This document shows, in pieces, positions 1 through 64,000 of a stretch of 64,000 bases of DNA. A program made the position numbers and the translations under genes. Position 1 is the stretch's first letter. The number at the start of each line of letters is the position of its first letter. The notes below the pieces were generated by a model that was given only the letters and a program-made list of their open reading frames with translations, did no database searches and was not told where the DNA came from. Source of the DNA: Chryseobacterium capnotolerans (lineage in GTDB: Bacteria > Bacteroidota > Bacteroidia > Flavobacteriales > Weeksellaceae); NCBI RefSeq assembly GCF_021278965.1, contig NZ_CP065589.1:3787001-3851000 (forward strand). The letters are read 5' to 3'.

Positions 1-1
1 A

Positions 2-463
2 ATGAGTACTCCTAAATACCAGGCTATTGAAAATTCCAAAATGGAAAAAGTGGATCTTGGTGAGAATGGGTATGTAGAAGTCATTGCCGGGGAATATAAC
101 GGAAATAAGGGTCCTGCATTCACCTTCACACCTATTCACATGATGAATGCCAAATTGAAAGCCGGAGGTAAGGCAGAGTTTCATTTTCCTGCCCACTTCA
201 ACACCGCTGCTTTAGTGATTGAAGGAAATATTACCATCAATGGAGAAGAAGCTGTTAAAGCAGATCATTTTGCATTATTTAAAAATGAAGGAGAAAGCTT
301 CAATATTGAGGCTAAAGATGATTCTGTTGTTTTAATCATCAGTGGAGAACCTATTAATGAGCCTATTTTCCCTCATGGACCTTTTGTGATGAATACCAGA
401 GAGGAAATCATGCAGGCATTTGAGGATTTCAATACCGGAAAATTCGGATATCTTGAAGATTAA
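2..463 (+). CDS. Pirin family protein, C-terminal part (cut by window edge)
   Basis: This is the C-terminal cupin half of a pirin-type protein. The last 40 residues (GEPINEPIFPHGPFVMN followed by EEIMQAFEDF) are the characteristic end of bacterial pirins, which are normally 280-300 residues long; only 153 are visible. The ATG at position 2 is therefore probably an internal methionine and the gene begins outside the window. Pirins are metal-binding bicupins; some have quercetinase activity, but the role here cannot be told. A second, complete pirin lies at 1061-1960, so the region carries two divergent copies. Confidence 0.82.
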   Translation: MSTPKYQAIENSKMEKVDLGENGYVEVIAGEYNGNKGPAFTFTPIHMMNAKLKAGGKAEFHFPAHFNTAALVIEGNITINGEEAVKADHFALFKNEGESFNIEAKDDSVVLIISGEPINEPIFPHGPFVMNTREEIMQAFEDFNTGKFGYLED

Positions 464-577
464 GAATCTAGAATTAAATTTTTCTTAATCTTAAATCAGT
501 TCTTTTTTTACTAACTTTATATATCATTATATCAGGTTGAAGTTTGAAAGATTAATGTTAAGTAATGTGTGGAGATA

Positions 578-616
578 AACCTTATAGTTTTTTGAAACCT
601 ATAAGGTTTGTTTTCT
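578..616 (+). terminator. Rho-independent terminator-like hairpin
   Basis: An 11-bp perfect stem (578-588 with 599-609, AAACCTTATAG and its complement) is followed by GTTTTCTT. It lies 115 bp after the first pirin gene and ahead of the acetyltransferase gene, so it probably separates two transcripts. The T tract is weak. Confidence 0.55.
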
Positions 617-693
617 TAACAAGATTTTTCACGTAAAAGCAAAAGATGTTAATCTCTTACAACTTCACCTATCAACGTTTAATACAGAAAATT

Positions 694-1005
694 ATGAAAC
701 CCGAATTCGAAAATATCCCTCTTGTAAAAGCCGAAAAAAGATTTGAAATAGAAGTCAATGGGCATTATGCCTTTATTGATTATCGCGAAACAAGCCATCA
801 GATTGCATTGATCCACACGGAAGCTGATCAGGAACTAGCAGGAACAGGTGCAGCAGCGGCAGTAGTAGAGAAAACATTAAATTATATTGAAGAAAGTGGT
901 AAAAAGCTTCTTCCATTTTGTCCGTATGTTTTTGCCTTTATTAAAAAGCATCCGGAGTGGAAACGTATCGTAGATGAAAAATTTGACGGATACGATAAAT
1001 TGTAA
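694..1005 (+). CDS. GNAT N-acetyltransferase, YjdJ type
   Basis: A 103-residue short GNAT-fold protein of the YjdJ group. Visible marks are the IHTEAD strand with a histidine near residue 41, the acetyl-CoA pyrophosphate loop around AGTGAAAAVVEK (residues 49-60), and the PFCPY motif near residue 75. I start at the ATG at 694 because it begins the conserved domain; an in-frame ATG at 646 would add 16 residues with no resemblance to the family. The substrate is unknown. A paralogue lies at 3710-3997, and the two share the histidine, the loop and the P-x-CP motif. Confidence 0.85.
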   Translation: MKPEFENIPLVKAEKRFEIEVNGHYAFIDYRETSHQIALIHTEADQELAGTGAAAAVVEKTLNYIEESGKKLLPFCPYVFAFIKKHPEWKRIVDEKFDGYDKL

Positions 1006-1060
1006 TTCTTGATCAATTGGTCAACATTTATTTAACACATTAAAAAAGCATTACATCATT

Positions 1061-1960
1061 ATGTCAAATATTGGACTTATCATTGAAGAAAAAGCAGCAG
1101 ACATCGGGAACTTTCTGGTAGGAAGACTCCTTCCTTTCCGTGAAAAAAGAGCTGTAGGCCCTTTTGTTTTTATCGATCATATGGGACCTTCGGAGTTAAA
1201 GGATTATCAAAACCTTGATGTTCCCCCTCATCCCCATATCGGGTTATCTACGTTAACTTACCTGCTGGAAGGCTCTATTTTCCACAGAGACAGTATTGGA
1301 AGTGCTCTTGAGATCAAACCGGGTGCTGTTAACTGGATGACTGCCGGGAAAGGAGTCGTACATTCTGAAAGAACCCCTGAATATTTAAGACACAGTGATA
1401 AAAGACTTCACGGATTTCAGATCTGGGTAGGGCTGCCAAGACATCTTGAACAGTCTGAACCTACTTTTCACCATATTGAAGCGGACGAAATTCCGGTTTG
1501 GGAAGAAGATGGTATTCAGTATAAATTAATTGCCGGAGAGGCATTTGGAAAAACATCTCCTGTTCCGGTACACAGTAAATTATTTTTCATTGAGATCAAA
1601 ACCAAAGAAGCTAAAAAAATCAGCATTGGAAAAGACCTGTATGGAGAAGCGGCCATGTATGTTCTGGATGGAACAGTAAGTACAGAAGGAAACTCTTATG
1701 GTTCTAAACAACTGATGATCGCTAAGGACACCAAACTTTGTGAGTTTGATATGAGCGAAAACGGAACGGTCTATCTTTTTGGTGGAGAGCCTTTCGATGA
1801 GGAACGTTTTATCTTCTGGAACTTTGTGAATTCTGACAAAGAAGTAATTGATCAGGCTAAAGTGAACTGGCATGACCAGAATCATGATGCATTTCCTTTA
1901 GTTCCGGGTGATGAACAAGAGTATGTTCCACTTCCGAAAGCGATTTTAAATAGAAAATAA
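1061..1960 (+). CDS. Pirin family protein
   Basis: Complete 299-residue pirin, the usual length for the family. The metal-binding set of the N-terminal cupin is intact: H57 and H59 in PPHPHIGLSTLTY, and H101 and E103 in GKGVVHSERTPE, matching the iron ligands known for human pirin. Pirins bind Fe and act as redox-sensitive regulators or quercetin dioxygenases; the activity here is not deducible. It is the first gene of a tight rightward cluster (20 bp to the next gene) with an FMN reductase, OsmC and a ferredoxin-like protein, which suggests a role in electrophile or oxidative stress. Confidence 0.93.
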   Translation: MSNIGLIIEEKAADIGNFLVGRLLPFREKRAVGPFVFIDHMGPSELKDYQNLDVPPHPHIGLSTLTYLLEGSIFHRDSIGSALEIKPGAVNWMTAGKGVVHSERTPEYLRHSDKRLHGFQIWVGLPRHLEQSEPTFHHIEADEIPVWEEDGIQYKLIAGEAFGKTSPVPVHSKLFFIEIKTKEAKKISIGKDLYGEAAMYVLDGTVSTEGNSYGSKQLMIAKDTKLCEFDMSENGTVYLFGGEPFDEERFIFWNFVNSDKEVIDQAKVNWHDQNHDAFPLVPGDEQEYVPLPKAILNRK

Positions 1961-1980
1961 CCTCAGCAAAAAGAGAAACC

Positions 1981-2520
1981 ATGAAAATATTAGCATTTGC
2001 TGGAAGCAGTTCTTCCACTTCTATTAACAAGGAATTGGTAAAGTTTGTTTTAAAGGATTTTCAGAACGAAGAAATCAACCTGATTGACCTAAATGACTTT
2101 ACGATGCCTGTTTTCTCTGTAGATCTTGAAAAGAAAGGGTTTCCGGATGAAGCGCATCATTTTTTAAAGGTCATTGAAGAATGTGATGTGATTATCTGTT
2201 CTCTTGCAGAACATAACCGATCTTACAGTGCTGCATTTAAAAACGTTTTCGACTGGGCATCAAGGATCAATGTGAAGGTATTTCAAAACAAACCGATGCT
2301 TCTGATGAGTACTTCTCCTGGAGGATATGGCGGCGGAAATGTAATGAATACAGCTAAAACATTCTTTCCTCAATTTGCTGCAGATATCAAGGATACTTTT
2401 TCACTGCCCAAGTTCTATGAAAATTTTGATCTTGAAAGCGGAGTTATTAATCCTGATATGCTGAATGAACTGAAAGCAAAGATTGAAAACTTTAAAAACC
2501 TAATTAAAAACAATGACTAA
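1981..2520 (+). CDS. NADPH-dependent FMN reductase family oxidoreductase
   Basis: 179-residue flavodoxin-fold protein. The FMN phosphate loop is GSSSSTSINK (residues 8-17), the central motif is AEHNRSYSAAFKNVFDW (76-92, where the family has a P-E-Y-N and L-K-N-A pattern), and TSPGGYGGGN (111-120) forms the second flavin-contacting loop. The family reduces FMN, quinones or azo compounds with NAD(P)H; the physiological substrate is unknown. It overlaps the TMEM175 gene by 8 bp, so the two are co-transcribed and probably translationally coupled. Confidence 0.87.
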   Translation: MKILAFAGSSSSTSINKELVKFVLKDFQNEEINLIDLNDFTMPVFSVDLEKKGFPDEAHHFLKVIEECDVIICSLAEHNRSYSAAFKNVFDWASRINVKVFQNKPMLLMSTSPGGYGGGNVMNTAKTFFPQFAADIKDTFSLPKFYENFDLESGVINPDMLNELKAKIENFKNLIKNND

Positions 2521-3091
2521 AGGAAGACTGGAAGCTTTCAGTGATGGAGTTCTGGCCATCATTATCACCATCATGGTTCTTGAGCTTAAAGTACCTGAAG
2601 GAGCCAACTGGGCGAGCCTTAAACCTCTTATCCCTAAATTCTTGGCCTATATCTTCAGTTTCATTTATGTTGGAATCTACTGGAATAATCACCATCATAT
2701 GTTTCAGGCTGTAAACAAGGTAAACGGAGGTATTCTTTGGGCCAACCTTCATTTATTATTCTGGCTTTCTATGATGCCTATTGCTACTGAATGGATTGGC
2801 AATACAGGTTTTGCAGAAAATCCGGTCGCAACCTACGGTATTATCCTCGTATTATGTGCGATCGCCTACAGCATTCTGGAGAATGTTATTATCCGATGTG
2901 AGGGTGAAAACTCAAAGCTGAAGGAAGCTATACACGCAAAATATAAGGAAAATATATCTATCATTTTTTATATTCTGGGAATCGCTACTTCATTTTTTTA
3001 TCCTTATATTGCCATAGGTTTTTATTATATAGTGGCTCTTATATGGCTGATTCCGGACAGAAGAATCGAAAAATCATTAAAAGACAATTAA
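2513..3091 (+). CDS. TMEM175 family (DUF1211) potassium channel-like membrane protein
   Basis: 192-residue integral membrane protein. The N-terminus has the signature RLEAFSDGVLAIIIT (residues 5-19), whose FSD motif lines the pore of bacterial TMEM175 channels; HHHMF follows in the second helix region. About six hydrophobic segments are visible, as in bacterial one-domain TMEM175 proteins, which assemble as tetramers. K+ conductance is inferred from the family. The start overlaps the preceding FMN reductase gene, and a 1-bp gap separates the stop from the YjdI-like gene. Confidence 0.87.
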   Translation: MTKGRLEAFSDGVLAIIITIMVLELKVPEGANWASLKPLIPKFLAYIFSFIYVGIYWNNHHHMFQAVNKVNGGILWANLHLLFWLSMMPIATEWIGNTGFAENPVATYGIILVLCAIAYSILENVIIRCEGENSKLKEAIHAKYKENISIIFYILGIATSFFYPYIAIGFYYIVALIWLIPDRRIEKSLKDN

Positions 3092-3092
3092 T

Positions 3093-3311
3093 ATGGAAAC
3101 ACACGAATACCCTAACGGCGACATTACTGTCATTTGGCAGCCTCAGAAGTGTATCCACTCGGCTGTATGTGTAAAAATGCTTCCCAAAGTCTACAATCCA
3201 AAAGACAGACCTTGGATAAAAGCGCAAAATGCAACCCCTGAAGAATTAAAAAAACAGATAGACCAATGCCCATCTGGAGCATTAAGTTATAAATTCAATA
3301 CTGAAAAATAA
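3093..3311 (+). CDS. yjdI: YjdI-like (4Fe-4S) mono-cluster protein
   Basis: 72-residue acidic ferredoxin-like protein. Cysteines C20 and C26 (KCIHSAVC) and C59 in QCPSGAL form the divergent cluster pattern of the YjdI family, which has fewer cysteines than a standard 4Fe-4S ferredoxin. The linker contains RPWIKAQNATPEEL, also typical. Its stop overlaps the OsmC start by one base. In E. coli yjdI neighbours yjdJ; here the order yjdI, osmC, yjdJ-like preserves the association. Electron-transfer partners are unknown. Confidence 0.87.
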   Translation: METHEYPNGDITVIWQPQKCIHSAVCVKMLPKVYNPKDRPWIKAQNATPEELKKQIDQCPSGALSYKFNTEK

Positions 3312-3706
3312 TGGCAGTAACGGTAAAAGCAAGTTTAGGAAAAACAAAATATTATACAGAAGTAACGGCAGGTGAAAATACAATTATTACCGATGAACCT
3401 TTAGATAAAGGCGGACAAAATAAAGGTTTCAATCCTATGGAAATCCTCGCTACGTCTTTGGCTAGCTGTACAGCAGCTACTCTGAGAATGTATATTGAAA
3501 GAAAAGAATGGGACGTAGAAAACATCAATGTGGAAGTAGAACTTGAAAACTACCCACTCACCAAAAAAGCAATCTTCAAAAGAGATATTACTTTTGAAGG
3601 AATTTTGGATGATGAACAAATGAAAAGACTCCATACCATTGCTGATGCATGCCCAGTACATAAAATATTAACTAACGATATAGAAATATTAACTAAATTC
3701 TCATAA
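3311..3706 (+). CDS. OsmC family peroxiredoxin-like protein
   Basis: 131-residue OsmC/Ohr-fold protein. The two redox cysteines are visible: C53 in LATSLASCTAATLRMY and C114 in ADACPVHKIL. The glutamate in NPMEIL (E44) corresponds to the conserved active-site acid. Family members detoxify organic hydroperoxides or act on other small thiol-reactive molecules in the cytoplasm. It is embedded in the pirin/reductase cluster, overlapping the YjdI gene and 3 bp from the acetyltransferase gene, which supports a shared stress function. Confidence 0.93.
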   Translation: MAVTVKASLGKTKYYTEVTAGENTIITDEPLDKGGQNKGFNPMEILATSLASCTAATLRMYIERKEWDVENINVEVELENYPLTKKAIFKRDITFEGILDDEQMKRLHTIADACPVHKILTNDIEILTKFS

Positions 3707-3709
3707 AAC

Positions 3710-3997
3710 ATGATCGAAGTAAAACAAAACAACGACGAAAAACACGGAAGTTTTGAAGCTTTCATAGATGGAAGACGCGCAGGAATGATGACGTACACCT
3801 GGGCAGGAGAAGAAAGATTTATTATTGACCACACTGAGGTGGAAGAAGCCTACAACGGGAAAGGAGTAGGTAAGGAAATGCTTTTGGCTGCTGTAGATTT
3901 TGCAAGAAAAAACGGAAAGAAAATCATTCCGCTTTGTCCTTTTGCTAAAGCCAGTTTCCAGAAGAGTGAGGAATTGCAGGATGTTTTAGTGAATTAA
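3710..3997 (+). CDS. yjdJ: GNAT N-acetyltransferase, YjdJ type
   Basis: 95-residue short GNAT protein. It carries the IDHTEVEEAYNGKGVGKEML stretch (residues 39-58), where NGKGVGKEM is the acetyl-CoA loop, and PLCPFAKASF (74-83), diagnostic of YjdJ-like enzymes. It is the last gene of the cluster, 3 bp after osmC and followed by a strong terminator. It is a paralogue of the gene at 694-1005. The acceptor substrate is unknown. Confidence 0.86.
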   Translation: MIEVKQNNDEKHGSFEAFIDGRRAGMMTYTWAGEERFIIDHTEVEEAYNGKGVGKEMLLAAVDFARKNGKKIIPLCPFAKASFQKSEELQDVLVN

Positions 3998-4021
3998 TCA
4001 CAGTTTCCACCCTTACAATAC

Positions 4022-4054
4022 AAACCTTTCAGAGAAGATCTGGAAGGTTTTTTT
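4022..4054 (+). terminator. Rho-independent terminator of the pirin-osmC cluster
   Basis: A 12-bp stem with one G-T wobble (4022-4033 with 4039-4050) and a 5-base loop, followed by TTTT. It lies 25 bp after the last gene of the cluster. Confidence 0.82.
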
Positions 4055-4060
4055 GTTTTA

Positions 4061-4130
4061 ACGCTGAGTTCGCAAGGGCCTTATTTAAATTCCTAAAAAG
4101 CGTTCGCAAGGGCGTTTCACTTAGCAAAGG
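4061..4130. repeat. Degenerate dispersed intergenic repeat
   Basis: Two related copies of GTTCGCAAGGGC lie at about 4069-4080 and 4104-4115, the second continuing as GTTTCACTTAGCAAAGG. Similar wording recurs at 32220-32345, including GTTCGCAAGGGCATTGCATT and, on the opposite strand, GGCGTTTCACT. This marks a dispersed non-coding repeat family rather than a gene. Confidence 0.55.
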
Positions 4131-4419
4131 CTGGATTACATTCTGTTTTTTATTAAACGCAAAGATTTAATTAACATACTGTTATATTTTAAGGAAGCAA
4201 AGACGGAATCGATTTCCAATCTATTTGATGAAGCGAACTGCCATTCGTTATTATTAGAATAATTGCTTGTATGAGCTTCATAACTTCCTTCTTCCAGCTC
4301 CCAGCTTCAAGCCTTTCTGAAAAACATAGGTTTTATCACGATCATAACTTACTTCCAAAGAGTAATTACATAAAAATTGCCTCTGAACAAAATTCACGAT
4401 TCACGATGGTTCTTTTTTA
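4131..4419. other. Intergenic stretch without a recognisable gene
   Basis: No ORF with family features is visible on either strand. The stretch holds short low-complexity phrases (CTTCCTTCTTCCAGCTCCCAG near 4287, and a tandem ATTCACG near 4391-4406) of the kind that recur between flavobacterial genes. The end of the stretch is the promoter region of the symporter gene. Confidence 0.5.
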
Positions 4420-4427
4420 TATATTTG
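4420..4427 (+). promoter_or_regulatory. Bacteroidota -7 promoter box for the symporter gene
   Basis: TATATTTG matches the TAnnTTTG consensus of the Bacteroidota primary sigma factor. It predicts transcription starting about 14 bases before the ATG at 4448. No good -33 TTTG is seen at the right distance. Confidence 0.55.
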
Positions 4428-4447
4428 CTAAAATTTAAAATCTAAGC

Positions 4448-6007
4448 ATGAATCCAGGAACTGTCCTTTTGCTGTTTGTCTTTATCTATTTTATCGGTCT
4501 TTTGGTGATCTCTTATTTTACCAGCCGAAATTCTGACAACCAGTCCTTCTTTATCGGTAATAAAAAAAGTAAATGGTGGCTCGTTGCATTCGGAATGATA
4601 GGAACCAGCTTAAGTGGGGTTACCTTTATTTCAGTTCCGGGAACCGTTGGAAAAATGACCGGCTCCGAATATATTTATGGAGGTTTTGAATATTACATGA
4701 TGGTCATCGGGTTTTTCATTGGTTATTTTATTGTAGCAGCCATCCTGCTTCCTCTGTATTATAAAATGAATCTTACTTCCATTTACACCTATTTGGGAAA
4801 AAGATTCAATGTGGAGGCCCATAAGATCGGATCTATCTTCTTTATTATCTCAAGAGCCATTGGAGCTACAGCGAGATTATATCTGGTTGTAAATGTATTG
4901 CAGATCTTTCTTCTTGAAGGATTAGGTGTTCCTTTTTGGGTTACTTCTATGGTTCTTTTACTGATGGTTCTTCTCTATACTTTTGAAGGTGGAGTAAAAA
5001 CGATTGTGATTACGGATACTTTGCAGACTTCTTTTATGATTATCAGCTTAGTGGCTTGTATTGTTTACATTCTATCCAATCTGAACCTGTCTTTTGGGGA
5101 AGCTTATACTATATTAGGACAGAAAAATTATACCCATTTCATCAATTTTGATCCTAATTCCAAGACATTTTTCCTTAAAACCATTCTGGGTGGAATCTTC
5201 ATTACGATTGCCATGACCGGACTGGATCAGGAAATGATGCAGAAAAACATCTCTGTAGACAACCTTAAAAATTCAAAGAAGAACATGTTAACTTTCGCAG
5301 GAACCCTTCTGTTGGTAAATCTTGCGTTCTTATTTTTAGGAGGATTACTTTATCTTTTTGCTTTACAACACGGCGCAGAATACGGAACAACAGGTACAGA
5401 TCCTGTGAGCAATATCTTCGGATTTAAAGATGCAGCAGGAAACATTAAGAATATCATGGGCGATGACCTTTTCCCTGCTTTATCTCTTAATGGATACTTT
5501 CCAATGATGATTTCCGTAATTTTTATTATCGGGTTGATCTCTGCATTATTCCCTTCTGCAGATGGAGCTCTAACTGCGGTAACAAGTTCGTATTGTGTAG
5601 ATTTATTAAACCTGAACGAAGATAAAACCAAAACTGAAAAGGAGAAGAAAAGCCTTCGTATGAAAGTGCATTTAACATTTACTATCGTATTTTTCATCCT
5701 TATCATGGTATTCAAAGCTTTGAACGATAAATCTATTGTCTACCTGATTATGGAGATTGCAGGATATACGTATGGCCCTCTATTAGGACTTTTTGCTTTC
5801 GGGATCTTCACCAAGTTCAAAATATCCAGGAAGTATTCAATTCTTATGGTAACCATTCTGGCACCTATCATTACTTATTTAATCAATTTTGCAGTGACTT
5901 CTTACACGGATTACAGAATTGGTGTGGAGCTTATTGTTCTTAATGGGTTGCTGACCTTCATTGGGCTATGGCTGGTGAAGGATAAACAGCATTTAAGAGT
6001 TGTTTAG
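4448..6007 (+). CDS. Sodium:solute symporter (SSS family)
   Basis: 519-residue polytopic membrane protein with about 13 hydrophobic segments. The N-terminus (SYFTSRNSDNQSFFIGNKKS, then WWLVAFGMIGTSLSGVTFIS) is the typical SSSF opening with its conserved serine/glycine-rich first core helix. ISALFPSADGALTAVTSSY near residue 365 is the conserved Na+-site helix (the S-x-x-x-S/T-S region). Members import sugars, amino acids, sialic acid, proline or iodide with Na+. The substrate cannot be assigned. The gene is monocistronic, with its own promoter and a shared downstream terminator. Confidence 0.93.
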   Translation: MNPGTVLLLFVFIYFIGLLVISYFTSRNSDNQSFFIGNKKSKWWLVAFGMIGTSLSGVTFISVPGTVGKMTGSEYIYGGFEYYMMVIGFFIGYFIVAAILLPLYYKMNLTSIYTYLGKRFNVEAHKIGSIFFIISRAIGATARLYLVVNVLQIFLLEGLGVPFWVTSMVLLLMVLLYTFEGGVKTIVITDTLQTSFMIISLVACIVYILSNLNLSFGEAYTILGQKNYTHFINFDPNSKTFFLKTILGGIFITIAMTGLDQEMMQKNISVDNLKNSKKNMLTFAGTLLLVNLAFLFLGGLLYLFALQHGAEYGTTGTDPVSNIFGFKDAAGNIKNIMGDDLFPALSLNGYFPMMISVIFIIGLISALFPSADGALTAVTSSYCVDLLNLNEDKTKTEKEKKSLRMKVHLTFTIVFFILIMVFKALNDKSIVYLIMEIAGYTYGPLLGLFAFGIFTKFKISRKYSILMVTILAPIITYLINFAVTSYTDYRIGVELIVLNGLLTFIGLWLVKDKQHLRVV

Positions 6008-6052
6008 AATTAAAAACTTCAGCATCCAATATTTTGGATATTTATAAAAATA

Positions 6053-6089
6053 AAAAGGCTGTTTTCTTTTGTTGAAAACAGCCTTTTTT
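6053..6089. terminator. Bidirectional terminator between convergent genes
   Basis: A 14-bp perfect stem (AAAAGGCTGTTTTC, 6053-6066, with 6074-6087) and a 7-base loop, flanked by A and T tracts on both sides. It serves the symporter gene on + and the metallopeptidase gene on -. Confidence 0.88.
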
Positions 6090-6105
6090 GTGAATTGCGT
6101 ATTCT

Positions 6106-8337
6106 TTATTCTTTAATCCATTTTACGGTTCTCTCAGAGGTTTTTGTTTTAACTTTAATCAAATAATCTCCTTTTATAAGCTGAGCCACATTAAAAGTAC
6201 CTAGATTATTGTGATCAGGTGTGTTATTCAATTTACTGAATACTAGTTTTCCACTTACATCATATATAGTAACATCGTAAACTTCATTTGTATTTGGAAA
6301 TTTAATATTCAAAAATCCTTTACCTGGGTTAGGATATATGACAAATGCATCCTTATTTGCGGTTATTTCATTTACAGCCAATACATTTTTATTGATTGTA
6401 AAGTTAACAGGATTGATATTAAAAAATACGTTTCCTGCCCCTGCTACCATAATTCTGGCCGTTGTTGTATTTACATCAGGAATAGTGATAGCTTCGGATC
6501 CGTCATTTGGAGTGGAAGCAACCAGAGTAGTTGGATAAGTAAGACCTCCATCCGTTGAAAGTAAAATACTTACATTGGTACAATTTACCGGAGCAGCGGT
6601 TGTATTGGCTACATCCCATGTTATAGTCTGCGTAGAGTTAGCACTCCATGTTACCGCCGTATTGGGTGCAGTTACCTTAAACGGTCCAGAATTTCCAGCA
6701 ACCGTAATGATTGCATCATCATTGGCTACCCCTCCACAACCTGCATTATTATCTCTCACAGTAAGTCTGAACTCCATTGTTCTTCCATACGATGGTAAAA
6801 TTTCTCCTTTTGATACCGTATTGTTGAGAATGCTTGTCAGTTTTGGAAAATATCTGTAGGAAACAGTCACCGGCATAAATGATCTGAATATAGCAGCATT
6901 TCCGGTTGGAGCATTCCAATTTCCTTCAGGGCCGATATCATTTTGTTCCCAGCAATAAGTAAGCGAATTGTTTTCAGCATCCGTTGCAGAACCTGTAAGC
7001 TTAAATGGTGTTCCTTTAGGAATTGTATAATCACTTCCTGCATTCACAGTAGGAGCAGTGTTGCTGACAGGAGTTATCACCGGACACTCAGCTGATGCTA
7101 CTGCTGTAGTGATCGACTGAAATGAGTTGGTATGAAAAATAGGAATACTGTTGTTAGCCAAATTATTCAGAGATCCGCAAATTCCGGCATATGCCATAAT
7201 CGTAATCCCGCTTCCCGGTTCTACGGCAGCATCAGCATCCCGGTTGCCGGAACAGCTTCCTGTTACTGCATTAAAAGTATGCGGTCCCCAAAACTGATGT
7301 CCTACTTCATGAGCAACGTAATCAATATCATAAGGATCCCCAACCGGGTTACCTCTCCCTGTGATTCCTTTTCCTTTATAATCGGGATCACATATACCAT
7401 AATAAGCCAATCCACCGCCACCTGTGCTAAAAGTATGCCCTATATCATAACTATTAATTCCAATTATTGTATTAATCTGGGTCTGGCTTTCCTCAATTAA
7501 CAGATCTGAATCATCATTACCATTAAAAGGATCCGTAGCAGGATTTGTAAAAATAAGGCTGGTCTCATTAGGAACCAATACCAGTCTTACTGCCACCTCC
7601 TGCTCATAAACGCCGTTTACTCTGTTTACAGTTGTTACAATAGCAGACAGAGTTTGGGCTACGGTAGGAGAAGCTTGTCCGGTTGCCGCTTTTGCATATT
7701 CACCTGTACAAGCTACTGCAAAGCGGAAAATTCTAATTTGATTTCCTACGCCCGGGGTAACGCTTTTTTGTCCGTTTTTTTTTTCTGCTTGAGATTTCCC
7801 GTCTTTAGTACCGCAAACGATCGGGTTCTTATTAATTAAATCGTTTTTTTTGTAGATGATATAATTATTCACATCATTTTTTGCATAAGGATCAATATAC
7901 ATATCTCCTGACACCACAGATTTTATCTGAGCATGAAATCCCAATTCTGTAAAATCTAATTTTACAGTAGCATACTGATCATCAACCCCTTGCCCTGTAA
8001 AAGTAATTAATTGAGGGAATTTATCTGCTAATTCAGGAGCCATTACTGAAGATTTCCATATTTTGAATTTTGCTTTTGTTCCATCCGGCATAGGCAAAAT
8101 AATAATGGGAGCTTTATCTTTAAAATCGCTATCTCTCAATTCCGGAACTGATTGGAAATAGCTTTTCATTCCGGCTACATCCAATCTGTAAGTGAGAAAT
8201 CTTTCTGGTTGTATCAACCTGTCATCTGGTTTAGCCTCAACAGACCTTTCACTAATTTTGGTGAAAAAATCCTGGGCTTTCCCCCAAGAAATGGATATAA
8301 TAAATATCCCTAAATAAAGTAATTGTTTAATTTTCAT
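6106..8337 (-). CDS. Secreted reprolysin-like metallopeptidase with T9SS type A sorting domain
   Basis: 743-residue exported protease. Residues 1-21 are a signal peptide ending at GKAQ. The metzincin zinc motif HEVGHQFWGPH lies at 343-353 with the Met-turn ITIMAYAG near 379-385, so zinc ligands and catalytic glutamate are intact. An Ig-like region follows (about 430-650, with NTAPTVNAG and ADAENNSLTY-like phrases). The last about 75 residues (VIYPNPGKGFLNIKF to KGDYLIKVKT) form a T9SS type A sorting domain, so the mature enzyme should cross the outer membrane by the T9SS whose core genes end this window. The substrate is unknown. Confidence 0.94.
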   Translation of the reverse strand: MKIKQLLYLGIFIISISWGKAQDFFTKISERSVEAKPDDRLIQPERFLTYRLDVAGMKSYFQSVPELRDSDFKDKAPIIILPMPDGTKAKFKIWKSSVMAPELADKFPQLITFTGQGVDDQYATVKLDFTELGFHAQIKSVVSGDMYIDPYAKNDVNNYIIYKKNDLINKNPIVCGTKDGKSQAEKKNGQKSVTPGVGNQIRIFRFAVACTGEYAKAATGQASPTVAQTLSAIVTTVNRVNGVYEQEVAVRLVLVPNETSLIFTNPATDPFNGNDDSDLLIEESQTQINTIIGINSYDIGHTFSTGGGGLAYYGICDPDYKGKGITGRGNPVGDPYDIDYVAHEVGHQFWGPHTFNAVTGSCSGNRDADAAVEPGSGITIMAYAGICGSLNNLANNSIPIFHTNSFQSITTAVASAECPVITPVSNTAPTVNAGSDYTIPKGTPFKLTGSATDAENNSLTYCWEQNDIGPEGNWNAPTGNAAIFRSFMPVTVSYRYFPKLTSILNNTVSKGEILPSYGRTMEFRLTVRDNNAGCGGVANDDAIITVAGNSGPFKVTAPNTAVTWSANSTQTITWDVANTTAAPVNCTNVSILLSTDGGLTYPTTLVASTPNDGSEAITIPDVNTTTARIMVAGAGNVFFNINPVNFTINKNVLAVNEITANKDAFVIYPNPGKGFLNIKFPNTNEVYDVTIYDVSGKLVFSKLNNTPDHNNLGTFNVAQLIKGDYLIKVKTKTSERTVKWIKE

Positions 8338-8671
8338 TGTTTATGTTGTTTAACTCTTAAATAAGTCATTAAAAGGATAAAAAATAAATTATTTGATTAA
8401 AAATAATTATAAATCTAGACAATAAACATATACAAAAAAACAATTATTCTCTATTTATTCATAAAACAATATAAATTCTAATGATTTGAAAAATAAATAC
8501 TTAAAAAACAATAAACATTATGAAAAATATCAACAAGAGCACTTTGTTTCAATTCTCAATGACAAAAAGCTCATCATTTTATCTCAAATATTCTGTACTT
8601 ATCACTTATAGAGACATCTATTTCAATATCTTTGAAGGTAAAAATTAAAATAAAAAAACAGTATTAAAACT
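8338..8671. other. AT-rich divergent intergenic region
   Basis: 334 bp with almost no G/C and no ORF of note. It must hold the promoters of the metallopeptidase (leftward) and of the small secreted protein (rightward). Only the -7 box listed at 8627 is convincing. Confidence 0.5.
8627..8634 (+). promoter_or_regulatory. Candidate -7 box for the 8672 gene
   Basis: TATCTTTG fits TAnnTTTG, 37 bases before the ATG at 8672. No -33 TTTG occurs at the expected distance, so the assignment rests on one element. Confidence 0.45.
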
Positions 8672-9190
8672 ATGAAAAAAATTATTTCACTTTTCATCTT
8701 TGTATTAACCTTCGGATCTGTAGCAGCTCAGGAGAATTTTGAAGTGTCAACTTTAAGAATCGGGCCTTACAAAATCTTTATGGAAAAAAGTGAAGCAGAA
8801 AAAATTGCAGGTACTACAATCAAAATTTCTGATGGACAACAAAAGAACAGTGTAAAATACAATGGAGAAATTATTAATATTGAAGTTTTTCAAGGTTATG
8901 GCGGAGCAGCAAAACCTGATGCTGTTACCATTGCAGGAATGACAACCACCAGTAAAAAGTTTAAAACCAAAAGCGGAATGGGTGTTGGAAGTACCAGAGA
9001 TGAACTGATTACTGCTTACAAGAACTATCCGATATTTAGTGTTCGTCCGGAGGTAGATGATAATGGAAAGCGTATTAAAGATGCAGGATACTTTAATATT
9101 GAAGACTATGATGCAGGAACTCAGTTAACATTTAAATTTATCAATAATATTGTTACAGAAATTACTGTTTATATCAACGAAGGCTGTTAA
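8672..9190 (+). CDS. Secreted hypothetical protein
   Basis: 172-residue protein that I do not recognise. Residues 1-19 are a clear signal peptide (MKKIISLFIFVLTFGSVAAQ). The mature part has alternating beta-type segments and a glycine-rich stretch (KSGMGVGSTRDELITAYKNY, about residues 99-118) that resembles periplasmic proteins with repeated 'G-x-T-x-x-E-L' turns. There is a single C-terminal cysteine and no T9SS domain. It stands alone between the metallopeptidase and transketolase genes. Confidence 0.75.
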   Translation: MKKIISLFIFVLTFGSVAAQENFEVSTLRIGPYKIFMEKSEAEKIAGTTIKISDGQQKNSVKYNGEIINIEVFQGYGGAAKPDAVTIAGMTTTSKKFKTKSGMGVGSTRDELITAYKNYPIFSVRPEVDDNGKRIKDAGYFNIEDYDAGTQLTFKFINNIVTEITVYINEGC

Positions 9191-9300
9191 AAGCAGGAAA
9201 ATATTCAAATCAAACGAAATCCGGGTTTTCATATCCAGATTTTTGCATTTCCATAAGCCGGTAAAAAATTGTAAATTCGCGTGCAAATAAATCAGATATA

Positions 9301-10152
9301 ATGAGTAAAAGTATCGAAGAGTTAAAATCTCTTACTACACAGATCAGAAGAGACATTTTAAGAATGGTTCACGCTGTAAATTCAGGACACCCGGGAGGAA
9401 GCTTAGGCTGTACAGAGTACTTTACAGCACTTTATGGAAAGGTAATGAACTATCATCTTCCTTTTACGATGGAAGGCAAAAATGAAGATCATTTTTATCT
9501 ATCAAACGGACACATTTCTCCTGTGTACTACTCTACTTTGGCAAGATTCGATTTCTTCCCAGTACACGAGCTAAGTACTTTCAGAAAGCTTGATTCAAGA
9601 TTACAGGGGCACCCTACTACTCATGAAGGTCTTCCAGGAATCAGAATTGCTTCAGGTTCTTTAGGACAAGGTCTTTCTGTAGCTTTGGGAGCTGCTTTAG
9701 GTAAAAAAATGGACGGAGATCAGTCTCTTGTTTACACTCTTCACGGAGATGGTGAACTTCAGGAGGGTCAGATCTGGGAAGCTCTGATGTTTGCTGCTGC
9801 TAAAAAAGTAGATAACATCATTTCTACAATCGACTACAACGGACGTCAGATTGATGGTGATACAGACGATGTATTAAGCCTTGGAAATCTTCATGCTAAA
9901 CTTGAAGCTTTCGGATGGATTGTTTTGGAAGAAAAGAATGGTAACGACCTTGAAGCAGTAATCGGTATTCTTGAAAGAGCAAAAGCTGAAACAGGAAAAG
10001 GAAAGCCTGTAGCGATCATGCTTCACACAGAAATGGGTGCTGGAGTAGATTTCATGATGGGATCTCACGCTTGGCATGGTAAAGCTCCTAATGATGAACA
10101 ATTGGAAACTGCATTCAAACAATTGTATTTAGAAGCTCCTGCTGACTACTAA
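9301..10152 (+). CDS. Transketolase, N-terminal (TPP-binding) subunit
   Basis: 283-residue N-terminal half of a split transketolase. The thiamine diphosphate motif runs from GDG (149-151, in [14 protein letters not shown]) to N180 (STIDYN). The conserved H30 in SGHPGG and H103 in QGHPT are present. With the next gene it forms the two-subunit enzyme that transfers two-carbon units in the non-oxidative pentose phosphate pathway. The genes are 41 bp apart and should be co-transcribed. A split enzyme is common in Bacteroidota and many other bacteria. Confidence 0.94.
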
Positions 10153-10193
10153 TCTCTAACCATCAGTTAAACTCTCGATTAATAAAAATAAAA

Positions 10194-11141
10194 ATGAAAT
10201 ATACATATACAGAAAAAAAGGACACACGTTCAGGATTCGGAGCCGGATTAGCTGAGCTTGCTGACAAAAACCCTAATGTAGTAGCACTTTGTGCTGACCT
10301 TATCGGATCTTTGAAAATGGAGAAATTCATTGAGAAAGCTCCTGAAAGATTTGTTCAGGTGGGTATTGCAGAAGCTAACATGATGGGTATTGCTGCAGGT
10401 CTTAGTATCACAGGAAAAATTCCTTTTACCGGAACTTTCGCAAACTTCTCTACTTCAAGAGTATATGATCAAATTCGTCAATCTATTGCTTATTCTGGAA
10501 AAAATGTAAAAATCTGTGCATCTCACGCAGGTCTTACCTTAGGAGAAGATGGAGCTACTCACCAGGTATTGGAAGATATCGGGATGATGAAAATGCTTCC
10601 TGGAATGACTGTAATCAACCCTTGTGACTACAACCAGACAAAAGCGGCTACTCTTGCGATTGCTGATTTTGAAGGTCCTGTATATTTAAGATTCGGTAGA
10701 CCTACTGTTCCTGTATTTATCCCTGAAGATATGCCTTTCGAAATCGGAAAAGGGATCATGCTTCAGGAAGGTACTGATGTAACTATTGTTGCAACAGGAC
10801 ACCTTGTATGGGAATCTCTTGTAGCGGCTGATGAACTTGAGAAAGAAGGTATTTCTTGTGAGGTGATCAACATCCACACGATTAAACCTCTTGATGAAGA
10901 AATCATCTTAAAATCTGTTGAAAAAACAGGTAAAATTGTAACGGCTGAAGAGCACAACTACCTTGGTGGTTTAGGGGAGTCTGTTGCAGGAATGCTTGCA
11001 AGAAGAAGACCTACAAGACAGGAATTTGTAGCAGTAAACGATACTTTCGGAGAATCTGCAACGCCTGCTGAATTGATGAAGAAGTATAAAATTGATGCTG
11101 CAGCGGTGAAAGAAGCTGTAAAGAGAATTTTAGCTAATTAA
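10194..11141 (+). CDS. Transketolase, C-terminal subunit
   Basis: 315-residue partner of the preceding gene, holding the pyrimidine-binding and C-terminal domains. [17 protein letters not shown] carries the conserved glutamate that activates thiamine diphosphate, and [19 protein letters not shown] is the second family signature. [11 protein letters not shown] and HTIKPLDEE follow in the C-terminal domain, which ends with the [10 protein letters not shown] motif. The gene is followed 21 bp later by a very strong terminator, so this two-gene operon ends here. Confidence 0.94.
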
Positions 11142-11162
11142 TTGTTAGCATTATCATAATAA

Positions 11163-11199
11163 CTGCGGGCTGTTTCTTCGAAACAGCCCGCAGCCTTTT
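11163..11199 (+). terminator. Strong terminator of the transketolase operon
   Basis: A 13-bp GC-rich perfect stem (11163-11175 with 11181-11193) is closed by a CTTCG loop and followed by CCTTTT. Confidence 0.9.
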
Positions 11200-11303
11200 A
11201 CTGAATGATTCAATGTTGGAGTTGACACCCCTCCGGTGAAGGGGAATGGTTATACATATAGTTATCATGGTTGTAGCTTCTACCCTACTTTTCGTTTGTT
11301 TTT

Positions 11304-11819
11304 TTATTCATGTTCATTGAATGGGATTCCTACAGCAATCAGGATGGGACACAATATTTCTTTTATATAATTCTCTTCTCTTTCAATAGATTTCTTTGAG
11401 CCTGAAAAATAATTACTGATTCTATAGTTCTTTACAAACTGATGGCGCTTTCTTCCCATAGAATAGTAATATCCGCCTCTTTCATCATTGATAAAGTAGG
11501 TCATTTCATCAAAAGTCATGAGCTTTTTAGAGAGTATCAACTTCCTATAAATACATTTGTCTGATTTATCAAAAATATATTTTACTGGAATTCTGAAAAA
11601 CAGATCAAACAGAAAATAGACCATATAGATTCCCCAAACCATCAATGTAATTTTGAACTGGTCCGAAGACATCTTATCCATAAAGTAACAGATAATCACA
11701 GGAAGAGCAATAATTCCCAATACCAGCCACCAAATTAAGGTATACAGGAAGTGGTAATTGGGCATCATGCTTATTTCGCTGCCGTTCTCTTCAAATTTAT
11801 AACGGTCTATTACGTTCAT
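11304..11819 (-). CDS. Two-helix membrane protein, unknown function
   Basis: 171 residues from the ATG at 11819; four more if it begins at 11831. Two hydrophobic segments (YTLIWWLVLGIIALPVIICY and a second after FKITLMVWGIYMV) are followed by a soluble beta-rich domain beginning YIFDKSDKCIYRKLI. This layout (short cytoplasmic start, helix pair, then 'D-x-x-x-K-x-I-x-x-x-x' strands) is shared with the neighbours at 11797-12276 and 14828-15301, suggesting a small paralogous family. It overlaps the upstream gene by 23 bp, so translational coupling is likely. No known domain is recognised with confidence. Confidence 0.75.
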   Translation of the reverse strand: MNVIDRYKFEENGSEISMMPNYHFLYTLIWWLVLGIIALPVIICYFMDKMSSDQFKITLMVWGIYMVYFLFDLFFRIPVKYIFDKSDKCIYRKLILSKKLMTFDEMTYFINDERGGYYYSMGRKRHQFVKNYRISNYFSGSKKSIEREENYIKEILCPILIAVGIPFNEHE

Positions 11820-12276
11820 GGTCCTGATCATTAATTCTCATGATGTCTTCAGTTTCATTGACCATCTTTTGGATTCCTTTCTGAGTCAGAGCCTGCCCAA
11901 CGGTCAGATGCTTTTCTTTACCATCTATTTCAAAATAAATAGACAATATCACATTGGTAGTAATAAAACCCATATATTTTGTAGATAACACATGAAAATT
12001 GGTAAAATCCTTTATATCATAGGTTCTGGCCGGAACAAAAATGGTATGCTTTCCGGTAATCGTCTTTCGGTCCATATCGATGATGAATTTCTTGGTAAAA
12101 AAATTAATAATGATAAGAGCTACGACCGCAATGATAATAAAGCTGAAAGTTCTGGCAGAATTAAATATTACCCCTGCTATTATTAAAAATATAAGGCATA
12201 ATACAGTAATAAAAACCGGTTGATTTCTAAACACATACTGGTTTCCTTCCTGCTTATAAAATTGATATGAATTCAT
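11797..12276 (-). CDS. Two-helix membrane protein, unknown function
   Basis: 159 residues. Two adjacent hydrophobic segments (about 21-40 and 44-60) precede a soluble domain with IIDMDRKTITGKHTI, YDIKDFTNFHVL and KYMGFITTNVIL. It ends in a helix, QKMVNETEDIMRIN. The soluble part aligns by eye with that of the 14828-15301 protein (FDPVSKLLTIS, YDLNDFGGFELQ, YIGFIPLGCYL, QEVINELEDVNE), so the two are paralogues. The beta-strand order recalls bacterial PH-like membrane proteins, which is only a suggestion. It overlaps the next gene in the leftward operon. Confidence 0.77.
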   Translation of the reverse strand: MNSYQFYKQEGNQYVFRNQPVFITVLCLIFLIIAGVIFNSARTFSFIIIAVVALIIINFFTKKFIIDMDRKTITGKHTIFVPARTYDIKDFTNFHVLSTKYMGFITTNVILSIYFEIDGKEKHLTVGQALTQKGIQKMVNETEDIMRINDQDHERNRPL

Positions 12277-12319
12277 AGTGAATTTGGTTTTATATTTTGT
12301 TTGATTTTATTGTTGGAAA

Positions 12320-12865
12320 TTAATTTTCGTATCGTAATGCAATTTCATCTTCATTAATTGTTTTCAGGGTATTTAAATCTGTTCTGAAATAGGTATCATG
12401 AATAGAAAAATAGGCGTCCATTTTTACCTGGGTTTGGGCAGATGCTTTCTTCCAGCAATCAAAAACCCATTGTTCAAATATCTTGTACTTTTCCTCATCA
12501 TATTCATCCAGAATATCATCAAAATCTTCTCCTTCATAATGATCTTGAAAATCTGAGGATGCAGTCCATATTTTTTCCGGAATAAGCGCATTCCAATCAT
12601 CATCTTCATTGCCAGCACTTTTTTTAGTGGGTAAAAAAACGGTATTGGTAGCTATTTTACCTTTGCTGTCCACCCCCCAGAATACAATGTCTAAATATTC
12701 ATATTCATACTCGAAATAAAAGGCTTTAATATCAGATTTCTCATCATTATCAAGATAACTGATATGTTCTCCATTCAACAGATCAATAAGATCATCCGTA
12801 AGCCGCTCTCGGATTTCTTCCAGGTATTTTTTTAATTCAATATTGAGTTTTTTCAAATCTTCCAT
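12320..12865 (-). CDS. Acidic soluble protein, unknown function (possibly DUF4303-related)
   Basis: 181 residues, strongly acidic, with no signal peptide or membrane segment. Visible features are an N-terminal helical part (MEDLKKLNIELKKYLEEI), the acidic run DDILDEYDEEKY, and a C-terminal HDTYFRTDLNTLKTI. The composition, size and C-terminal 'CW...H-D' layout resemble the DUF4303 protein encoded just upstream (12972-13526), so a distant relationship is possible. Such acidic proteins are often partners or immunity factors, but nothing in the sequence proves that. Confidence 0.72.
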   Translation of the reverse strand: MEDLKKLNIELKKYLEEIRERLTDDLIDLLNGEHISYLDNDEKSDIKAFYFEYEYEYLDIVFWGVDSKGKIATNTVFLPTKKSAGNEDDDWNALIPEKIWTASSDFQDHYEGEDFDDILDEYDEEKYKIFEQWVFDCWKKASAQTQVKMDAYFSIHDTYFRTDLNTLKTINEDEIALRYEN

Positions 12866-12971
12866 AACCTGATTTTGTTTTAAAATTTATGATTGGATGT
12901 TTCTGAGACAATTATTTCACTCCGCTTCATTGTATATAATGAAATGTGTTTTTTTATTCTTCATCCTTAAT

Positions 12972-13526
12972 TTAATTGTCCCAGGTGTCCATCCAATCCA
13001 GATATTCACTTTTATATTCATTATCATTCAACCGGATAATAATGTCTTTCAGATCCTGCTTCTCAAATTCATAATCTGAAACGGTGAAAATCAAGAAAAC
13101 ATCTTTTCCTATAGTATTTCTAAAAAAGTTCTCATTTTTAAGTTTCTCCAAAACTACAATACAGGTATCATAGAGCTTATCCTGAAACTCATGAAACCAC
13201 TTACCATATTCCTCCTCATCTTCATATCGATTTTCATATTTCTCTAACTCTGTTCTCAGACTGGTACAGATATCATTAAATTCTTTATCTGCTCCTTCCA
13301 TTTCATACGCCCATTCTGCCGGTTCATATTTAAAATAGACAGCATCATCCTCGTCTATATTTTTAAGCGCTTCCAGGGTATTGGAAGAGGGACATACAGT
13401 CATTGCCCCCTCATCACTGTACAATGCAAAACTGTAAATATTTTCAGCTCCGTGCTTTTCGGACATTTCTAAAAAAGCCTTCTTTGCTGCTGCCTCTATC
13501 TGTTTTTTCAACGTTTCAAAATCCAT
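12972..13526 (-). CDS. DUF4303 domain-containing protein
   Basis: 184 residues, acidic and cytoplasmic. The N-terminal half has the DUF4303 hallmarks: a first amphipathic helix (FETLKKQIEAAAKKAF), then IYSFALYSDEGAMTVCPSSN (residues 29-48) and the tryptophan-containing YEPAEWAYEMEG (67-78). The second half is helical and acidic. The function of DUF4303 is unknown. It belongs to a leftward set of small unknown genes; the gaps to both neighbours are about 100 bp, so co-transcription is plausible but not certain. Confidence 0.8.
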   Translation of the reverse strand: MDFETLKKQIEAAAKKAFLEMSEKHGAENIYSFALYSDEGAMTVCPSSNTLEALKNIDEDDAVYFKYEPAEWAYEMEGADKEFNDICTSLRTELEKYENRYEDEEEYGKWFHEFQDKLYDTCIVVLEKLKNENFFRNTIGKDVFLIFTVSDYEFEKQDLKDIIIRLNDNEYKSEYLDWMDTWDN

Positions 13527-13647
13527 GCTTCATTTCTTTTTTTAAATGGGCGGTAAAATTACCCTTATCCTGCTAATTCAGATTAACATATTTATTAAAA
13601 GTACAGCCAGTTTCACGATTATGAATAGCCAATTTGGGTATAGAAAA

Positions 13648-13824
13648 TTACCTGTTCTTGTTATACATGACCCATCCCGGAACTACAAAGGCCGCCGCAA
13701 TAAGTAATGGAAGCAGTTCTCCATACCCAAACAGCCAGGAAGTTTCTTTGGAAGGACCTATTTTCACAACAACAGCTAAACAGAAACCTATGATGATCAT
13801 GATAATTCCTAATGTCTTTTTCAT
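13648..13824 (-). CDS. Small two-helix membrane protein
   Basis: 58 residues, beginning MKKTLGIIMIIIGFCLAVVV and ending PGWVMYNKNR. Two hydrophobic helices (about 4-20 and 36-53) flank a short polar loop with KIGPSKETSW. The ATG at 13824 lies 29 bp after the end of the DUF3829 gene, in the same direction, and codon use is like the neighbours. I do not recognise the family. Small membrane proteins of this form are common in Bacteroidota. Confidence 0.68.
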   Translation of the reverse strand: MKKTLGIIMIIIGFCLAVVVKIGPSKETSWLFGYGELLPLLIAAAFVVPGWVMYNKNR

Positions 13825-13853
13825 ACAACTTAATATTAATGGTTATAAATTCC

Positions 13854-14811
13854 TTAGTCTACAAAATTGTTATAGCGGCTAAGCACAGTACCGGCCTCAT
13901 TTTCGAGGTCATCAAGATTTTTATTCAGTTCAGTACTGTTTTCATTCAAGCTTCTTTGGACGATTCTCATTTTTCCAAGAAAGTCACTCACCGAATTATT
14001 AAATGCTGTATAACTGCTCTCTTTCTGTTTTTCCGATGATGGAATTTTTTTCATCTACATTTCGTTTATAGAGAGTTTCCATTTGCTGATATTGCTGGCT
14101 AAACTTCTGTTTGTAAGCATTCATATCTTTAATATCATAGGAATCATCAATAATTTTTTGAGTAAATTCCATTGTTTCTTTTGAGTAGATGATATGATCC
14201 TTTAGTGGATGGTCTTTAAGCACTTCTATTTCTGCCTTATCAGCTTTTGGTGACAGTTTCACAAACAGTTCATTGGCAGCATTTCGGTTCTCCTGGATAA
14301 ACTTACTTGCCTTTTCATTGATCTCAGCGATTTTCTTTCCTTTATCATCCTTCCAGTCTTCTCCATTTTTATAAGCCTCCAATTCTTTCTTCAGAACTTC
14401 CAGCTGAGCCGCCGTATCCTTCATTTTATCAACAAGAACCTGATAGTCTTTTCCCAATACATCCGGTGCTTTAATATCCTGGTTCATCCACATCGTTATG
14501 GTAGGCGTAAATATTGGAGACATGCCAATATATTGAGGATTTGCCGTTACACTCTTTACATATTCTTCCATCTGGCTGAGTGATTCCTGAAAATTTTTAA
14601 TAAAATCTGCCTGAGCTTCATCCATTTTAACCACTTTATTATTAAAAGCAACGATATCTCTATTTTCATCGCCAGAATTAACACTAAAAGGATTTACCTG
14701 ATTACTATTTCCAGGCTGTGAAAGCTTTTCTTTGATTTTCTCAAGTCTATCACAGGATGTCATAGAAAATCCTGTAATAATTATTCCTGCAATGATTAAT
14801 GATTTTTTCAT
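13854..14811 (-). CDS. DUF3829 family lipoprotein, frameshifted
   Basis: The first frame gives 270 residues with a lipoprotein signal (ITGFSMTSC, Cys at about 20) and the helical DUF3829 (YiiG-like) domain, but ends abruptly in KTEREQLYSI. A second frame, overlapping by 56 bp, continues as SSEKQKESSYTAFNNSV and ends RYNNFVD, which looks like the missing amphipathic C-terminus. The frames join if one A is removed from the A7 run (minus strand; 14045-14051), giving 318 residues. I treat it as one gene with a single-base frameshift, probably a sequencing error. The role of DUF3829 lipoproteins is unknown. Confidence 0.78.
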
Positions 14812-14827
14812 ACTCTAATATTTAAAG

Positions 14828-15301
14828 TTAAATAGGTGTTGTTTTGTATTTTTCATTAACATCTTCCAATTCATTAATCACTTCCTGCATGGTTTTCTTA
14901 CTGAAAGACTGAGATATTACCGGACGCTTAAAATGGGTCACATTTTTAAAATTACCATACAAATAGCATCCTAAAGGAATAAAACCTATATACATAGTCT
15001 GAAGCTCAAATCCCCCAAAGTCATTTAAATCATAAGTAAACTTTTTACGATTCAATCCTCTATTAGAAATAGTAAGAAGCTTTGATACAGGATCAAAAGT
15101 AATATCAGGAGGCATGAACGAAACAATGGTAAGAAGTAATGAAAATATCAACATTATAATTCCCGTTTTCAGATAATTGGTATTCACAATCACAATGATC
15201 GAAATTAAAACCCATGCAATCACTATAATATGCTGCAATGAAAGATATTGCTTTACCTGATAGCCCGTTCCCTCTCTTTTTAAATGTTTAAAATCGTCCA
15301 T
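14828..15301 (-). CDS. Two-helix membrane protein, unknown function
   Basis: 157 residues with a helix pair (about 24-43 and 47-64) followed by a soluble domain, ITFDPVSKLLTISNRGL and YDLNDFGGFELQTMYIGFI, and an ending helix QEVINELEDVNEKY. It is a paralogue of the 11797-12276 protein and shares layout with 11304-11819. It lies 16 bp upstream of the DUF3829 lipoprotein gene and 20 bp downstream of the DUF4870 gene, so these three are almost certainly one operon. Confidence 0.78.
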   Translation of the reverse strand: MDDFKHLKREGTGYQVKQYLSLQHIIVIAWVLISIIVIVNTNYLKTGIIMLIFSLLLTIVSFMPPDITFDPVSKLLTISNRGLNRKKFTYDLNDFGGFELQTMYIGFIPLGCYLYGNFKNVTHFKRPVISQSFSKKTMQEVINELEDVNEKYKTTPI

Positions 15302-15321
15302 CCCTTTAAGTATTTGAAGTT

Positions 15322-15642
15322 CTATCCAATAAATGAAAATTGTTCTTCGGCTATTTTTCCAATCAATGGTAAAGGCTTCTCTACCTCATTAGCCGCATTA
15401 ATAGCTCCAATAATCATGAGTACAAATGGTAATACTCCTAATACTCCCAGCATACCAATATGAGTAACTGAAATTAAAATCCCTAGAATAACAGGTAAAA
15501 TAAAAGAAAGAATAACCGCTCCTAGAGCCTGTTTAAGGTGGTATTTTAATAAACTATCGGCCTTATCTTTTCCTGATATAAAAGAAATCAACCATCCAAT
15601 AATGGTAATGTATGAGATGATAGATAATGTTTTGTTGTCCAT
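15322..15642 (-). CDS. DUF4870 domain-containing membrane protein
   Basis: 106 residues from the ATG at 15642; an upstream in-frame ATG at 15708 adds an unlikely 22-residue prefix. It has the DUF4870 pattern: first helix LSIISYITIIGWLISFI, then YHLKQALGAVILSFI (residues about 33-47) with the conserved 'H-x-x-Q' turn, and a last helix pair containing IGAINAANEVEKPLPLIG. DUF4870 proteins have four predicted helices and unknown function. It is the promoter-proximal gene of the leftward cluster. Confidence 0.87.
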   Translation of the reverse strand: MDNKTLSIISYITIIGWLISFISGKDKADSLLKYHLKQALGAVILSFILPVILGILISVTHIGMLGVLGVLPFVLMIIGAINAANEVEKPLPLIGKIAEEQFSFIG

Positions 15643-15881
15643 GATAAAGTTTTTTTGAATTAATATTTTTTGATTTTTTGTTGGTTCAAAATTGCAACAG
15701 AAAAACAAAGCTTTAATTTTTCGGATACCTACAAAACAACTTCAACACAAAACAAAAGTGTCTACAAAGTGTCTACACATCCACACAAATAATTAATTTA
15801 CAAACACTTAAGCACTATTGCCAATTTCATTTTTTTATATGAATTATTGATAAGTGTCTGCAATTTTTGTACTTTCACTTC

Positions 15882-17730
15882 ATGAAAAAGCCGTTCACTT
15901 TTTTTTTATTTTTTATTCTTGATCTGCGTTCTCTGCCCTGCTCAAAATACATTTATTGAAGGTCTTCAAAATCAATTGAAAGACAATACGGCTGTTGAGG
16001 AAAAATTTAAAATCTATAATGAACTTACAGAATATTATAGAGTCAGTGACCAATATCCTGCTGCTGAAAAATATGTCCAGGAACAATTAAAATTGGCTAG
16101 AAATGAACATAATTATACAGAAGAGGTAAAAGCTTTAGTTCAAGATGGAATTATTAAACTTAATCAGTCACAATACGACAAAGTTCCTCAGCTAATTGAT
16201 GAAGCGAATGCATCTGCACAAAAAACAAATGATAAAACGGCTTCACTATATGCAGCGTATTTAAATATCTACTATAATAATATCCTGGGTGAGTCTGAAA
16301 ATACGATGAAACTGATTCAGAAAACTCTTCCTGAAGTTGAAAAGCTCTCCTCAGAAGTTCTTCTGAATGCTAAACTCAATTACCTTCTATACGGAATCCA
16401 TTCTGAATGGAATGATGCTAAGAATGCCACAATCTATGCTCAAAAGGCTGTAGAATTGGCTCAAAAATCAGGGAATAAAAATATGCTGAGCTCAGCGTAT
16501 TCCGCTATGGCTGTCTGTTATTATTTTCCCTATGAAAAAACAGGAGACTTAAAGGATCTGAAGCTTGTTACAGCAATGTGTAAAAAAGCAGTTGCTCTTT
16601 ATCATCAGTTTCCGGGACAGGTTTCTGCCCACGCTCATGCTATGGCGTTATTAAACCTTGCCAACTACAACCTGAGTTCCCCTGTAATTACCCCGGAAAT
16701 TCGCAAGGAAATCCAGGAAAATACTGCTGAAATCCTCTCCCTTACGCAGCATACCACATTAAACCAGGGTATTCAGGCAGGGGCCTTAGGAATCCTTAGT
16801 AATCTTGCTGCACGTGACGGAAATGATACCTTATCAGAACAATATCTTTTAAAAGCTGAGCAGATTTTACTTACTCAGCAGCCTGTCTATTACCATGTCA
16901 TGATCAATGTAGTCAGCGATTTGGCTAAACTGTATGAAAAACGGAAAAACTATCAAAAGGCATATGAATATCAAGCTAAGGTAACGGAATACAACAGTCT
17001 TCTTTATAATGAAGGACAGGCAGAAACGGCCAAAAGACTTGAAGCCCAGTTCCAGTCTCAAAAAAAAGAATCTGAACTGAAAACCCTCACAGAAAAAACG
17101 GCAAGTCTGAAGAAAGAAAAGTTTCTCTATATTGGATTGGGAATCATTGGGGTGATTGGTGCATTTTTCATGTTCCGTTCTTATCATTATAAATTACGCT
17201 ACTCTATAGCACAAGAGAAAAAATTAAATACTGAAAAACATGAAGCTGAAATGCTCGTAAAACTTCAGGAAGAAGAACAAGCCCGATTAAAAGCAGAACA
17301 GAAACTTCTTACCTTACAACAGCAGAAACTCCAAAGTGAAGTTCTTGCCAGCCAGCTCCATATTGAGCATAAAAATGAAGTCCTTTACCAACTTCAGACC
17401 CAACTTTCTGATACGGATATTAATATCAACCAGGTAGTCAAAGAGCAAAACCGCGTGGATAATGATTTTGAAAAGATCCGATTTACCATTCAGGAACTTC
17501 ATCCTGACTTTTTTAAAAACATTAATGAAAAAGCCAAACAGAAACTTACCCCGCTGGACTTAAAATACTGTGCTTACATCTATCTCGGAATGGACACGAA
17601 ACAAATAGCCAATCTCCTGAATGTGGAACCTAAAAGTGTAAGAATGACCAAATATCGTCTGAAAAAGAAATTCGGATTGGATGAGAGTATGGCTTTGGAT
17701 ACTTTCTTTCAAGGAGTATTTTCTGTATAA
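15882..17730 (+). CDS. Membrane TPR regulator with C-terminal LuxR-type HTH (frameshift in signal peptide)
   Basis: About 615 residues. TPR-like helical repeats fill the first 390 residues. A transmembrane helix (FLYIGLGIIGVIGAFFMF) follows, then a coiled coil (EEEQARLKAEQKLLTLQQ) and a C-terminal HTH (KYCAYIYLGMDTKQIANLLN then VEPKSVRMTKYRLKKK). This is a common Bacteroidota architecture: a periplasmic TPR sensor with a cytoplasmic DNA-binding end. The long frame opens only with TTG at 15919. The ATG at 15882 encodes a perfect signal-peptide start (MKKPFTFF) in another frame, and deleting one T of the T9 run at 15899-15907 joins them. It lies just upstream of the RiPP locus and could regulate it. 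Confidence 0.82.
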
Positions 17731-17901
17731 ACCGCATTTTTGCTATGGATGCATGAATTATTTTGTGACTGTTTATAGGGGCATGCAATAAGCTCTCTTA
17801 CTCATTCAATTCATTATACATAACCATTTATCAAGTAAATATCTGTTTTTTCAAAAAAAACCACCTTACTATCATTCAATATTTGCTTAGTCTAATATAT
17901 T

Positions 17902-17929
17902 ATGATACAATTTGTATTTAGCGTATCAT
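17902..17929. promoter_or_regulatory. Nested dyad symmetry
   Basis: ATGATAC (17902-17908) is inverted as GTATCAT (17923-17929). Within it ATACAATTTGTAT (17905-17917) is a 6+1+6 palindrome. It is a candidate operator or hairpin about 380 bp upstream of the precursor gene. Confidence 0.45.
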
Positions 17930-18063
17930 TTGTGTACAATAGAAAATAGTTCTGAGTTTTTTGCTATACTCAATTAAGTTATTTATTCACTTTTCTAACA
18001 ATAGTTTATACTATTTTCTATTTTCTAAAACATCATTAAAGCCTTGCCAAATTTGATACAATA

Positions 18064-18097
18064 AATCTGTACAATAACCTTAATTACTGTACAGATT
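18064..18097. promoter_or_regulatory. 10-bp inverted repeat containing TGTACA
   Basis: AATCTGTACA (18064-18073) and its exact inverse TGTACAGATT (18088-18097) are separated by 14 bp. The centre-to-centre distance of the two TGTACA sites is 20 bp, about two helical turns, as expected for paired dimeric regulator sites. A transcribed hairpin is the alternative. Confidence 0.5.
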
Positions 18098-18179
18098 ATG
18101 GGTTTCCCGTGATGAAATTTTACAAAAAAAATACAATTTTAATCACATTAAAGTGATGTAATTATTTTTAGTTTTGAAA

Positions 18180-18193
18180 TATCAACGTTGATA
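18180..18193. promoter_or_regulatory. 14-bp perfect palindrome, candidate operator
   Basis: TATCAACGTTGATA is a perfect palindrome with a GC-containing core in an otherwise A/T stretch, 112 bp before the precursor start. It could be a repressor or activator site for the RiPP operon. Confidence 0.5.
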
Positions 18194-18304
18194 AAATTCT
18201 GTATTTAAATTGCATGTGTACAGTGCAAATTAAACATTAGAATGTATCACCCAATGTCAGGGATTATATGGCAGACTATTTATTAAACAAAAAAACTATC
18301 AAAA

Positions 18305-18505
18305 ATGAAAAAATTAGTTGGAATGAAGAGAGACTTCTCTTCTCTAGAAAACAAAAAGATCAACAGAGAGGATATGAAAGCTGTTCAAGGAGCTCTTTGT
18401 TATGAAACATCAGAAAATGCAACATGCTATGATAAAAAGACTTACACTGATGCTGGTAAGCTTATCAATAAAATGTTTGTAGGTGAGAATTGCAGCGGAT
18501 TGTAA
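18305..18505 (+). CDS. gwsA: Grasp-with-spasm type RiPP precursor peptide
   Basis: 66 residues. The charged N-terminus (MKKLVGMKRDFSSLENKKIN, then REDMKAVQGA) has the form of a RiPP leader, with a helical 'FSSLENKKIN-x-x-x-M-x-x-V-x-G' pattern seen in Bacteroidota peptides. The presumed core after G29-A30 has three cysteines (C32, C41, C63) and many Thr, Ser, Lys, Glu and Asp residues, suitable for the ester or amide crosslinks that ATP-grasp ligases make. Its place ahead of an ATP-grasp and a SPASM gene supports the role. A hairpin terminator follows immediately. The modification, the cleavage point and the biological activity are unknown. Confidence 0.82.
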   Translation: MKKLVGMKRDFSSLENKKINREDMKAVQGALCYETSENATCYDKKTYTDAGKLINKMFVGENCSGL

Positions 18506-18517
18506 TATCATAGAATT

Positions 18518-18545
18518 ATAGAGGGTTTATCCCTCTATTTTTTCC
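18518..18545 (+). terminator. Terminator/attenuator between precursor and maturase genes
   Basis: An 8-bp stem (ATAGAGGG 18518-18525 with CCCTCTAT 18531-18538) and a TTTAT loop, followed by TTTTT. It lies 12 bp after the precursor stop. Partial termination here would give more precursor transcript than maturase transcript. Confidence 0.75.
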
Positions 18546-18591
18546 ATATTATGGTTTATAAAAGATGCTCTATTACAAATATTAGCCATGT

Positions 18592-18603
18592 TTTAGTACT
18601 AAA
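18592..18603. promoter_or_regulatory. 12-bp perfect palindrome upstream of the lipoprotein gene
   Basis: TTTAGTACTAAA is a perfect palindrome ending 17 bp before the ATG at 18621. It may be a regulator site for the second part of the operon; in AT-rich DNA chance occurrence is possible. Confidence 0.35.
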
Positions 18604-18620
18604 CTAATAAAAAACTTTCC

Positions 18621-19526
18621 ATGAAAAATGATGTATACAAATTATTGCAATTTCTACTATTAACCCTCATCTTTCTTTTATTTTCGTGTAAAAACAGAGA
18701 ACTTAATTATATTGATTATTATAATAAAGTATATACCATTGACAGTATTCATAGGATTCATAAAGATACTCTGGCTACTATTAAACAATATAAAGAGCTC
18801 TTTAGAAAATATCCTCCTGTGCAGAATGAGAGACTCGTAGAATATGAGACTTATATTAAAATGGCTGATAAATACCATCAAGATTTTGGAGGAATAAAAA
18901 GTCTTGATAAACTTATTGCACAAACCGGGCCTTACTGGAGACCTGAATCTGATTTTTTCCAGTTATATAAAAAATATGGAATAGATAGTTTACAAGTGGA
19001 ACAAAAGTTTCAACAATGGAAAAGAAGCCTTAACCCGGTTTTAGTGGACTCATTCAGCATTGCTTTTACAAGAGATCAGTACAATAGGAATATTAAAGAA
19101 ACTGTTGAAATGAACGATAAAAAAAATGCAGAGCTTTTAATATGGACTTTAAAGAATTATGGGTATCCATCTTTGCAAAAAAAAGGACATCTGGGAAGAG
19201 AGGGTCAATTAATGTCTATGGGAACCCTGCTTAACCATATGGCTTATACAAAATACTACGATTATTTTAAAAGAGAGTTATTACAATATGTAAAATCCGG
19301 AGAATGTACTCCCAGGGATTATACTGAAATGGTAGATAAATATCAATATGTGAATAATGGCATAACAATATACGGAATATTCATGCGCTATAGTGAGGCA
19401 AACCTAAATGCCGCCGATTCTGCAAGAATTGATAAAAACCGTGCTGCTATAGGCTTTCCCAGAATGAAAACCTCTATGAAGATTGCCAAAGATTTTTTTG
19501 ATAAGCTTAAAAAACAAAAAAAATGA
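18621..19526 (+). CDS. Lipoprotein, DUF6624-like, in the RiPP operon
   Basis: 301 residues. The N-terminus is a lipoprotein signal (FLLLTLIFLLFSC, Cys23), so the protein should be anchored in a membrane facing the periplasm or surface. The C-terminal half resembles DUF6624: HMAYTKYYDYFKREL, then GECTPRDYTEMVDKYQY, then GITIYGIF, ending DKNRAAIGFPRM. These correspond to the family's 'H-A-D', 'D-R', 'YG-T' and 'R-x-x-I-G-L' landmarks. The stop overlaps the ATP-grasp start (ATGA at 19523-19526), so it is translated with the maturases. It could aid export, processing or immunity; none is shown. Confidence 0.75.
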   Translation: MKNDVYKLLQFLLLTLIFLLFSCKNRELNYIDYYNKVYTIDSIHRIHKDTLATIKQYKELFRKYPPVQNERLVEYETYIKMADKYHQDFGGIKSLDKLIAQTGPYWRPESDFFQLYKKYGIDSLQVEQKFQQWKRSLNPVLVDSFSIAFTRDQYNRNIKETVEMNDKKNAELLIWTLKNYGYPSLQKKGHLGREGQLMSMGTLLNHMAYTKYYDYFKRELLQYVKSGECTPRDYTEMVDKYQYVNNGITIYGIFMRYSEANLNAADSARIDKNRAAIGFPRMKTSMKIAKDFFDKLKKQKK

Positions 19527-20425
19527 TTCTCATTATTTCTGAAAATAGGGAAAATACAACCAATGAAGTCATCAAATATCTTCTGGCCATGAACAAAAGG
19601 TTCATCCGTGTACATGAAGATGAAATTTTTGAAATTAAAACCCACCAAAAGAGACTTCTTATGCTAAGCCAAAGAAATAGATTCTATCTTGATGAAATAA
19701 GCAGTGTATGGTACAGAACCGGAGGATTAAATTTCAAACGGCTACGGTATGAAAATGAATCTATTAATCTTAACATGAATGAATACCAACACTGGCTGGA
19801 AGATTATGTGAGAAAAACTTTAGAATCGAAAAAGCATATCAATAAAGAAAGCAATAGTGATGTAAACAAGCTTCTGGTATTGGAACAGGCCAAAAAAGCA
19901 GGTTTAGATGTACCGGATTATTTTCTGTCCGAAAATACAGATGAAGTAGAACTTCATAAAACCATCATCAAAACCATTGGCGGAAATCCGAGAGCAGAAA
20001 ATATTATCCCGAATGCCACCGGTATGATGTATACTTCAATCGTGAAAGAATCACAAAAAGGAAGTTTCTTCATCACATTTTTCCAGGAAAAAATTGAAAA
20101 AGATTTTGAGATTAGGAGCTTTTATCTGAATGGAAAAGTTTGGTCAACAGCGATCTTTTCACAAAATAATGAGCAGACAAAAATTGATTTCAGAAAGTAC
20201 AACCATAAAAAGCCCAACAGAAATGTTCCTTACCAGCTTCCCAAGAGTATTGAAAAGAAAATTCATTTACTGATGTTATCTCTGGACCTCAACTCCGGTT
20301 CATTGGATCTTATCAAGAGCAAGGATACATTTTATTTTTTAGAAGTAAATGCCATAGGCCAGTTTCTTGGGCATTCAGTGATCTGTAACTATTCGTTGGA
20401 AAAAGAAATAGCTGATTTTTTATGA
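19523..20425 (+). CDS. gwsG: Grasp-with-spasm system ATP-grasp peptide maturase
   Basis: 300 residues of the RimK/microviridin-ligase-like ATP-grasp class. The N-terminal domain has SVWYRTGGLNF near residue 55. The nucleotide-binding middle has KTIGGNPRAENI and a lysine-rich MMYTSIVKESQKGSFFITFF region. The catalytic end has DFEIRSFYLNGKVWSTAIFS and the metal-binding E274-x-N276 in FLEVNAIGQF. Such enzymes activate Asp or Glu side chains with ATP and join them to Ser, Thr or Lys, making graspetide-type rings. It overlaps both neighbours by 4 bp. The pairing with a downstream SPASM protein identifies the system. Confidence 0.9.
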   Translation: MILIISENRENTTNEVIKYLLAMNKRFIRVHEDEIFEIKTHQKRLLMLSQRNRFYLDEISSVWYRTGGLNFKRLRYENESINLNMNEYQHWLEDYVRKTLESKKHINKESNSDVNKLLVLEQAKKAGLDVPDYFLSENTDEVELHKTIIKTIGGNPRAENIIPNATGMMYTSIVKESQKGSFFITFFQEKIEKDFEIRSFYLNGKVWSTAIFSQNNEQTKIDFRKYNHKKPNRNVPYQLPKSIEKKIHLLMLSLDLNSGSLDLIKSKDTFYFLEVNAIGQFLGHSVICNYSLEKEIADFL

Positions 20426-20604
20426 AAAAAAAATTTATCCCAAAAGAGAAACATCCACTTCCTCTGATCTATAACTTCATGGAAATTGTAATAAACCAAG
20501 AAAGAGAGCAATCTGCGATAAATATCACTGTAACAAGTGAAAAATACCAAACCAATTTCTATGTAAAATCAAAACCTTATAAATTCTTAGTGAGGTTCTT
20601 ATGA
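20422..20604 (+). CDS. 60-residue protein coupled between the two maturases
   Basis: A small basic protein I do not recognise. It begins MKKKFIPKEKHPLPLIYNF and ends YVKSKPYKFLVRFL, with no signal peptide, membrane helix or cysteine. Its ATG overlaps the ATP-grasp stop (ATGA, 20422-20425) and its stop overlaps the SPASM start (ATGA, 20601-20604), the same arrangement as between the other genes, so it is very probably translated. The start codon is followed by an A9 run, so a length error there is possible. It may be an accessory or leader-binding protein; this is inference from position only. Confidence 0.68.
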   Translation: MKKKFIPKEKHPLPLIYNFMEIVINQEREQSAINITVTSEKYQTNFYVKSKPYKFLVRFL

Positions 20605-21680
20605 AATATTTCAATTTATTCAGTACGATTTTCATTACCAAAGGAGCTAACAGAATTTTAGTTTCAGATCTTCAGAGAAATACATCTGAACTCTATCCAT
20701 TAGAATTATATGATCTGCTTGAAGAATTAAAGAAAAATTCCATTGAAGAGATCCTGGAAATGTATGATCAGAACTCTAAGGATATTGTTCAGGAATATTT
20801 AGAAATTCTGTCAGAAAGAGAATATGGCTTTATTACAGAAAATGACCATGATCGAAATTTTCCGCCATTATCATATGAATATAGGGAGGCAAACAAGATT
20901 AATGACCTCTTTATCGAAATTGCAGATATCAGCCTTTTAAAGAGGCTTAGAAGCTCTGTAGAGCAACTTGAGATTAGACATATGGTTATCTACAGTGCAA
21001 AACCCTTATCGGTAGAAGAATTTATCAATATAGACCATACTTTCACATTATCTGTGCTGGCAGGGATAGAAATAATTTCTCCTTTTCATCAGGAAATAGA
21101 TCAAATCTTTCTACAGGAAATACATAATGAAACTGAAAGAATTTACAACCTCCTATTTTATCACTGCCCTCAAAAACGTTCCAGGGTAAAAAATGAATTC
21201 AGGTTTAGCGTGAATTTTGTAAAAGAACATATAAAAATATCATCCTGCGGAAAAGTAGATTTGAAATATTTCAATACCAATCTCCCCAAAGTGTTGGAAG
21301 CTGTCAACCATAACTCTTGTCTGCATAAAAAGATAGGCATAGATAAAGATGGCCATATTAAAAATTGTCCTTTAATGCAGGAGAGCTTTGGAAATATTCA
21401 GAACACAAGCCTGGAGGAAGCTTTAGCACAACCCGGATTCAGGAAATACTGGAATATTACTAAAGATAGCATTGAAGGGTGCAAAGACTGCGAATTCAGG
21501 CATATCTGTACAGACTGCAGGGCTTATACCGAACGATCGCATTATAGTGCGGAAAACCTGGATCTATCAAAGCCCTTAAAGTGTGGTTACAACCCTTATA
21601 CCAATGAATGGAAAGAATGGAGTAAAAATCCCCTTAAACAGAAAGTCATTCATTATTATGAGATACAAAAAACAAAATAG
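20601..21680 (+). CDS. gwsS: Grasp-with-spasm system SPASM-domain peptide maturase
   Basis: 359 residues. The C-terminal part (about 215-330) is a SPASM domain with cysteines at 216, 240, 256, 294, 297, 303, 306 and 328, including GCKDCEFRHICTDCRAY, KDGHIKNC and SFGNI. The region before it has remnants of a radical-SAM barrel but no CxxxCxxC iron-sulfur motif at the N-terminus, as expected for this family, so it may not be a classical radical-SAM enzyme. It presumably recognises or modifies the precursor together with the ATP-grasp protein. It is the last gene of the operon, and the terminator overlaps its stop. Confidence 0.9.
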   Translation: MKYFNLFSTIFITKGANRILVSDLQRNTSELYPLELYDLLEELKKNSIEEILEMYDQNSKDIVQEYLEILSEREYGFITENDHDRNFPPLSYEYREANKINDLFIEIADISLLKRLRSSVEQLEIRHMVIYSAKPLSVEEFINIDHTFTLSVLAGIEIISPFHQEIDQIFLQEIHNETERIYNLLFYHCPQKRSRVKNEFRFSVNFVKEHIKISSCGKVDLKYFNTNLPKVLEAVNHNSCLHKKIGIDKDGHIKNCPLMQESFGNIQNTSLEEALAQPGFRKYWNITKDSIEGCKDCEFRHICTDCRAYTERSHYSAENLDLSKPLKCGYNPYTNEWKEWSKNPLKQKVIHYYEIQKTK

Positions 21681-21710
21681 CTTTTAAACAATGTTCAAAA
21701 GCTATTTTTA
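21674..21710 (+). terminator. Terminator of the RiPP operon
   Basis: A 12-bp perfect stem (AAAATAGCTTTT 21674-21685 with 21697-21708) overlaps the stop codon of the SPASM gene. The symmetry may also stop leftward transcription from the convergent gene at 21738. Confidence 0.8.
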
Positions 21711-21737
21711 TATAGAAATAAGAGATTAAAAAAACTC

Positions 21738-22115
21738 TTATTTAAAAAACTTCCACTTCGGGATAATGGCCAGCATCCCAAAACCTGTAAAAAGAAACAG
21801 ATTGGTAACATCTGTATACAGGAAGGTAGACAGATAATAATTATGCATAAAGAAATGCAACACCAATAAAGCAGGGAACATAATAATTCCTACTTTTTTG
21901 TAAAAGAACATCAGCACCAGGCCAATCATCATTAATGCATCAATTGAAAAGATAACATAAAAATACCATCTTGGGATCTCAAGGTATTCATGCTGAAGAT
22001 ATTCATCAACATCTATTCCCAGTCCCATTACGGTAAACAACATTAAGGCAGCAAATGCCAATACAAATCCCCATCCTTTCTTCGGATCTTCGTCAAAATA
22101 GCTGTATTCTTCCAT
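21738..22115 (-). CDS. Four-helix membrane protein, unknown function
   Basis: 125 residues. A polar acidic start (MEEYSYFDEDPKKGWGF) is followed by about four hydrophobic helices with FAALMLFTVMGLGIDVDEYL, VIFSIDALMMIGLVLMFFY, FPALLVLHFFMHNYYL and LFLFTGFGMLAIIPKW. No catalytic motif is visible and I do not recognise the family beyond small flavobacterial membrane proteins. It is convergent with the RiPP operon and downstream of the Lrp gene, from which a terminator separates it. Confidence 0.78.
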   Translation of the reverse strand: MEEYSYFDEDPKKGWGFVLAFAALMLFTVMGLGIDVDEYLQHEYLEIPRWYFYVIFSIDALMMIGLVLMFFYKKVGIIMFPALLVLHFFMHNYYLSTFLYTDVTNLFLFTGFGMLAIIPKWKFFK

Positions 22116-22127
22116 AGGTACAAAAAT

Positions 22128-22159
22128 AAAGAACTTATGAGAGATTTCATAAGTTCTTT
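22128..22159 (-). terminator. Terminator of the Lrp/AsnC gene
   Basis: A 13-bp perfect stem (22128-22140 with 22147-22159) and loop GAGATT. Read leftward it is followed by a T-rich tract (TTTATTTTTG), fitting a terminator for the gene at 22185-22655. Confidence 0.78.
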
Positions 22160-22184
22160 TATAGTTATTCGTTTAAAATTTGAA

Positions 22185-22655
22185 TTAAATAGAGATCGCG
22201 TCGATCAGTCTATTTTTGTCACTCAAGAATTCTTCCATAGAGATCATACTTTCAGTTCTCATTACATCCTGAATGTCGTCGATCTGATAGATAATTCTTT
22301 TAGCATCATCCGTATTCTTCGCTCTTACTTTACAGAAAATATTATATTTCCCGGAAATAACGCTAGCTTCGATTACGTTAGGAATAGTTGACAATTCTTT
22401 CAATACTTCCTGAGTACGGTTTGATTTTGTCAAAAGGATTCCGATGAAAGCTGTAAAGTGATAATCCAGCTTACCATAATCGATGTTTAGAGATGATCCC
22501 AAAATAATACCTGCATCTTCCATCTTTTTCACTCTTACGTGAATTGTTCCAGCAGAAACATCCATCTGCTTAGCAATTTCTGTAAAAGGCATTCTTGTGT
22601 TTTCTACTAAGAAATCAAGAATCTTCTTGTCTATTTCGTCCAGTTGATAGTTCAT
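22185..22655 (-). CDS. Lrp/AsnC family transcriptional regulator
   Basis: 156 residues, the standard family length. The N-terminal winged HTH is LDEIDKKILDFLVENTRMPF, then TEIAKQMDVSAGTIHVRVKK (residues about 4-45). The C-terminal RAM domain (about 65-145) has FTAFIGILLTKSNRTQEVLK and VISGKYNIFCKVRAKNTDDA, the effector and oligomer interface. The ligand is probably an amino acid but cannot be named. It is monocistronic, with a TAnnTTTG promoter box 45 bp upstream and a strong terminator. Confidence 0.94.
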   Translation of the reverse strand: MNYQLDEIDKKILDFLVENTRMPFTEIAKQMDVSAGTIHVRVKKMEDAGIILGSSLNIDYGKLDYHFTAFIGILLTKSNRTQEVLKELSTIPNVIEASVISGKYNIFCKVRAKNTDDAKRIIYQIDDIQDVMRTESMISMEEFLSDKNRLIDAISI

Positions 22656-22699
22656 ATTAGTTAAATTACAATTTCTTTAAAAAATCTATGTATTTTTTG

Positions 22700-22707
22700 C
22701 AAATTTA
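22700..22707 (-). promoter_or_regulatory. -7 promoter box of the Lrp/AsnC gene
   Basis: Read leftward, TAAATTTG fits TAnnTTTG and sits about 45 bases before the ATG at 22655. No -33 element is clear. Confidence 0.5.
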
Positions 22708-22788
22708 CGAAAAATAATTTAACTAAAAAAATATATCAAATATTAACAATAATTAACACGGATGATAAAAATCATTAAAATATTCCGA

Positions 22789-25700
22789 TTATTTAGCATT
22801 CGATTTTGTAGAATCTGTTTTTATTTCCGTTTTCTCTGCAGATGCTTTTTTATCTTTTTTCTTCTTTTTAAACAAAGAATTAAAGCTTTTACTCCATAAG
22901 ACCCCTACTCCATAGGCTTGATTAGCAGTTCCGTTTGTACTGATCATCCCAATATTGGTGGGCTTAGAGTATCCTCTTACCACCAAAGTACCGTCATTCT
23001 TTTTAGATAAATCATATTCTATAGAGCCTTCTCCCGAAAGATAATTGTTCTGAGCTCCGGTAGTACTTGCTTCCGTTTTGGATAATGGAATACCCAATCC
23101 GGTCTTGATATTTATCCTTGGTGAAAGGGCTACACTCACTCCAGCATTCGCTCTGTCTGCTGTATTTGAATTTTGGTCACCCTTTACATAGTTCAGGTCA
23201 ATCTGGAATTCATTACTCATAGTATTAAGAACTGATCCCAGCTGTTTCAGAAGTATATTATATCCTTGTGATTCTGCAACGTTACCCATATTCACTTCTA
23301 CTCCTCCGCTATTGGATACGTTAAAGGTACTCAACAAAAGAACGGAACCAAACTGAAGAACTTTTTCTCCTTCCTGGCTCATTTTAGCAGCCAATGTTTC
23401 TCTCACCTGGCTTGAAACATCCATTGCCGTGACATTCAGCTCCACCTTAGGATCTATAAGAGACTCTGTAATATTAGCCTGCAATAAAATACTTATCGGC
23501 TGCAGTTTCCCCATACTCAGATATTCCCCTGCATTGGAAACCATTCTTACATAGTTGGCAGTAATATCCAGCGCCGGTTTCATCGCATCACCATCCCATC
23601 TTATGCTGCTGTTTTTCTGGATTTGAAAGGTTTTATTAAGAATTGCTTTGGAAACAAATGTTCCGTTATCTACTTTATACGTGCCGTTCATCGCAATATT
23701 TCCCTGTCTATTCATCTGGAACCTCAGCGGATCTGCCGTCCCTTTTACGGTAATACTTCCCACATCATCTCCGATAAGTACATTTACTGTAGTTCCTTTA
23801 TCTACAGCTAAATTGAAATCAATATACATATTGGCTCCGGTCTTTTTCTTCTCTTCTAATGTTACCAATCCATCTTTTCCTTCTTTCAGGAATCTAAGCA
23901 TCTTGAATTCTTCAACATTTGAAGTGGAACTTGAGTTGAAAGTAAAAGTACTTCCGTTAAGTGCCCTCATATTAGGAGTAGTTATACTTAAACCAGACAC
24001 AGGGCCGGAAACGTACAAATCACCTTGCCCATATACTCTTCCCCAAAACAAATCAGAATCTTTTTGAGTAGAATTCAGGACCAAAAGATTATCAGCTCTC
24101 ATGATCAGATCGATACCCATTGAAGAAAGTGTTTCAAACCGGATCGCACCGGAAATATTCCCTTTAGAGTTGGTTCTTCCATCATGTACTTCAATATTGT
24201 TGAGAATGGCCAGCCCTTTACTTAATTGGATCACGTTATCATCAAATGAATAGTCTACCCCTGTAAACAGAAGTTTTAATCCGAAATCTTTTAAGGCAAT
24301 GTCACCACTGTAATCAAGATTATTAAGCTTTCCATTAATCTTAAGATCTCCTGTTGCTTTTCCTCTAAGGTTTCCAAAAATAGATTGAACAAACTGTTGG
24401 GTGAAAGAAAGATCGAAGTCACGCATTTCTGCCGTAAGATCAATATCCGGAGAAGCGCTATTGTTATTTACAGTCCCCGTAAGATTTAAACTGTTGTTTC
24501 CTAGAACTCCTGCAGAATGAACCTTTACATCAATATCATATACGTTCAATGAGAACCCATTGGTAGCCGAAATGGAAATGGCTCCCATATCATTACCATT
24601 CATTTTAATATCATCTACATTAAGGTCTACCAGAGGCTGTAAAGTGCTTTTATCCATCTTGATCTTTACACTTCCGTTTGCCAGACCTTGAATATCCATG
24701 CTATTACCTCCAGACTGCATATCCAAAAGTTTCTCTATTGCAAAATCACTGATATCGGCATCTAAATAGAAATCCTTGATTGATTTAAATTGTGCTTCTT
24801 TGATAAACAAAGCACTCTTATCAGAATACACCCTCAGATTCCTGATATCGAAATCTCCGGTATTCTTCCTGTAAGTAATGGAATGATTAAGCTCAGGGCT
24901 GGTATCAATAGCCCAGGATACTTCATTAAATTTAACTTCCGTAGGCTCGAATCTGAAAACATAATCACCGGCTGCATCCGTAGATTGGTCTACATTAATA
25001 GCATATTCCTTCAGCTTTTCATTGATCTCATCATCCGGGCTTCCGTGCTTGAATACAGTAGACAGATGCAGGGTATTTCCGTTTTCGTTATTCCCTTTAA
25101 GTTCAAAATCTTTAATGATATTTTTATTGTACTCTAGTCTATTGATTCTTGCATATAGCTGCTGAGCAAGATTCGCAGTATTGATCCTTACCTTAACACT
25201 GTCTACCATGGCACTATCCTTACTCAGGTTTTTTCTAGTATTCATCTGGTAATCAGAATTGGAACTTGCCAATGCTTCATCTGCATTATTAATTTCCTCT
25301 TCTTTAGTCATAATATATTTCAGTGCCGTGGCATCAAGATTCAGGATCAGGTTATTTGAATCTCCATCATATTCACCTTCCACCATAGCTCCGTTAGGTA
25401 ACTTCAGATCTGGTAAGAAATAGTTAACCAGTCCCTGTTGAACATCAAATTTCATGGCAAAATTCTGGCCTCGGTATAATTTTCTTGGCGGCGGTCCTAC
25501 AAGAATTCGTCCTACTCCGTTTTCTACCATGCCTACAAGATCCGCAAGATTATATTTACCGGAAATTTTTCCGTTAGCTGCTCCCGGTGCATCCACATCA
25601 ATAACACGTCCTCCGGCTTCAATAAAGGTTTTTAATTTCGCTGCAGGGATAGAGTATTTCTGTGTAGCGGTTGCAAAATGAATATTATTGGCATTTACGT

Positions 25701-27590
25701 CCAATGTAAGGTCATTAATGGATGACATAGACATTTTACCTTCTACCTGGCCGCTTACCATCTGGCTGCCGGGCTTATTGGTAAAATAATTCATATTCAG
25801 CTGGGTAACATCAGCATTCACATCCATTGCAATTTTCGAGGTACTGAAATCTATTAACCCTTTAATGGTGGCTTTTGCCTGTTCATCATTAACCGTAATC
25901 AGCCCGTTATATTTTTTATGGTCTAATAATCCGTCCAAATAGAGATTATTAATGACCTTATCCATAATTTCAATGCTGGTAATCTGGGATTTGGTGGTAA
26001 GACGCATTGTATTCACATCAAAGCTCTGCCCATTGAGATCAAAATTACCTGAAATCAATCCTACCGACTTATTTTTAGTAATTACAGAAGTATTAATATC
26101 TTTTACCTCAAGACGCCCTGAATACTTAGGCATAGCCGTGCTGTATCCTGTTAAAGACAGTTTAGAAATTTTCGCCTGTCCTATTCCTGTCATTAAATTC
26201 CCACTTTCTACATATATTTGGTCCGGATTTACTTTAGCCATTCCATTATATTTCAGTTTTCCAAAGTCATCTGCAAAATTCTTCATTTTGCTGGAGATGA
26301 ATGTTGGCATCATTGCTTTCAGATCTTTATAGGTAAAATCGGTGGAAAGGTCTTTGGTTTCAATAGAAAAGTGTCCGTTCAGCAGGTTATCCACCTTCAT
26401 GGTTTTGGTGGCAATATTCACATCAGGGTTTCTGATCAGAAAATTCTCTAAATGGAATTTATTTAAAGGACCTGTCATTTGTCCTGAAAGATTAAACGGC
26501 TTGATATTATCCCAATTGGTTACAAAATAACTGATATCATATCCACTTACCTGGCTTCCCTGATTGATATTCATATCCCAGCGAACCTTGTCTGCAAAAT
26601 CAGCCCATGAACCATCATGAAGATTGAATTTTATATCTCCCTGAAGTAAGGTATGATCTGTATTTAAGGTAAGGTCTTTTAACGATAAAAACTGCTTGGT
26701 TAAAGACAGTTCTGTTGAAAAGGTATCTACAATATGAGACTTCCCCCATCTGGAGGTCACGAAAGACATATTATTAATAAGCGCCGTAATATTAGGGCCT
26801 ACGACCTTCACATTGGGCGCTTTTAAATTAAATTTTGTTGCGGTAAGCCACTTCCCGTGATCCCCTTCAGAGTTCTGATTAACAATAGATACTTTAGAAT
26901 CTATAATCTGTACTCTTGAATTCAGCTGAAAAGGAGGTTTCTTTGGATCTCTTTTCTTTCCATCATCAAATAACTCCGTAAATCTTACAAAATTGGAAAT
27001 ACTGTCGCCTTTATAAGTAATAACTTTTATTTCTGCATTAACAAGAGTAAGGGAATTAAAGCTTAAAGAATTGCTTTTGCCGGAAATAGCATTCGCTGCA
27101 AGAGAGAGCCAATCTGAATCAGCACGAAATTCACGAGCCTGAATAAAATCTAAGCCTTTATAGTCTTTTACTTTTAATCCTTTTATGGTAACATCTCCAA
27201 AATAGTTTACGTCTACGCTTTCCGTAGAAAACCCGGATTTAAAATCATTATTCACAAGCTTCAACGCCTGATCTGCAGCCCATTGTTTGGTTACCGGAAG
27301 GTTGATCGTGATAAGAACCCCTGCCACAAGAACAAGACCCAGCCAAAAAGAATAAGAAGAAGCTTTGCCCACCAGGTATAGCTGGTGACATCTTTCATAG
27401 CCTGTTTTCCAAACTCTTCAGCAGTCTCTACAGGGTGATTGATGGCGTCTGAAGCCAGTTCTGAGGCTTCTTTCACTGTTTCCCGTACCTTTCCCTCTAC
27501 ATTTTCAACAGTCTTCTGTACCTGATCCCCTAGGTTTTCAGCTACCGATTTTTTATTCTCATTCTCGTTATTATTCTCTAACTTTGCCAT
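22789..27590 (-). CDS. tamB: TamB-like translocation/assembly protein, frameshifted near the N-terminus
   Basis: About 1600 residues when joined. The N-terminus (MAKLENNNENENKKSVAENL at 27590) has an acidic coiled segment and ends WWAKLLLILF; the rest continues in another frame as WLGLVLVAGVLITINLPVTK. The two join if one T is added to the T5 run (plus-strand A5 at 27345-27349). Without the repair only a GTG start at 27372 opens the long frame. The body is the repetitive beta-helical AsmA/TamB fold, and the DUF490-type C-terminus has VNMGNVAESQGYNILLKQL and FQIDLNYVKG. TamB proteins span the periplasm and help outer-membrane protein or lipid transfer. The C-terminal tail is lysine-rich. Confidence 0.88.
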
Positions 27591-27594
27591 TATT

Positions 27595-28612
27595 ATGAGC
27601 GACTCTATAATTTTAGGTATTGAATCGTCTTGCGACGACACCTCAGCAGCTATCATCAAGGGGAATTCTATTCTTTCAAATATTGCTGCGAACCAGGCTA
27701 TCCATAAAGAATATGGAGGCGTGGTCCCTGAATTGGCTTCGCGAGCCCATCAACAAAATATAATCCCCGTTGTTGAAAAATCTTTTACCAAAGCAAATAT
27801 ACAACAAAATGCAATCTCTGCTATAGGATTTACACGCGGCCCCGGACTTTTGGGATCACTTCTTGTAGGAACATCATTTGCTAAGTCTCTGGCTATGAGT
27901 CTTAATGTACCATTAATTGAAGTTAATCACCTTCAAGCTCACATTCTGGCCCATTTCATCGAGGATGCAAATCCTGTGCCGCCAACTTTCCCTTTTCTGT
28001 GTCTTACCGTAAGTGGAGGCCATACGATGATTGTATTGGTAAAAGACTACTTTGATATGGAAATTATCGGAAAAACTACGGATGATGCCGCCGGAGAAGC
28101 CTTTGATAAAATCGGAAAAATATTCGACCTGGATTATCCTGCCGGACCTATCATCGACAGGTTAGCCAAAGAAGGAAATCCCGATGCATTTAAGTTTAAT
28201 AAACCAAAGCTTGAAAACTACGACTATTCTTTCAGTGGTATTAAAACATCCGTTTTATATTTCATTCAGAAGGAAGTCAGAAAAAATCCGGATTTTATTA
28301 AGGATAATCTTAATGACCTTTGTGCCTCTGTACAGAAATGCATCATTGAGATCTTAATGAATAAGCTTGAAAAAGCAGCTAAAGATCTTGATGTAAAAGA
28401 TGTAGCCATCGCAGGTGGAGTTTCTGCCAATTCTGCATTGAGAAAAGCTTATGGAAGACAACAAAGAAAAATTAGGATGGAATATCTACATTCCAAAGTT
28501 TGAATATACTACCGATAATGCAGCAATGATTGCCATGGTAGCTCAATTGAAGTTTGAAAGAGGTGAATTTACAGATCTGAGAACTTCTGCTACTGCAAAA
28601 TATGACTTATGA
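27595..28612 (+). CDS. tsaD: TsaD, tRNA N6-adenosine threonylcarbamoyltransferase (frameshifted in this sequence)
   Basis: The product transfers threonylcarbamoyl to A37 of ANN-decoding tRNAs, with TsaB and TsaE. ILGIESSCDDTSAAII at the start, the metal-binding VNHLQAHILAH (H-x-x-x-H) and SGGHTMIVLV are all present. The frame breaks at the A5 run 28467-28471 and ends in MEYLHSKV. Removing one A restores KLGWNIYIPKFEYTTDNAAM and a 338-residue protein ending AKYDL at 28612, the normal TsaD length and ending. tsaD is essential in nearly all bacteria, so this is very probably a sequencing error. The true stop overlaps the next ATG (ATGA). Confidence 0.92.
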
Positions 28613-29004
28613 AAATACTCTTAGAAGAAAAAATACTGGGAACGCATTCTAAAAAGAACTCAAAATATTATTGGGTACTAGAAACCGTTACCGGAAAAAA
28701 TGAAGATTCAGAAGCACTTAATGATTATTTTCCGGCAAGTTCTGAGACAGGATATATTCAGGATGTAAAAGAAGAAATTCTTGAGAAAATAAATTCTGAA
28801 AACCTTTTCAGCTTTCCGTATACTCCCAAAGAAGGAGATTATTTATCCATCAAAAATAATTTAAGAAAACAGGAATATCTTAATCTTATTTTCATTAATG
28901 ATAAGTGGATAGAAGAAATCTATATGTGCAGTTACCGTGAATGTGATACAGATATTTACACGACTATAAAAACAGGAGTTGCATTTTTAACTCAGGATAT
29001 ATGA
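28609..29004 (+). CDS. Hypothetical protein between tsaD and rsmE
   Basis: 131 residues, cytoplasmic, with no signal peptide or membrane helix. It begins MKILLEEKILGTHSKKNSKY and has an acidic middle (ETGYIQDVKEEILEKINSEN). A possible feature is the pair of cysteines in YMCSYRECDTD. I do not recognise the family. It overlaps tsaD (corrected) and rsmE by 4 bp each, so it belongs to the tsaD-rsmE operon and is surely translated. An RNA-related role would fit the neighbours but is unproven. Confidence 0.78.
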   Translation: MKILLEEKILGTHSKKNSKYYWVLETVTGKNEDSEALNDYFPASSETGYIQDVKEEILEKINSENLFSFPYTPKEGDYLSIKNNLRKQEYLNLIFINDKWIEEIYMCSYRECDTDIYTTIKTGVAFLTQDI

Positions 29005-29696
29005 AACTATTTTACGGAGAAATAACAGGCAATACTGTTATCATCAACGACGAGGAACAACAGCATATTGTAAAAGTTCTTCGAATGAGATCAGGTGAAG
29101 AGATTCATGTAACAGACGGAAAAGGAGCCTTGGCTTCAGGAACACTTGTTATCGAAGGCAAAAAAGCCGGTATTGATGTTTCAGAAATCAAAACCGATCT
29201 TCCAGGCTTTACCCCTAAACTTCATATTGCCATTGCTCCAACAAAGAATATTGACAGAATTGAATTTTTTGTGGAAAAAGCAGTGGAAATGGGTATCACT
29301 GAGATCAGCATTATTGCTACAGAAAAAACAGAGCGTAAAAATATCAATATCGATAAGATCAGAAAACAGGCTATTGCAGCCTCTAAACAAAGCTTGAGAT
29401 TTCATTTCCCTGTTATTCATGATGCCGTAAAGCTTACTGATTTCTTAAAAGGTATTAATCCTGATAACACTTTTGTGGCACACTGTCATGAAAACCTGGA
29501 AAGAATGGAACTTAAGAGTATTCCTGCCATGAAAGAGATCACTTTTCTCATTGGTCCTGAAGGGGATTTTTCAGAAAAGGAAATTGCATTTCTGGCGGAA
29601 CAGAAAATTAAAGCGGTTTCATTAGGAAACCAAAGGTTAAGAACTGAAACAGCAGGTCTTTTTATAGCTGCCTGGAATTATTATAATATGATTTAG
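29001..29696 (+). CDS. rsmE: 16S rRNA (uracil(1498)-N(3))-methyltransferase RsmE
   Basis: 231 residues, usual for RsmE. The N-terminal PUA-like part has HIVKVLRMRSGEEIHVTDGK. The SPOUT knot is visible in the C-terminal half: IAPTKNIDRIEFFVEKAVEM, EKTERKNINIDKI, and the AdoMet-binding FLIGPEGDFSEKEI and SLGNQRLRTETAGL. It methylates N3 of U1498 in 16S rRNA. It is the last gene of the tsaD operon and overlaps the preceding gene by 4 bp. Confidence 0.94.
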   Translation: MKLFYGEITGNTVIINDEEQQHIVKVLRMRSGEEIHVTDGKGALASGTLVIEGKKAGIDVSEIKTDLPGFTPKLHIAIAPTKNIDRIEFFVEKAVEMGITEISIIATEKTERKNINIDKIRKQAIAASKQSLRFHFPVIHDAVKLTDFLKGINPDNTFVAHCHENLERMELKSIPAMKEITFLIGPEGDFSEKEIAFLAEQKIKAVSLGNQRLRTETAGLFIAAWNYYNMI

Positions 29697-29763
29697 TCTG
29701 AAGTAACTTTATATTGATAGAGTTCCAGCAAGAAAAAGTTTGACAATTATACCATTTCATGTT

Positions 29764-29865
29764 CACTGTCATTGACTACGTCGAATCTTAGATTTCTGAC
29801 GAAGGAAAAATCTCTTTCTTTACTGAGATTCTTCACTCCACTTCGTTACATTCAGAATGACAGTG
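29764..29865. repeat. Dispersed palindromic intergenic repeat (REP-like)
   Basis: A 102-bp element with 10-bp inverted ends (CACTGTCATT 29764-29773 and AATGACAGTG 29856-29865). Its right half, read leftward, is GTCATTCTGAATGTAACGAA then GTGGAGTGAAGAATCTCA, a wording common between genes in Bacteroidota. The left half is a degenerate inverted copy, so the whole could fold into a long hairpin. It lies between the convergent rsmE and trmH genes. Confidence 0.7.
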
Positions 29866-29888
29866 CCCACAGATAGATAGCAACAATA

Positions 29889-29916
29889 AAAAAGGAGGTT
29901 TTACGACCTCCTTTTT
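29889..29916. terminator. Bidirectional terminator between rsmE and trmH
   Basis: An 11-bp perfect stem (AAAAAGGAGGT 29889-29899 with 29906-29916), loop TTTACG, with A and T tracts on the two sides. Confidence 0.85.
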
Positions 29917-29930
29917 CTATGCTTCATTAC

Positions 29931-30605
29931 TTATTTCCAATCAATATTATTTTCTTTCAGATATTTGTCAAAAATCTGCTGACCGCTTCTTATAGAGTTT
30001 ACTGTCCAAAGGATTTTCATTCTTAGCAGCTTTTCTTCATCCAGTTTATAATCAATCCCAGATTTTATCAGCTTTTGTTTCAATTCATACATACATATGG
30101 AAGCAGCTACGGAAACGTTGAAGCTTCGTGTAAAACCATACATCGGAATCGCCAGTGTTTCATCTGCAAAATCCAGAATTTCCTGAGAAACGCCTTCCAT
30201 TTCTGTTCCGAAAACCAACGCTATAGGTTCTGTAATTTCGTATTCAGGTAACATTTTAGCATTATTTTCCAATGAAACGACTACAATTTTGTAGCCCCTG
30301 TCTTTAATTTCCTGGAAGGATTCCATATTTCGGGGAAGTTTTTCAACCTCCACCCAGGTATCGGCTCCTTTGGTTACTCTAAGATTGGGTTCAAAACTAT
30401 ATTCTTCCTGCAAAGCCACTACTTTATGAAAACCACAGGCTTCTACAGAACGTACAATAGCTGCTGCATTCCTGAACTGATAAATATCTTCTACTACAGG
30501 AAGTACAAAGTCTGAACTTTCCTGAGAAAAGTGCTCAATTTTTGCTAACCTTTCTTCTGTTAAAAACTGTTTTAAATATTCATAAGTTTGTGCTAAATCG
30601 TTCAT
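29931..30605 (-). CDS. trmH: TrmH-like SpoU family RNA 2'-O-methyltransferase
   Basis: 224 residues from the ATG at 30605. The SpoU/SPOUT motifs are all visible: motif 1 in IYQFRNAAAIVRSVEACGF (with the catalytic Arg), motif 2 in IALVFGTEMEGVSQE, and motif 3 in LAIPMYGFTRSFNVSVAASI. The C-terminal helical extension (LLRMKILWTVNSIRSGQQIF) resembles TrmH, which methylates G18 of tRNA. The exact target is inferred from the family and could be another guanosine. It is convergent with rsmE. Confidence 0.88.
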   Translation of the reverse strand: MNDLAQTYEYLKQFLTEERLAKIEHFSQESSDFVLPVVEDIYQFRNAAAIVRSVEACGFHKVVALQEEYSFEPNLRVTKGADTWVEVEKLPRNMESFQEIKDRGYKIVVVSLENNAKMLPEYEITEPIALVFGTEMEGVSQEILDFADETLAIPMYGFTRSFNVSVAASICMYELKQKLIKSGIDYKLDEEKLLRMKILWTVNSIRSGQQIFDKYLKENNIDWK

Positions 30606-30717
30606 CTGCATTTAGTTATTTTTTCAATAGCTCAATATAAAACCTACAATTACAATCTTATTCTTATAAAATTTAATCATAAGTCTTTATTCATTTTCAA
30701 ATCTTTGCAAATTAACG

Positions 30718-30725
30718 TAATTTTG
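30718..30725 (+). promoter_or_regulatory. -7 promoter box of the asparaginase gene
   Basis: TAATTTTG fits TAnnTTTG, 46 bases before the ATG at 30772. The nearest TTTG upstream (30704) is only 10 bases away, so the -33 element is uncertain. Confidence 0.5.
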
Positions 30726-30771
30726 GGCTATGATCCTTAACCGGGATTAAATTCTTAATTAAAAATAATAC

Positions 30772-31800
30772 ATGAAGCGAAAAGTCCTACTCATCTATAC
30801 CGGCGGAACCATCGGTATGGAAAAAGATTATGAAACCGGAAGCCTGCGTGCCTTTGATTTTGGCAATATCTTCGAAAAGATGCCTGAAATGAAGCTTATG
30901 GAATGTGAAGTTTTCGTACATCCTTTTGCCAAACCACTGGACTCTTCAGACATGGGACCTGAGGAATGGAGAGTGATCGCCAATTACATTCATGAGAATT
31001 ACAATGAATATGATGGTTTTCTGATCCTTCATGGGACAGACACTATGTCTTATACCGCTTCAGCATTAAGCTTCATGTTAAAAGGATTAAGAAAACCTGT
31101 GATTATGACCGGTTCACAGCTCCCTATTGGAGATCTTAGAACTGATGCCAAGGAAAATCTTCTGACCAGTTTATATTATGCAAGCTTATACGAACATGAC
31201 GAAGCGGTTATCCAGGAAGTTGCTATTTATTTCGAATATAAACTTTTAAGAGGAAACAGAACATTGAAATATTCAGCAGAATATTTTGATGCGTATGCAA
31301 GTCCTAACTACCCTATCCTTGGGCAGTCCGGGGTTCATTTAAACATCATCAAAGACAATCTTTTCCGTTGTGCTCCTGAAGTTGAGTTTCATGTTGACGA
31401 ACATATCTCTGAAGACGTTTTGTTCTGGAGAATTTTCCCGGGAATGCACCTGAGCCACTTCAGAGAAATTCCTAAAATGAAAGTATTGATCCTACAGGTT
31501 TTTGGTTCCGGAACTATTTTCAGCAGTGAAAAAACCCAGGAAACGCTTCAGGAAATCAGGAATAATGGTACAGAGATCGTAGTAGTGAGCCAATGTATCT
31601 CTGGAGGTATTTCGTTCGGGAAATATGAGAACAGTAATATTTTCTCAAGAATCGGGGCCATCAGTGGAAGAGATATGACTGCAGAGACTGCCATTACGAA
31701 AGCAATGCACCTGATTGACAATCCAAATTACTCCGGAAGTTTCGCGGACAACTTTACCCAAAGCCTTTGCGGAGAAATTACTGCTGAAAAAATGCACTAA
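30772..31800 (+). CDS. ansA: Type I L-asparaginase
   Basis: 342 residues, cytoplasmic, with no signal peptide. The two active-site threonine motifs are present: YTGGTIGM (residues 9-16) and LHGTDTMSYTASALSFML (86-103, TD pair at 89-90). The substrate-binding LDSSDMGPEEW (56-66) and the TGSQLPIGDLRTDAKENL loop also match bacterial type I enzymes. It hydrolyses asparagine to aspartate and ammonia. It is monocistronic with its own promoter; the tRNA-Ser promoter begins immediately after the stop. Confidence 0.94.
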   Translation: MKRKVLLIYTGGTIGMEKDYETGSLRAFDFGNIFEKMPEMKLMECEVFVHPFAKPLDSSDMGPEEWRVIANYIHENYNEYDGFLILHGTDTMSYTASALSFMLKGLRKPVIMTGSQLPIGDLRTDAKENLLTSLYYASLYEHDEAVIQEVAIYFEYKLLRGNRTLKYSAEYFDAYASPNYPILGQSGVHLNIIKDNLFRCAPEVEFHVDEHISEDVLFWRIFPGMHLSHFREIPKMKVLILQVFGSGTIFSSEKTQETLQEIRNNGTEIVVVSQCISGGISFGKYENSNIFSRIGAISGRDMTAETAITKAMHLIDNPNYSGSFADNFTQSLCGEITAEKMH

Positions 31801-31803
31801 AAA

Positions 31804-31834
31804 TTTGGTAATTAAAGAAAATATCCTATTTTTG
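31804..31834 (+). promoter_or_regulatory. Consensus Bacteroidota promoter of tRNA-Ser
   Basis: TTTG (31804-31807), 19 nt, then TATTTTTG (31827-31834): an exact match to the -33 TTTG / -7 TAnnTTTG consensus. It ends 11 bp before the tRNA 5' end, the best promoter in the window. Confidence 0.85.
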
Positions 31835-31845
31835 CAATCTCAAAA

Positions 31846-31932
31846 AGAAAGGTGTCCGAGTGGTTGAAGGAGCTACCCTGGAAAGGTAGTATACGGGTAA
31901 CTGTATCGAGGGTTCGAATCCCTTCCTTTCTG
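31846..31932 (+). tRNA. tRNA-Ser (anticodon GGA)
   Basis: 87 nt. The acceptor stem AGAAAGG (31846-31852) pairs with CCTTTCT (31925-31931), with G as discriminator, as usual for serine. The anticodon arm is CTACC-CTGGAAA-GGTAG, giving anticodon GGA. A long variable arm (TATACGGGTAACTGTATC) and the T arm GGGTTCGAATCCC are typical of class II tRNA-Ser. The CCA end is not encoded (CAAAG follows). Confidence 0.96.
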
Positions 31933-31940
31933 CAAAGAAA

Positions 31941-31970
31941 AGTCTTAAGTTTTCACTTAAGGCTTTTTTT
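31941..31970 (+). terminator. Terminator of tRNA-Ser
   Basis: A 9-bp stem (AGTCTTAAG 31941-31949 with CTTAAGGCT 31956-31964, one G-T pair) followed by TTTTTT. Confidence 0.85.
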
Positions 31971-32585
31971 GTTTTCATATCCTTTATGGCCATTGATGGC
32001 CAATAATTTGCGGCTTAATTTGACGCAAAGTTTTATGATAAAAATCTTATACTTTAAGAAGACTAAGAGAGACGACTTCGTCACTGATGAAATAACCCGG
32101 ATAATGCGTTTGCTTAAAAAGAATCAACAACGTTGTTTCCTTCTTTGCTCCCTAAAAGCTACAGAGCAGGATCATGAAATGTTGCCTTAAAAGCAGAAAC
32201 TCTTATAATTTAAACGCCAAGTTCGCAAAAAATAACATTAAACTTTATAGTTTTGTTCGCAAGGGCATTGCATTCAGCAAATGAAGATAATACTGACTAA
32301 AAAAGTTATTCATTGCCGAGTGAAACGCCTTTACGACCTTAAAGAGTCACATAACCTCATGATAGAGCTTTGCAAGCATTGCGTTAATAAAAAGTTTTAC
32401 TGCCTGTATATGCCAAAATTGATGACAGACTCTTATAGTTCCTAAAAAGAGGTAAAATTATTTTTCCATTTTCCATTCATCTAAGTATTTCTACTCGACT
32501 ATGTAATTGGTTATTTCTACTCTACAATATCTCTTTTATTCTTCGTTACTTTGGTCTATACAATAACCACAAAAATCAATTTAAT
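31971..32585. other. Long intergenic stretch after tRNA-Ser
   Basis: No credible gene. It contains ATGGCCA repeated at 31986 and 31996 and the repeat block listed at 32216-32345. The rest is low in information, ending in the leader of the 32586 gene. Regions downstream of tRNA genes are common insertion sites, but I see no integrase or duplicated tRNA end here. Confidence 0.5.
32216..32345. repeat. Degenerate dispersed repeat with inverted halves
   Basis: GTTCGCAAGGGCATTGCATT (from about 32259) faces an inverted relative (GAGTGAAACGCCTTTACGAC, about 32331-32350). Both resemble the repeat at 4061-4130 (GTTCGCAAGGGC followed by GTTTCACTTAGC). An extra half-copy, AACGCCAAGTTCGC, lies at 32213-32226. 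It is probably non-coding. Confidence 0.55.
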
Positions 32586-32999
32586 ATGACATCAACAAGC
32601 GTAAATGCCAATTCATCCGGCCAGTTACAACTGGGAGGCGGAGCACAGTTTTGGGTATATCTTTCCCCTCAGCATGAAACTTCTAAAATGATTACCAAAT
32701 GGCGTGTAACATTTTCACAAGGAAACTGGAGTGATTCTATTTCAAGTGACAACCCGACAAAACAAATCCAAACACCTAATCTTTCAGGTATTTTCGAGAT
32801 TAAAGTTGAATTATTAAGTGGTTCAACCGGTACATGGAGACAAATTCCTCCTCAGGCAGGAAGCCATAATGAAATTGGCTGTAATTCTAATTGTGCTTCT
32901 ATGGTAGGAATTGTTGCTGACAGTACCAACCCTCCTATCGGTGCTATTAATGCTCATTTCTGGACTACCTGGGATGCGATGTGCAGAACAGGAGCATAA
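32586..32999 (+). CDS. Hypothetical beta-rich protein
   Basis: 137 residues with no signal peptide or membrane helix. It looks like a single beta-sandwich: FWVYLSPQHETSKMITKWRV, FSQGNWSDSISSDNPTKQI, then LSGIFEIKVELLSG. Near the end come CNSNCASMVGIVADSTNP and a tryptophan-rich end (HFWTTWDAMCRTGA). Three cysteines are unusual for a cytoplasmic protein. I do not recognise it. It stands alone, with an efficient-looking terminator 43 bp after the stop. Confidence 0.7.
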   Translation: MTSTSVNANSSGQLQLGGGAQFWVYLSPQHETSKMITKWRVTFSQGNWSDSISSDNPTKQIQTPNLSGIFEIKVELLSGSTGTWRQIPPQAGSHNEIGCNSNCASMVGIVADSTNPPIGAINAHFWTTWDAMCRTGA

Positions 33000-33042
33000 G
33001 AATATAGCAGGATTTCAAAAATCGATCATTATAATCAATTCT

Positions 33043-33072
33043 ACTGCGGTATTTTTTAATATCGCAGTTTTT
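33043..33072 (+). terminator. Terminator of the 32586 gene
   Basis: An 11-bp stem with one G-T pair (33043-33053 with 33058-33068) and a TTTT loop, followed by TTTT. Confidence 0.82.
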
Positions 33073-33238
33073 CGTTTTTCACAATAACTACTTATAAATC
33101 AATATATCAATATGTATAAAAATGATTTTTCCACATTTTACTAACAAGTTATCCACAATAAATTAAACCTATTAACCAGCAATTCTATCGTGAACATAAC
33201 TTTTGTTAAATTAGTACCATAATTATTACAATCAGATC

Positions 33239-33781
33239 ATGGAAAACCAGGTTAAAATTTTGAGAGAAAAAATGAATATGACTCAAAATGAACTTGCAGA
33301 GAGGTCCGGGCTTTCTCTCCGGACCGTTCAAAGGGTTGAAGCTGGAAGTATCTTAAAAGGTTTTACTTTAAAAGCACTTGCACGGGCTTTGGATGCACAA
33401 GCTGAAGATCTTATTATTTCCTTAAAAGAAGAGATTAATGTTCAACGCGCCAAAAAGATTAATTTATCAGCACTGGCTGGGCTTTTCATTCCGTATGGCA
33501 GCATTATTATTCCTGCTATTTTAACCTATCAGACAAAGGATTTAAAAAACAAGGAACTGGGAAAAAGCATTCTCTGCATACAGATTATTATATCAGTCAT
33601 TTTTTCGGTTTTAATGATTATCAGCCCATTTATTCAAAAGCTTTTTACTTTTCATTTTCCACTTTTTATCATTACATTAGTTCTGTTTTTAGGTTTAAAA
33701 CTATTCATTATCATTAACAATGGAATCAGCCTGAACAAAACACATGATTTAAGTATCAAACTGAAAACCAATTTCATATAA
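33239..33781 (+). CDS. XRE family HTH protein with C-terminal membrane helices
   Basis: 180 residues. Residues 5-60 are an XRE/Cro-type HTH (ILREKMNMTQNELAERSGLS, RTVQRVEAGSILKGFTLKAL). A short linker is followed by three hydrophobic helices (INLSALAGLFIPYGSIIIPA, IIISVIFSVLMIISPFI, FPLFIITLVLFLGLKLFIII), so the regulator should sit in the inner membrane. The middle part resembles DUF4870-type helices, a fusion seen in Bacteroidota. The target genes are unknown; the aspartyl-protease-like gene 88 bp downstream is a candidate. Confidence 0.85.
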   Translation: MENQVKILREKMNMTQNELAERSGLSLRTVQRVEAGSILKGFTLKALARALDAQAEDLIISLKEEINVQRAKKINLSALAGLFIPYGSIIIPAILTYQTKDLKNKELGKSILCIQIIISVIFSVLMIISPFIQKLFTFHFPLFIITLVLFLGLKLFIIINNGISLNKTHDLSIKLKTNFI

Positions 33782-33868
33782 TCCAAGACATAGAAATGTC
33801 GTAAAATTGTCGTATCATTTTTATGTGAAAACAGGATCGGATTTCCGAATCTTGCATCAAAAAACAAC

Positions 33869-34780
33869 ATGAAAATAATAAAATGGATTATCCTGATTAT
33901 TGTAGCCATCATCATTACAGGACTTGGCTCGTATATTTATTTTGACCGCAAATTTACCCCTGAAAAGAATTATTTACGTATAGAATATGAAAGTGGCACA
34001 ATTCCTATTAAATGGGTCGGAGAAAATAAAAATGCTTTGCTGATTCCGATTCATTTTGCCCAAGACACTATTACTTATTATCTCCAGTTTGATACGGGAG
34101 CCGTTTATACCGAATTTTATGGTAAATCGATAGAACAATTAAAGGGAATCACCATCAAAAATGAGCGGGCAGCTGCCTCTTTCTATATTGGTAAAACGAA
34201 AGTAACTTCCAATCAGATTAAAATATCCAAGACTGGAAAACCTTTAGAGCGAACAAATCCTATTAATATCATTGGTACTCTTGGTGCTGATGTCCTTGAA
34301 GATCGAAAAACTTTAATTAATTTCAAGGACCATCATATTGTTTTCAATCTATTCAAAACACCTGATACGTTTCAAAACAATCTTTTTGACTTTACTTTTA
34401 AGAAAAGAAAGGTCATTATTCATGGCTCGCTGAAGGGAAAGGATGAGAAATTCTTATATGATTCCGGCACCAGTGCTTATGAGCTGCTGACAAATAAGAA
34501 AAACTGGGAAAGTTTAAGAGTACCAAAATCTAAAGTGGTAATAGAAAAAGCCCAATCACGACCCAATATTTTAACAACATATACCACCAAAACTCGTGAT
34601 ATCATCTATTTTAAAAATAAAGATCTTCCATTGGGTGAAGTAACTTATGTGGAAGGATTTTCCCAGACGCAATATATGCTGATGAAATTTTCCGGGATGT
34701 CTGGAATGCTGGGTAATAAAATATTTTTAAACCATAAAATTTACATTGATTGTTCAAAAGAAAAAATCGGGATTGAGTAA
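33869..34780 (+). CDS. Retropepsin-like aspartyl protease family protein, two-lobed
   Basis: 303 residues with one N-terminal membrane anchor (IIKWIILIIVAIIITGLGSY). Two pepsin-type active-site motifs are visible: LQFDTGAVYTEF (about residue 75) and FLYDSGTSAYEL (about residue 197). Each is followed by its second-half signature (NIIGTLGADVLE; GMSGMLGNKIF), so both lobes are on one chain. The catalytic activity, substrate and side of the membrane are unknown, though the anchor suggests the periplasm. It follows the membrane HTH gene. Confidence 0.8.
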   Translation: MKIIKWIILIIVAIIITGLGSYIYFDRKFTPEKNYLRIEYESGTIPIKWVGENKNALLIPIHFAQDTITYYLQFDTGAVYTEFYGKSIEQLKGITIKNERAAASFYIGKTKVTSNQIKISKTGKPLERTNPINIIGTLGADVLEDRKTLINFKDHHIVFNLFKTPDTFQNNLFDFTFKKRKVIIHGSLKGKDEKFLYDSGTSAYELLTNKKNWESLRVPKSKVVIEKAQSRPNILTTYTTKTRDIIYFKNKDLPLGEVTYVEGFSQTQYMLMKFSGMSGMLGNKIFLNHKIYIDCSKEKIGIE

Positions 34781-34908
34781 AATGTAAACACAGTCAATTT
34801 TCTTACCTATCATTATTCCCAAATCTTTCCTAAATCAGGTGCTTATTTTGTCATGTTTTTAAACAGTATTTAAGATTTTTGAATAAACATTCTATTCATA
34901 AAGCCTCA

Positions 34909-34916
34909 TACATTTG
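34909..34916 (+). promoter_or_regulatory. Candidate -7 box for the DUF2490 gene
   Basis: TACATTTG fits TAnnTTTG, 88 bases before the ATG at 35005. No properly spaced -33 TTTG is present. Confidence 0.4.
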
Positions 34917-35004
34917 TTTTGACAACATATTTTCTCTGCGTATCACTGATATTTTTATCTAACCTTATGATTTCGCAGGTATTAGTAATAGTAAAGCAGT
35001 TATC

Positions 35005-35835
35005 ATGATGTTCGGTATCAAAAAAGTTCTTATCATATTAAGTATAACAGGCTGTTTGGGAAGCCTTGTAAAAGCACAGATCAGCCCCCCCGGTTTAGGA
35101 GATGCTAAGACCGCATTTTGGTCTGCATTTGGAGTGAAACGTAATCTGGATTCTTTGGGAAAGAAGCAGACTATGAGCTATATTGCCATAGGACGTAAAA
35201 GCAGTCCGGATAACAATAATTTATTTGCGAAGCAGGCTATTTTTGTATTAAACCACGAGTTTTATCATTCTTTTGCTCCTCACCAGCAATACAGCTATGC
35301 ACTAAGCTACCGGCGACAGCCTGAATATGAAAAAGAAGCCCCTTACGACAAGGAAGGTATAGAACAGGAGTTCAGAGTGTATGGAAGGTATGCTTATACT
35401 TTTGATCTTGGGAAAAAACTAAAGCTTAAAAATACAGTCCGCCAGGAATTCAGAAAGTTTTTTGACGCTGACTTTCATAAAGTGGATGAAGATTTTCAAT
35501 TAAGAACCCGTATCAAAAGCCAGTTAACGTACAATTTATCTCCTAAGAACAATCAGAAACTGGCATTGAGTGCTGAGGCTTTGTTTTCCATCAGCCACCT
35601 CAACGAGCACGAACAGCATTGGAATTCTTTTGGATATCGGGAACTAAGACTTTCTGCTTACTATATGTTCAATATTCCCAATTCTCCTTTTACTGTAGAT
35701 ATTGGCTATATGAATGATTTGATCAGAGACAGCCAAAGTATTCACCATGGTGGCGTTCATTATATTGCGGCAGACCTCATCTGGAATATTCCTTACAAAA
35801 AGAGAGATACGACGGACCAAGACCACCTTGACTAA
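35005..35835 (+). CDS. DUF2490 family outer-membrane beta-barrel protein
   Basis: 276 residues. A signal peptide (KKVLIILSITGCLGSLVKAQ) is followed by aromatic-rich alternating strands such as YSYALSYRRQPEYE, FRVYGRYAYTFDL and LRLSAYYMFNI, ending DLIWNIPYKKRD. The DUF2490 pattern of paired strands with 'E-F-R-x-x-x' positions is clear, as in small outer-membrane barrels of Bacteroidota. No enzymatic motif is evident. It is monocistronic, with a terminator right after. Confidence 0.85.
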   Translation: MMFGIKKVLIILSITGCLGSLVKAQISPPGLGDAKTAFWSAFGVKRNLDSLGKKQTMSYIAIGRKSSPDNNNLFAKQAIFVLNHEFYHSFAPHQQYSYALSYRRQPEYEKEAPYDKEGIEQEFRVYGRYAYTFDLGKKLKLKNTVRQEFRKFFDADFHKVDEDFQLRTRIKSQLTYNLSPKNNQKLALSAEALFSISHLNEHEQHWNSFGYRELRLSAYYMFNIPNSPFTVDIGYMNDLIRDSQSIHHGGVHYIAADLIWNIPYKKRDTTDQDHLD

Positions 35836-35844
35836 AATAAATTA

Positions 35845-35875
35845 AAAATCCCAGTCTATTACCAGCTGGGATTTT
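35845..35875 (+). terminator. Terminator of the DUF2490 gene
   Basis: A 10-bp perfect stem (AAAATCCCAG 35845-35854 with 35866-35875), with T-rich flanks on the 3' side. Confidence 0.82.
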
Positions 35876-35932
35876 CGTTGGAAAATATAGGATTCTCCGC
35901 AATATAATTAAGTATGAATGTGGTGTGAAATT

Positions 35933-36628
35933 TTAGTTGCACAGGGTCAGAAACTGACGGCTCATCTGCACTTTGAATTTTGCTTCGGCTTTGGACTGCG
36001 CATAAATAGTATGCTCAAAAGCCTGAATTGTTTTCAATTTCTGATCGATAAACGCTGCGATCTGCACTACGGAAAAGATAAAATCTCTGTACAAGGCCAT
36101 ATCTACAGTCTGTCCAAAATACGGAAGATAGGCTTTAAGGAAAGGAATGGTCCTCTGATGTCTGTTATAACTAACACAATATCCAATACCTTCTCTGGAA
36201 GTCACAATATCATAATCATTGATGTAATCCAGGATATTTTTATTGCCGCTCAGGGCTTCTTTATTTTTTGTGCAATACCTGTTGATCTTATCCAGAATAT
36301 GTTGAGCATATTCCATCATAGAAATACTTTTCCATTCAAAAACATGATTCATTCCTTTTTTGGATGATGCTCCATTCTCGCAGCCTGTGCAGAAAGAGAG
36401 CCCAATCTTTTCATGATAAGGAAAGAAACAGTCTTTGATTTCAATGGTGGCATCTGCCTGCAGGCTGTCATCAGCAAAATTGTAGTAGAGATAAGGGCTA
36501 TACATCGCTGCTAAGGCTTTCAGGTAGTCTGCCTCACTAGCATTATGATATTCTTCAAACCATTTTTCAAGATGATCATAATAATGGTCTTCAAAGTCGG
36601 TAAAGTGTAAGTAAAGTGGCAATTCCAT
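35933..36628 (-). CDS. Hypothetical cytoplasmic protein
   Basis: 231 residues from the ATG at 36628 (MELPLYLHFTDFEDHYYDHL). A TTG start at 36652 would lie inside the promoter box, so I prefer 36628. There is no signal peptide or membrane helix. Notable pieces are FCTGCENGASSKKGMNHVF (a CxxC) and GIGYCVSYNRHQRTIPFL. I do not recognise the family. Its promoter is closely related to one 14 kb away (see 50740-50777), which suggests co-regulation with the RHS operon. Confidence 0.75.
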   Translation of the reverse strand: MELPLYLHFTDFEDHYYDHLEKWFEEYHNASEADYLKALAAMYSPYLYYNFADDSLQADATIEIKDCFFPYHEKIGLSFCTGCENGASSKKGMNHVFEWKSISMMEYAQHILDKINRYCTKNKEALSGNKNILDYINDYDIVTSREGIGYCVSYNRHQRTIPFLKAYLPYFGQTVDMALYRDFIFSVVQIAAFIDQKLKTIQAFEHTIYAQSKAEAKFKVQMSRQFLTLCN

Positions 36629-36648
36629 AGCTCTGTAATTTTGATATG

Positions 36649-36686
36649 ACAAAGCTATTATGGTAAAGCGACAAAACTTGACGCAT
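36649..36686 (-). promoter_or_regulatory. Promoter with conserved upstream element (copy 1)
   Basis: Read leftward, the -7 box is TAGCTTTG (36650-36657), preceded by CGTCAAGTTTTGTCGC. By eye 31 of 38 positions match the region at 50740-50777. Sequence conservation over a whole promoter region suggests a shared regulator site rather than only the sigma-factor elements. Confidence 0.65.
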
Positions 36687-36929
36687 TATATTTTTATTTA
36701 AAAAAGGAGAATAGAGAAATGAAATCATGGACAGCAGTCTGCAGCCGGAAATCCTGAGCAAGTGAATGTCAAGCTTTGCAAGTGAATGGTGAATAGCTGT
36801 TGACTATTCCCTCAACCGGCAACATTAAACTTTAAACCTTGAACTTTAAACATCAATGCTGAATCCCCTTTATCTCCAAAAACTGACAAGCAAAGCGAAT
36901 TGACCATTCACTGTTGACCTATCTCTTCC
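36687..36929. other. Intergenic stretch with short repeats
   Basis: About 240 bp with no ORF of note. It holds two copies of GCAAGTGAATG (from 36759 and from 36779) and a tandem-like AACTTTAAAC (about 36830 and 36841), in a low-complexity arrangement common in flavobacterial intergenic DNA. Confidence 0.45.
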
Positions 36930-38462
36930 CTATTTGTCATAATTTTTCATCATAAACTCAAAATAGTGGATCATTTTCAGATAGTTTTCTATGCTGAGAT
37001 ATTCGTTGGTACTGTGAATGCTTTGCTGTTCTGCACTGTTGATTCTGATCGGCATGAATCTGTAGACATTTTTGCTTACAATTTCGTATTTACCGGCATC
37101 GGTTCCGGCCATTGTAAGATATGGTGAAACAATGGCTTCAGGATAAATTTCTTTTACTCCAGCTTCAATCAGTTTGAACGCTTTGGTATTGGATGAAGAT
37201 ATAGCAGAAGCTTCTCTTGTATTGTCTATTTCTTCTACTTCAACATCAAAACCTTTGGTTGCTTTGGCAATATGATCCCTAACATCTTTTACTGTATTTC
37301 CTGGCAGGAGTCTGAAATTAACCACAAATTCCACTTCAGGAGAAAGTACGTTGGTTCCGTCACTTCCTTTCATCATTGTTAATGCCGTTGTAGTTCTTAC
37401 CAATGCATTGGTTGTATTGCTTTTGGTGAGTTGTGAGATTAATACCGGTTTTAAAAGCCATTGATTAGCCAAAGCTAATCTTGTCGTAAAAGGCATTGCT
37501 CCGCCAATATTATCAAAAAATTCTTTTACTAATGGAGTGATAACTGGCTTCATCTGATCATCTTCCAGCCTTTGCATAATGACAGCAGCTTTTCCAATAG
37601 CACTTTCCATAGGCGGCATTGATGAATGCCCGCCCAGCCCTTTTACTTTTATTTTGGCAGAAAGAAACCCTTTTTCAGCACATCCTACTACTGCAACGTC
37701 AGCATCTACTCCGGCTACATTGCCTTTTCTCATGATCAATCCGCCTTCATCATATACTGCATCGAATTTCAGACCTTTTTTCTTAAAATAATTGGCAATC
37801 TGAATGGCTCCATTCTTTCCGCCCACTTCTTCATCAAAACCAAAAGCTAAATAGATATCTCTTTGAGGGATCTGTTTGCTCTTAATGAGATTATTCATAG
37901 ATTCCATCAAGGAGAAAAGCATTCCTTTCATATCTATCGCTCCTCGTCCATAAATTCTTCCGTTAGCTACAGCCCCTGAGAAAGGGGCAAAATCCCAATC
38001 TTCAGCAACTTTAGCAACAGGTTCTGACGGTTTATCATCCGGTCTGAAAACATTTTCAGCGGTATTTTTAATATCTGCATCTCCCGGCGGCACTACATCC
38101 ATATGGGATAGAAACAATATCGGTTCTAATTTGGGGTTACTTCCTTTTAGCCTGAAAACCAGACCATATTTATTGACCTCTACATTTTCGGTATTTTGAT
38201 ATACCAATGGATAGGTGGCTTTTAAGTATTCTTTAAACCGATCAAAAGGTTCATAATTAAATTCTCCCAGACTTCCTGTAGAAACCGTAGGAATCTTTAT
38301 TCCTCCTGAAAATCTTGATACAGCAGAGTCATTTTTTGCTGGTTTCCAGCCTTCCCCGGCACCTGACGGATTTTTCTTAAAAGGATAAGTGTAAGTTTTC
38401 ACCAAGACTACAGCAGCAAGAATAACAAGAATTCCAAGAAGGGTTAAAAGAACTTTTTTCAT
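36930..38462 (-). CDS. M20 family metallopeptidase (PM20D1-like)
   Basis: 510 residues with an N-terminal membrane anchor or signal (LLTLLGILVILAAVVLVKTY). The di-zinc set is visible: FLSHMDVVPPGD (H and D), YGRGAIDMKGM (bridging D), AFGFDEEVGGKNGAI (catalytic E then ligand E), MAGTDAGKY (D) and SIHSTNEYLS (H). Length and insertions resemble the carboxypeptidase/N-acyl amino acid hydrolase subgroup PM20D1, but the substrate is not known. Single gene; no close operon partners. Confidence 0.9.
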   Translation of the reverse strand: MKKVLLTLLGILVILAAVVLVKTYTYPFKKNPSGAGEGWKPAKNDSAVSRFSGGIKIPTVSTGSLGEFNYEPFDRFKEYLKATYPLVYQNTENVEVNKYGLVFRLKGSNPKLEPILFLSHMDVVPPGDADIKNTAENVFRPDDKPSEPVAKVAEDWDFAPFSGAVANGRIYGRGAIDMKGMLFSLMESMNNLIKSKQIPQRDIYLAFGFDEEVGGKNGAIQIANYFKKKGLKFDAVYDEGGLIMRKGNVAGVDADVAVVGCAEKGFLSAKIKVKGLGGHSSMPPMESAIGKAAVIMQRLEDDQMKPVITPLVKEFFDNIGGAMPFTTRLALANQWLLKPVLISQLTKSNTTNALVRTTTALTMMKGSDGTNVLSPEVEFVVNFRLLPGNTVKDVRDHIAKATKGFDVEVEEIDNTREASAISSSNTKAFKLIEAGVKEIYPEAIVSPYLTMAGTDAGKYEIVSKNVYRFMPIRINSAEQQSIHSTNEYLSIENYLKMIHYFEFMMKNYDK

Positions 38463-38544
38463 AGTGAATGGTTTGGTTCTTTAAAGATAGGAAAGTATTT
38501 GCTGATTAACAATTTTAAAGCCCAGGGTTTCAACTATTATCCTA

Positions 38545-38575
38545 TAAAAAAGGCTGCTTCCTCAGAAACAACCTT
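38545..38575 (-). terminator. Terminator of the alpha/beta hydrolase gene
   Basis: Read leftward, an 11-bp stem with two G-T pairs (38565-38575 with 38550-38560) and a 4-base loop is followed by TTTTTTATAG. Confidence 0.75.
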
Positions 38576-38598
38576 AATTTTTAAATAAAAATATACTT

Positions 38599-39729
38599 TT
38601 ACTTACTTCCAACCCAAAATATCCAATGGATAATATCACTCAAAACAAGCTCTGTATTTCCGAAGTTACAATGGTTTTCAGCGTGATCGTTCTTTGTATA
38701 CATTTTATAGGTAAGAGACTTTACATTAGGCAAAGCGTCTATCACCCTTTTGTATAATTCAACGGGGATAAAGTGATCTTCATTGGAACCCAGCAGCAAA
38801 AAGTCCTGGGTAATCTGCGATCCGATACTTTCCATTTCAAAATGCTGAGCTTTTTTAATATAATCATAAGGTGTTTCCACGTTCATACTGAACATTCCGT
38901 GCTGCATCGCCCATTTTACTAGGGGATCAACTTCCATTTTCTTTTGGACAAGCTCATTTACCTTTTCTTTTTCTTCTGCATCCATCAACATTCTTAATTC
39001 CTGAGGAACTTTGGTTAATATAACATCATAAAAACTAGGCATAATTCCCCAAGCCACTACCCTTTTGATACGATTTTCAAATGCTGCAGCTCTCGGTGCC
39101 AACATTCCACCTAAAGACAAACCGATAAGGGTAACATTTTCTAACTGATAAGCATCTAAAAGAGCTTTAATAGGCTTTTCCCATTCATAAGTATAATAAA
39201 TTCCGGATTCTCTTAAAGCACCTCCCTGTCCCGGACCATCAAAAATATATACTGCAATGCCTTCGGATACTAAGCGTTGAACGACCGGTAAAAATTCTTC
39301 CATATAAGAGTCATTTCCTCCATGAATCATCACGGTATCTTTTATTTCCTGTTTAGGAAGACAGATCCAAACGGGCAATTTTCCATTTTCATATTCAACC
39401 TCATCCCTTTTGATCTCATTTTCAAAAATGGTTTTGTGATAGTCGTAAAATAAAGATTTTGATTTGGAATATAATCTCAATTTTTCCGGGGTTCCATCTG
39501 CTTCAAAAAACTCTGCCATTCTATAATACCCAATGGCTTTAGGAATCTGTTTGTTGACTTCTGCTTCTTCAGCCAGAATACTCATTTCCCTTACCCAATC
39601 TTCTGTGGTATTGATTCTGGAGGCTATTGTTCTGATTTCTTCCAGATCTCCATCCCCCCACATTAAGGTTCTGTTCAGTTGAAAATTAAAATTGGCTTCA
39701 TCATGCAATTGATACGTTCCTTTTTTCAT
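38599..39729 (-). CDS. Alpha/beta hydrolase
   Basis: 376 residues from the ATG at 39729 (MKKGTYQLHD). A helical N-terminal part (residues about 1-120) precedes the hydrolase core, which has TVMIHGGNDS (oxyanion strand), GPGQGGALRESG, the nucleophile elbow LIGLSLGGMLAPRAA, the acid strand LLLGSNEDHFIP and the histidine in KNDHAENHCN. The size and extra N-terminal region suit the 2,6-dihydropseudooxynicotine hydrolase/FrsA-like class; the substrate is unknown. It follows a Crp/Fnr regulator by 122 bp and could be its target. Confidence 0.87.
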   Translation of the reverse strand: MKKGTYQLHDEANFNFQLNRTLMWGDGDLEEIRTIASRINTTEDWVREMSILAEEAEVNKQIPKAIGYYRMAEFFEADGTPEKLRLYSKSKSLFYDYHKTIFENEIKRDEVEYENGKLPVWICLPKQEIKDTVMIHGGNDSYMEEFLPVVQRLVSEGIAVYIFDGPGQGGALRESGIYYTYEWEKPIKALLDAYQLENVTLIGLSLGGMLAPRAAAFENRIKRVVAWGIMPSFYDVILTKVPQELRMLMDAEEKEKVNELVQKKMEVDPLVKWAMQHGMFSMNVETPYDYIKKAQHFEMESIGSQITQDFLLLGSNEDHFIPVELYKRVIDALPNVKSLTYKMYTKNDHAENHCNFGNTELVLSDIIHWIFWVGSK

Positions 39730-39851
39730 TATGTTTCTATTTTGGTGAAAAAACGGTATGCTGTCATCTTTCAGCAATACCTTATGAGCTAAACTTTTTT
39801 CGAAATTAGTTTTTACGTTTAGCTTTTCTTTTCACCTGGATTAAAAAAGGA

Positions 39852-40397
39852 TTATTTCTGCTGAGCTCTTACTTTACTCAGTTGCTGTTGTGTCATTCCC
39901 AGATATCCTGCAATATATCCAAGATTAATTCTCTGAAGCCAATCCGGATGGGCAACTACAAAATCATCATAGCGCTGGTCTGTAGTTTTGATCTGAAGAT
40001 CCATCAGCCTGCTGCCCATGGTTATTAAGCTTTCGGCAAACAAATCTTCCATAAACTGCTGTATTTCGGGGCTCTCTGATTTGAGCTGCAGAAGTTGGCG
40101 GTAAGGTAATCTGAATATTTCGCTGTGATCTTCTATCACTTCAATTCCAAATGGAACTGCTTTTCCGGACAGTACACTAGAAAAAAGGGCTATAAAACTC
40201 TGATCCGAACTGATCCAATGGGTATGATCCTGTGCTTTTTCATCATAATAAAAGATTCTGGCAACTCCTTTTTTGATATAAAACAGATCACGGTGAACCT
40301 GATCAATATCCATCACGATCTCTTTTTTCCGATAGATATGGCTATCAAATAAATGCATGAAATTTTCGATGACCTTCAGATTCTTTTCACTGATCAT
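39852..40397 (-). CDS. Crp/Fnr family transcriptional regulator
   Basis: 181 residues from the ATG at 40397 (MISEKNLKVIENFMHLF); an upstream ATG at 40457 adds an unlikely lead. The cyclic-nucleotide-binding-like domain spans about 25-125 (VHRDLFYIKKGVARIFYYD, PFGIEVIEDHSEIFRLPYRQ). The C-terminus (RINLGYIAGYLGMTQQQLSK) is a short HTH, common for Bacteroidota Crp/Fnr proteins. No ligand-binding motif for cAMP is clear. It lies upstream of the alpha/beta hydrolase gene. Confidence 0.87.
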   Translation of the reverse strand: MISEKNLKVIENFMHLFDSHIYRKKEIVMDIDQVHRDLFYIKKGVARIFYYDEKAQDHTHWISSDQSFIALFSSVLSGKAVPFGIEVIEDHSEIFRLPYRQLLQLKSESPEIQQFMEDLFAESLITMGSRLMDLQIKTTDQRYDDFVVAHPDWLQRINLGYIAGYLGMTQQQLSKVRAQQK

Positions 40398-40529
40398 TTT
40401 ATATGCTTTTAATTGAATAATTTTAATCTTAAAGACTGAATATCTCCTTTCATCCATTTACCGGATAAATAGGATTAATCATTAAAATATATTCAGAAGT
40501 GGGGATAAAATCTTAATCAACGAAGGATA

Positions 40530-41294
40530 TTAATTCAATATTCCATTCATTTCAGTTAAAATGACAGGTTTTCCATCGGTGATTAAAATAGTATGTTCAT
40601 GCTGCGCCATATAGCCGCCTTTGTTTCCTACCATTGTCCAGCCGTCTTTCAATTCTACAGCAAGATTTGAAGATGTGGAAATAAATGTTTCAATAGCCAC
40701 CACAGAATTTTTCTTAAAGCGTCTGGTATCAAAACGGTTTTTATAATTCAACAATTCATCAGGCTGTTCGTGTAAACTTCTTCCTACTCCATGCCCGCCA
40801 AGATTTTTAATGACTTTAAAGCCTCTTTTCTTCGCCTCGGTTTCCATCAAGAATCCAATATCAGCTATTTTCACGCCTCCTTTGATGGTATCAATAGCTT
40901 TTTGAAGAATATCCCGGGAAGCATCTACCAATTTTTGATGGTCATGCACATCTTTTCCAATGATGAAAGAACCTCCATTATCAGCCCAATATCCGTTAAG
41001 TTCCGCAGAAACATCAATGTTGATAAGGTCTCCTTCTTGTAAAACCCTTTGATCTGTAGGAATTCCATGGCAAAATTCGTTATCTACACTGATGCAAGTC
41101 CATCCGGGAAATCCATACGTAAGATAAGGTGCGGACTTGGCTCCGAAATCAGCAAGAATTTTAGCTCCATACGCATCAAGTTCTTTTGTAGTCATCCCTG
41201 GCTGGGCATATTGCCTCATCTCTTTCAGGGTATAAGCCACTGCTTCACTCACTTTTTGCATTCCGATTAGCTCTTCATTGTTGGTAATTGACAT
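40530..41294 (-). CDS. map: Methionine aminopeptidase type I
   Basis: 254 residues, standard for type Ia enzymes. The five metal ligands are visible: the two aspartates in DLINIDVSAELNGYWADNGG, the histidine in LGGHGVGRSLHE, and the glutamates in VAIETFIS and AQHEHTIL. It removes N-terminal methionine from nascent proteins. It stands apart from ribosomal-protein genes, and whether it is the only map gene cannot be seen here. Confidence 0.95.
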   Translation of the reverse strand: MSITNNEELIGMQKVSEAVAYTLKEMRQYAQPGMTTKELDAYGAKILADFGAKSAPYLTYGFPGWTCISVDNEFCHGIPTDQRVLQEGDLINIDVSAELNGYWADNGGSFIIGKDVHDHQKLVDASRDILQKAIDTIKGGVKIADIGFLMETEAKKRGFKVIKNLGGHGVGRSLHEQPDELLNYKNRFDTRRFKKNSVVAIETFISTSSNLAVELKDGWTMVGNKGGYMAQHEHTILITDGKPVILTEMNGILN

Positions 41295-41402
41295 GATTTT
41301 ATTTTTGGGTTGGTATGAATTTCAATGCTAAGAAGTGTTAACTACTGAAAAAGACAAAGTTAAAGAATATAAATTTTGTTTTTGAAAATAAGTTGAGACT
41401 AA

Positions 41403-41439
41403 AAAAGCATCTTTGCTCTTGCAGAGGTGCTTTTTATCT
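41403..41439 (+). terminator. Rightward terminator-like hairpin with no obvious gene
   Basis: A 14-bp stem with two G-T pairs (41403-41416 with 41421-41434) and a TCTT loop, followed by TTTT. It is read on the + strand between the map gene and the XRE remnant, so it may be the relic of a lost gene or serve to insulate. Confidence 0.6.
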
Positions 41440-41483
41440 TTTTTGCCTGTTTGAATGTCATTGTTAAATACTACCACACGAAA

Positions 41484-41753
41484 GGATTGTTGCGCCAGCC
41501 AGGGGTTCACGGTGCTGTCATCGGTAGATATGAGCGTTAGGAAGTAAAACCATCTATTGAGATGGCCACGCAGCTGGCAGAAGCCCTGGAAGTGTCTCTG
41601 GATTATCTCGTAGGTTCTACGGATATTATACTGGATAAAAATATTGTCGCTAAAATTTTAGATATACAAAAACTAAAAGAGAAAGACAGACAACATGTCT
41701 TCGCTCTCCTTGATGCGTTCCTTAAACAAACTAAGCTACAAAGCATTTTATAA
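41484..41753 (+). pseudogene. Truncated XRE-type HTH regulator with in-frame stop
   Basis: The frame reads VHGAVIGRYER then a TAG stop (41538-41540), then EVKPSIEMATQLAEALEVSL, DYLVGSTDI and a helical tail ending KQTKLQSIL. The first half of the HTH is absent. The missing residue at the stop is Asp in related proteins (RYERDEVKPS). The gene is therefore broken at least twice, unlike the single-base frameshifts elsewhere. Confidence 0.8.
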
Positions 41754-41757
41754 ACAA

Positions 41758-41780
41758 AAACCCGCTCATTGAGCGGGTTT
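41758..41780. terminator. Terminator after the XRE remnant
   Basis: AAACCCGCTC (41758-41767) pairs with GAGCGGGTTT (41771-41780), loop ATT. It is symmetric enough to also end the leftward RHS operon, whose last gene stops at 41787. Confidence 0.78.
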
Positions 41781-41786
41781 ATTGTT

Positions 41787-42197
41787 TTATATTCTTGTAA
41801 ATTTTAACCGTATAGATTTATAGAAAAATATCCATAATAAAATTACGCTTATTATGATATTGTAGATTCCTAAAATTTTATTGGAAGAAGCATACAAATA
41901 TGTATAAAAACAATATTCAGCTATAAAAAGCAATACTATAGAAAATAAAAACAATATTCCTTTTTTTATTTTCAATGTAAAGTATAGAGGAAAAATAAAA
42001 ACTAATATTAATGGTATCATATATATCAACACATATAAAATATAATTTAACGTAAGTTTAAACATTTCGGTTGATGTTTCTGCATTATTTAATACAATAT
42101 TCTTAAATCTATCCCCTATAAAAGCAAGCAGAGAAAAGAAAATAATGTATTTTATTATTAGATACAAAAAACTATTGGTAAGGGTAATTTTAAACAT
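41787..42197 (-). CDS. Four-helix membrane protein, candidate immunity partner of the RHS protein
   Basis: 136 residues from the ATG at 42197, starting 1 bp after the RHS stop. About four hydrophobic helices are visible, with little else (FLYLIIKYIIFFSLLAFIGD, LTLNYILYVLIYMIPLILVF, FLFSIVLLFIAEYCFYTY, IISVILLWIFFYK). I do not recognise the family. The position directly after the variable C-terminal domain of an RHS protein is where immunity proteins of polymorphic toxins usually lie. This is inference from position only. Confidence 0.72.
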   Translation of the reverse strand: MFKITLTNSFLYLIIKYIIFFSLLAFIGDRFKNIVLNNAETSTEMFKLTLNYILYVLIYMIPLILVFIFPLYFTLKIKKGILFLFSIVLLFIAEYCFYTYLYASSNKILGIYNIIISVILLWIFFYKSIRLKFTRI

Positions 42198-42198
42198 A

Positions 42199-45100
42199 TT
42201 AATTTCTTTTGTAAAATCTTGATGGGTAGTAAGAGTAATCATACACAGCCTGCTTTGTAGAAATAGTTCCTGAACCTACAAATGTAGATGAATATCCCTT
42301 TAGAGGAGCTGCATGAGTTCCAGGAAAAGATGGTTGATTATATTGCATTAATTTAGAAGTATTGCCATTACCAGAAACTGTTAAACTTGCTGAGGGGAAT
42401 ATATTAGTGTATGCATCTACAGAAAGATTACCATTACTGCTGTTATAATTAATATTTAGTTTTTGAGCAACATCAACTATTTTAAACCCAGCTGCATTTA
42501 AACCAACTTCTTCAATTCGAGATACACTTGCATGTTGTTCAAAATTTACATTAATTCCTGTTGAAGTAGTTTTCATATCGAATACATTATTGCTTCCTCC
42601 CTCCCCAGGATAGTACATTCTTGGTTCACCTACCGGAGTTTCACCAGGTTCAGACTTAAAATTTCCAACCAAACTTGTTAATTCACCAGCATCATTTTCT
42701 CTTCCGGTCAATGTTAATGTACTTGTTAATTTAACACCTGATGCGTCCACAATGCCATTTAAAGGTCCATCCCAACTTTTTCCATCAATGTAACTTGTAA
42801 AATTAAAGCTCAATGTTTTTCCTAAATAAGTTTCTCCAGTTTTTGTCGTAGCCTGAGAGTTTGCGTTTTTATCCCAATAAATACTCCCATCTTCTCTTTT
42901 AACAAAATCATTTACTCCTCGTCCATCCGGATCTATAAAACGAATAGGATTATTTACTGCGTAATTATAAGTAGAGTGTCTACGATACTGTTCCGCCAGC
43001 GGATCAACAACTCCCCATCTACCTAAATCCGGCATATACATCCTCGCACCATAATCATACATTCCCGTTTCTTGAAGCTCCTTGCCATTGTACTTGTACT
43101 GATATGCAGAATTTCCAACCGAAGCATTATATCCCTCATGCTTTAATCCAAACGGATAGTAATTACTTTCTTCAATGATCTCTGGTCCTGTAGTTCCTTT
43201 CTGGTAACTCATTCTTACATTTCCTAAATGATCTACATAATTGTAAATATAAGTATTTTTTAAAAAATCATAATATCCTTCTGATGTGGGTACAAATTGT
43301 AAATCCGGTGAAGGTGGTGGGCAATCCAAGCACCCTATTCCTACTCCTTCCAAAACATACTGAAACCCATCCAAATAATCTGTAACGGTTCGGGCAAGAC
43401 TTATAGTTCCCTGCCAGCCTCTTTTATAATAAGAATACACTTTTTTAAGCTTAGCACCATCTGTTCTGTACAAGTAGGAACTAATGCTGCCAAGCGGACT
43501 TTTATTATTATTCTTAGTCACATAGACAGGAAGATTTAAAAAATTATACGTTATTGAACTTATGTTTTTATCTAAATGATCAATCATATTACCATTGGCA
43601 TCATAAGCTATAGGATTACCACCGATAGGATATCCCGAAAAATTTCCAGATGCATCCGATACAGAAGCTAATCTATTACCATTGTATGTATAATACAATT
43701 GATCTATCTGGATAGGATTATTACCATCTGATTGCCCATATCGGTCTAACCGGTTAATATTACCATTAAGATCATATTGCAGCCATTCGTTATAAGCACT
43801 TGTAATTTCTACCGTTGAACCTGGTTTACTATAAACAGCATGAAACATTCTGTTTAGGCTGTCATAATTGTAATTGTACCTTCTATAAATACCATCTTTA
43901 GAGGTTTTCCAATCGATCTCTGCAATATTACCATTGAACCGGCCTATTGTTGATGCTGAATACTCCGGATTGTTATACTTCATTTTATATCCGAACAAAT
44001 CTCCATTAAGGTTCGATGGGTCATTAATCTGAGTCATCCACCCTCTGATATTGTACTTGTAGTCTATGATTTGTAAAGGATTGGCGATATCCGCTCCGCC
44101 CACTTTTTTAGTTTCCAGCTGGGAAAGCTCATTATAGGTATTCTGAGTGAGAATTTCCACAGGATTGGCATCTACCTGGTGTTTATGAACCAAAAGTCTG
44201 TTCTGATGGTCATAGTTAAAAGCTTCCGTAATCAATCTTTCTGTATCTGTTGCCAGCCTTTTATGTCTGGTGACAACAGTTTGAGCTACTCCTGCAAAAT
44301 CCAGTTTGGATTCTGTTTTGGTATATCCTCCAAGGTGATTGATGGAATGGGTGCCAATCACTCTTCCTTTGGTGTCATAATAGCTGTAGTTTTTGGTCCA
44401 GTTGTCATCTTCAATATTTTTTACCAGGCTCATTACAGGAAGTCCCTTGGTACTTTTTCCTTCAGAGGAGACTGTTTCTTTCAAAGTCTCTTCTTGCTGA
44501 ATGCTTGAAGGAAATGGTGGATTAAAGCTATATACTGGATAGGTATCGTAATAATTGACACTTAAAAGCTTAAAGTTAGTTGTAGGATAAGCTTGGTTAC
44601 TTGTATAGAAGATGTCCATTCCACTATTACTCCAACTGTTAGCAGATCTGACTTCGCTATTGGAACCATGTCCTTCTATTGCAGCAGCCTGTTGAATTCT
44701 GCCTGGCTGGCTGTCTACTATTCCTGTATAAATTGGTCTTGAAAACTGGTCATACTTTGTAAACAGCCATTTATCCTGTGACCTTAAGTTGGCATCCTGA
44801 GTAAGAACCAGTCTATCCTGTTTATCATATACCATATATTCCCAGCCTTTTCCCGGGAGCTTCTTTTCTACAAGACGGTTTCTTCCGTCATAGCGATACT
44901 CATAAGCTAAATTTTGCTGATCATCCCATCCCCAGGTTTGTTTTTGGGATAACAAAGGTGGAATTACCCATGCTAATTGATCATACTCATTATAAACATA
45001 ATAGGTATCAGCGTTTTCTGTAGCACTTATTACTTTTCTTACTAATAGAACCTGTCCTTTACCATTTTTAAATTCAATGGTTTTGTTTCCGTCTTCATCG

Positions 45101-45687
45101 GTAACGGTATTTTTATAAAGCTGACCAGCTCCATACATCCCACCATGGTCAATGGTGGATTTAGTAGCATTATTTTCCCAAGTTGTTGTAGTGGTATATT
45201 TTATTACTTCTCCTGTTTCATTGGTTGCATAGTCAAATTTTACAGGTTTAGTACTCCAGTCATTACCCACCTGAATCTGCTGCTGAATCCTGTCTAATGG
45301 AGAATTCTCCAATACTTTCTCTGAATAAATTTTTTCTGAGCCATAAATATTAGGCTGGGAAGCATTAGATAACGGATTGGGAATAATACCGCCATTCAGG
45401 GTTCCTGATTGAGGCACGGGAAGATAATCTTTTACCTGTCTTCCAAACTGGTCGTATTCCATATGAACTGCTACATCTTTTCCCAGGGGAGATGCTTTTA
45501 CATTGACCACCTGTTTAGGTCTTCCCAAACCGTCAAAATACTGAACGGTTTCTGAGGTTTTTGTGGGAGTCGTTCCATTATAATCAAGATAGGTCTTGGA
45601 TTGGATATAGTTTTCTCCCTGGCTAAGCTGGCCATGTACTGAATGACTCAGCAGCAGCATGCCTATGGGAATTATAAGTTTTTTCAT
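42199..45687 (-). CDS. RHS repeat protein with DUF6443 domain and variable C-terminal domain
   Basis: 1162 residues with a signal peptide ([17 protein letters not shown]). DUF6443 begins with [20 protein letters not shown] and many RHS/YD repeats follow ([37 protein letters not shown]). The RHS-core ends near residue 920 with [20 protein letters not shown] and [13 protein letters not shown] divergent C-terminal domain of about 240 residues follows ([16 protein letters not shown] and on, ending [12 protein letters not shown]), rich in Gly, Ser and Thr. The last is the usual place for a toxin domain, but no known one is recognised. The operon partner upstream is a SpvB-like protein, and the downstream gene may encode immunity. 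Confidence 0.9.
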
Positions 45688-45691
45688 CGTC

Positions 45692-48600
45692 TTAGTTTTT
45701 GTAGTGGTAATTGAATTCTTTTAACAGTTTTCCTGTTTTGTTATGCTCTCTGATTTCTTTAAGCCTTCCCGCATCATCATAAAGGTAAATTTCTCTAATT
45801 CCTGATGGCGGGGTAATGCTTCTTACTCCGATTAATGGGTCGTAGGTGTAGGTCGTAATTTGATAACCGGGTAAATTCCTTTTAAAAGCATTAAAGGCCT
45901 CTAAAAGAAAGGTTTCATCATTATTTCTTTCAGCTGCGGCATCTGTATTAGAGGCATTCACAATATTGTCTATGAATGATTGTGAAATATTTTCCAGTTT
46001 TACATTTTCAATCTTGGCAATAGGCTGGGTTTGATTGTATCCCCAGATAATAACGGTTGACGCTCCTGCTTTGTTGGTATACTGTAAAATATTTCCTGTA
46101 GAATCATATTTATCATAGCTTACCTCTGTAGTTTCTAATGCAGGATTCTTAAGGTCATAAGACAATACTGAGGTGGGAAGTACTAAATATCCGGTTTGAG
46201 AGGTAGGAAGGCCTGTAGGGAAAATTGTTTTGCTTTTTGATACTATATTGCTAACTCCATTAGCCGTTTGTCTGGTCTCTGTTTCTAAGGGAGAAGTAAT
46301 CATATTTTTATCTATCAACAGCTGGCTTCCAGTCTGGTGAGCATACAGATAATCTGTTTTTACACTTTCACCGGATGGCAAAATATTTTCCGTACTTTTT
46401 ATATTGAAAGGTTTGTTAACATCAGTATCCCAGTAAGTATTTAATGTCTTCGTAAGAATAGATTTATTTCAAAAAACTCCTTTGTTGTAGTTTCCACATG
46501 TTCTATTTTTGCAGATTCAATCATATACATTTTGGGTTCTACCGCATAGATCTCTACTGGAACATCTAAAACAATGGCAGAGCCTTTTGCAATATCAAAA
46601 TCTGTAGAAAAAGCAGCTATATTAGGGTTATTAGTGGTAAATTCTGATAAACTGTTTTTTAAGGTATTTAGCTGATAAGTGTTTTTGATTACTTTTAAAG
46701 TATCATTGGCTGTATTCAGATAAATTTCTCTTTTCAGCCTACCCCCTTTCCATTTATTATATACATAATTGGAACTATCGAAAATTTCATATTCTCTTAT
46801 AATTTTTCCTTTTCCTGTAATTTCAACTACAGAAGGATAATTGATTAAATCAGAACTTCCATAGCTGGTATTAGCCTGGCTGGAATTGTGAAGACGATAG
46901 TATTTTTCAAAAGCATAGCCAATCTCTTTACCTTCAGAATATTCTTTTACCTGTCTTTTAATAATAGATGAAAAATTATATTTCTGGTTCATTTGAAAAT
47001 CAGGAACAAAAACTCCATTACTATAATTTCCATAGGCATACTCATAGACGTTTGAAACATTATTCGCATCAATATCTTCTATTTTACGAATACGAGGGGT
47101 ACCATATTTCCTAAGCTCATCTGCAAAGGTTGGGTATTTATACCTGATTGCTCCGCCAATCATACATGTACATTTTCCTATTTTTTGCAGATATAGTTCA
47201 AGATTTTTGCCTGGTGATACATTCCATTCTACAGTTTTTGAGCGCCATTCAGAGAACTGTTGAGGGGCATATATTGCAGTTCCCGTACATTGGGTTTCTG
47301 CTATCGTTTGATTATCACCCGGATTACTGGCATTTAAACAAGCATTACTAAATGTTACTTCAAGTTTATCAAGCTGTGCATCAATTCCCAAATTTATTAT
47401 TTGTTGCATATGTGCTGATGTAATCTGTAAGGTTTTTTTTTCATAAAAATCTTCTTCTGATGAATCTGTTTCTATTCCCCCTATTCCTAAATACCCCCAA
47501 GCATATCCTGTAGATTTTCTTGCCATATTGTATGGAAGTTCATAGTAAAAATTTTTCTTCGCTCCTGTAGGATATTTTATAGAGGTAAGAGTCCCTAAAA
47601 CAGCATACATTTCATTCGGCTCCCTATCTCTTTTAGCTACAGCATTTAGTTCTGCTAAAGGAATGTCGTAGTCATAAATCTTATTCGGGATATTAGGTAT
47701 TTCTCTGTTATGAATACTATTGATATATCCCCAGTAATCATCATTACTGCTGCTTCGTTTAGGAAGTTTATACTTCTCGTTGTATTCAAATGAATACTCT
47801 GTGCTTTGCAAATTATCACGAACACTTAGGAGTTTAAGCCTGTAATCTTCATAGGTTTTATTTGCATTATCCGTTTCAAAATAACTATAATTAAGGCTGA
47901 TATCTTTTACAATAACCCCTGCTTTATTGGTTACAATCACTCTTCGAAGCGCAACTCCCAAACCGCCGCTCAAATCCTTTCTGTATGAGGAACCATCTGC
48001 AAATGCTCCATTAGCATCATTGGAGTACAAAAAGTTGACTTCTCCATTATCAAAACTGATTTTACTGATCAAAGATTCTGAAAAGGAAGTTGAGGTTTCT
48101 GTTTTTTCATACCTGGGAAGACGAACCGGTTGTTCATACCCTCCACCTAAATTTGGGGTTACTTTAAAATTGGCAACCTGGTTGATATTTCTTTCCGTAT
48201 AACTATTAGTCTTATTATAGGAAAACAGAATAGATTTGTTGTTAATTTTAAGTTCGTCAAGGTTGTATAATGTTTTATGCGCCACTGTAGGACCTCCTAT
48301 CCCCTCAGGCATCACTAAATTTCTTGAAGACATCCAATATTCAGCACCCTGGGTATCTTTTACATAAAATTTATCACTGTTTCTTGTAATAATTACATCA
48401 TCATTGGGAATCAAGAACGTCTGGTTATTCTCTTTCATCAAAAAAGAACCTGATGCAGTAGGCAGGTTATAATCAAAAATATCTTTTTGGGTATCGTAAT
48501 TCCCATTGTATATACTTTCAAGATCAGCCCTTATCTGATTATTCATATATGATTCTGTAATAACTCCACTATACGCTCCATAGTCAGCTATATTTTTCTT

Positions 48601-48951
48601 AAAAAACGGAACATCCAGGTCATCTAAACCTACAACATTATGAGAAATTGTTCCGGGAATATTAAGTGACCAGCCTAATCCTACTGTAGTAGCCACTTCA
48701 TTTAGTTTTATTCCTCCTGTATTATAAGCCAGAGAAATCGGAATACTAATTCCGTTAACACTTATGGTATAAATGGGAATATTGATGTTGGCCTTTCCCC
48801 TGAAATAATCCATAGGTATTGCTTCCACTTTGGAAAGGCTGTAGGACTCCGCACTTGCTGGCAGAGGAACAACCTGCTTGGTTTGCTCACCACCAATAAG
48901 CTGTGCTTTACAAAGCGTTCCCACTAGTAATAATAGTATTATCTTTTTCAT
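45692..48951 (-). CDS. Large secreted SpvB/RHS-associated protein, frameshifted
   Basis: 1086 residues when joined. It has a signal peptide ([14 protein letters not shown]) and the conserved opening [19 protein letters not shown] followed by [19 protein letters not shown], typical of RHS-associated flavobacterial proteins. The first frame ends in [13 protein letters not shown]. Translation resumes as [18 protein letters not shown] in a second frame if one base is added in the T/A runs at 46463-46469. The C-terminus has RHS-like phrases ([20 protein letters not shown]). It sits between a T9SS-tailed gene and the RHS gene, with 4 bp before the latter. Confidence 0.85.
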
Positions 48952-48963
48952 GATTAATGTTTT

Positions 48964-50586
48964 TTATTTTTTAATCAGCTTTGCATTCGCTGTTTTATTA
49001 TTATCAGTTTTTATCGTTACTAAATATGCTCCCTGTATCAAAGCTTGGGTATTGATCTTGGTCACTCGGTTCTTGGTTTTTAAGCTCTGAAGCTGTCTTC
49101 CGCTCATATCATACAGCATAATATCAGCTTCCTTGAAATCAAACCCTATTTCTACATAAGCATAATCTGATACTGGGTTTGGATAGATCTTGATGTCATA
49201 TTTGGCAATCAAATCAGTCACCTGCTTGTCGCCCAGCTTTACAATCTTCCAGTTTTCTTTTCCCAGTTCTTTAGCACTCGTTCCAGCAAGGATAATTGAG
49301 CCATCGCGATTCAGCTTCAAATCTGAAAGCCGCTCTTCTTTCTGTCTGGACTCTCCTGCGACATGTTTTCTCCACTGCTCATTGCCATTTGCATCCAGAT
49401 ATAGCATCCAGAAGGTCTCATCATCTTTTTCTATTCTTCCTTCAGCCTGAGTATAGCCGCCTAACAGAATTCCTTTTGAAGACTTGTCATCTGAAGAATG
49501 AATGACGCTCATTCCCATCAGGATATCGCGGTTTTTGAAATTATAGGATTTCTGCCACTGCTCATCACCTCTTTCATTCAATGAAATCAGCCATAGGTCT
49601 GTGCCTTCTTCAATGCCGACAGTTTTATTTCCGGATCTTTCGGATCGGGATTCACCACCGATGATATAACCGTTTGAGGTTAAAGCTAAGGTTCTGATAT
49701 GATCATCTCCTTTCCCGCCAAAGTTCTTTTCCCATTCTACTTTTCCGTTTTTGTCCAGTTTGACAATCCAGTAGTCGCCTTCACCGAAGTTGCTGCTTTG
49801 TTTTGAGGTAGCAGATAGTAGGTTATAGGTACTAGTACTTCCAGTCGAAGATTTACTTTCAAGATTTCTAACCCCAGAATCCTTAACCTCGGAACTCCTG
49901 GAATATATTCCCAATAAGGCTCCGCCATCTCTTGTTGGAATCATTTTCTCTACTTCATCCAACCCTTTTCCACCTATGATCAATTGAGAGAGTTCTTTTC
50001 CATCTTTGTCGAGTCTTGTGATCCAGACATCTTTGGAACCATAGCCTTTGGAGGAGTTTTGAACATTTCCGGCAATAAAGAAGCCTAGATCTGTAGTTTG
50101 GATCACTGCTTTGGCTTCTTCATCTGAAGCGGTTCCCAGAGTTTTCTGCCATAATTCATCTCCGAATTCATTGATTCGGATCAGCCACATATCAGATCCG
50201 CCTTTGGAATCCTCTTTCTTATCCAGGCCTTTTCCTGAATATGAAGTTCCGGCTACAAGAAATCCGCCATCCTGGGTAGATACCGTGGCAGAGAGATAAT
50301 CATGATTATTTCCTGAGAAATACTTTTCCCAGGCCTGTTCTCCCTGTTGGTTAAGTTTCACCAAATGGAAATCATAACCGTTGTTCTGCTTACTTCCAGC
50401 CTCCAGCTTCCCACTTCCTGACTGTATAGAACTTCCTGTGATAAGGTATTGCTGATCGATTGTTGTGGTCACCTGACTTAGAAAATCCTGGGTAGAGGAT
50501 TGGATATCTTTTTGCCAGAGAACTTCCTGGGCAGACAGTCCCAGAATGGTGCATAGCGTACATGCACTAAAATAAAGTTTTTTCAT
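48964..50586 (-). CDS. Repetitive surface protein with T9SS type A sorting domain
   Basis: 540 residues with a signal peptide ending at LGLSAQ. The body has repeated motifs of the type DGGFLVAGTSYSGKGLD, W-x-x-K-x-x-G and DMWLIRINEFGDELWQKTLG, about eight times, as in bacterial beta-propeller-like proteins. The last about 80 residues (IKIYPNPVSDYAYVEIGF onward, ending KTANAKLIKK) form a T9SS sorting domain, so it should be exported and possibly surface-anchored. It is the first gene of the leftward operon with the SpvB-like and RHS genes. Confidence 0.88.
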   Translation of the reverse strand: MKKLYFSACTLCTILGLSAQEVLWQKDIQSSTQDFLSQVTTTIDQQYLITGSSIQSGSGKLEAGSKQNNGYDFHLVKLNQQGEQAWEKYFSGNNHDYLSATVSTQDGGFLVAGTSYSGKGLDKKEDSKGGSDMWLIRINEFGDELWQKTLGTASDEEAKAVIQTTDLGFFIAGNVQNSSKGYGSKDVWITRLDKDGKELSQLIIGGKGLDEVEKMIPTRDGGALLGIYSRSSEVKDSGVRNLESKSSTGSTSTYNLLSATSKQSSNFGEGDYWIVKLDKNGKVEWEKNFGGKGDDHIRTLALTSNGYIIGGESRSERSGNKTVGIEEGTDLWLISLNERGDEQWQKSYNFKNRDILMGMSVIHSSDDKSSKGILLGGYTQAEGRIEKDDETFWMLYLDANGNEQWRKHVAGESRQKEERLSDLKLNRDGSIILAGTSAKELGKENWKIVKLGDKQVTDLIAKYDIKIYPNPVSDYAYVEIGFDFKEADIMLYDMSGRQLQSLKTKNRVTKINTQALIQGAYLVTIKTDNNKTANAKLIKK

Positions 50587-50739
50587 TCCCGTGTTGTTTT
50601 GAGTTGAGTATTAGTCTTTTCAAATTTTTGCAAATTTAACATTTTTCACATTACACAAGTCATATTTATGTGATTTAACATGAAATATTTCCATGAATAA
50701 AGACCCTTCATTGCATTTCCATCATCCTTCATTGATCAT

Positions 50740-50777
50740 ACAAATCTACTACGGCATAGCGACAGAACTTGACGTAA
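50740..50777 (-). promoter_or_regulatory. Promoter with conserved upstream element (copy 2)
   Basis: Read leftward, the -7 box is TAGATTTG (50741-50748), preceded by CGTCAAGTTCTGTCGC. It matches 36649-36686 at 31 of 38 positions by eye, 14 kb away. It drives the T9SS/RHS operon from about 150 bp upstream of the ATG at 50586. Confidence 0.65.
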
Positions 50778-50783
50778 TAAAAC

Positions 50784-50814
50784 AAAAAAGGGCCAGCTCC
50801 GAAGAGCCAACCCT
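50784..50814 (-). terminator. Terminator of the RND efflux operon
   Basis: Read leftward, an 11-bp stem with three G-T pairs and a TTCG loop (50804-50814 with 50789-50799) is followed by TTTTTTG. It ends the efflux operon just upstream of the RHS operon promoter. Confidence 0.78.
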
Positions 50815-50854
50815 CAAAACATTAACTGTTTATTGATTGAATTATGATGTTTCT

Positions 50855-52302
50855 TTATTTCCAGCCGCCACCAAGACTCTTATAGATGTCTACAACTGTA
50901 CTCAGTTGTTTTTGTTTTGCTTCTATCAATTCCATTTTAGCATCCAAAGCATCTCTTTGATTCAGAAGAACTTCAAGATAATCTGCTCTTGAGTTTCGGA
51001 ACAACTGGTTCGCAATATCAATAGATTGATCCAGAGCTTTTGTTTCCTGAGATTTCAATTGATAATACTGGTCTATATTTTTAATCTTCGACATCAGATT
51101 GGCCACATCCAGATAAGCATTTAAAATAGTTTTATCATATTCATATAATGCCTGGATCTGTTTAGCATCCGCAGTCTGGAAGTTCGCCTTGATCGCACTT
51201 TTATTGATTAACGGCCCAGCCAATTCACCCACAAGATTATAAGCAATAGACTCTGGCATTTTTACCAAATAAGAAGGTTTGAATGCTTCTAATCCTAAAG
51301 TTGCAGAAATTTCCAATGAAGGATAGAATTCTTTTCTTGCCGCTTCAACATCTAGCTTTGAAGCCTTCAATTCCAGCTCTGCCTGCTTGATATCAGGACG
51401 ATTAGCCAGCAATTGTGACGGAATCCCGGTATACACTGTTGGTGGAATCGTTGACATAAAATTTTCCTTCGTTCTCACAATCGGTTGTGGATATCTTCCT
51501 AACAAAGCATTGATCTCATTTTCCTTTTCCGTAATCTGCTGGCGGATGGTATATTCTGAAGCTTTGGATTTTGCCAGTTCTGCTTCAAATTTTTTCACCG
51601 CCAATTCCGTTGCAGCAGCAGCTTCCTTCTGAATCTTAGAGATCTCCAAGGCTCTTTGTTGAAGCTTGATATACTGTTGTATAATATCCAACTGATTATC
51701 AAGAGCCAATAATTCATAATAATTATCTGCAACTTCCTCAATAAGATTAGACAAAACAAAGTTCTTCCCTTCCACAGTGGAAAGATAATGAGCCACTGCA
51801 GACTCTTTCTCTGTTCTCAATTTCTTCCAGATATCAATTTCCCAATTCGCCATTAATCCCCCTTCAAAATTTCCAAGAGGGTCCGGCATTTCTCTGCCAG
51901 GTTCTATTTCTGTAGTTGCATCCCCGGCTCCTTCACTCGTATATCGGCCAGCTTTTTTCAATCCTGCTCCTATTCCGGCAGAAACAGTAGGTGTTAGCTT
52001 TCCTTTTTAGCTACAACCCCGCTTTTGGCAATTTCAATCTCCTGAAGGGTAATCATAAGCTCCTGATTATTCTTTAAAGCCGTTTCAATCAGGCTTACCA
52101 GATTAGGATCAGTAAAAAACTGTCTCCAGGGAGTCGTTCCACTGTTGTTATTTGCATCCTGTGACTCTTCCTGATTGAAGTTTTGAGGAATATTTGTTTT
52201 TACCTCGTCTTTTATGACAGTCGCCATTGGCGCCTTACAACTTGCTACAACAAGTGATAAAGCAATGGCTGTGATTATATTTTTAGTCTTCAAATTTTCC
52301 AT
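50855..52302 (-). CDS. RND efflux outer-membrane lipoprotein (NodT/OprM family), frameshifted
   Basis: The product is the outer-membrane channel of a tripartite pump. The first part (from the ATG at 52302) has the lipobox ALSLVVASC and PWRQFFTDPNLVSLIETALK (the first OEP helix). It ends in AKKES because of a 1-base loss in a run (T5 on + at 52004-52008). Adding one base gives AKKGKLTPTVSAGIGAGLKK and continues for 482 residues in all, the usual length. The second frame has GGLMANWEIDIWKKL, LLANRPDIKQAELELKASKL and the second TolC-type repeat. It overlaps the RND pump gene slightly. Confidence 0.9.
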
Positions 52303-55300
52303 CGTGTTCATAAGGTTCAGTTTGTTCTGTTAAAGGATTTTCTTCTTCATATCTTGCCAATCTTGATTTTTCAGCAATCGTTCCGAAAATGTAATACAAT
52401 CCTGGAATAATCATCAGTCCGAAAACAGTTCCTATCAGCATCCCTCCCGCAGCAGCTGTTCCAATAGTACGATTACCAATAGCTCCCGGGCCTGTTGCCA
52501 CTACCAGCGGAATCAATCCGGCAATAAAAGCAAATGAGGTCATTAAGATCGGGCGGAAACGAATAGCAGCTCCTTCAATGGCAGCTTTTGCCACCGGAAT
52601 TCCTTCCTCCGCTTTTTTCTGCACTGCAAATTCCACAATCAATACAGCATTCTTACCTAAAAGTCCAATCAACATGACCATAGCTACCTGAGCATAGATA
52701 TTGTTTTCCAATCCTAATAATTTTAAACATAAAAATGCCCCAAAAATACCTGTCGGAAGAGACAGAATAACCGGTAATGGAAGAATAAAACTTTCATATT
52801 GTGCAGCAAGAATCAGGTATACAAATCCAAGACATACAAGGAAGATAAATACCGCTTCGTTTCCACGGCTCACTTCATCTTTGGAAATACCCGCCCAGTC
52901 AATTCCAAAACCTCTTGGAAGAGTCTTATCCGCAACTTCCTGAATGGCTTTAATAGCCTGTCCGCTACTGTATCCTGGTGCCGGAGTTCCACTTACTTCA
53001 GCAGAGTTGTACATATTATGTCTCGTAATCTCAGACAGTCCGTATACTTTTTCAAGGTGCATAAAATCCGAATAGGGAACCATCTGATCCTTATCATTTT
53101 TCACATACAATTTTAAAAGATCTGTCGGTAATGCACGATATTGAGGTCCTGCCTGAACAATCACCTTATAAGGCCTGTCAAAACGGATAAAACTGGTTTC
53201 ATAGTTGGAACCGATCAGCGTAGACAGGTTATCCATTGCTTTTGCAATCGTAACTCCCTTTTGTTCTGCAAGATCATTATCCACACGAAGCATATATTGA
53301 GGAAAACTCGCGGAATAGAAGGTAAATGCAGATCCCAGTTCAGGACGTTTTTTCAGTTCCTTCACAAAATCATTACTCACCTGCTCCATTTTATGGTAAT
53401 CACCGCTTCCTGCCTTATCCAACAGACGCAGCTCAAAACCTCCGGCGGCTCCATATCCTGGAATGGATGGCGGCTGGAAAAACTCAATATTAGCCCCCGG
53501 AATGTTCTTGGCTTTTTCTTCCAGCTTTTCTATAATTTCAGCAGCAGACTCCTTACGTTCATCCCAGCTTTTAAGGTTAATAAGACAGGTTCCTGAGTTG
53601 GATCCGGTTCCCTCTGTCAAGATCTCATAACCAGCCAGTGAAGAAACAGATTTTACACCGTCAACATCTTCAGATTCCCTCAAGAGTTCTCTGGCAATCT
53701 GGTTGGTTCTTTCCAAAGTAGATCCCGGAGGGGTCTGAATGATCGCATAAATCATCCCCTGATCTTCAGCAGGAATAAATCCTGAAGGAAGAGAGTTACT
53801 CAAGAAGAATGTACAGGCACAAAATGCTAATAATAACGGTAAAGTAATTCCTTTTTTAGTAACCGTTTTCTTCAGCAATCCTTCATATTTCCCAGCTCCT
53901 TTTGTAAACAGGTTATTGAATTTATCAAGGAAAATAGTAATCGGTGTTTTCTTCTTCGCTTTTCCGTGATTATTTTTTAAGATTAAAGCACATAAAGCCG
54001 GCGTCAAAGTCAAAGCCACTACCCCCGATAGAATAATGGACGATGCCATGGTAATCGAGAACTGACGGTAAAATACCCCAACCGGCCCGGACATAAACGC
54101 AATCGGAATGAATACAGATGCCATTACCAGAGTGATGGCAATAATCGCCCCACTGATCTCATGCATCGCCTCTTCTGTTGCTTTTAAAGGAGAGAGATTC
54201 TTCTCCTCCATCTTCGCATGAACCGCTTCAATAACTACGATAGCATCATCTACAACGACACCGATTGCCATTACAAGAGCAAAGAGTGAGATCATATTCA
54301 AAGTAATACCAAATGCAGACATCACCGCAAAGGTTCCCACTAACGAAACCGGTACGGCTAATGCCGGAATTAAGGTTGAACGCCAGTCTCCAAGGAAAAG
54401 AAATACCACAATTGCTACCAGTATAAAAGCTTCAAATAAAGTATGAATTACTTTTTCCATGGAAGCATCCAGGAATCTGGAAACGTCATAACTGATATCA
54501 TAATGCATTCCTTTAGGGAAAGTATTTTTTTCAAGATCAGCCATTAAGGCTTTTACATTTTTGATAACGTCACTGGCATTGGAACCGTAAGATTGTTTTA
54601 CAGTGATCGCTGCAGAAGGTTTCCCATTCAATGTGGAATAGATATCATACATCGAGCTCCCGAATTCAATATCAGCCACATCTTTTAACCTGATTGATTC
54701 GCCATCCGGCTTTGCTCTTAAAATGATATTTCCATAATCCTTTTCGTTATTAAAACGACCTGGATACTTCAATACATATTCAAATGACTGAGATCGTTTT
54801 CCTGAACTTTCTCCTGTTTTTCCAGGAGATGCTTCCAAGCTCTGTTCATTTAAAGATTCCATCACTTCATCAGCTGAAATGTTATAAGCAGTTAACCTAT
54901 CAGGTTTAAGCCAGATACGCATAGCATATTCACGGGTTCCCAGAATATCAGCAAAACCTACCCCGCTTACCCTTCTCAATTCAGACATTACATTGATATC
55001 TGCATAATTGAACAGGAATTTCTGATCGGCTTTCGGATCATCACTGTACAGGTTAATGTACATTAGCATATTGGGTTCTTCACGGGTAATTTTCACCCCT
55101 TCACGAACTACCAGAGGAGGTAATTTATTAACTACAGAGGACACACGGTTTTGAACATTTACTGCGGCAACGTTAGGATCTGTCCCAAGATCAAATACGA
55201 CCTGAATAGATGCTTCTCCGTCGTTTCCGGCATCCGAGGTCATATATTTCATACCAGGAACTCCGTTTAATCCTCTTTCCAGTGGAATAACAACGGATTT

Positions 55301-55474
55301 AATCAATAGTTCGTTGTTGGCTCCGGGATATTCTGCGGTAATATTTACTTTAGGCGGAGAAATGGAGGGAAACTGGGTCACCGGAAGTTTTACCAATGAC
55401 AGAACCCCCATAAACACAATAATCAATGAGATTACAATAGACAGAACGGGTCTGCGGATGAATTTCTTAAACAT
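52283..55474 (-). CDS. RND efflux permease (AcrB/HAE1 family)
   Basis: 1063 residues with about 12 transmembrane helices. The N-terminus is FIRRPVLSIVISLIIVFMGV. The proton-relay aspartate pair is visible in FALVMAIGVVVDDAIVVIEA (TM4). The second half has the conserved GLLGKNAVLIVEFA helix and RPILMTSFAFIAGLIPLVVA. It forms the drug/proton antiporter trimer of the pump. Substrates are unknown. It overlaps the outer-membrane component by 20 bp and lies 21 bp downstream of the adaptor gene. Confidence 0.95.
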   Translation of the reverse strand: MFKKFIRRPVLSIVISLIIVFMGVLSLVKLPVTQFPSISPPKVNITAEYPGANNELLIKSVVIPLERGLNGVPGMKYMTSDAGNDGEASIQVVFDLGTDPNVAAVNVQNRVSSVVNKLPPLVVREGVKITREEPNMLMYINLYSDDPKADQKFLFNYADINVMSELRRVSGVGFADILGTREYAMRIWLKPDRLTAYNISADEVMESLNEQSLEASPGKTGESSGKRSQSFEYVLKYPGRFNNEKDYGNIILRAKPDGESIRLKDVADIEFGSSMYDIYSTLNGKPSAAITVKQSYGSNASDVIKNVKALMADLEKNTFPKGMHYDISYDVSRFLDASMEKVIHTLFEAFILVAIVVFLFLGDWRSTLIPALAVPVSLVGTFAVMSAFGITLNMISLFALVMAIGVVVDDAIVVIEAVHAKMEEKNLSPLKATEEAMHEISGAIIAITLVMASVFIPIAFMSGPVGVFYRQFSITMASSIILSGVVALTLTPALCALILKNNHGKAKKKTPITIFLDKFNNLFTKGAGKYEGLLKKTVTKKGITLPLLLAFCACTFFLSNSLPSGFIPAEDQGMIYAIIQTPPGSTLERTNQIARELLRESEDVDGVKSVSSLAGYEILTEGTGSNSGTCLINLKSWDERKESAAEIIEKLEEKAKNIPGANIEFFQPPSIPGYGAAGGFELRLLDKAGSGDYHKMEQVSNDFVKELKKRPELGSAFTFYSASFPQYMLRVDNDLAEQKGVTIAKAMDNLSTLIGSNYETSFIRFDRPYKVIVQAGPQYRALPTDLLKLYVKNDKDQMVPYSDFMHLEKVYGLSEITRHNMYNSAEVSGTPAPGYSSGQAIKAIQEVADKTLPRGFGIDWAGISKDEVSRGNEAVFIFLVCLGFVYLILAAQYESFILPLPVILSLPTGIFGAFLCLKLLGLENNIYAQVAMVMLIGLLGKNAVLIVEFAVQKKAEEGIPVAKAAIEGAAIRFRPILMTSFAFIAGLIPLVVATGPGAIGNRTIGTAAAGGMLIGTVFGLMIIPGLYYIFGTIAEKSRLARYEEENPLTEQTEPYEHDGKFED

Positions 55475-55495
55475 ACTTCTTCATTTTAGAGACCA

Positions 55496-56581
55496 CTACT
55501 CTGCTTTTAATTTCAATGATTGAAGAACCTTTTTAGGATCCTGGAATTTTGTTTTTACTTTTTGATCATCCTTCACTTTCTGGACACCTTCCAAAAGAAT
55601 CTGATCTCCTTTAGAAATCCCCGAGCTTACCACATACAGATCCGGCAGTTCATAAGCGATTTTAATATTTCTGGATTTTGCTGTCCCGTTTTTATCAATA
55701 ACGAATACATATTTCTGATCCTGAATTTCATACGTTGCTTTCTGAGGAATAATAAGGGCATTGTGAACCGGCATAGTCATCTGTACTTTTCCCGTTTCTC
55801 CGTTTCTCAGAAGCTTATCTGGATTTGGAAACTTGGCACGGAAGGCAATATTTCCTGTCTCATTATCAAATTCCCCTTCAATCGTCTGAATTTCCCCTTT
55901 TTGCGAATACATTTCTCCATTGGCTGTAATCAGAGAAACCTGATTGCTTCCTCTGTCGGCTGCATGAGTCTGATAGCTCAGGTACTCCGGTTCGGAAACA
56001 TTGAAATACGTGTAAATACTTGTATTATCTGACAATGAAGTCAACAAATCACCTTCATCTACAAGGCTTCCAAGCTTCAAAGGAATTCTGTTGATAATTC
56101 CTGAAAACGGGGCTTTAATGTCTGTAAAAGACAAGTGAATCTGTGCCAGCTTCATTTCAGCATTGGCTGCATCAAGCTTCGCTTTAGCCATTGCTCTTTC
56201 ATTTTTGGAAACGATGTTGTTTCCAGCTAATGTACTGGCATTTTTCAGTTCAATAGAAGCCTGTTCTACTTCTGCTTTTGCTTTTAATAATTCTGCCTGA
56301 TACAGCTTAGGCATAATACGGAATAAGGTTTGTCCTGCTTGTACATACTGCCCTTCGTCCACAAAAATCTTTTCAAGGAATCCTTTTTCCTGTGCGCGAA
56401 CTTCAATGTTTTTGACCGACTGAATCTGAGCTACATATTCCTTGTTAATTACAGTATCCATCACTACCGGAGATGTTACCGGATAAGTGGTTGCTTCTTC
56501 TTTCTCCTCTTTTTTCTTATTGCAGCTTACAGCCAGTAAAAGGACGCTAAGCGCAATACCTGAGGCAACTCTTTTTATCAT
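55496..56581 (-). CDS. RND efflux periplasmic adaptor lipoprotein (AcrA family)
   Basis: 361 residues. The lipobox is ALSVLLLAVSCNKK (Cys about 20). The barrel-sandwich part has IEVRAQEKGFLEKIFVDEGQ and VQAGQTLFRI, the coiled-coil hairpin is about 90-150, and the return half-motif is IKAPFSGIINRIPLKLGSLV. This is the HlyD/AcrA fold, and it joins the permease to the channel. It is the first gene of the efflux operon (adaptor, permease, channel). Confidence 0.94.
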   Translation of the reverse strand: MIKRVASGIALSVLLLAVSCNKKKEEKEEATTYPVTSPVVMDTVINKEYVAQIQSVKNIEVRAQEKGFLEKIFVDEGQYVQAGQTLFRIMPKLYQAELLKAKAEVEQASIELKNASTLAGNNIVSKNERAMAKAKLDAANAEMKLAQIHLSFTDIKAPFSGIINRIPLKLGSLVDEGDLLTSLSDNTSIYTYFNVSEPEYLSYQTHAADRGSNQVSLITANGEMYSQKGEIQTIEGEFDNETGNIAFRAKFPNPDKLLRNGETGKVQMTMPVHNALIIPQKATYEIQDQKYVFVIDKNGTAKSRNIKIAYELPDLYVVSSGISKGDQILLEGVQKVKDDQKVKTKFQDPKKVLQSLKLKAE

Positions 56582-56727
56582 AATTCTAGAGTTTTATAAA
56601 TCGTTAATGTTTTGAATAGAAATAGAATGGTAATAGAGAATTATACGAAGTGATGATTACCTGCATACACAACGCGAAGCATTCCCACCTTACAATCAGG
56701 TAGAAATTCACTGGAAAAAATGAAATT

Positions 56728-57123
56728 TTAAATTCTAATGGAACGGATCAGAATAAACTTTTTGGTGGCAAGACCAAGAATATAGCCATGAATATCCGAC
56801 TTAAACTGCTTTTTGCTTTTTAATCCAAAAATATAGACCAGACTAAAAACTGCAGCAAAAACAATAATCGCCTGAAATACATCAGACAGCTGAAAATCAT
56901 TTTCTGCAAGCTCTAAAGTTGAATTATCATCTATTGTATCCGAAGTCATCTGCTGAATAGAAAGCTTTTCATAAGTCTGATTCAGTTTATTGGCTCTTTT
57001 AGGAAGGTGCTGATGAGAAACCTGACCGGAATAGTCGTTACGAAGTGTTTTAACATTGAGTTTGCTTTCTACTACAAACAGCAGAAAAAGACCTGTTAAA
57101 AAATATACTATAAAGTTTCTCAT
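56728..57123 (-). CDS. Hypothetical protein with two membrane segments
   Basis: 131 residues from the ATG at 57123 (MRNFIVYFLTGLFLLFVVES). The first segment may be a signal or anchor. The middle is polar (KRANKLNQTYEKLSIQQMTS), and a second hydrophobic helix (VFQAIIVFAAVFSLVYIFGL) is followed by a basic tail. This is not a known family to me. It is 147 bp upstream of the adaptor gene in the same direction and may be part of the efflux transcript. Confidence 0.68.
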   Translation of the reverse strand: MRNFIVYFLTGLFLLFVVESKLNVKTLRNDYSGQVSHQHLPKRANKLNQTYEKLSIQQMTSDTIDDNSTLELAENDFQLSDVFQAIIVFAAVFSLVYIFGLKSKKQFKSDIHGYILGLATKKFILIRSIRI

Positions 57124-57445
57124 TTTGAAGTTGCAAATGTACACTTAGATTATTATATCATCATAATAGATTAACAAAATTTAACGCTTCTTTAAATAAC
57201 CTGAATTTGTAATTTCATCAAATCTCAAATACCATGAAAAACAGATCTTTATATATCTTTAATATCCTTTATAAGCAGAATAATACTACTAAGTTTCTAC
57301 TTTTTCAAATGGGCTATGTCTCGTTTTTCGACATTTTATTTTAAGAAAATTTATGATTCATGGAAAATATCAACCATAAAAACTAAACTTTATCATGATT
57401 TCAAATTATTAATATAAGCGTATTGTTATTCTCTGAATTTTGAAT

Positions 57446-57453
57446 TATTTTTG
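57446..57453 (+). promoter_or_regulatory. Consensus -7 promoter box in intergenic DNA
   Basis: TATTTTTG fits TAnnTTTG, with a TTG 20 bases upstream at 57423-57425. It would start a transcript just before the 30-codon ORF at 57473, about 290 bp upstream of the lipoprotein gene at 57739. Confidence 0.55.
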
Positions 57454-57472
57454 CCGGAAATTTAAACAACAA

Positions 57473-57565
57473 ATGAACAACGAAAAATACTCCTTCTATC
57501 CAACTGAAAATAAATCGGTTAATAAAACAACACCAATTCCCTCAATTTCAAATTTCTTATTATAA
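57473..57565 (+). CDS. Possible 30-residue peptide behind a consensus promoter
   Basis: MNNEKYSFYPTENKSVNKTT is followed by PIPSISNFLL and a TAA. It is preceded by a good promoter box at a short distance. It has no recognised relatives and could equally be a decayed gene start or chance. Reported because the promoter has no other obvious client nearby. Confidence 0.3.
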   Translation: MNNEKYSFYPTENKSVNKTTPIPSISNFLL

Positions 57566-57738
57566 ATAATCAGTTTCTGTTTCACTGAAGAATGTTTTAA
57601 AAAAGAGCGGGCAAATCCCGATCAGTAAAAACAAAATGTTAGTTTATGAAAAATTAACACATATTTATTAAAAATATTTGTAATTTTATATAGTATTAAC
57701 ACCATAATTCATGAAACACTTTAAAATCACTTATCACT

Positions 57739-58131
57739 ATGAAAAATTTATTAACAACAGTCCTTTTGGGACTGGCAGTTCTTTCCTCAACAGCGTGTAA
57801 ACATCCCGGAAAAGAAGCTGAAACTGTTACCGCTGCAACCCCTGAAAATACAGATGATATTTCAAAAAATGTCTATGTGGACAGTTATGGAGAAAAAATA
57901 GAAGTCACCATAAACCGAACTAAAAACATAGCTACGGTACATTTAAACGGTAAAACTTATGACCTTAAAAAAAGTGAAGCTTTACCAGACTATACAGCCT
58001 CTAATGAAGAGTACCAATACTCTGAAATTAAGGGTAATATCACTTTTTTAAAGAAGAATGTAGATATGGTGTTATTTCATCTTAAACAGGCAAAAAAAGA
58101 AACAGGTCCTGCAAAAATGGCATCGTATTAG
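57739..58131 (+). CDS. Lipoprotein, possibly MliC-like
   Basis: 130 residues with lipobox LAVLSSTAC (Cys20). The mature part has DSYGEKIEVTINRTKNIATV, HLNGKTYDLKKSEALPDY, then EEYQYSEIKGNITFLKKNVD. This order resembles the small beta-barrel of MliC/PliC inhibitors of C-type lysozyme, but the resemblance is weak. The META-domain gene follows 35 bp later in the same direction. Confidence 0.72.
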   Translation: MKNLLTTVLLGLAVLSSTACKHPGKEAETVTAATPENTDDISKNVYVDSYGEKIEVTINRTKNIATVHLNGKTYDLKKSEALPDYTASNEEYQYSEIKGNITFLKKNVDMVLFHLKQAKKETGPAKMASY

Positions 58132-58166
58132 CTTATGTACAAACAGAAAATTTAAAATTAAAATTT

Positions 58167-58598
58167 ATGAAAAGCTTGTATTACTATTTATCCGCACTTT
58201 TCCTAGCTGTATTTCTTGTTTCTTGCCAAACACAGACGGCACAGAAGCCTACCACAGATATTACTGGGAAAAAATGGAAATTAACTGAGCTTAACGGTCA
58301 GCCGATTGCATTAAAGAACCCCAAAAACAATCCTTATTTTACACTTGATATGAAAGGAATGAGATATGAAGGTCATGCTGGATGTAATGGATTAGGTGGT
58401 ACTTTTGAAATCAAGCAGGATGTGATGAGAATCAAATTCAACCAAGGAATGTCTACTATGATGGCTTGTGAAGATCTTGATATCGAAAATCAGTTTACAA
58501 AAGCTATCCTTGCTGCTGACAACTATTCTGTTAATGGGAATACATTAACTTTAAATAAGGCTAGAATGGCTCCATTAGCGAAATTCGTTCTTGAATAA
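58167..58598 (+). CDS. META domain (HslJ-like) lipoprotein
   Basis: 143 residues. The lipobox is LFLAVFLVSC (Cys20). The META domain is clear: ITGKKWKLTELNGQPIAL, then YEGHAGCNGLGGTFEI (with the G-x-x-G-C-N-x-x-x-G signature), MSTMMACEDLDIENQFTKAI and NTLTLNKARMAPLAKFVL. HslJ and its relatives are associated with heat shock and antibiotic tolerance; the molecular role is unknown. It probably forms an operon with the preceding lipoprotein. Confidence 0.92.
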   Translation: MKSLYYYLSALFLAVFLVSCQTQTAQKPTTDITGKKWKLTELNGQPIALKNPKNNPYFTLDMKGMRYEGHAGCNGLGGTFEIKQDVMRIKFNQGMSTMMACEDLDIENQFTKAILAADNYSVNGNTLTLNKARMAPLAKFVLE

Positions 58599-58614
58599 GA
58601 AAAAATAATTAGAT

Positions 58615-58908
58615 TTAATATAAAAAGACGTCCTTGTATGGGGACGTCTTTTTTTTTTTATCGTATATTATATAGCAAATTAAAAGGCTTATATTCACCA
58701 AAACAGCAAATGAGTTTGATAAAATGATTGGAAGTTCATCTTTTACAAAACCATACCAAACCCATAGAGATAACCCTGAAATAAGCACCAAAAGCATAAG
58801 CAGGGAAATGTCTTCTACATTTTTTTCCCGAATCACTTTGATAAGCTGAGGAATCATAGATATAGAGGTGAGTACTCCTGCAATGATTCCTAATAAGTTT
58901 TCATCCAT
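58615..58908 (-). CDS. SemiSWEET family transporter (PQ-loop)
   Basis: 97 residues, three predicted helices. The first has LLGIIAGVLTSISMIPQLIK with the PQ pair at about residues 20-21; the others are LLMLLVLISGLSLWVWYGFV and LSNSFAVLVNISLLICYIIY. This is the triple-helix bundle unit of SWEET sugar transporters, which works as a dimer. The substrate is unknown. The end of the CDS (KKKKTSPYKDVFLY) coincides with the terminator hairpin of the convergent META gene. Confidence 0.88.
   Translation of the reverse strand: MDENLLGIIAGVLTSISMIPQLIKVIREKNVEDISLLMLLVLISGLSLWVWYGFVKDELPIILSNSFAVLVNISLLICYIIYDKKKKTSPYKDVFLY
58622..58660 (+). terminator. Terminator of the META gene, overlapping the SemiSWEET 3' end
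   Basis: AAAAAGACGTCC (58622-58633) pairs with GGACGTCTTTTT (58642-58653), followed by a T tract. It lies within the last codons of the leftward SemiSWEET gene. Confidence 0.87.
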
Positions 58909-58941
58909 ATATTTCTGCCTTTAGTTTATCTGCCAAAAAAG

Positions 58942-59976
58942 TTATTTAAATCTATTTAATGATACTTCTTCATGCAATGGAACTCCTTCCTCCATAAAGA
59001 GGAACAGATCTCTTGAGAAGTAACATCCATTCAGAATTCCCCTTGCACCCAATCCATTGAAAACATACAAATTACTATAGACTTCATGTCTTCCAATAAT
59101 GGGTCTCCTATCTTTTACCGTAGGTCTGAAACCAAAATTAACCTCCTTCACTTCAAAATCATAAGGGTAGAATTCTGATAATCCATTGATTAACTGATTA
59201 ACGGCTGATTCATCAATATGATGATGAAGCTGCTCCCGGTCATAAGTTCCACCATAGAAATAAAGCCCATTTCCCGTTGGGAAAAGGAAATGCTTCTTTT
59301 TAATGGTTATATTTTCCGGAATAGGCTGAGAGAGCTCAACTTTTATGTGATGTCCCTTATTCGGATTCACCGTAATTTCTGAAAAGTAAGGATTATCTCT
59401 CACTCCCATTCCTTCACAAAAAATAATATTTTTAAAATTAAAATCTTTATACGTTGATTCTGATGGATTCAATTTGGCATATTCGAACTTTTCACTGATA
59501 AGAAAACCTTTTTTTTCTAAATAATTAAATAAACCTGTGAAAAATCCACTAACATTCAACCTGGCAGACTGATTCACCTTTCCAGTAAGAAAATCGTTTT
59601 TTACTACATTTAAAGACTCGAATTTTTCATCCAAAAAGCCAGACAACTCTTCGTTTCCAGATTTTTTGAGCCAAAGATTCTGTTCATTTTCGTCATGAAA
59701 GATTCTGTGAATAGATGCATCGATTAAATAATTTTCTCCTGTATATGATTCTATTTCTTTAAGACTGCTCTTCAGAAAGTCAATTTGCTCCTGAGCTTTC
59801 CAGAATGTGGTAAACTTTTTAAGAACCACGGGATTAATTATACCCGCAGAAACCTGTGAAGCACTTTTTCTTCCCTCGGAAAAGACCACGAAGGACTTAT
59901 TATTTTTAATCAGCTGATGGGCTAAAAAAAGCCCTGCATATCCATCTCCTACAATAATATAATCTAGATTTTTCAT
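58942..59976 (-). CDS. FAD-dependent oxidoreductase (DAO family)
   Basis: 344 residues. The dinucleotide-binding start is YIIVGDGYAGLFLAHQLIKN, a G-x-G-x-x-G loop, followed by an SASQVSAGIINPVVLKKFT signature. The middle has NIIFCEGMGVRDNPYF and the C-terminal part NFGFRPTVKDRRPIIGRHEV and YVFNGLGARGILNG, as in D-amino-acid/glycine oxidase-like and MnmC C-domain-like flavoproteins. The substrate is probably an amine or amino acid. No close partner; downstream of gldN in the same direction, with a terminator between. Confidence 0.88.
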   Translation of the reverse strand: MKNLDYIIVGDGYAGLFLAHQLIKNNKSFVVFSEGRKSASQVSAGIINPVVLKKFTTFWKAQEQIDFLKSSLKEIESYTGENYLIDASIHRIFHDENEQNLWLKKSGNEELSGFLDEKFESLNVVKNDFLTGKVNQSARLNVSGFFTGLFNYLEKKGFLISEKFEYAKLNPSESTYKDFNFKNIIFCEGMGVRDNPYFSEITVNPNKGHHIKVELSQPIPENITIKKKHFLFPTGNGLYFYGGTYDREQLHHHIDESAVNQLINGLSEFYPYDFEVKEVNFGFRPTVKDRRPIIGRHEVYSNLYVFNGLGARGILNGCYFSRDLFLFMEEGVPLHEEVSLNRFK

Positions 59977-60063
59977 ATGAGAAATTTCATTATTTAAAGG
60001 TTATATGCAATCGCCTATATCATTGATTATTGATTAGCAATAAACAAAGGGCGATTTCATAAT

Positions 60064-60094
60064 AAAAAAACCTGAGTAAAAATACTCAGGTTTT
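60064..60094 (-). terminator. Terminator of the gld operon
   Basis: AAAACCTGAGTA (60067-60078) pairs with TACTCAGGTTTT (60083-60094), loop AAAA. Read leftward it is followed by a T7 tract, ending the gldK-gldN operon. Confidence 0.87.
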
Positions 60095-60114
60095 GTATAA
60101 ATATCAAGTGAAAT

Positions 60115-61053
60115 TTAGTAATTCCACATATCATTTTCCATTTCTAGAATCTGCGACTTGATTCTGTCGCTTTCTTCTAACTGATCATCAGCATCTTTAG
60201 GAATATAATCTTTAATTGTACCATCTCCTAAACCGCTTGAAGATTTATAGATTACAGAAGAGAATCTTCTTGCATTGATGATATCATCAAAAGATAGGTC
60301 TGCAGAAGAATTTTTTCTATTGTAAACATAATTGTTTGCTAAAATATCTCTTGCATTCGGATAGAAAATCCAGAATAGGTCGATAAGGTCATCATTGCTT
60401 GCAATTGGCTTACCGTCTGGTCCTATAACTCCTTGTACTGCTGGGTCTGGTCCCATTGCTGCAATACCTAGAGGTCTGTATTTCATCTGTCCGTCTCTCT
60501 TATCTACGAACCACATACCCATAATTTTAAGCACTTTTACTTTCTCGGTAGTCGTCTTAAATACGTCAGTATATTCTTTTTTCTCCTGTTCAGTTAATTG
60601 TCTTCCTGAGTTTAGAATATCAATAGCGGCATCATTAATCGTAACTTTTTCTAATCTTTTCTGAATTCCTTCAGGAGAAAGCTTTACTGTAAAGTTTTCA
60701 TCATCATACACCTGCTCAATTTTACCACTTAAAGCTGCATCTAACAATAACTGGTATAGAGATCTTGTAGGAGTAGAAAGAAGACCATCCGGATTATCAT
60801 AGTAAAATGGCTGATTGATCTTATCATTCATATCGATGATTTCCCAAACAAACATACTCTTAAGGATGTCTTTATCTTCCACAAATCCATATTCAAGAGG
60901 CTTTACTGTTTTATCTATAATAGTATCACCAACTTTTTGTTTGTTCTCCGCTCTCATCTGTCTAAACTCTTCTGGAGAAGAAGCGTTCAGAATAGTCTGG
61001 GAAAATGCAAATCCCGAGACTAATACTAAAAGGGTGCTAATATATTTTTTCAT
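60115..61053 (-). CDS. gldN: Gliding motility/T9SS protein GldN
   Basis: 312 residues with signal peptide (YISTLLVLVSGFAFSQ). The family landmarks are present: DDKDILKS-type start (VEDKDILKSMFVWEIIDMND), INQPFYYDNPDGLLSTPTRS, then FKTTTEKVKVLKIMGMWFVD, and LIDLFWIFYPNARDILANNY. GldN is a periplasmic T9SS component that forms a ring complex with GldK at the outer membrane. It is the last gene of the operon, 20 bp after gldM. Confidence 0.96.
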   Translation of the reverse strand: MKKYISTLLVLVSGFAFSQTILNASSPEEFRQMRAENKQKVGDTIIDKTVKPLEYGFVEDKDILKSMFVWEIIDMNDKINQPFYYDNPDGLLSTPTRSLYQLLLDAALSGKIEQVYDDENFTVKLSPEGIQKRLEKVTINDAAIDILNSGRQLTEQEKKEYTDVFKTTTEKVKVLKIMGMWFVDKRDGQMKYRPLGIAAMGPDPAVQGVIGPDGKPIASNDDLIDLFWIFYPNARDILANNYVYNRKNSSADLSFDDIINARRFSSVIYKSSSGLGDGTIKDYIPKDADDQLEESDRIKSQILEMENDMWNY

Positions 61054-61073
61054 AATAAATTACAATTTTAGTC

Positions 61074-62666
61074 CTATTGAACATTAATAATTATAGGAGT
61101 AATGTTTTTAATCTGTTGTCCTTCTAATCCTTGAGCTGTAGCTTTAATATCGAAGATAGATACAACATCTCCCGTTCTCAGATTTTTAATTAATCCAGCA
61201 GCTTCACTTAATGTATTTCCATGGATCAATAGTGCTGCTCTACCAGGTACTCTTACCATGAATTGCGTTACATTGAACGAAACTGGGAAATCGAAGTCAG
61301 GAATAGCAGCCTGTACAGATTGGTTAGGAATAGAAGTTGCCGGCATCGACAATACATTCTGTCCTCTCATCTGACCTTGAGGTGGCGGAACATTCTTGAT
61401 TCTATATTCAAATACCTGAGATACTGTTTTTCCGTAAGGATCTACTCCAGATAATGTCAATTTTACAGTAGTACCGGTTGACGGTTTTACAATCCATTTA
61501 CCAGGTCCTGTATTTCTTACTGTAGCTCCCGGAGCTGATAATGAAAGTTTAGAGTTGTCTGCACCTAAGATAGATCCTGACACAGGGTTCTCTAATCCTC
61601 TATACATTACATTCATTTTATCAGCAGAAAGTAATAATCCTTTTTCAAGTTTTACTTCTCTAGGTCCTGCGATAACGTTATAAGTATGCGTCCAAGGGAA
61701 AGATTGAGGCTTACCTGAAGCATCTGTTAATGTAATCGTTCCAGCGAGTTTATGTTCTCCGATACCTGCTCCAGAAATAGGAATGATACCTTTACCATTT
61801 TCCTGCTTGCTTACTCCGGAAATACTGATCTTATTACTATTAGAATAAGTACCTAGCATTACTTTTACTTCAGCCTGCTTACCAGCTTGGATATCTGTAG
61901 GTCCGGAAACGATTGGCTCATAGCTTGTAAATTTGATACTAGCATCCACTTTTTCCTGAAGCATTAGTGCTAATGCATCAGATTGTACGTTTCTGGCATC
62001 ATTTTGGATAATTTCCAAATTAGATATAGCAGCAATTAATGGCTGATGATAAAATTTATTTTGGAACCAAGTTTTCTCATTTGGAGATTTTCCTTTAGGG
62101 TACTCTGCTATAAGAGACTTGTTTGCTCTATCTACTAAGTCTCTAAGCTGTTCATTATTACCAAAAGTTTTATTGATATAATCTCTTACATCATCAATTT
62201 TTGCTTTAAGATCCAAAGCATTTTTTGATGGTGAATTTTCATCTCCTTCTTTAAAAAAGTATTCCGTAGTAGCTTCATTATTGTTTAATGCTGCAAAGTT
62301 TTCACTTACGTCAATATCTTTTCCGGTTTTAGGATCTTTATCATGAAACTCTGATTGTTTTTTCAGTAAATCCTTGATATCCTGAGCATGTTTTACTAAC
62401 GCATCAATTTTGGTTTTCAATAATTTATAATCTTCCCAAGGTTTTGCGTAAGTATCCGGAACCTGCTGAGCTTTAGCTTCCAGCGTTTTTTCAAAAATCT
62501 TTTCGTTCTTTCTTTCTGTTAAAGTTCTGGTTTCATTTAATGCTCTGGTAGAGTCATAATATGATCTGATGATTTCTGCATCGATGTTTAGGGCCATCAT
62601 CGCGATGAACACCAGATACATCAGGTTGATCATCTTCTGACGAGGGGTCTGTTTTCCTTGTGCCAT
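61074..62666 (-). CDS. gldM: Gliding motility/T9SS protein GldM
   Basis: 530 residues. One N-terminal transmembrane helix (KMINLMYLVFIAMMALNIDA) is followed by a long periplasmic region with four domains, including VDRANKSLIAEYPKGKSPNE and the C-terminal RVPGRAALLIHGNTLSEAAG. With GldL it forms the inner-membrane motor of the T9SS. The N-terminal helix is conserved in the family for contact with GldL. It is 53 bp downstream of gldL. Confidence 0.96.
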   Translation of the reverse strand: MAQGKQTPRQKMINLMYLVFIAMMALNIDAEIIRSYYDSTRALNETRTLTERKNEKIFEKTLEAKAQQVPDTYAKPWEDYKLLKTKIDALVKHAQDIKDLLKKQSEFHDKDPKTGKDIDVSENFAALNNNEATTEYFFKEGDENSPSKNALDLKAKIDDVRDYINKTFGNNEQLRDLVDRANKSLIAEYPKGKSPNEKTWFQNKFYHQPLIAAISNLEIIQNDARNVQSDALALMLQEKVDASIKFTSYEPIVSGPTDIQAGKQAEVKVMLGTYSNSNKISISGVSKQENGKGIIPISGAGIGEHKLAGTITLTDASGKPQSFPWTHTYNVIAGPREVKLEKGLLLSADKMNVMYRGLENPVSGSILGADNSKLSLSAPGATVRNTGPGKWIVKPSTGTTVKLTLSGVDPYGKTVSQVFEYRIKNVPPPQGQMRGQNVLSMPATSIPNQSVQAAIPDFDFPVSFNVTQFMVRVPGRAALLIHGNTLSEAAGLIKNLRTGDVVSIFDIKATAQGLEGQQIKNITPIIINVQ

Positions 62667-62719
62667 TCTCTTTTCTTTGTTTTTTGATTAAATAGTTTAA
62701 GTTCAGAAATGGTTAGGAA

Positions 62720-63412
62720 TTAAGACTTCATAGCAGTTAGCATACCACCATAAACTCTATTTAAGTTATTAAGATTAGATGTTAAACCTTGTAGCTCTTG
62801 GTTGAATTTTTCAGAATGTTCAACTGATTTTTGCATGTCAGAAACATATTTAGTAGCAAATTCTGCTTGTTTCTTACCGCTTTCCAACTGCATAGCATAT
62901 AATGCATTCATACTTTCCATATGCTGAGCAGCCTTGTTCAACTGATCGTTATATTTATGAGTAGAAGCAGAAACGTCAACAGTTTGGTTGATTTGATCTA
63001 CAGAACTTGAAAATTTATCGATTCCTGTTCTTAGTCTTTCGAATAATTGAACATCTAATCTTGCATCCTCAAGCATTTTATCCAATTTAGTAGAAAGAGA
63101 GTTTTCTAGTTCAGCAAATTGGTTACCTGTATTTCTAGTAGTTACATTTGAGTGTAACGGGTTTGGGTTTGCATGTTTATCTAATAATTCAGGGTAAACA
63201 TTTTCCCAAGCATAAGACTCTTCAGTTTTTGGAGGGTCGAAAGCGAAGATAATAAAGATAATCGCTTCTGTAATAAGCCCTACAGTAAGCGCTATATTAC
63301 CGTTAATTGGTCCCAGAGTAATGTGAGTAATTTTAAGCCAAGCTCCAAGAATTACAATGGCAGCACCGAATGAATAGAAGAAATTCATCCAAGCATCTTT
63401 CGTCTTAAACAT
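62720..63412 (-). CDS. gldL: Gliding motility/T9SS protein GldL
   Basis: 230 residues. Two transmembrane helices near the N-terminus (FYSFGAAIVILGAWLKI and ITEAIIFIIFAFDPPKTEE) are followed by a cytoplasmic coiled-coil part (LDKMLEDARLDVQLFERLRT, ASTHKYNDQLNKAAQHMESM). GldL and GldM form the proton-powered motor that drives secretion and gliding. The charged residue pattern in the second helix is preserved. It is 57 bp after gldK. Confidence 0.96.
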   Translation of the reverse strand: MFKTKDAWMNFFYSFGAAIVILGAWLKITHITLGPINGNIALTVGLITEAIIFIIFAFDPPKTEESYAWENVYPELLDKHANPNPLHSNVTTRNTGNQFAELENSLSTKLDKMLEDARLDVQLFERLRTGIDKFSSSVDQINQTVDVSASTHKYNDQLNKAAQHMESMNALYAMQLESGKKQAEFATKYVSDMQKSVEHSEKFNQELQGLTSNLNNLNRVYGGMLTAMKS

Positions 63413-63469
63413 ATTGAGTTAGTTTTTTTAATGTTAAATAAAATTGTATTGAAAAATAATTGTTTTGGT

Positions 63470-64000
63470 TTATTGTCTGTTAACTCTTCTTGGCTTAACA
63501 GCTGCTTCAGGAATGTCCTGTACAGTTCTAAATCCGATATAGCTTCTTGCTGAATCTTTTCTTTCCCAGTCTCTTGCACCGGTCATTAGCGCATATCCTA
63601 TATCTTTCCAAGATCCACCTCTTACAGACTTCTTAGTATCCTTTTTATCTTTAGTAGAAGGATTTAATGTTGAAGAGAACCCATAAGAAGAGTTGTTATA
63701 TGCAGATTCTGTCCACTCAGAAACGTTTCCAGCCATATCAAATAACCCAAATCCATTTTTCTTAAATTTCTTAACTGGAGCTGTATATGTATAAGTACCT
63801 TTTTTCTCGTCTTCCATATAGTTACCTCTCTTAGGTTTGAAGTTGGCTAAATAACAACCTCTATCATCCATTAAATATGGACCTCCCCAAGGGTAAGTGG
63901 CATTTTGCATACCTCCTCTTGCAGCATATTCCCATTCGATTTCTGTTGGAAGACGGAACTGCAATGGTCTTTGTTTTTTTCTTTTTAAACTTTCGTTATA
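63470..64000 (-). CDS. gldK: Gliding motility/T9SS lipoprotein GldK, C-terminal part (cut by window edge)
   Basis: 177 codons of the C-terminal sulfatase-modifying-factor-like (FGE/SUMF1) domain are visible up to the window edge: RLPTEIEWEYAARGG, LMDDRGCYLANFKPKRG, GNVSEWTESAYNNSSYG and SVRGGSWKDIGYALMTGARD. The frame remains open to base 64000 with no start. In GldK the SUMF1 fold lacks enzyme activity; the protein forms the outer-membrane ring complex with GldN. The full gene should be about 450 residues. Confidence 0.94.
   Translation of the reverse strand, partial: YNESLKRKKQRPLQFRLPTEIEWEYAARGGMQNATYPWGGPYLMDDRGCYLANFKPKRGNYMEDEKKGTYTYTAPVKKFKKNGFGLFDMAGNVSEWTESAYNNSSYGFSSTLNPSTKDKKDTKKSVRGGSWKDIGYALMTGARDWERKDSARSYIGFRTVQDIPEAAVKPRRVNRQ

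Follow-up and report, generated by a model that had tools for sequence, protein, structure and literature searches.

A typical grasp-with-spasm graspetide operon in Chryseobacterium capnotolerans, with a SPASM protein predicted not to be a radical SAM enzyme and a candidate immunity lipoprotein

The window analysed here, a 64,000 nt stretch of Chryseobacterium capnotolerans DNA, contains a locus that we assign, from its profile matches, as an ordinary, typical representative of a known graspetide group: the grasp-with-spasm system, branch 5 of PMC8939145. We favour, with moderate confidence, a model in which the locus is a graspetide operon whose small LPL protein works with the ligase GwsG, GwsS serves as a further partner, export uses a C39 transporter, the lipoprotein confers immunity, and a cassette of genes is exchanged between species. 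The model replaces vague annotations with roles that can be tested: LPL would work with the ligase, GwsS would be a non-radical Fe-S partner, the DUF6624 lipoprotein would act in immunity and a transporter would act in trans. The group is large, with GwsS relatives encoded in 542 stretches of one genome collection, and within the genus 87 of 118 genomes score over the cut-off for the system.

The locus comprises five ORFs, all on the + strand between positions 18305 and 21680, encoding a precursor, a lipoprotein, an ATP-grasp ligase, a 60-residue protein and a SPASM protein. ATGA overlaps join the last four (lipoprotein, gwsG, the LPL-type gene and gwsS), and the ORF coordinates bore out both the gene set and the overlaps described in an earlier sequence-only reading. 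Its identification of the system also stood: against NCBIfam profiles, GwsG scored 342.7 bits with TIGR04192 (cut-off 230), GwsS 418.3 bits with TIGR04193 (cut-off 175) and GwsA 47.5 bits with TIGR04139 (cut-off 40), so that the ATP-grasp and SPASM proteins match the expected families. GwsA reached 20.4 bits against PF14406, under the cut-off of 25. Neighbourhood comparison found the identical gene order again in many relatives, and the recurrence of this order, together with three profile scores over their cut-offs, indicates that the locus is more than a chance arrangement. Our comparative set comprised 150 loci, which partly overlap, and folds were assigned from sequence profiles only. The locus apparently corresponds, by description only, to group 14 of PMC13097080, in the accessible part of which the SPASM protein always accompanies the ATP-grasp ligase, an NHLM-type transporter is often present and no characterised member is described. 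The literature that we searched likewise gave no characterised product for the grasp-with-spasm group, as the earlier reading had supposed, and no tested role for the accessory proteins. The two additional genes, which that reading left unassigned, are not new, because PMC8939145 describes both the cluster-23 lipoproteins and the family of LPL small proteins.

The gwsG gene (19523..20425, + strand) encodes a 300 aa ATP-grasp protein, a putative graspetide ligase with MdnC and CdnC among its relatives in the PDB. Its motif residues are Asp222/Arg224 (D-x-R) and Glu274/Asn276 (E-x-N), and in alignment the E-x-N within FLEVN (residues 274-276) falls on the corresponding motif of MdnC and CdnC, confirming the metal motif noted previously. 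Among 125 distinct GwsG sequences, D222 and N276 were each present in 125/125, and R224 and E274 in 124/125. A chryseoviridin/microviridin-type ligase locus is also present in the source genome.

The 66 aa precursor is encoded by gwsA (18305..18505, + strand), assigned by its TIGR04139 match and conserved columns; the ORF had already been proposed as the precursor, and was found again in homologous loci. The leader spans about residues 1-30, with QGA replacing GG, and the core about residues 31-66. The core had been characterized as rich in Cys, Thr and Lys, but 25 of 102 distinct cores are free of Cys, and conservation instead falls on Ser/Thr at position 36 (94/106 precursors) and Asp/Glu at position 43 (105/106); Cys41 is present in 60/106. 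We predict from this conservation that Ser36 and Asp43 are the cross-link partners in the GwsA core. Ser/Thr36 and Asp/Glu43 are what is conserved, and the core cysteines are predicted to be dispensable. The possibility that core cysteines occur in pairs was not borne out (64 even versus 38 odd counts). The GwsA leader contains no proline, and a microviridin-type PFFARFLE-like leader motif is thus absent.

The SPASM protein GwsS (20601..21680, + strand; 359 aa) has eight conserved cysteines, at positions 216, 240, 256, 294, 297, 303, 306 and 328. Its lack of CxxxCxxC, noted in the earlier reading, was confirmed: the motif was found at the N-terminus in 0/71 GwsS and in 0/125 distinct sequences, and the single match anywhere in those 125 lies within SPASM at residue 293. 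As a control, 40 loci yielded 22 other SPASM ORFs, all of which carried the N-terminal motif. None of 30 GwsS members matched the Radical_SAM Pfam profile at E 0.1, residues about 115-190 did not align significantly with the radical SAM barrel, and a PDB profile search gave no convincing match. Given the absence of N-terminal CxxxCxxC from 125 distinct sequences, we predict that GwsS is not a radical SAM enzyme. This comparison argues against the assumption in PMC8939145 of a catalytic radical SAM/SPASM maturase, which would make thioether or C-C links on core cysteines. Such an enzyme would suit the clear SPASM domain, the name 'SPASM domain peptide maturase' that relatives bear in the sources and the frequent Cys41; however, the missing motif, the unmatched Pfam profile and the Cys-free cores make it very improbable. 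Residues 1-95 of GwsS gave a weak hhalign match to the PqqD-like RRE (score 19.8, probability 10%), a score reached by 0/100 column shuffles, the best of which was 19.3; the weakly RRE-like stretch is residues 18-76. We hypothesize that GwsS recognizes the precursor leader.

The 60 aa LPL-type protein (HPLPLIYNFMEIV ... KPYKFLVRFL; 20422..20604, + strand) was assigned by homolog alignment, position and co-variation. The LPL motif was seen in an alignment of 100 distinct homologs, the family being matched by motif and by position between GwsG and GwsS. LPL lay directly 3' of GwsG in 51/51 and 79/79 cases, but directly 5' of GwsS in only 42/51 and 70/79, and tandem cassettes carry a single GwsS, with LPL duplicated along with GwsG. 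The partial distance correlation was 0.53 for LPL-GwsG versus 0.19 for LPL-GwsS (95% interval of the difference 0.18 to 0.48; 91 triples). Since LPL always follows GwsG, it likely belongs with the ligase, as a partner of GwsG. Its usual position immediately upstream of gwsS, mostly with an ATGA overlap, would also fit the role given to it in PMC8939145, that of a PqqD-like chaperone positioning the precursor in GwsS. We consider this role distinctly unlikely, as 9/51 and 9/79 cases have LPL apart from GwsS and none has it apart from GwsG, and both its duplication and its co-variation track GwsG. Beyond the favoured partnership with GwsG, comparison of LPL with PFFARFLE/PFFASFLE gave a score that 49 and 95 of 5000 column shuffles reached, which is suggestive only, and we hypothesize that LPL may act as a trans-acting leader.

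With all other genes and the flanking gene held constant, the partial correlation with the core was 0.41 [0.32, 0.51] for the lipoprotein and 0.36 [0.21, 0.49] for GwsG, and GwsS correlated with the flank at 0.67 [0.57, 0.76] (n=47 throughout); like the other correlations reported here, these compare distances among related sequences and should not be read as calibrated tests. Correlations were also present between the core and the flanking gene (0.22 [0.07, 0.40]) and between the lipoprotein and GwsS (0.17 [0.09, 0.25]), and the cassette is therefore not cleanly separate. Between loci L196 and L261, identity was 94% for GwsS, 65% for GwsG, 42% for LPL and 22% for the core. We suggest that species tend to exchange the core, lipoprotein, GwsG and LPL together, as one matched cassette whose site is fixed, with GwsS staying with the chromosome. 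An LPL-core link (0.31) was lost once the lipoprotein was held constant (0.09 and 0.05), and leader-GwsS co-evolution (0.29) was gone with the flanking gene controlled (0.08 [-0.04, 0.20]).

The lipoprotein (18621..19526, + strand; 301 aa) has a Ser-Cys lipobox with Cys23. Its family profile matched DUF6624 by hhalign with probability 99.1 and score 130 (maximum 17.1 in 40 shuffles), and on this comparison we assign it as a divergent DUF6624 protein. The locus lipoprotein alone gave no match to Pfam PF20329 (DUF6624), a search with which matched 1/65 family members (E 0.009), and a PDB profile search gave no convincing match. Lipoprotein genes outnumber full-length ligase genes in 19 loci, of which 14 have a full-length ligase (about 10 distinct genomes), and unlinked, solitary copies also occur. 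Among 23 lipoproteins without gwsG directly 3', a match of 75-82% to the lipoprotein of another core type was seen in three independent genomes (L261; L155 = L204; L233); each of the others is a duplicate, looks like the lipoproteins of similar cores or is without a close match. Co-variation with the core and extra copies are features of an immunity gene, and we propose that the lipoprotein probably protects the producer. Counting against immunity, some of the extra lipoproteins are plain duplicates, and the majority do not closely match any other cassette. The family is absent from 23 of 80 named loci, Pedobacter and Sphingobacterium loci among them, where immunity would need a different protein.

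An envelope maturation or processing enzyme would equally be expected to co-vary with the core on which it acts. Polar residues of the lipoprotein are conserved, an enzymatic function was proposed in PMC8939145 for its lipoprotein family because of conserved His and Arg, and the accessible part of PMC13097080 describes DUF6624 as perhaps a biosynthetic enzyme in other groups. The loci with more lipoprotein than ligase genes and the solitary copies argue against this role, which we regard as unlikely, though deserving serious weight. Immunity would not be needed if the product were a signal or metal-binding peptide rather than an antagonist, and the literature searched reports no activity for the group. 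The replacement of cassettes with foreign lipoproteins kept is, however, reminiscent of bacteriocin systems, and we think a non-antagonistic product unlikely. We retain self-immunity as the preferred function.

The sequence-only reading found no transporter or protease encoded nearby and held that export must use something else. It need not: the sole Peptidase_C39 match in the source genome, outside the window and 325 kb from the locus, is a C39-peptidase ABC transporter 92.6-98.8% identical to transporters adjoining gws loci in relatives. Two bacteriocin-like peptides are encoded beside this transporter, which could serve only those two. Within the operon, a hairpin scan identified a terminator-like, attenuator-like hairpin with a T run after it, lying between the precursor and the enzymes (18518..18538, + strand); the region contained four such sites, against 1.9 expected (sd 1.4). 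Comparable hairpins lay 3' of gwsA in 59/108 genes, against 2.6 expected from base shuffles, and 3' of gwsS in 27/125. Upstream, a TPR protein ending in a LuxR-type (GerE-like) HTH is encoded (15919..17730, + strand), with Pfam TPR_12 and GerE matches that fall short of the gathering scores. It is a possible regulator by linkage only; in many relatives its place is occupied by an ORF of about 620 aa on the same strand, matched by position and size.

In the proposed pathway, GwsG, with LPL as its partner, would activate a core carboxylate, most likely that of Asp43, and join it to a nearby hydroxyl, most likely that of Ser36, to form an omega-ester. GwsS would be the non-radical Fe-S (SPASM) partner common to all cassettes, perhaps presenting the precursor, and the hairpin 3' of gwsA may set precursor transcription higher than enzyme transcription. 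The leader would probably be cleaved at the GG-like site, with the distant C39 transporter exporting the peptide and the lipoprotein in the cell envelope probably shielding the producer from its own exported peptide; the matched cassette would be swapped around a resident gwsS. We also entertain, with rather little confidence, a split-leader pathway in which a ligase-activating, PFFARFLE-like helix has moved from the precursor to LPL, which docks on GwsG in trans. GwsS would be a pseudo-radical-SAM Fe-S protein that reads the precursor leader, its catalytic cluster lost and its SPASM clusters kept, and matched cassettes comprising core, immunity lipoprotein, ligase and LPL would be swapped between species around this constant component.

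Compared with the described grasp-with-spasm system (TIGR04192/TIGR04193 plus TIGR04139), the locus has the same ligase, SPASM protein, precursor family, cluster-23-like lipoprotein and LPL in one operon (branch 5, PMC8939145), and we find no essential difference, the transporter being unlinked in the source genome. The chryseoviridin and microviridin ligases CdnC and MdnC are ATP-grasp sequence relatives of GwsG that share D-x-R and E-x-N. In those systems the PFFA(R/S)FLE motif sits in the precursor leader, whereas in the grasp-with-spasm locus a possibly similar motif lies in the separate LPL protein and the GwsA leader is proline-free. Rosaritide MirB/MirC, as far as the accessible part of PMC13097080 describes it, offers a parallel, in that a graspetide ligase requires a partner protein with a weakly RRE-like N-domain; MirC is described there as SurA-like, whereas GwsS carries a SPASM domain, and we infer a comparable dependence on GwsS in the gws system.

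The five ORFs of the grasp-with-spasm (gws) locus (18305..21680), all on the forward strand, were confirmed where the sequence-only reading had placed them: gwsA, encoding a 66-aa precursor (18305..18505), a lipoprotein gene (18621..19526), gwsG, encoding an ATP-grasp ligase (19523..20425), lpl, encoding a 60-aa small protein (20422..20604), and gwsS, encoding a SPASM protein (20601..21680), with the last four joined by ATGA overlaps. Its grasp-with-spasm assignment was likewise upheld, with GwsG, GwsS and the precursor exceeding the NCBI curated cut-offs of TIGR04192, TIGR04193 and TIGR04139, respectively. The lipoprotein and the 60-aa protein, each searched singly, exceeded no NCBIfam or Pfam cut-off. 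A profile search placed GwsS over cut-off in 87 of 118 Chryseobacterium genomes, and in 10 of 296 genomes sampled phylum-wide. The named relatives of GwsS mark the host as a Chryseobacterium. The locus is genuine and unexceptional within a graspetide group that is already known and apparently still uncharacterised; its novelty lies in the roles assigned to its genes and in how the cassette is built, rather than in the locus as such. No product of the group was reported in the titles and abstract openings of the largely non-subscription literature searched. Branch 5 graspetide loci contain a SPASM protein (TIGR04193 in Table 1), there termed a radical SAM enzyme (PMC8939145), and a SPASM protein always co-occurs with group 14 graspetides, for which the consulted parts of that 2026 study give no characterisation (PMC13097080). 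A TPR/LuxR-type protein gene lies upstream of gwsA (15919-17730), and an ORF of similar size occupies the equivalent place in many relatives.

Genes in related loci were found with profiles built up from the window's own proteins. For the first set, 69 regions (L122-L190) were picked by hand from genus and phylum searches and the window slice was added, for a total of 70 loci; the second consisted of 80 named loci (L192-L271), the top-ranking ones among 542 stretches that matched. Genomes are partly common to both sets, and counts are hence given per set or over distinct sequences. At L238, L239 and L264, two different gws systems adjoin, each with its own GwsG and GwsS.

The absence of CxxxCxxC from GwsS, reported by the sequence-only reading, extended to all 71 full-length proteins of the first set; over both sets, the motif occurred in 1 of 125 distinct GwsS, at residue 293 within the SPASM region. 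As a control, it was present in 22/22 other SPASM ORFs recovered by script from 40 loci, of which the unrecovered remainder were mostly minus-strand and at least two genes were counted twice. Because the motif is absent in relatives and present in control SPASM ORFs, GwsS is, by sequence, a SPASM protein that lacks the radical SAM motif. Eight cysteines are kept in 63 of the 71 proteins. The remaining eight (L179, L165, L190, L189, L187, L186, L182 and L188) lack the first three and Cys306, one of them lacking all eight, and this divergent subgroup may carry at most one Fe-S cluster. Residues 18-76 bear a suggestive resemblance to a PqqD-like RRE domain (score 19.8 at an hhalign probability of only 10%; best of 100 shuffles, 19.3).

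Strong precursor matches (E < 1e-8) amounted to 106 distinct sequences, of which 94 have Ser/Thr36, 105 Asp/Glu43, 91 Tyr/Trp47 and 104 Gly29, and the predicted GwsA cross-link is likely Ser36-Asp43. The Cys/Thr/Lys-rich character proposed earlier for the core (residues ~31-66, after a leader of ~1-30) is not what relatives conserve: among 102 cores, delimited by a simple cutting rule that mis-cut a few, 25 had no Cys at all, 27 had one, 39 two and 11 three, and core Cys is, judged from these relatives, optional. A terminator-like hairpin follows gwsA at 18518-18538; such hairpins were found behind 59 of 108 gwsA genes, where 2.6 would be expected, and behind 27 of 125 gwsS genes, and the window's gws region holds four terminator-like sites against 1.9 expected.

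Peptidase_C39 had one match in the whole genome, 325 kb downstream of the gws locus, corresponding to a full C39-ABC transporter gene followed by an HlyD-like gene. The transporter is 92.6-98.8% identical to gws-adjoining transporters at L214, L157, L224, L153, L229, L128, L240, L255, L129 and L203, some of which are the same genome counted twice, and 82-83% identical to those directly after gwsS at L238, L239, L242, L244, L245 and L246, from Pedobacter and a relative. Since its homologs stand beside gws loci elsewhere, leader removal and export in trans by this transporter would be the simplest account. Within L332:7519-10224 (G000 C1 ~4.133 Mb), bacteriocin-like GG-leader peptides of 54 and 64 aa (NF047798) are encoded on either side of the transporter gene, with a VKOR/DsbB-like gene and an AraC-type TPR regulator nearby. 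The genome also carries a microviridin/chryseoviridin-type locus (L002:1190-3450; G000 C1 ~1.041 Mb), whose second ligase reads as split between ORFs of 94 and 269 aa that do not share a frame.

GwsG was <75% identical in 10 of 40 locus pairs whose GwsS was >=88% identical, and conversely 30 pairs had GwsG >=85% and GwsS <78% identical; these pairs are not independent of each other, and L196-L261 is the clearest example. In partial correlations between sequence distances (n=47), the flanking gene (22789-27372 and its relatives) co-varied with GwsS (0.67; interval 0.57 to 0.76), not with GwsG (-0.08), and somewhat with the core (0.22) and leader (0.14). On the basis of the identity mismatches and the flank-GwsS correlation, GwsS appears to be inherited along with the chromosome, while the core, lipoprotein, GwsG and LPL would tend to move as a group. 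An apparent leader-GwsS link was lost once the flanking gene was controlled for.

A cluster-23 family, many of whose members have a lipoprotein site, was guessed to be enzymatic (PMC8939145), and for other graspetide groups DUF6624 is listed as an enzyme that may take part in biosynthesis (PMC13097080). The gws lipoprotein family profile matched DUF6624 with an hhalign probability of 99.1 and a score of 130 (maximum of 40 column shuffles, 17.1); the protein has a lipobox, and S22 and C23 are nearly invariant across the family. Two more DUF6624 proteins are encoded in the window's genome, away from the gws locus (G000 C1:343580 and 2636906). The lipoprotein co-varied with the core (0.47; 0.41 after adding control for the flanking gene), GwsG (0.33) and LPL (0.30); its link to GwsS was weak (0.17), and it showed none to the leader (-0.01). 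Lipoproteins outnumbered full-length ligases in 19 loci, 14 of which have a full-length ligase (~10 distinct genomes). Some extra copies resembled those of other core types: the second lipoprotein of L261 was 82% identical to a different core type's cassette lipoprotein and 49% to its own, that of L155/L204 78% and 52%, respectively, and that of L233 75% identical to another core type's. Three genomes (G007, G053 and G085) carried lipoproteins >600 kb from all GwsS matches; no second copy of the gws lipoprotein was found in the window's genome. Extra or mismatched copies together with core co-variation, as seen here, form a pattern typical of immunity genes, making the gws lipoprotein a candidate immunity protein.

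LPL has been described as 'always' directly upstream of the SPASM gene and guessed to be PqqD-like; its motif was said to recall the leader motif, and ATP-grasp binding was named as an alternative role (PMC8939145). An LPL homolog lay immediately 3' of GwsG in 51/51 and 79/79 cases in the two sets, and immediately 5' of GwsS in only 42/51 and 70/79; the latter counts therefore contradict 'always directly upstream' as worded in that source. In tandem cassettes (L131 = L219, L154 = L203, L156 = L226, and L148, where the first gwsG is split in two pieces), gwsG and lpl are duplicated and gwsS is single. Among 26 GwsG-GwsS pairs without an LPL profile match, the gap holds a small ORF in 25, 12 of which carry [YVH]KPI near the C-terminus as judged by eye; the sole exception, L138, carries a gwsG fragment. 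Over 91 distinct triples, LPL distances track GwsG more closely than GwsS. The microviridin leader motif aligns best to the conserved LPL segment LPLTFKYIE, the score being reached in 49 of 5000 shuffles against PFFARFLE and 95 of 5000 against PFFASFLE. The GwsA leader contains no proline, whereas the microviridin-type precursor of the same genome carries PFFASFLE within its leader.
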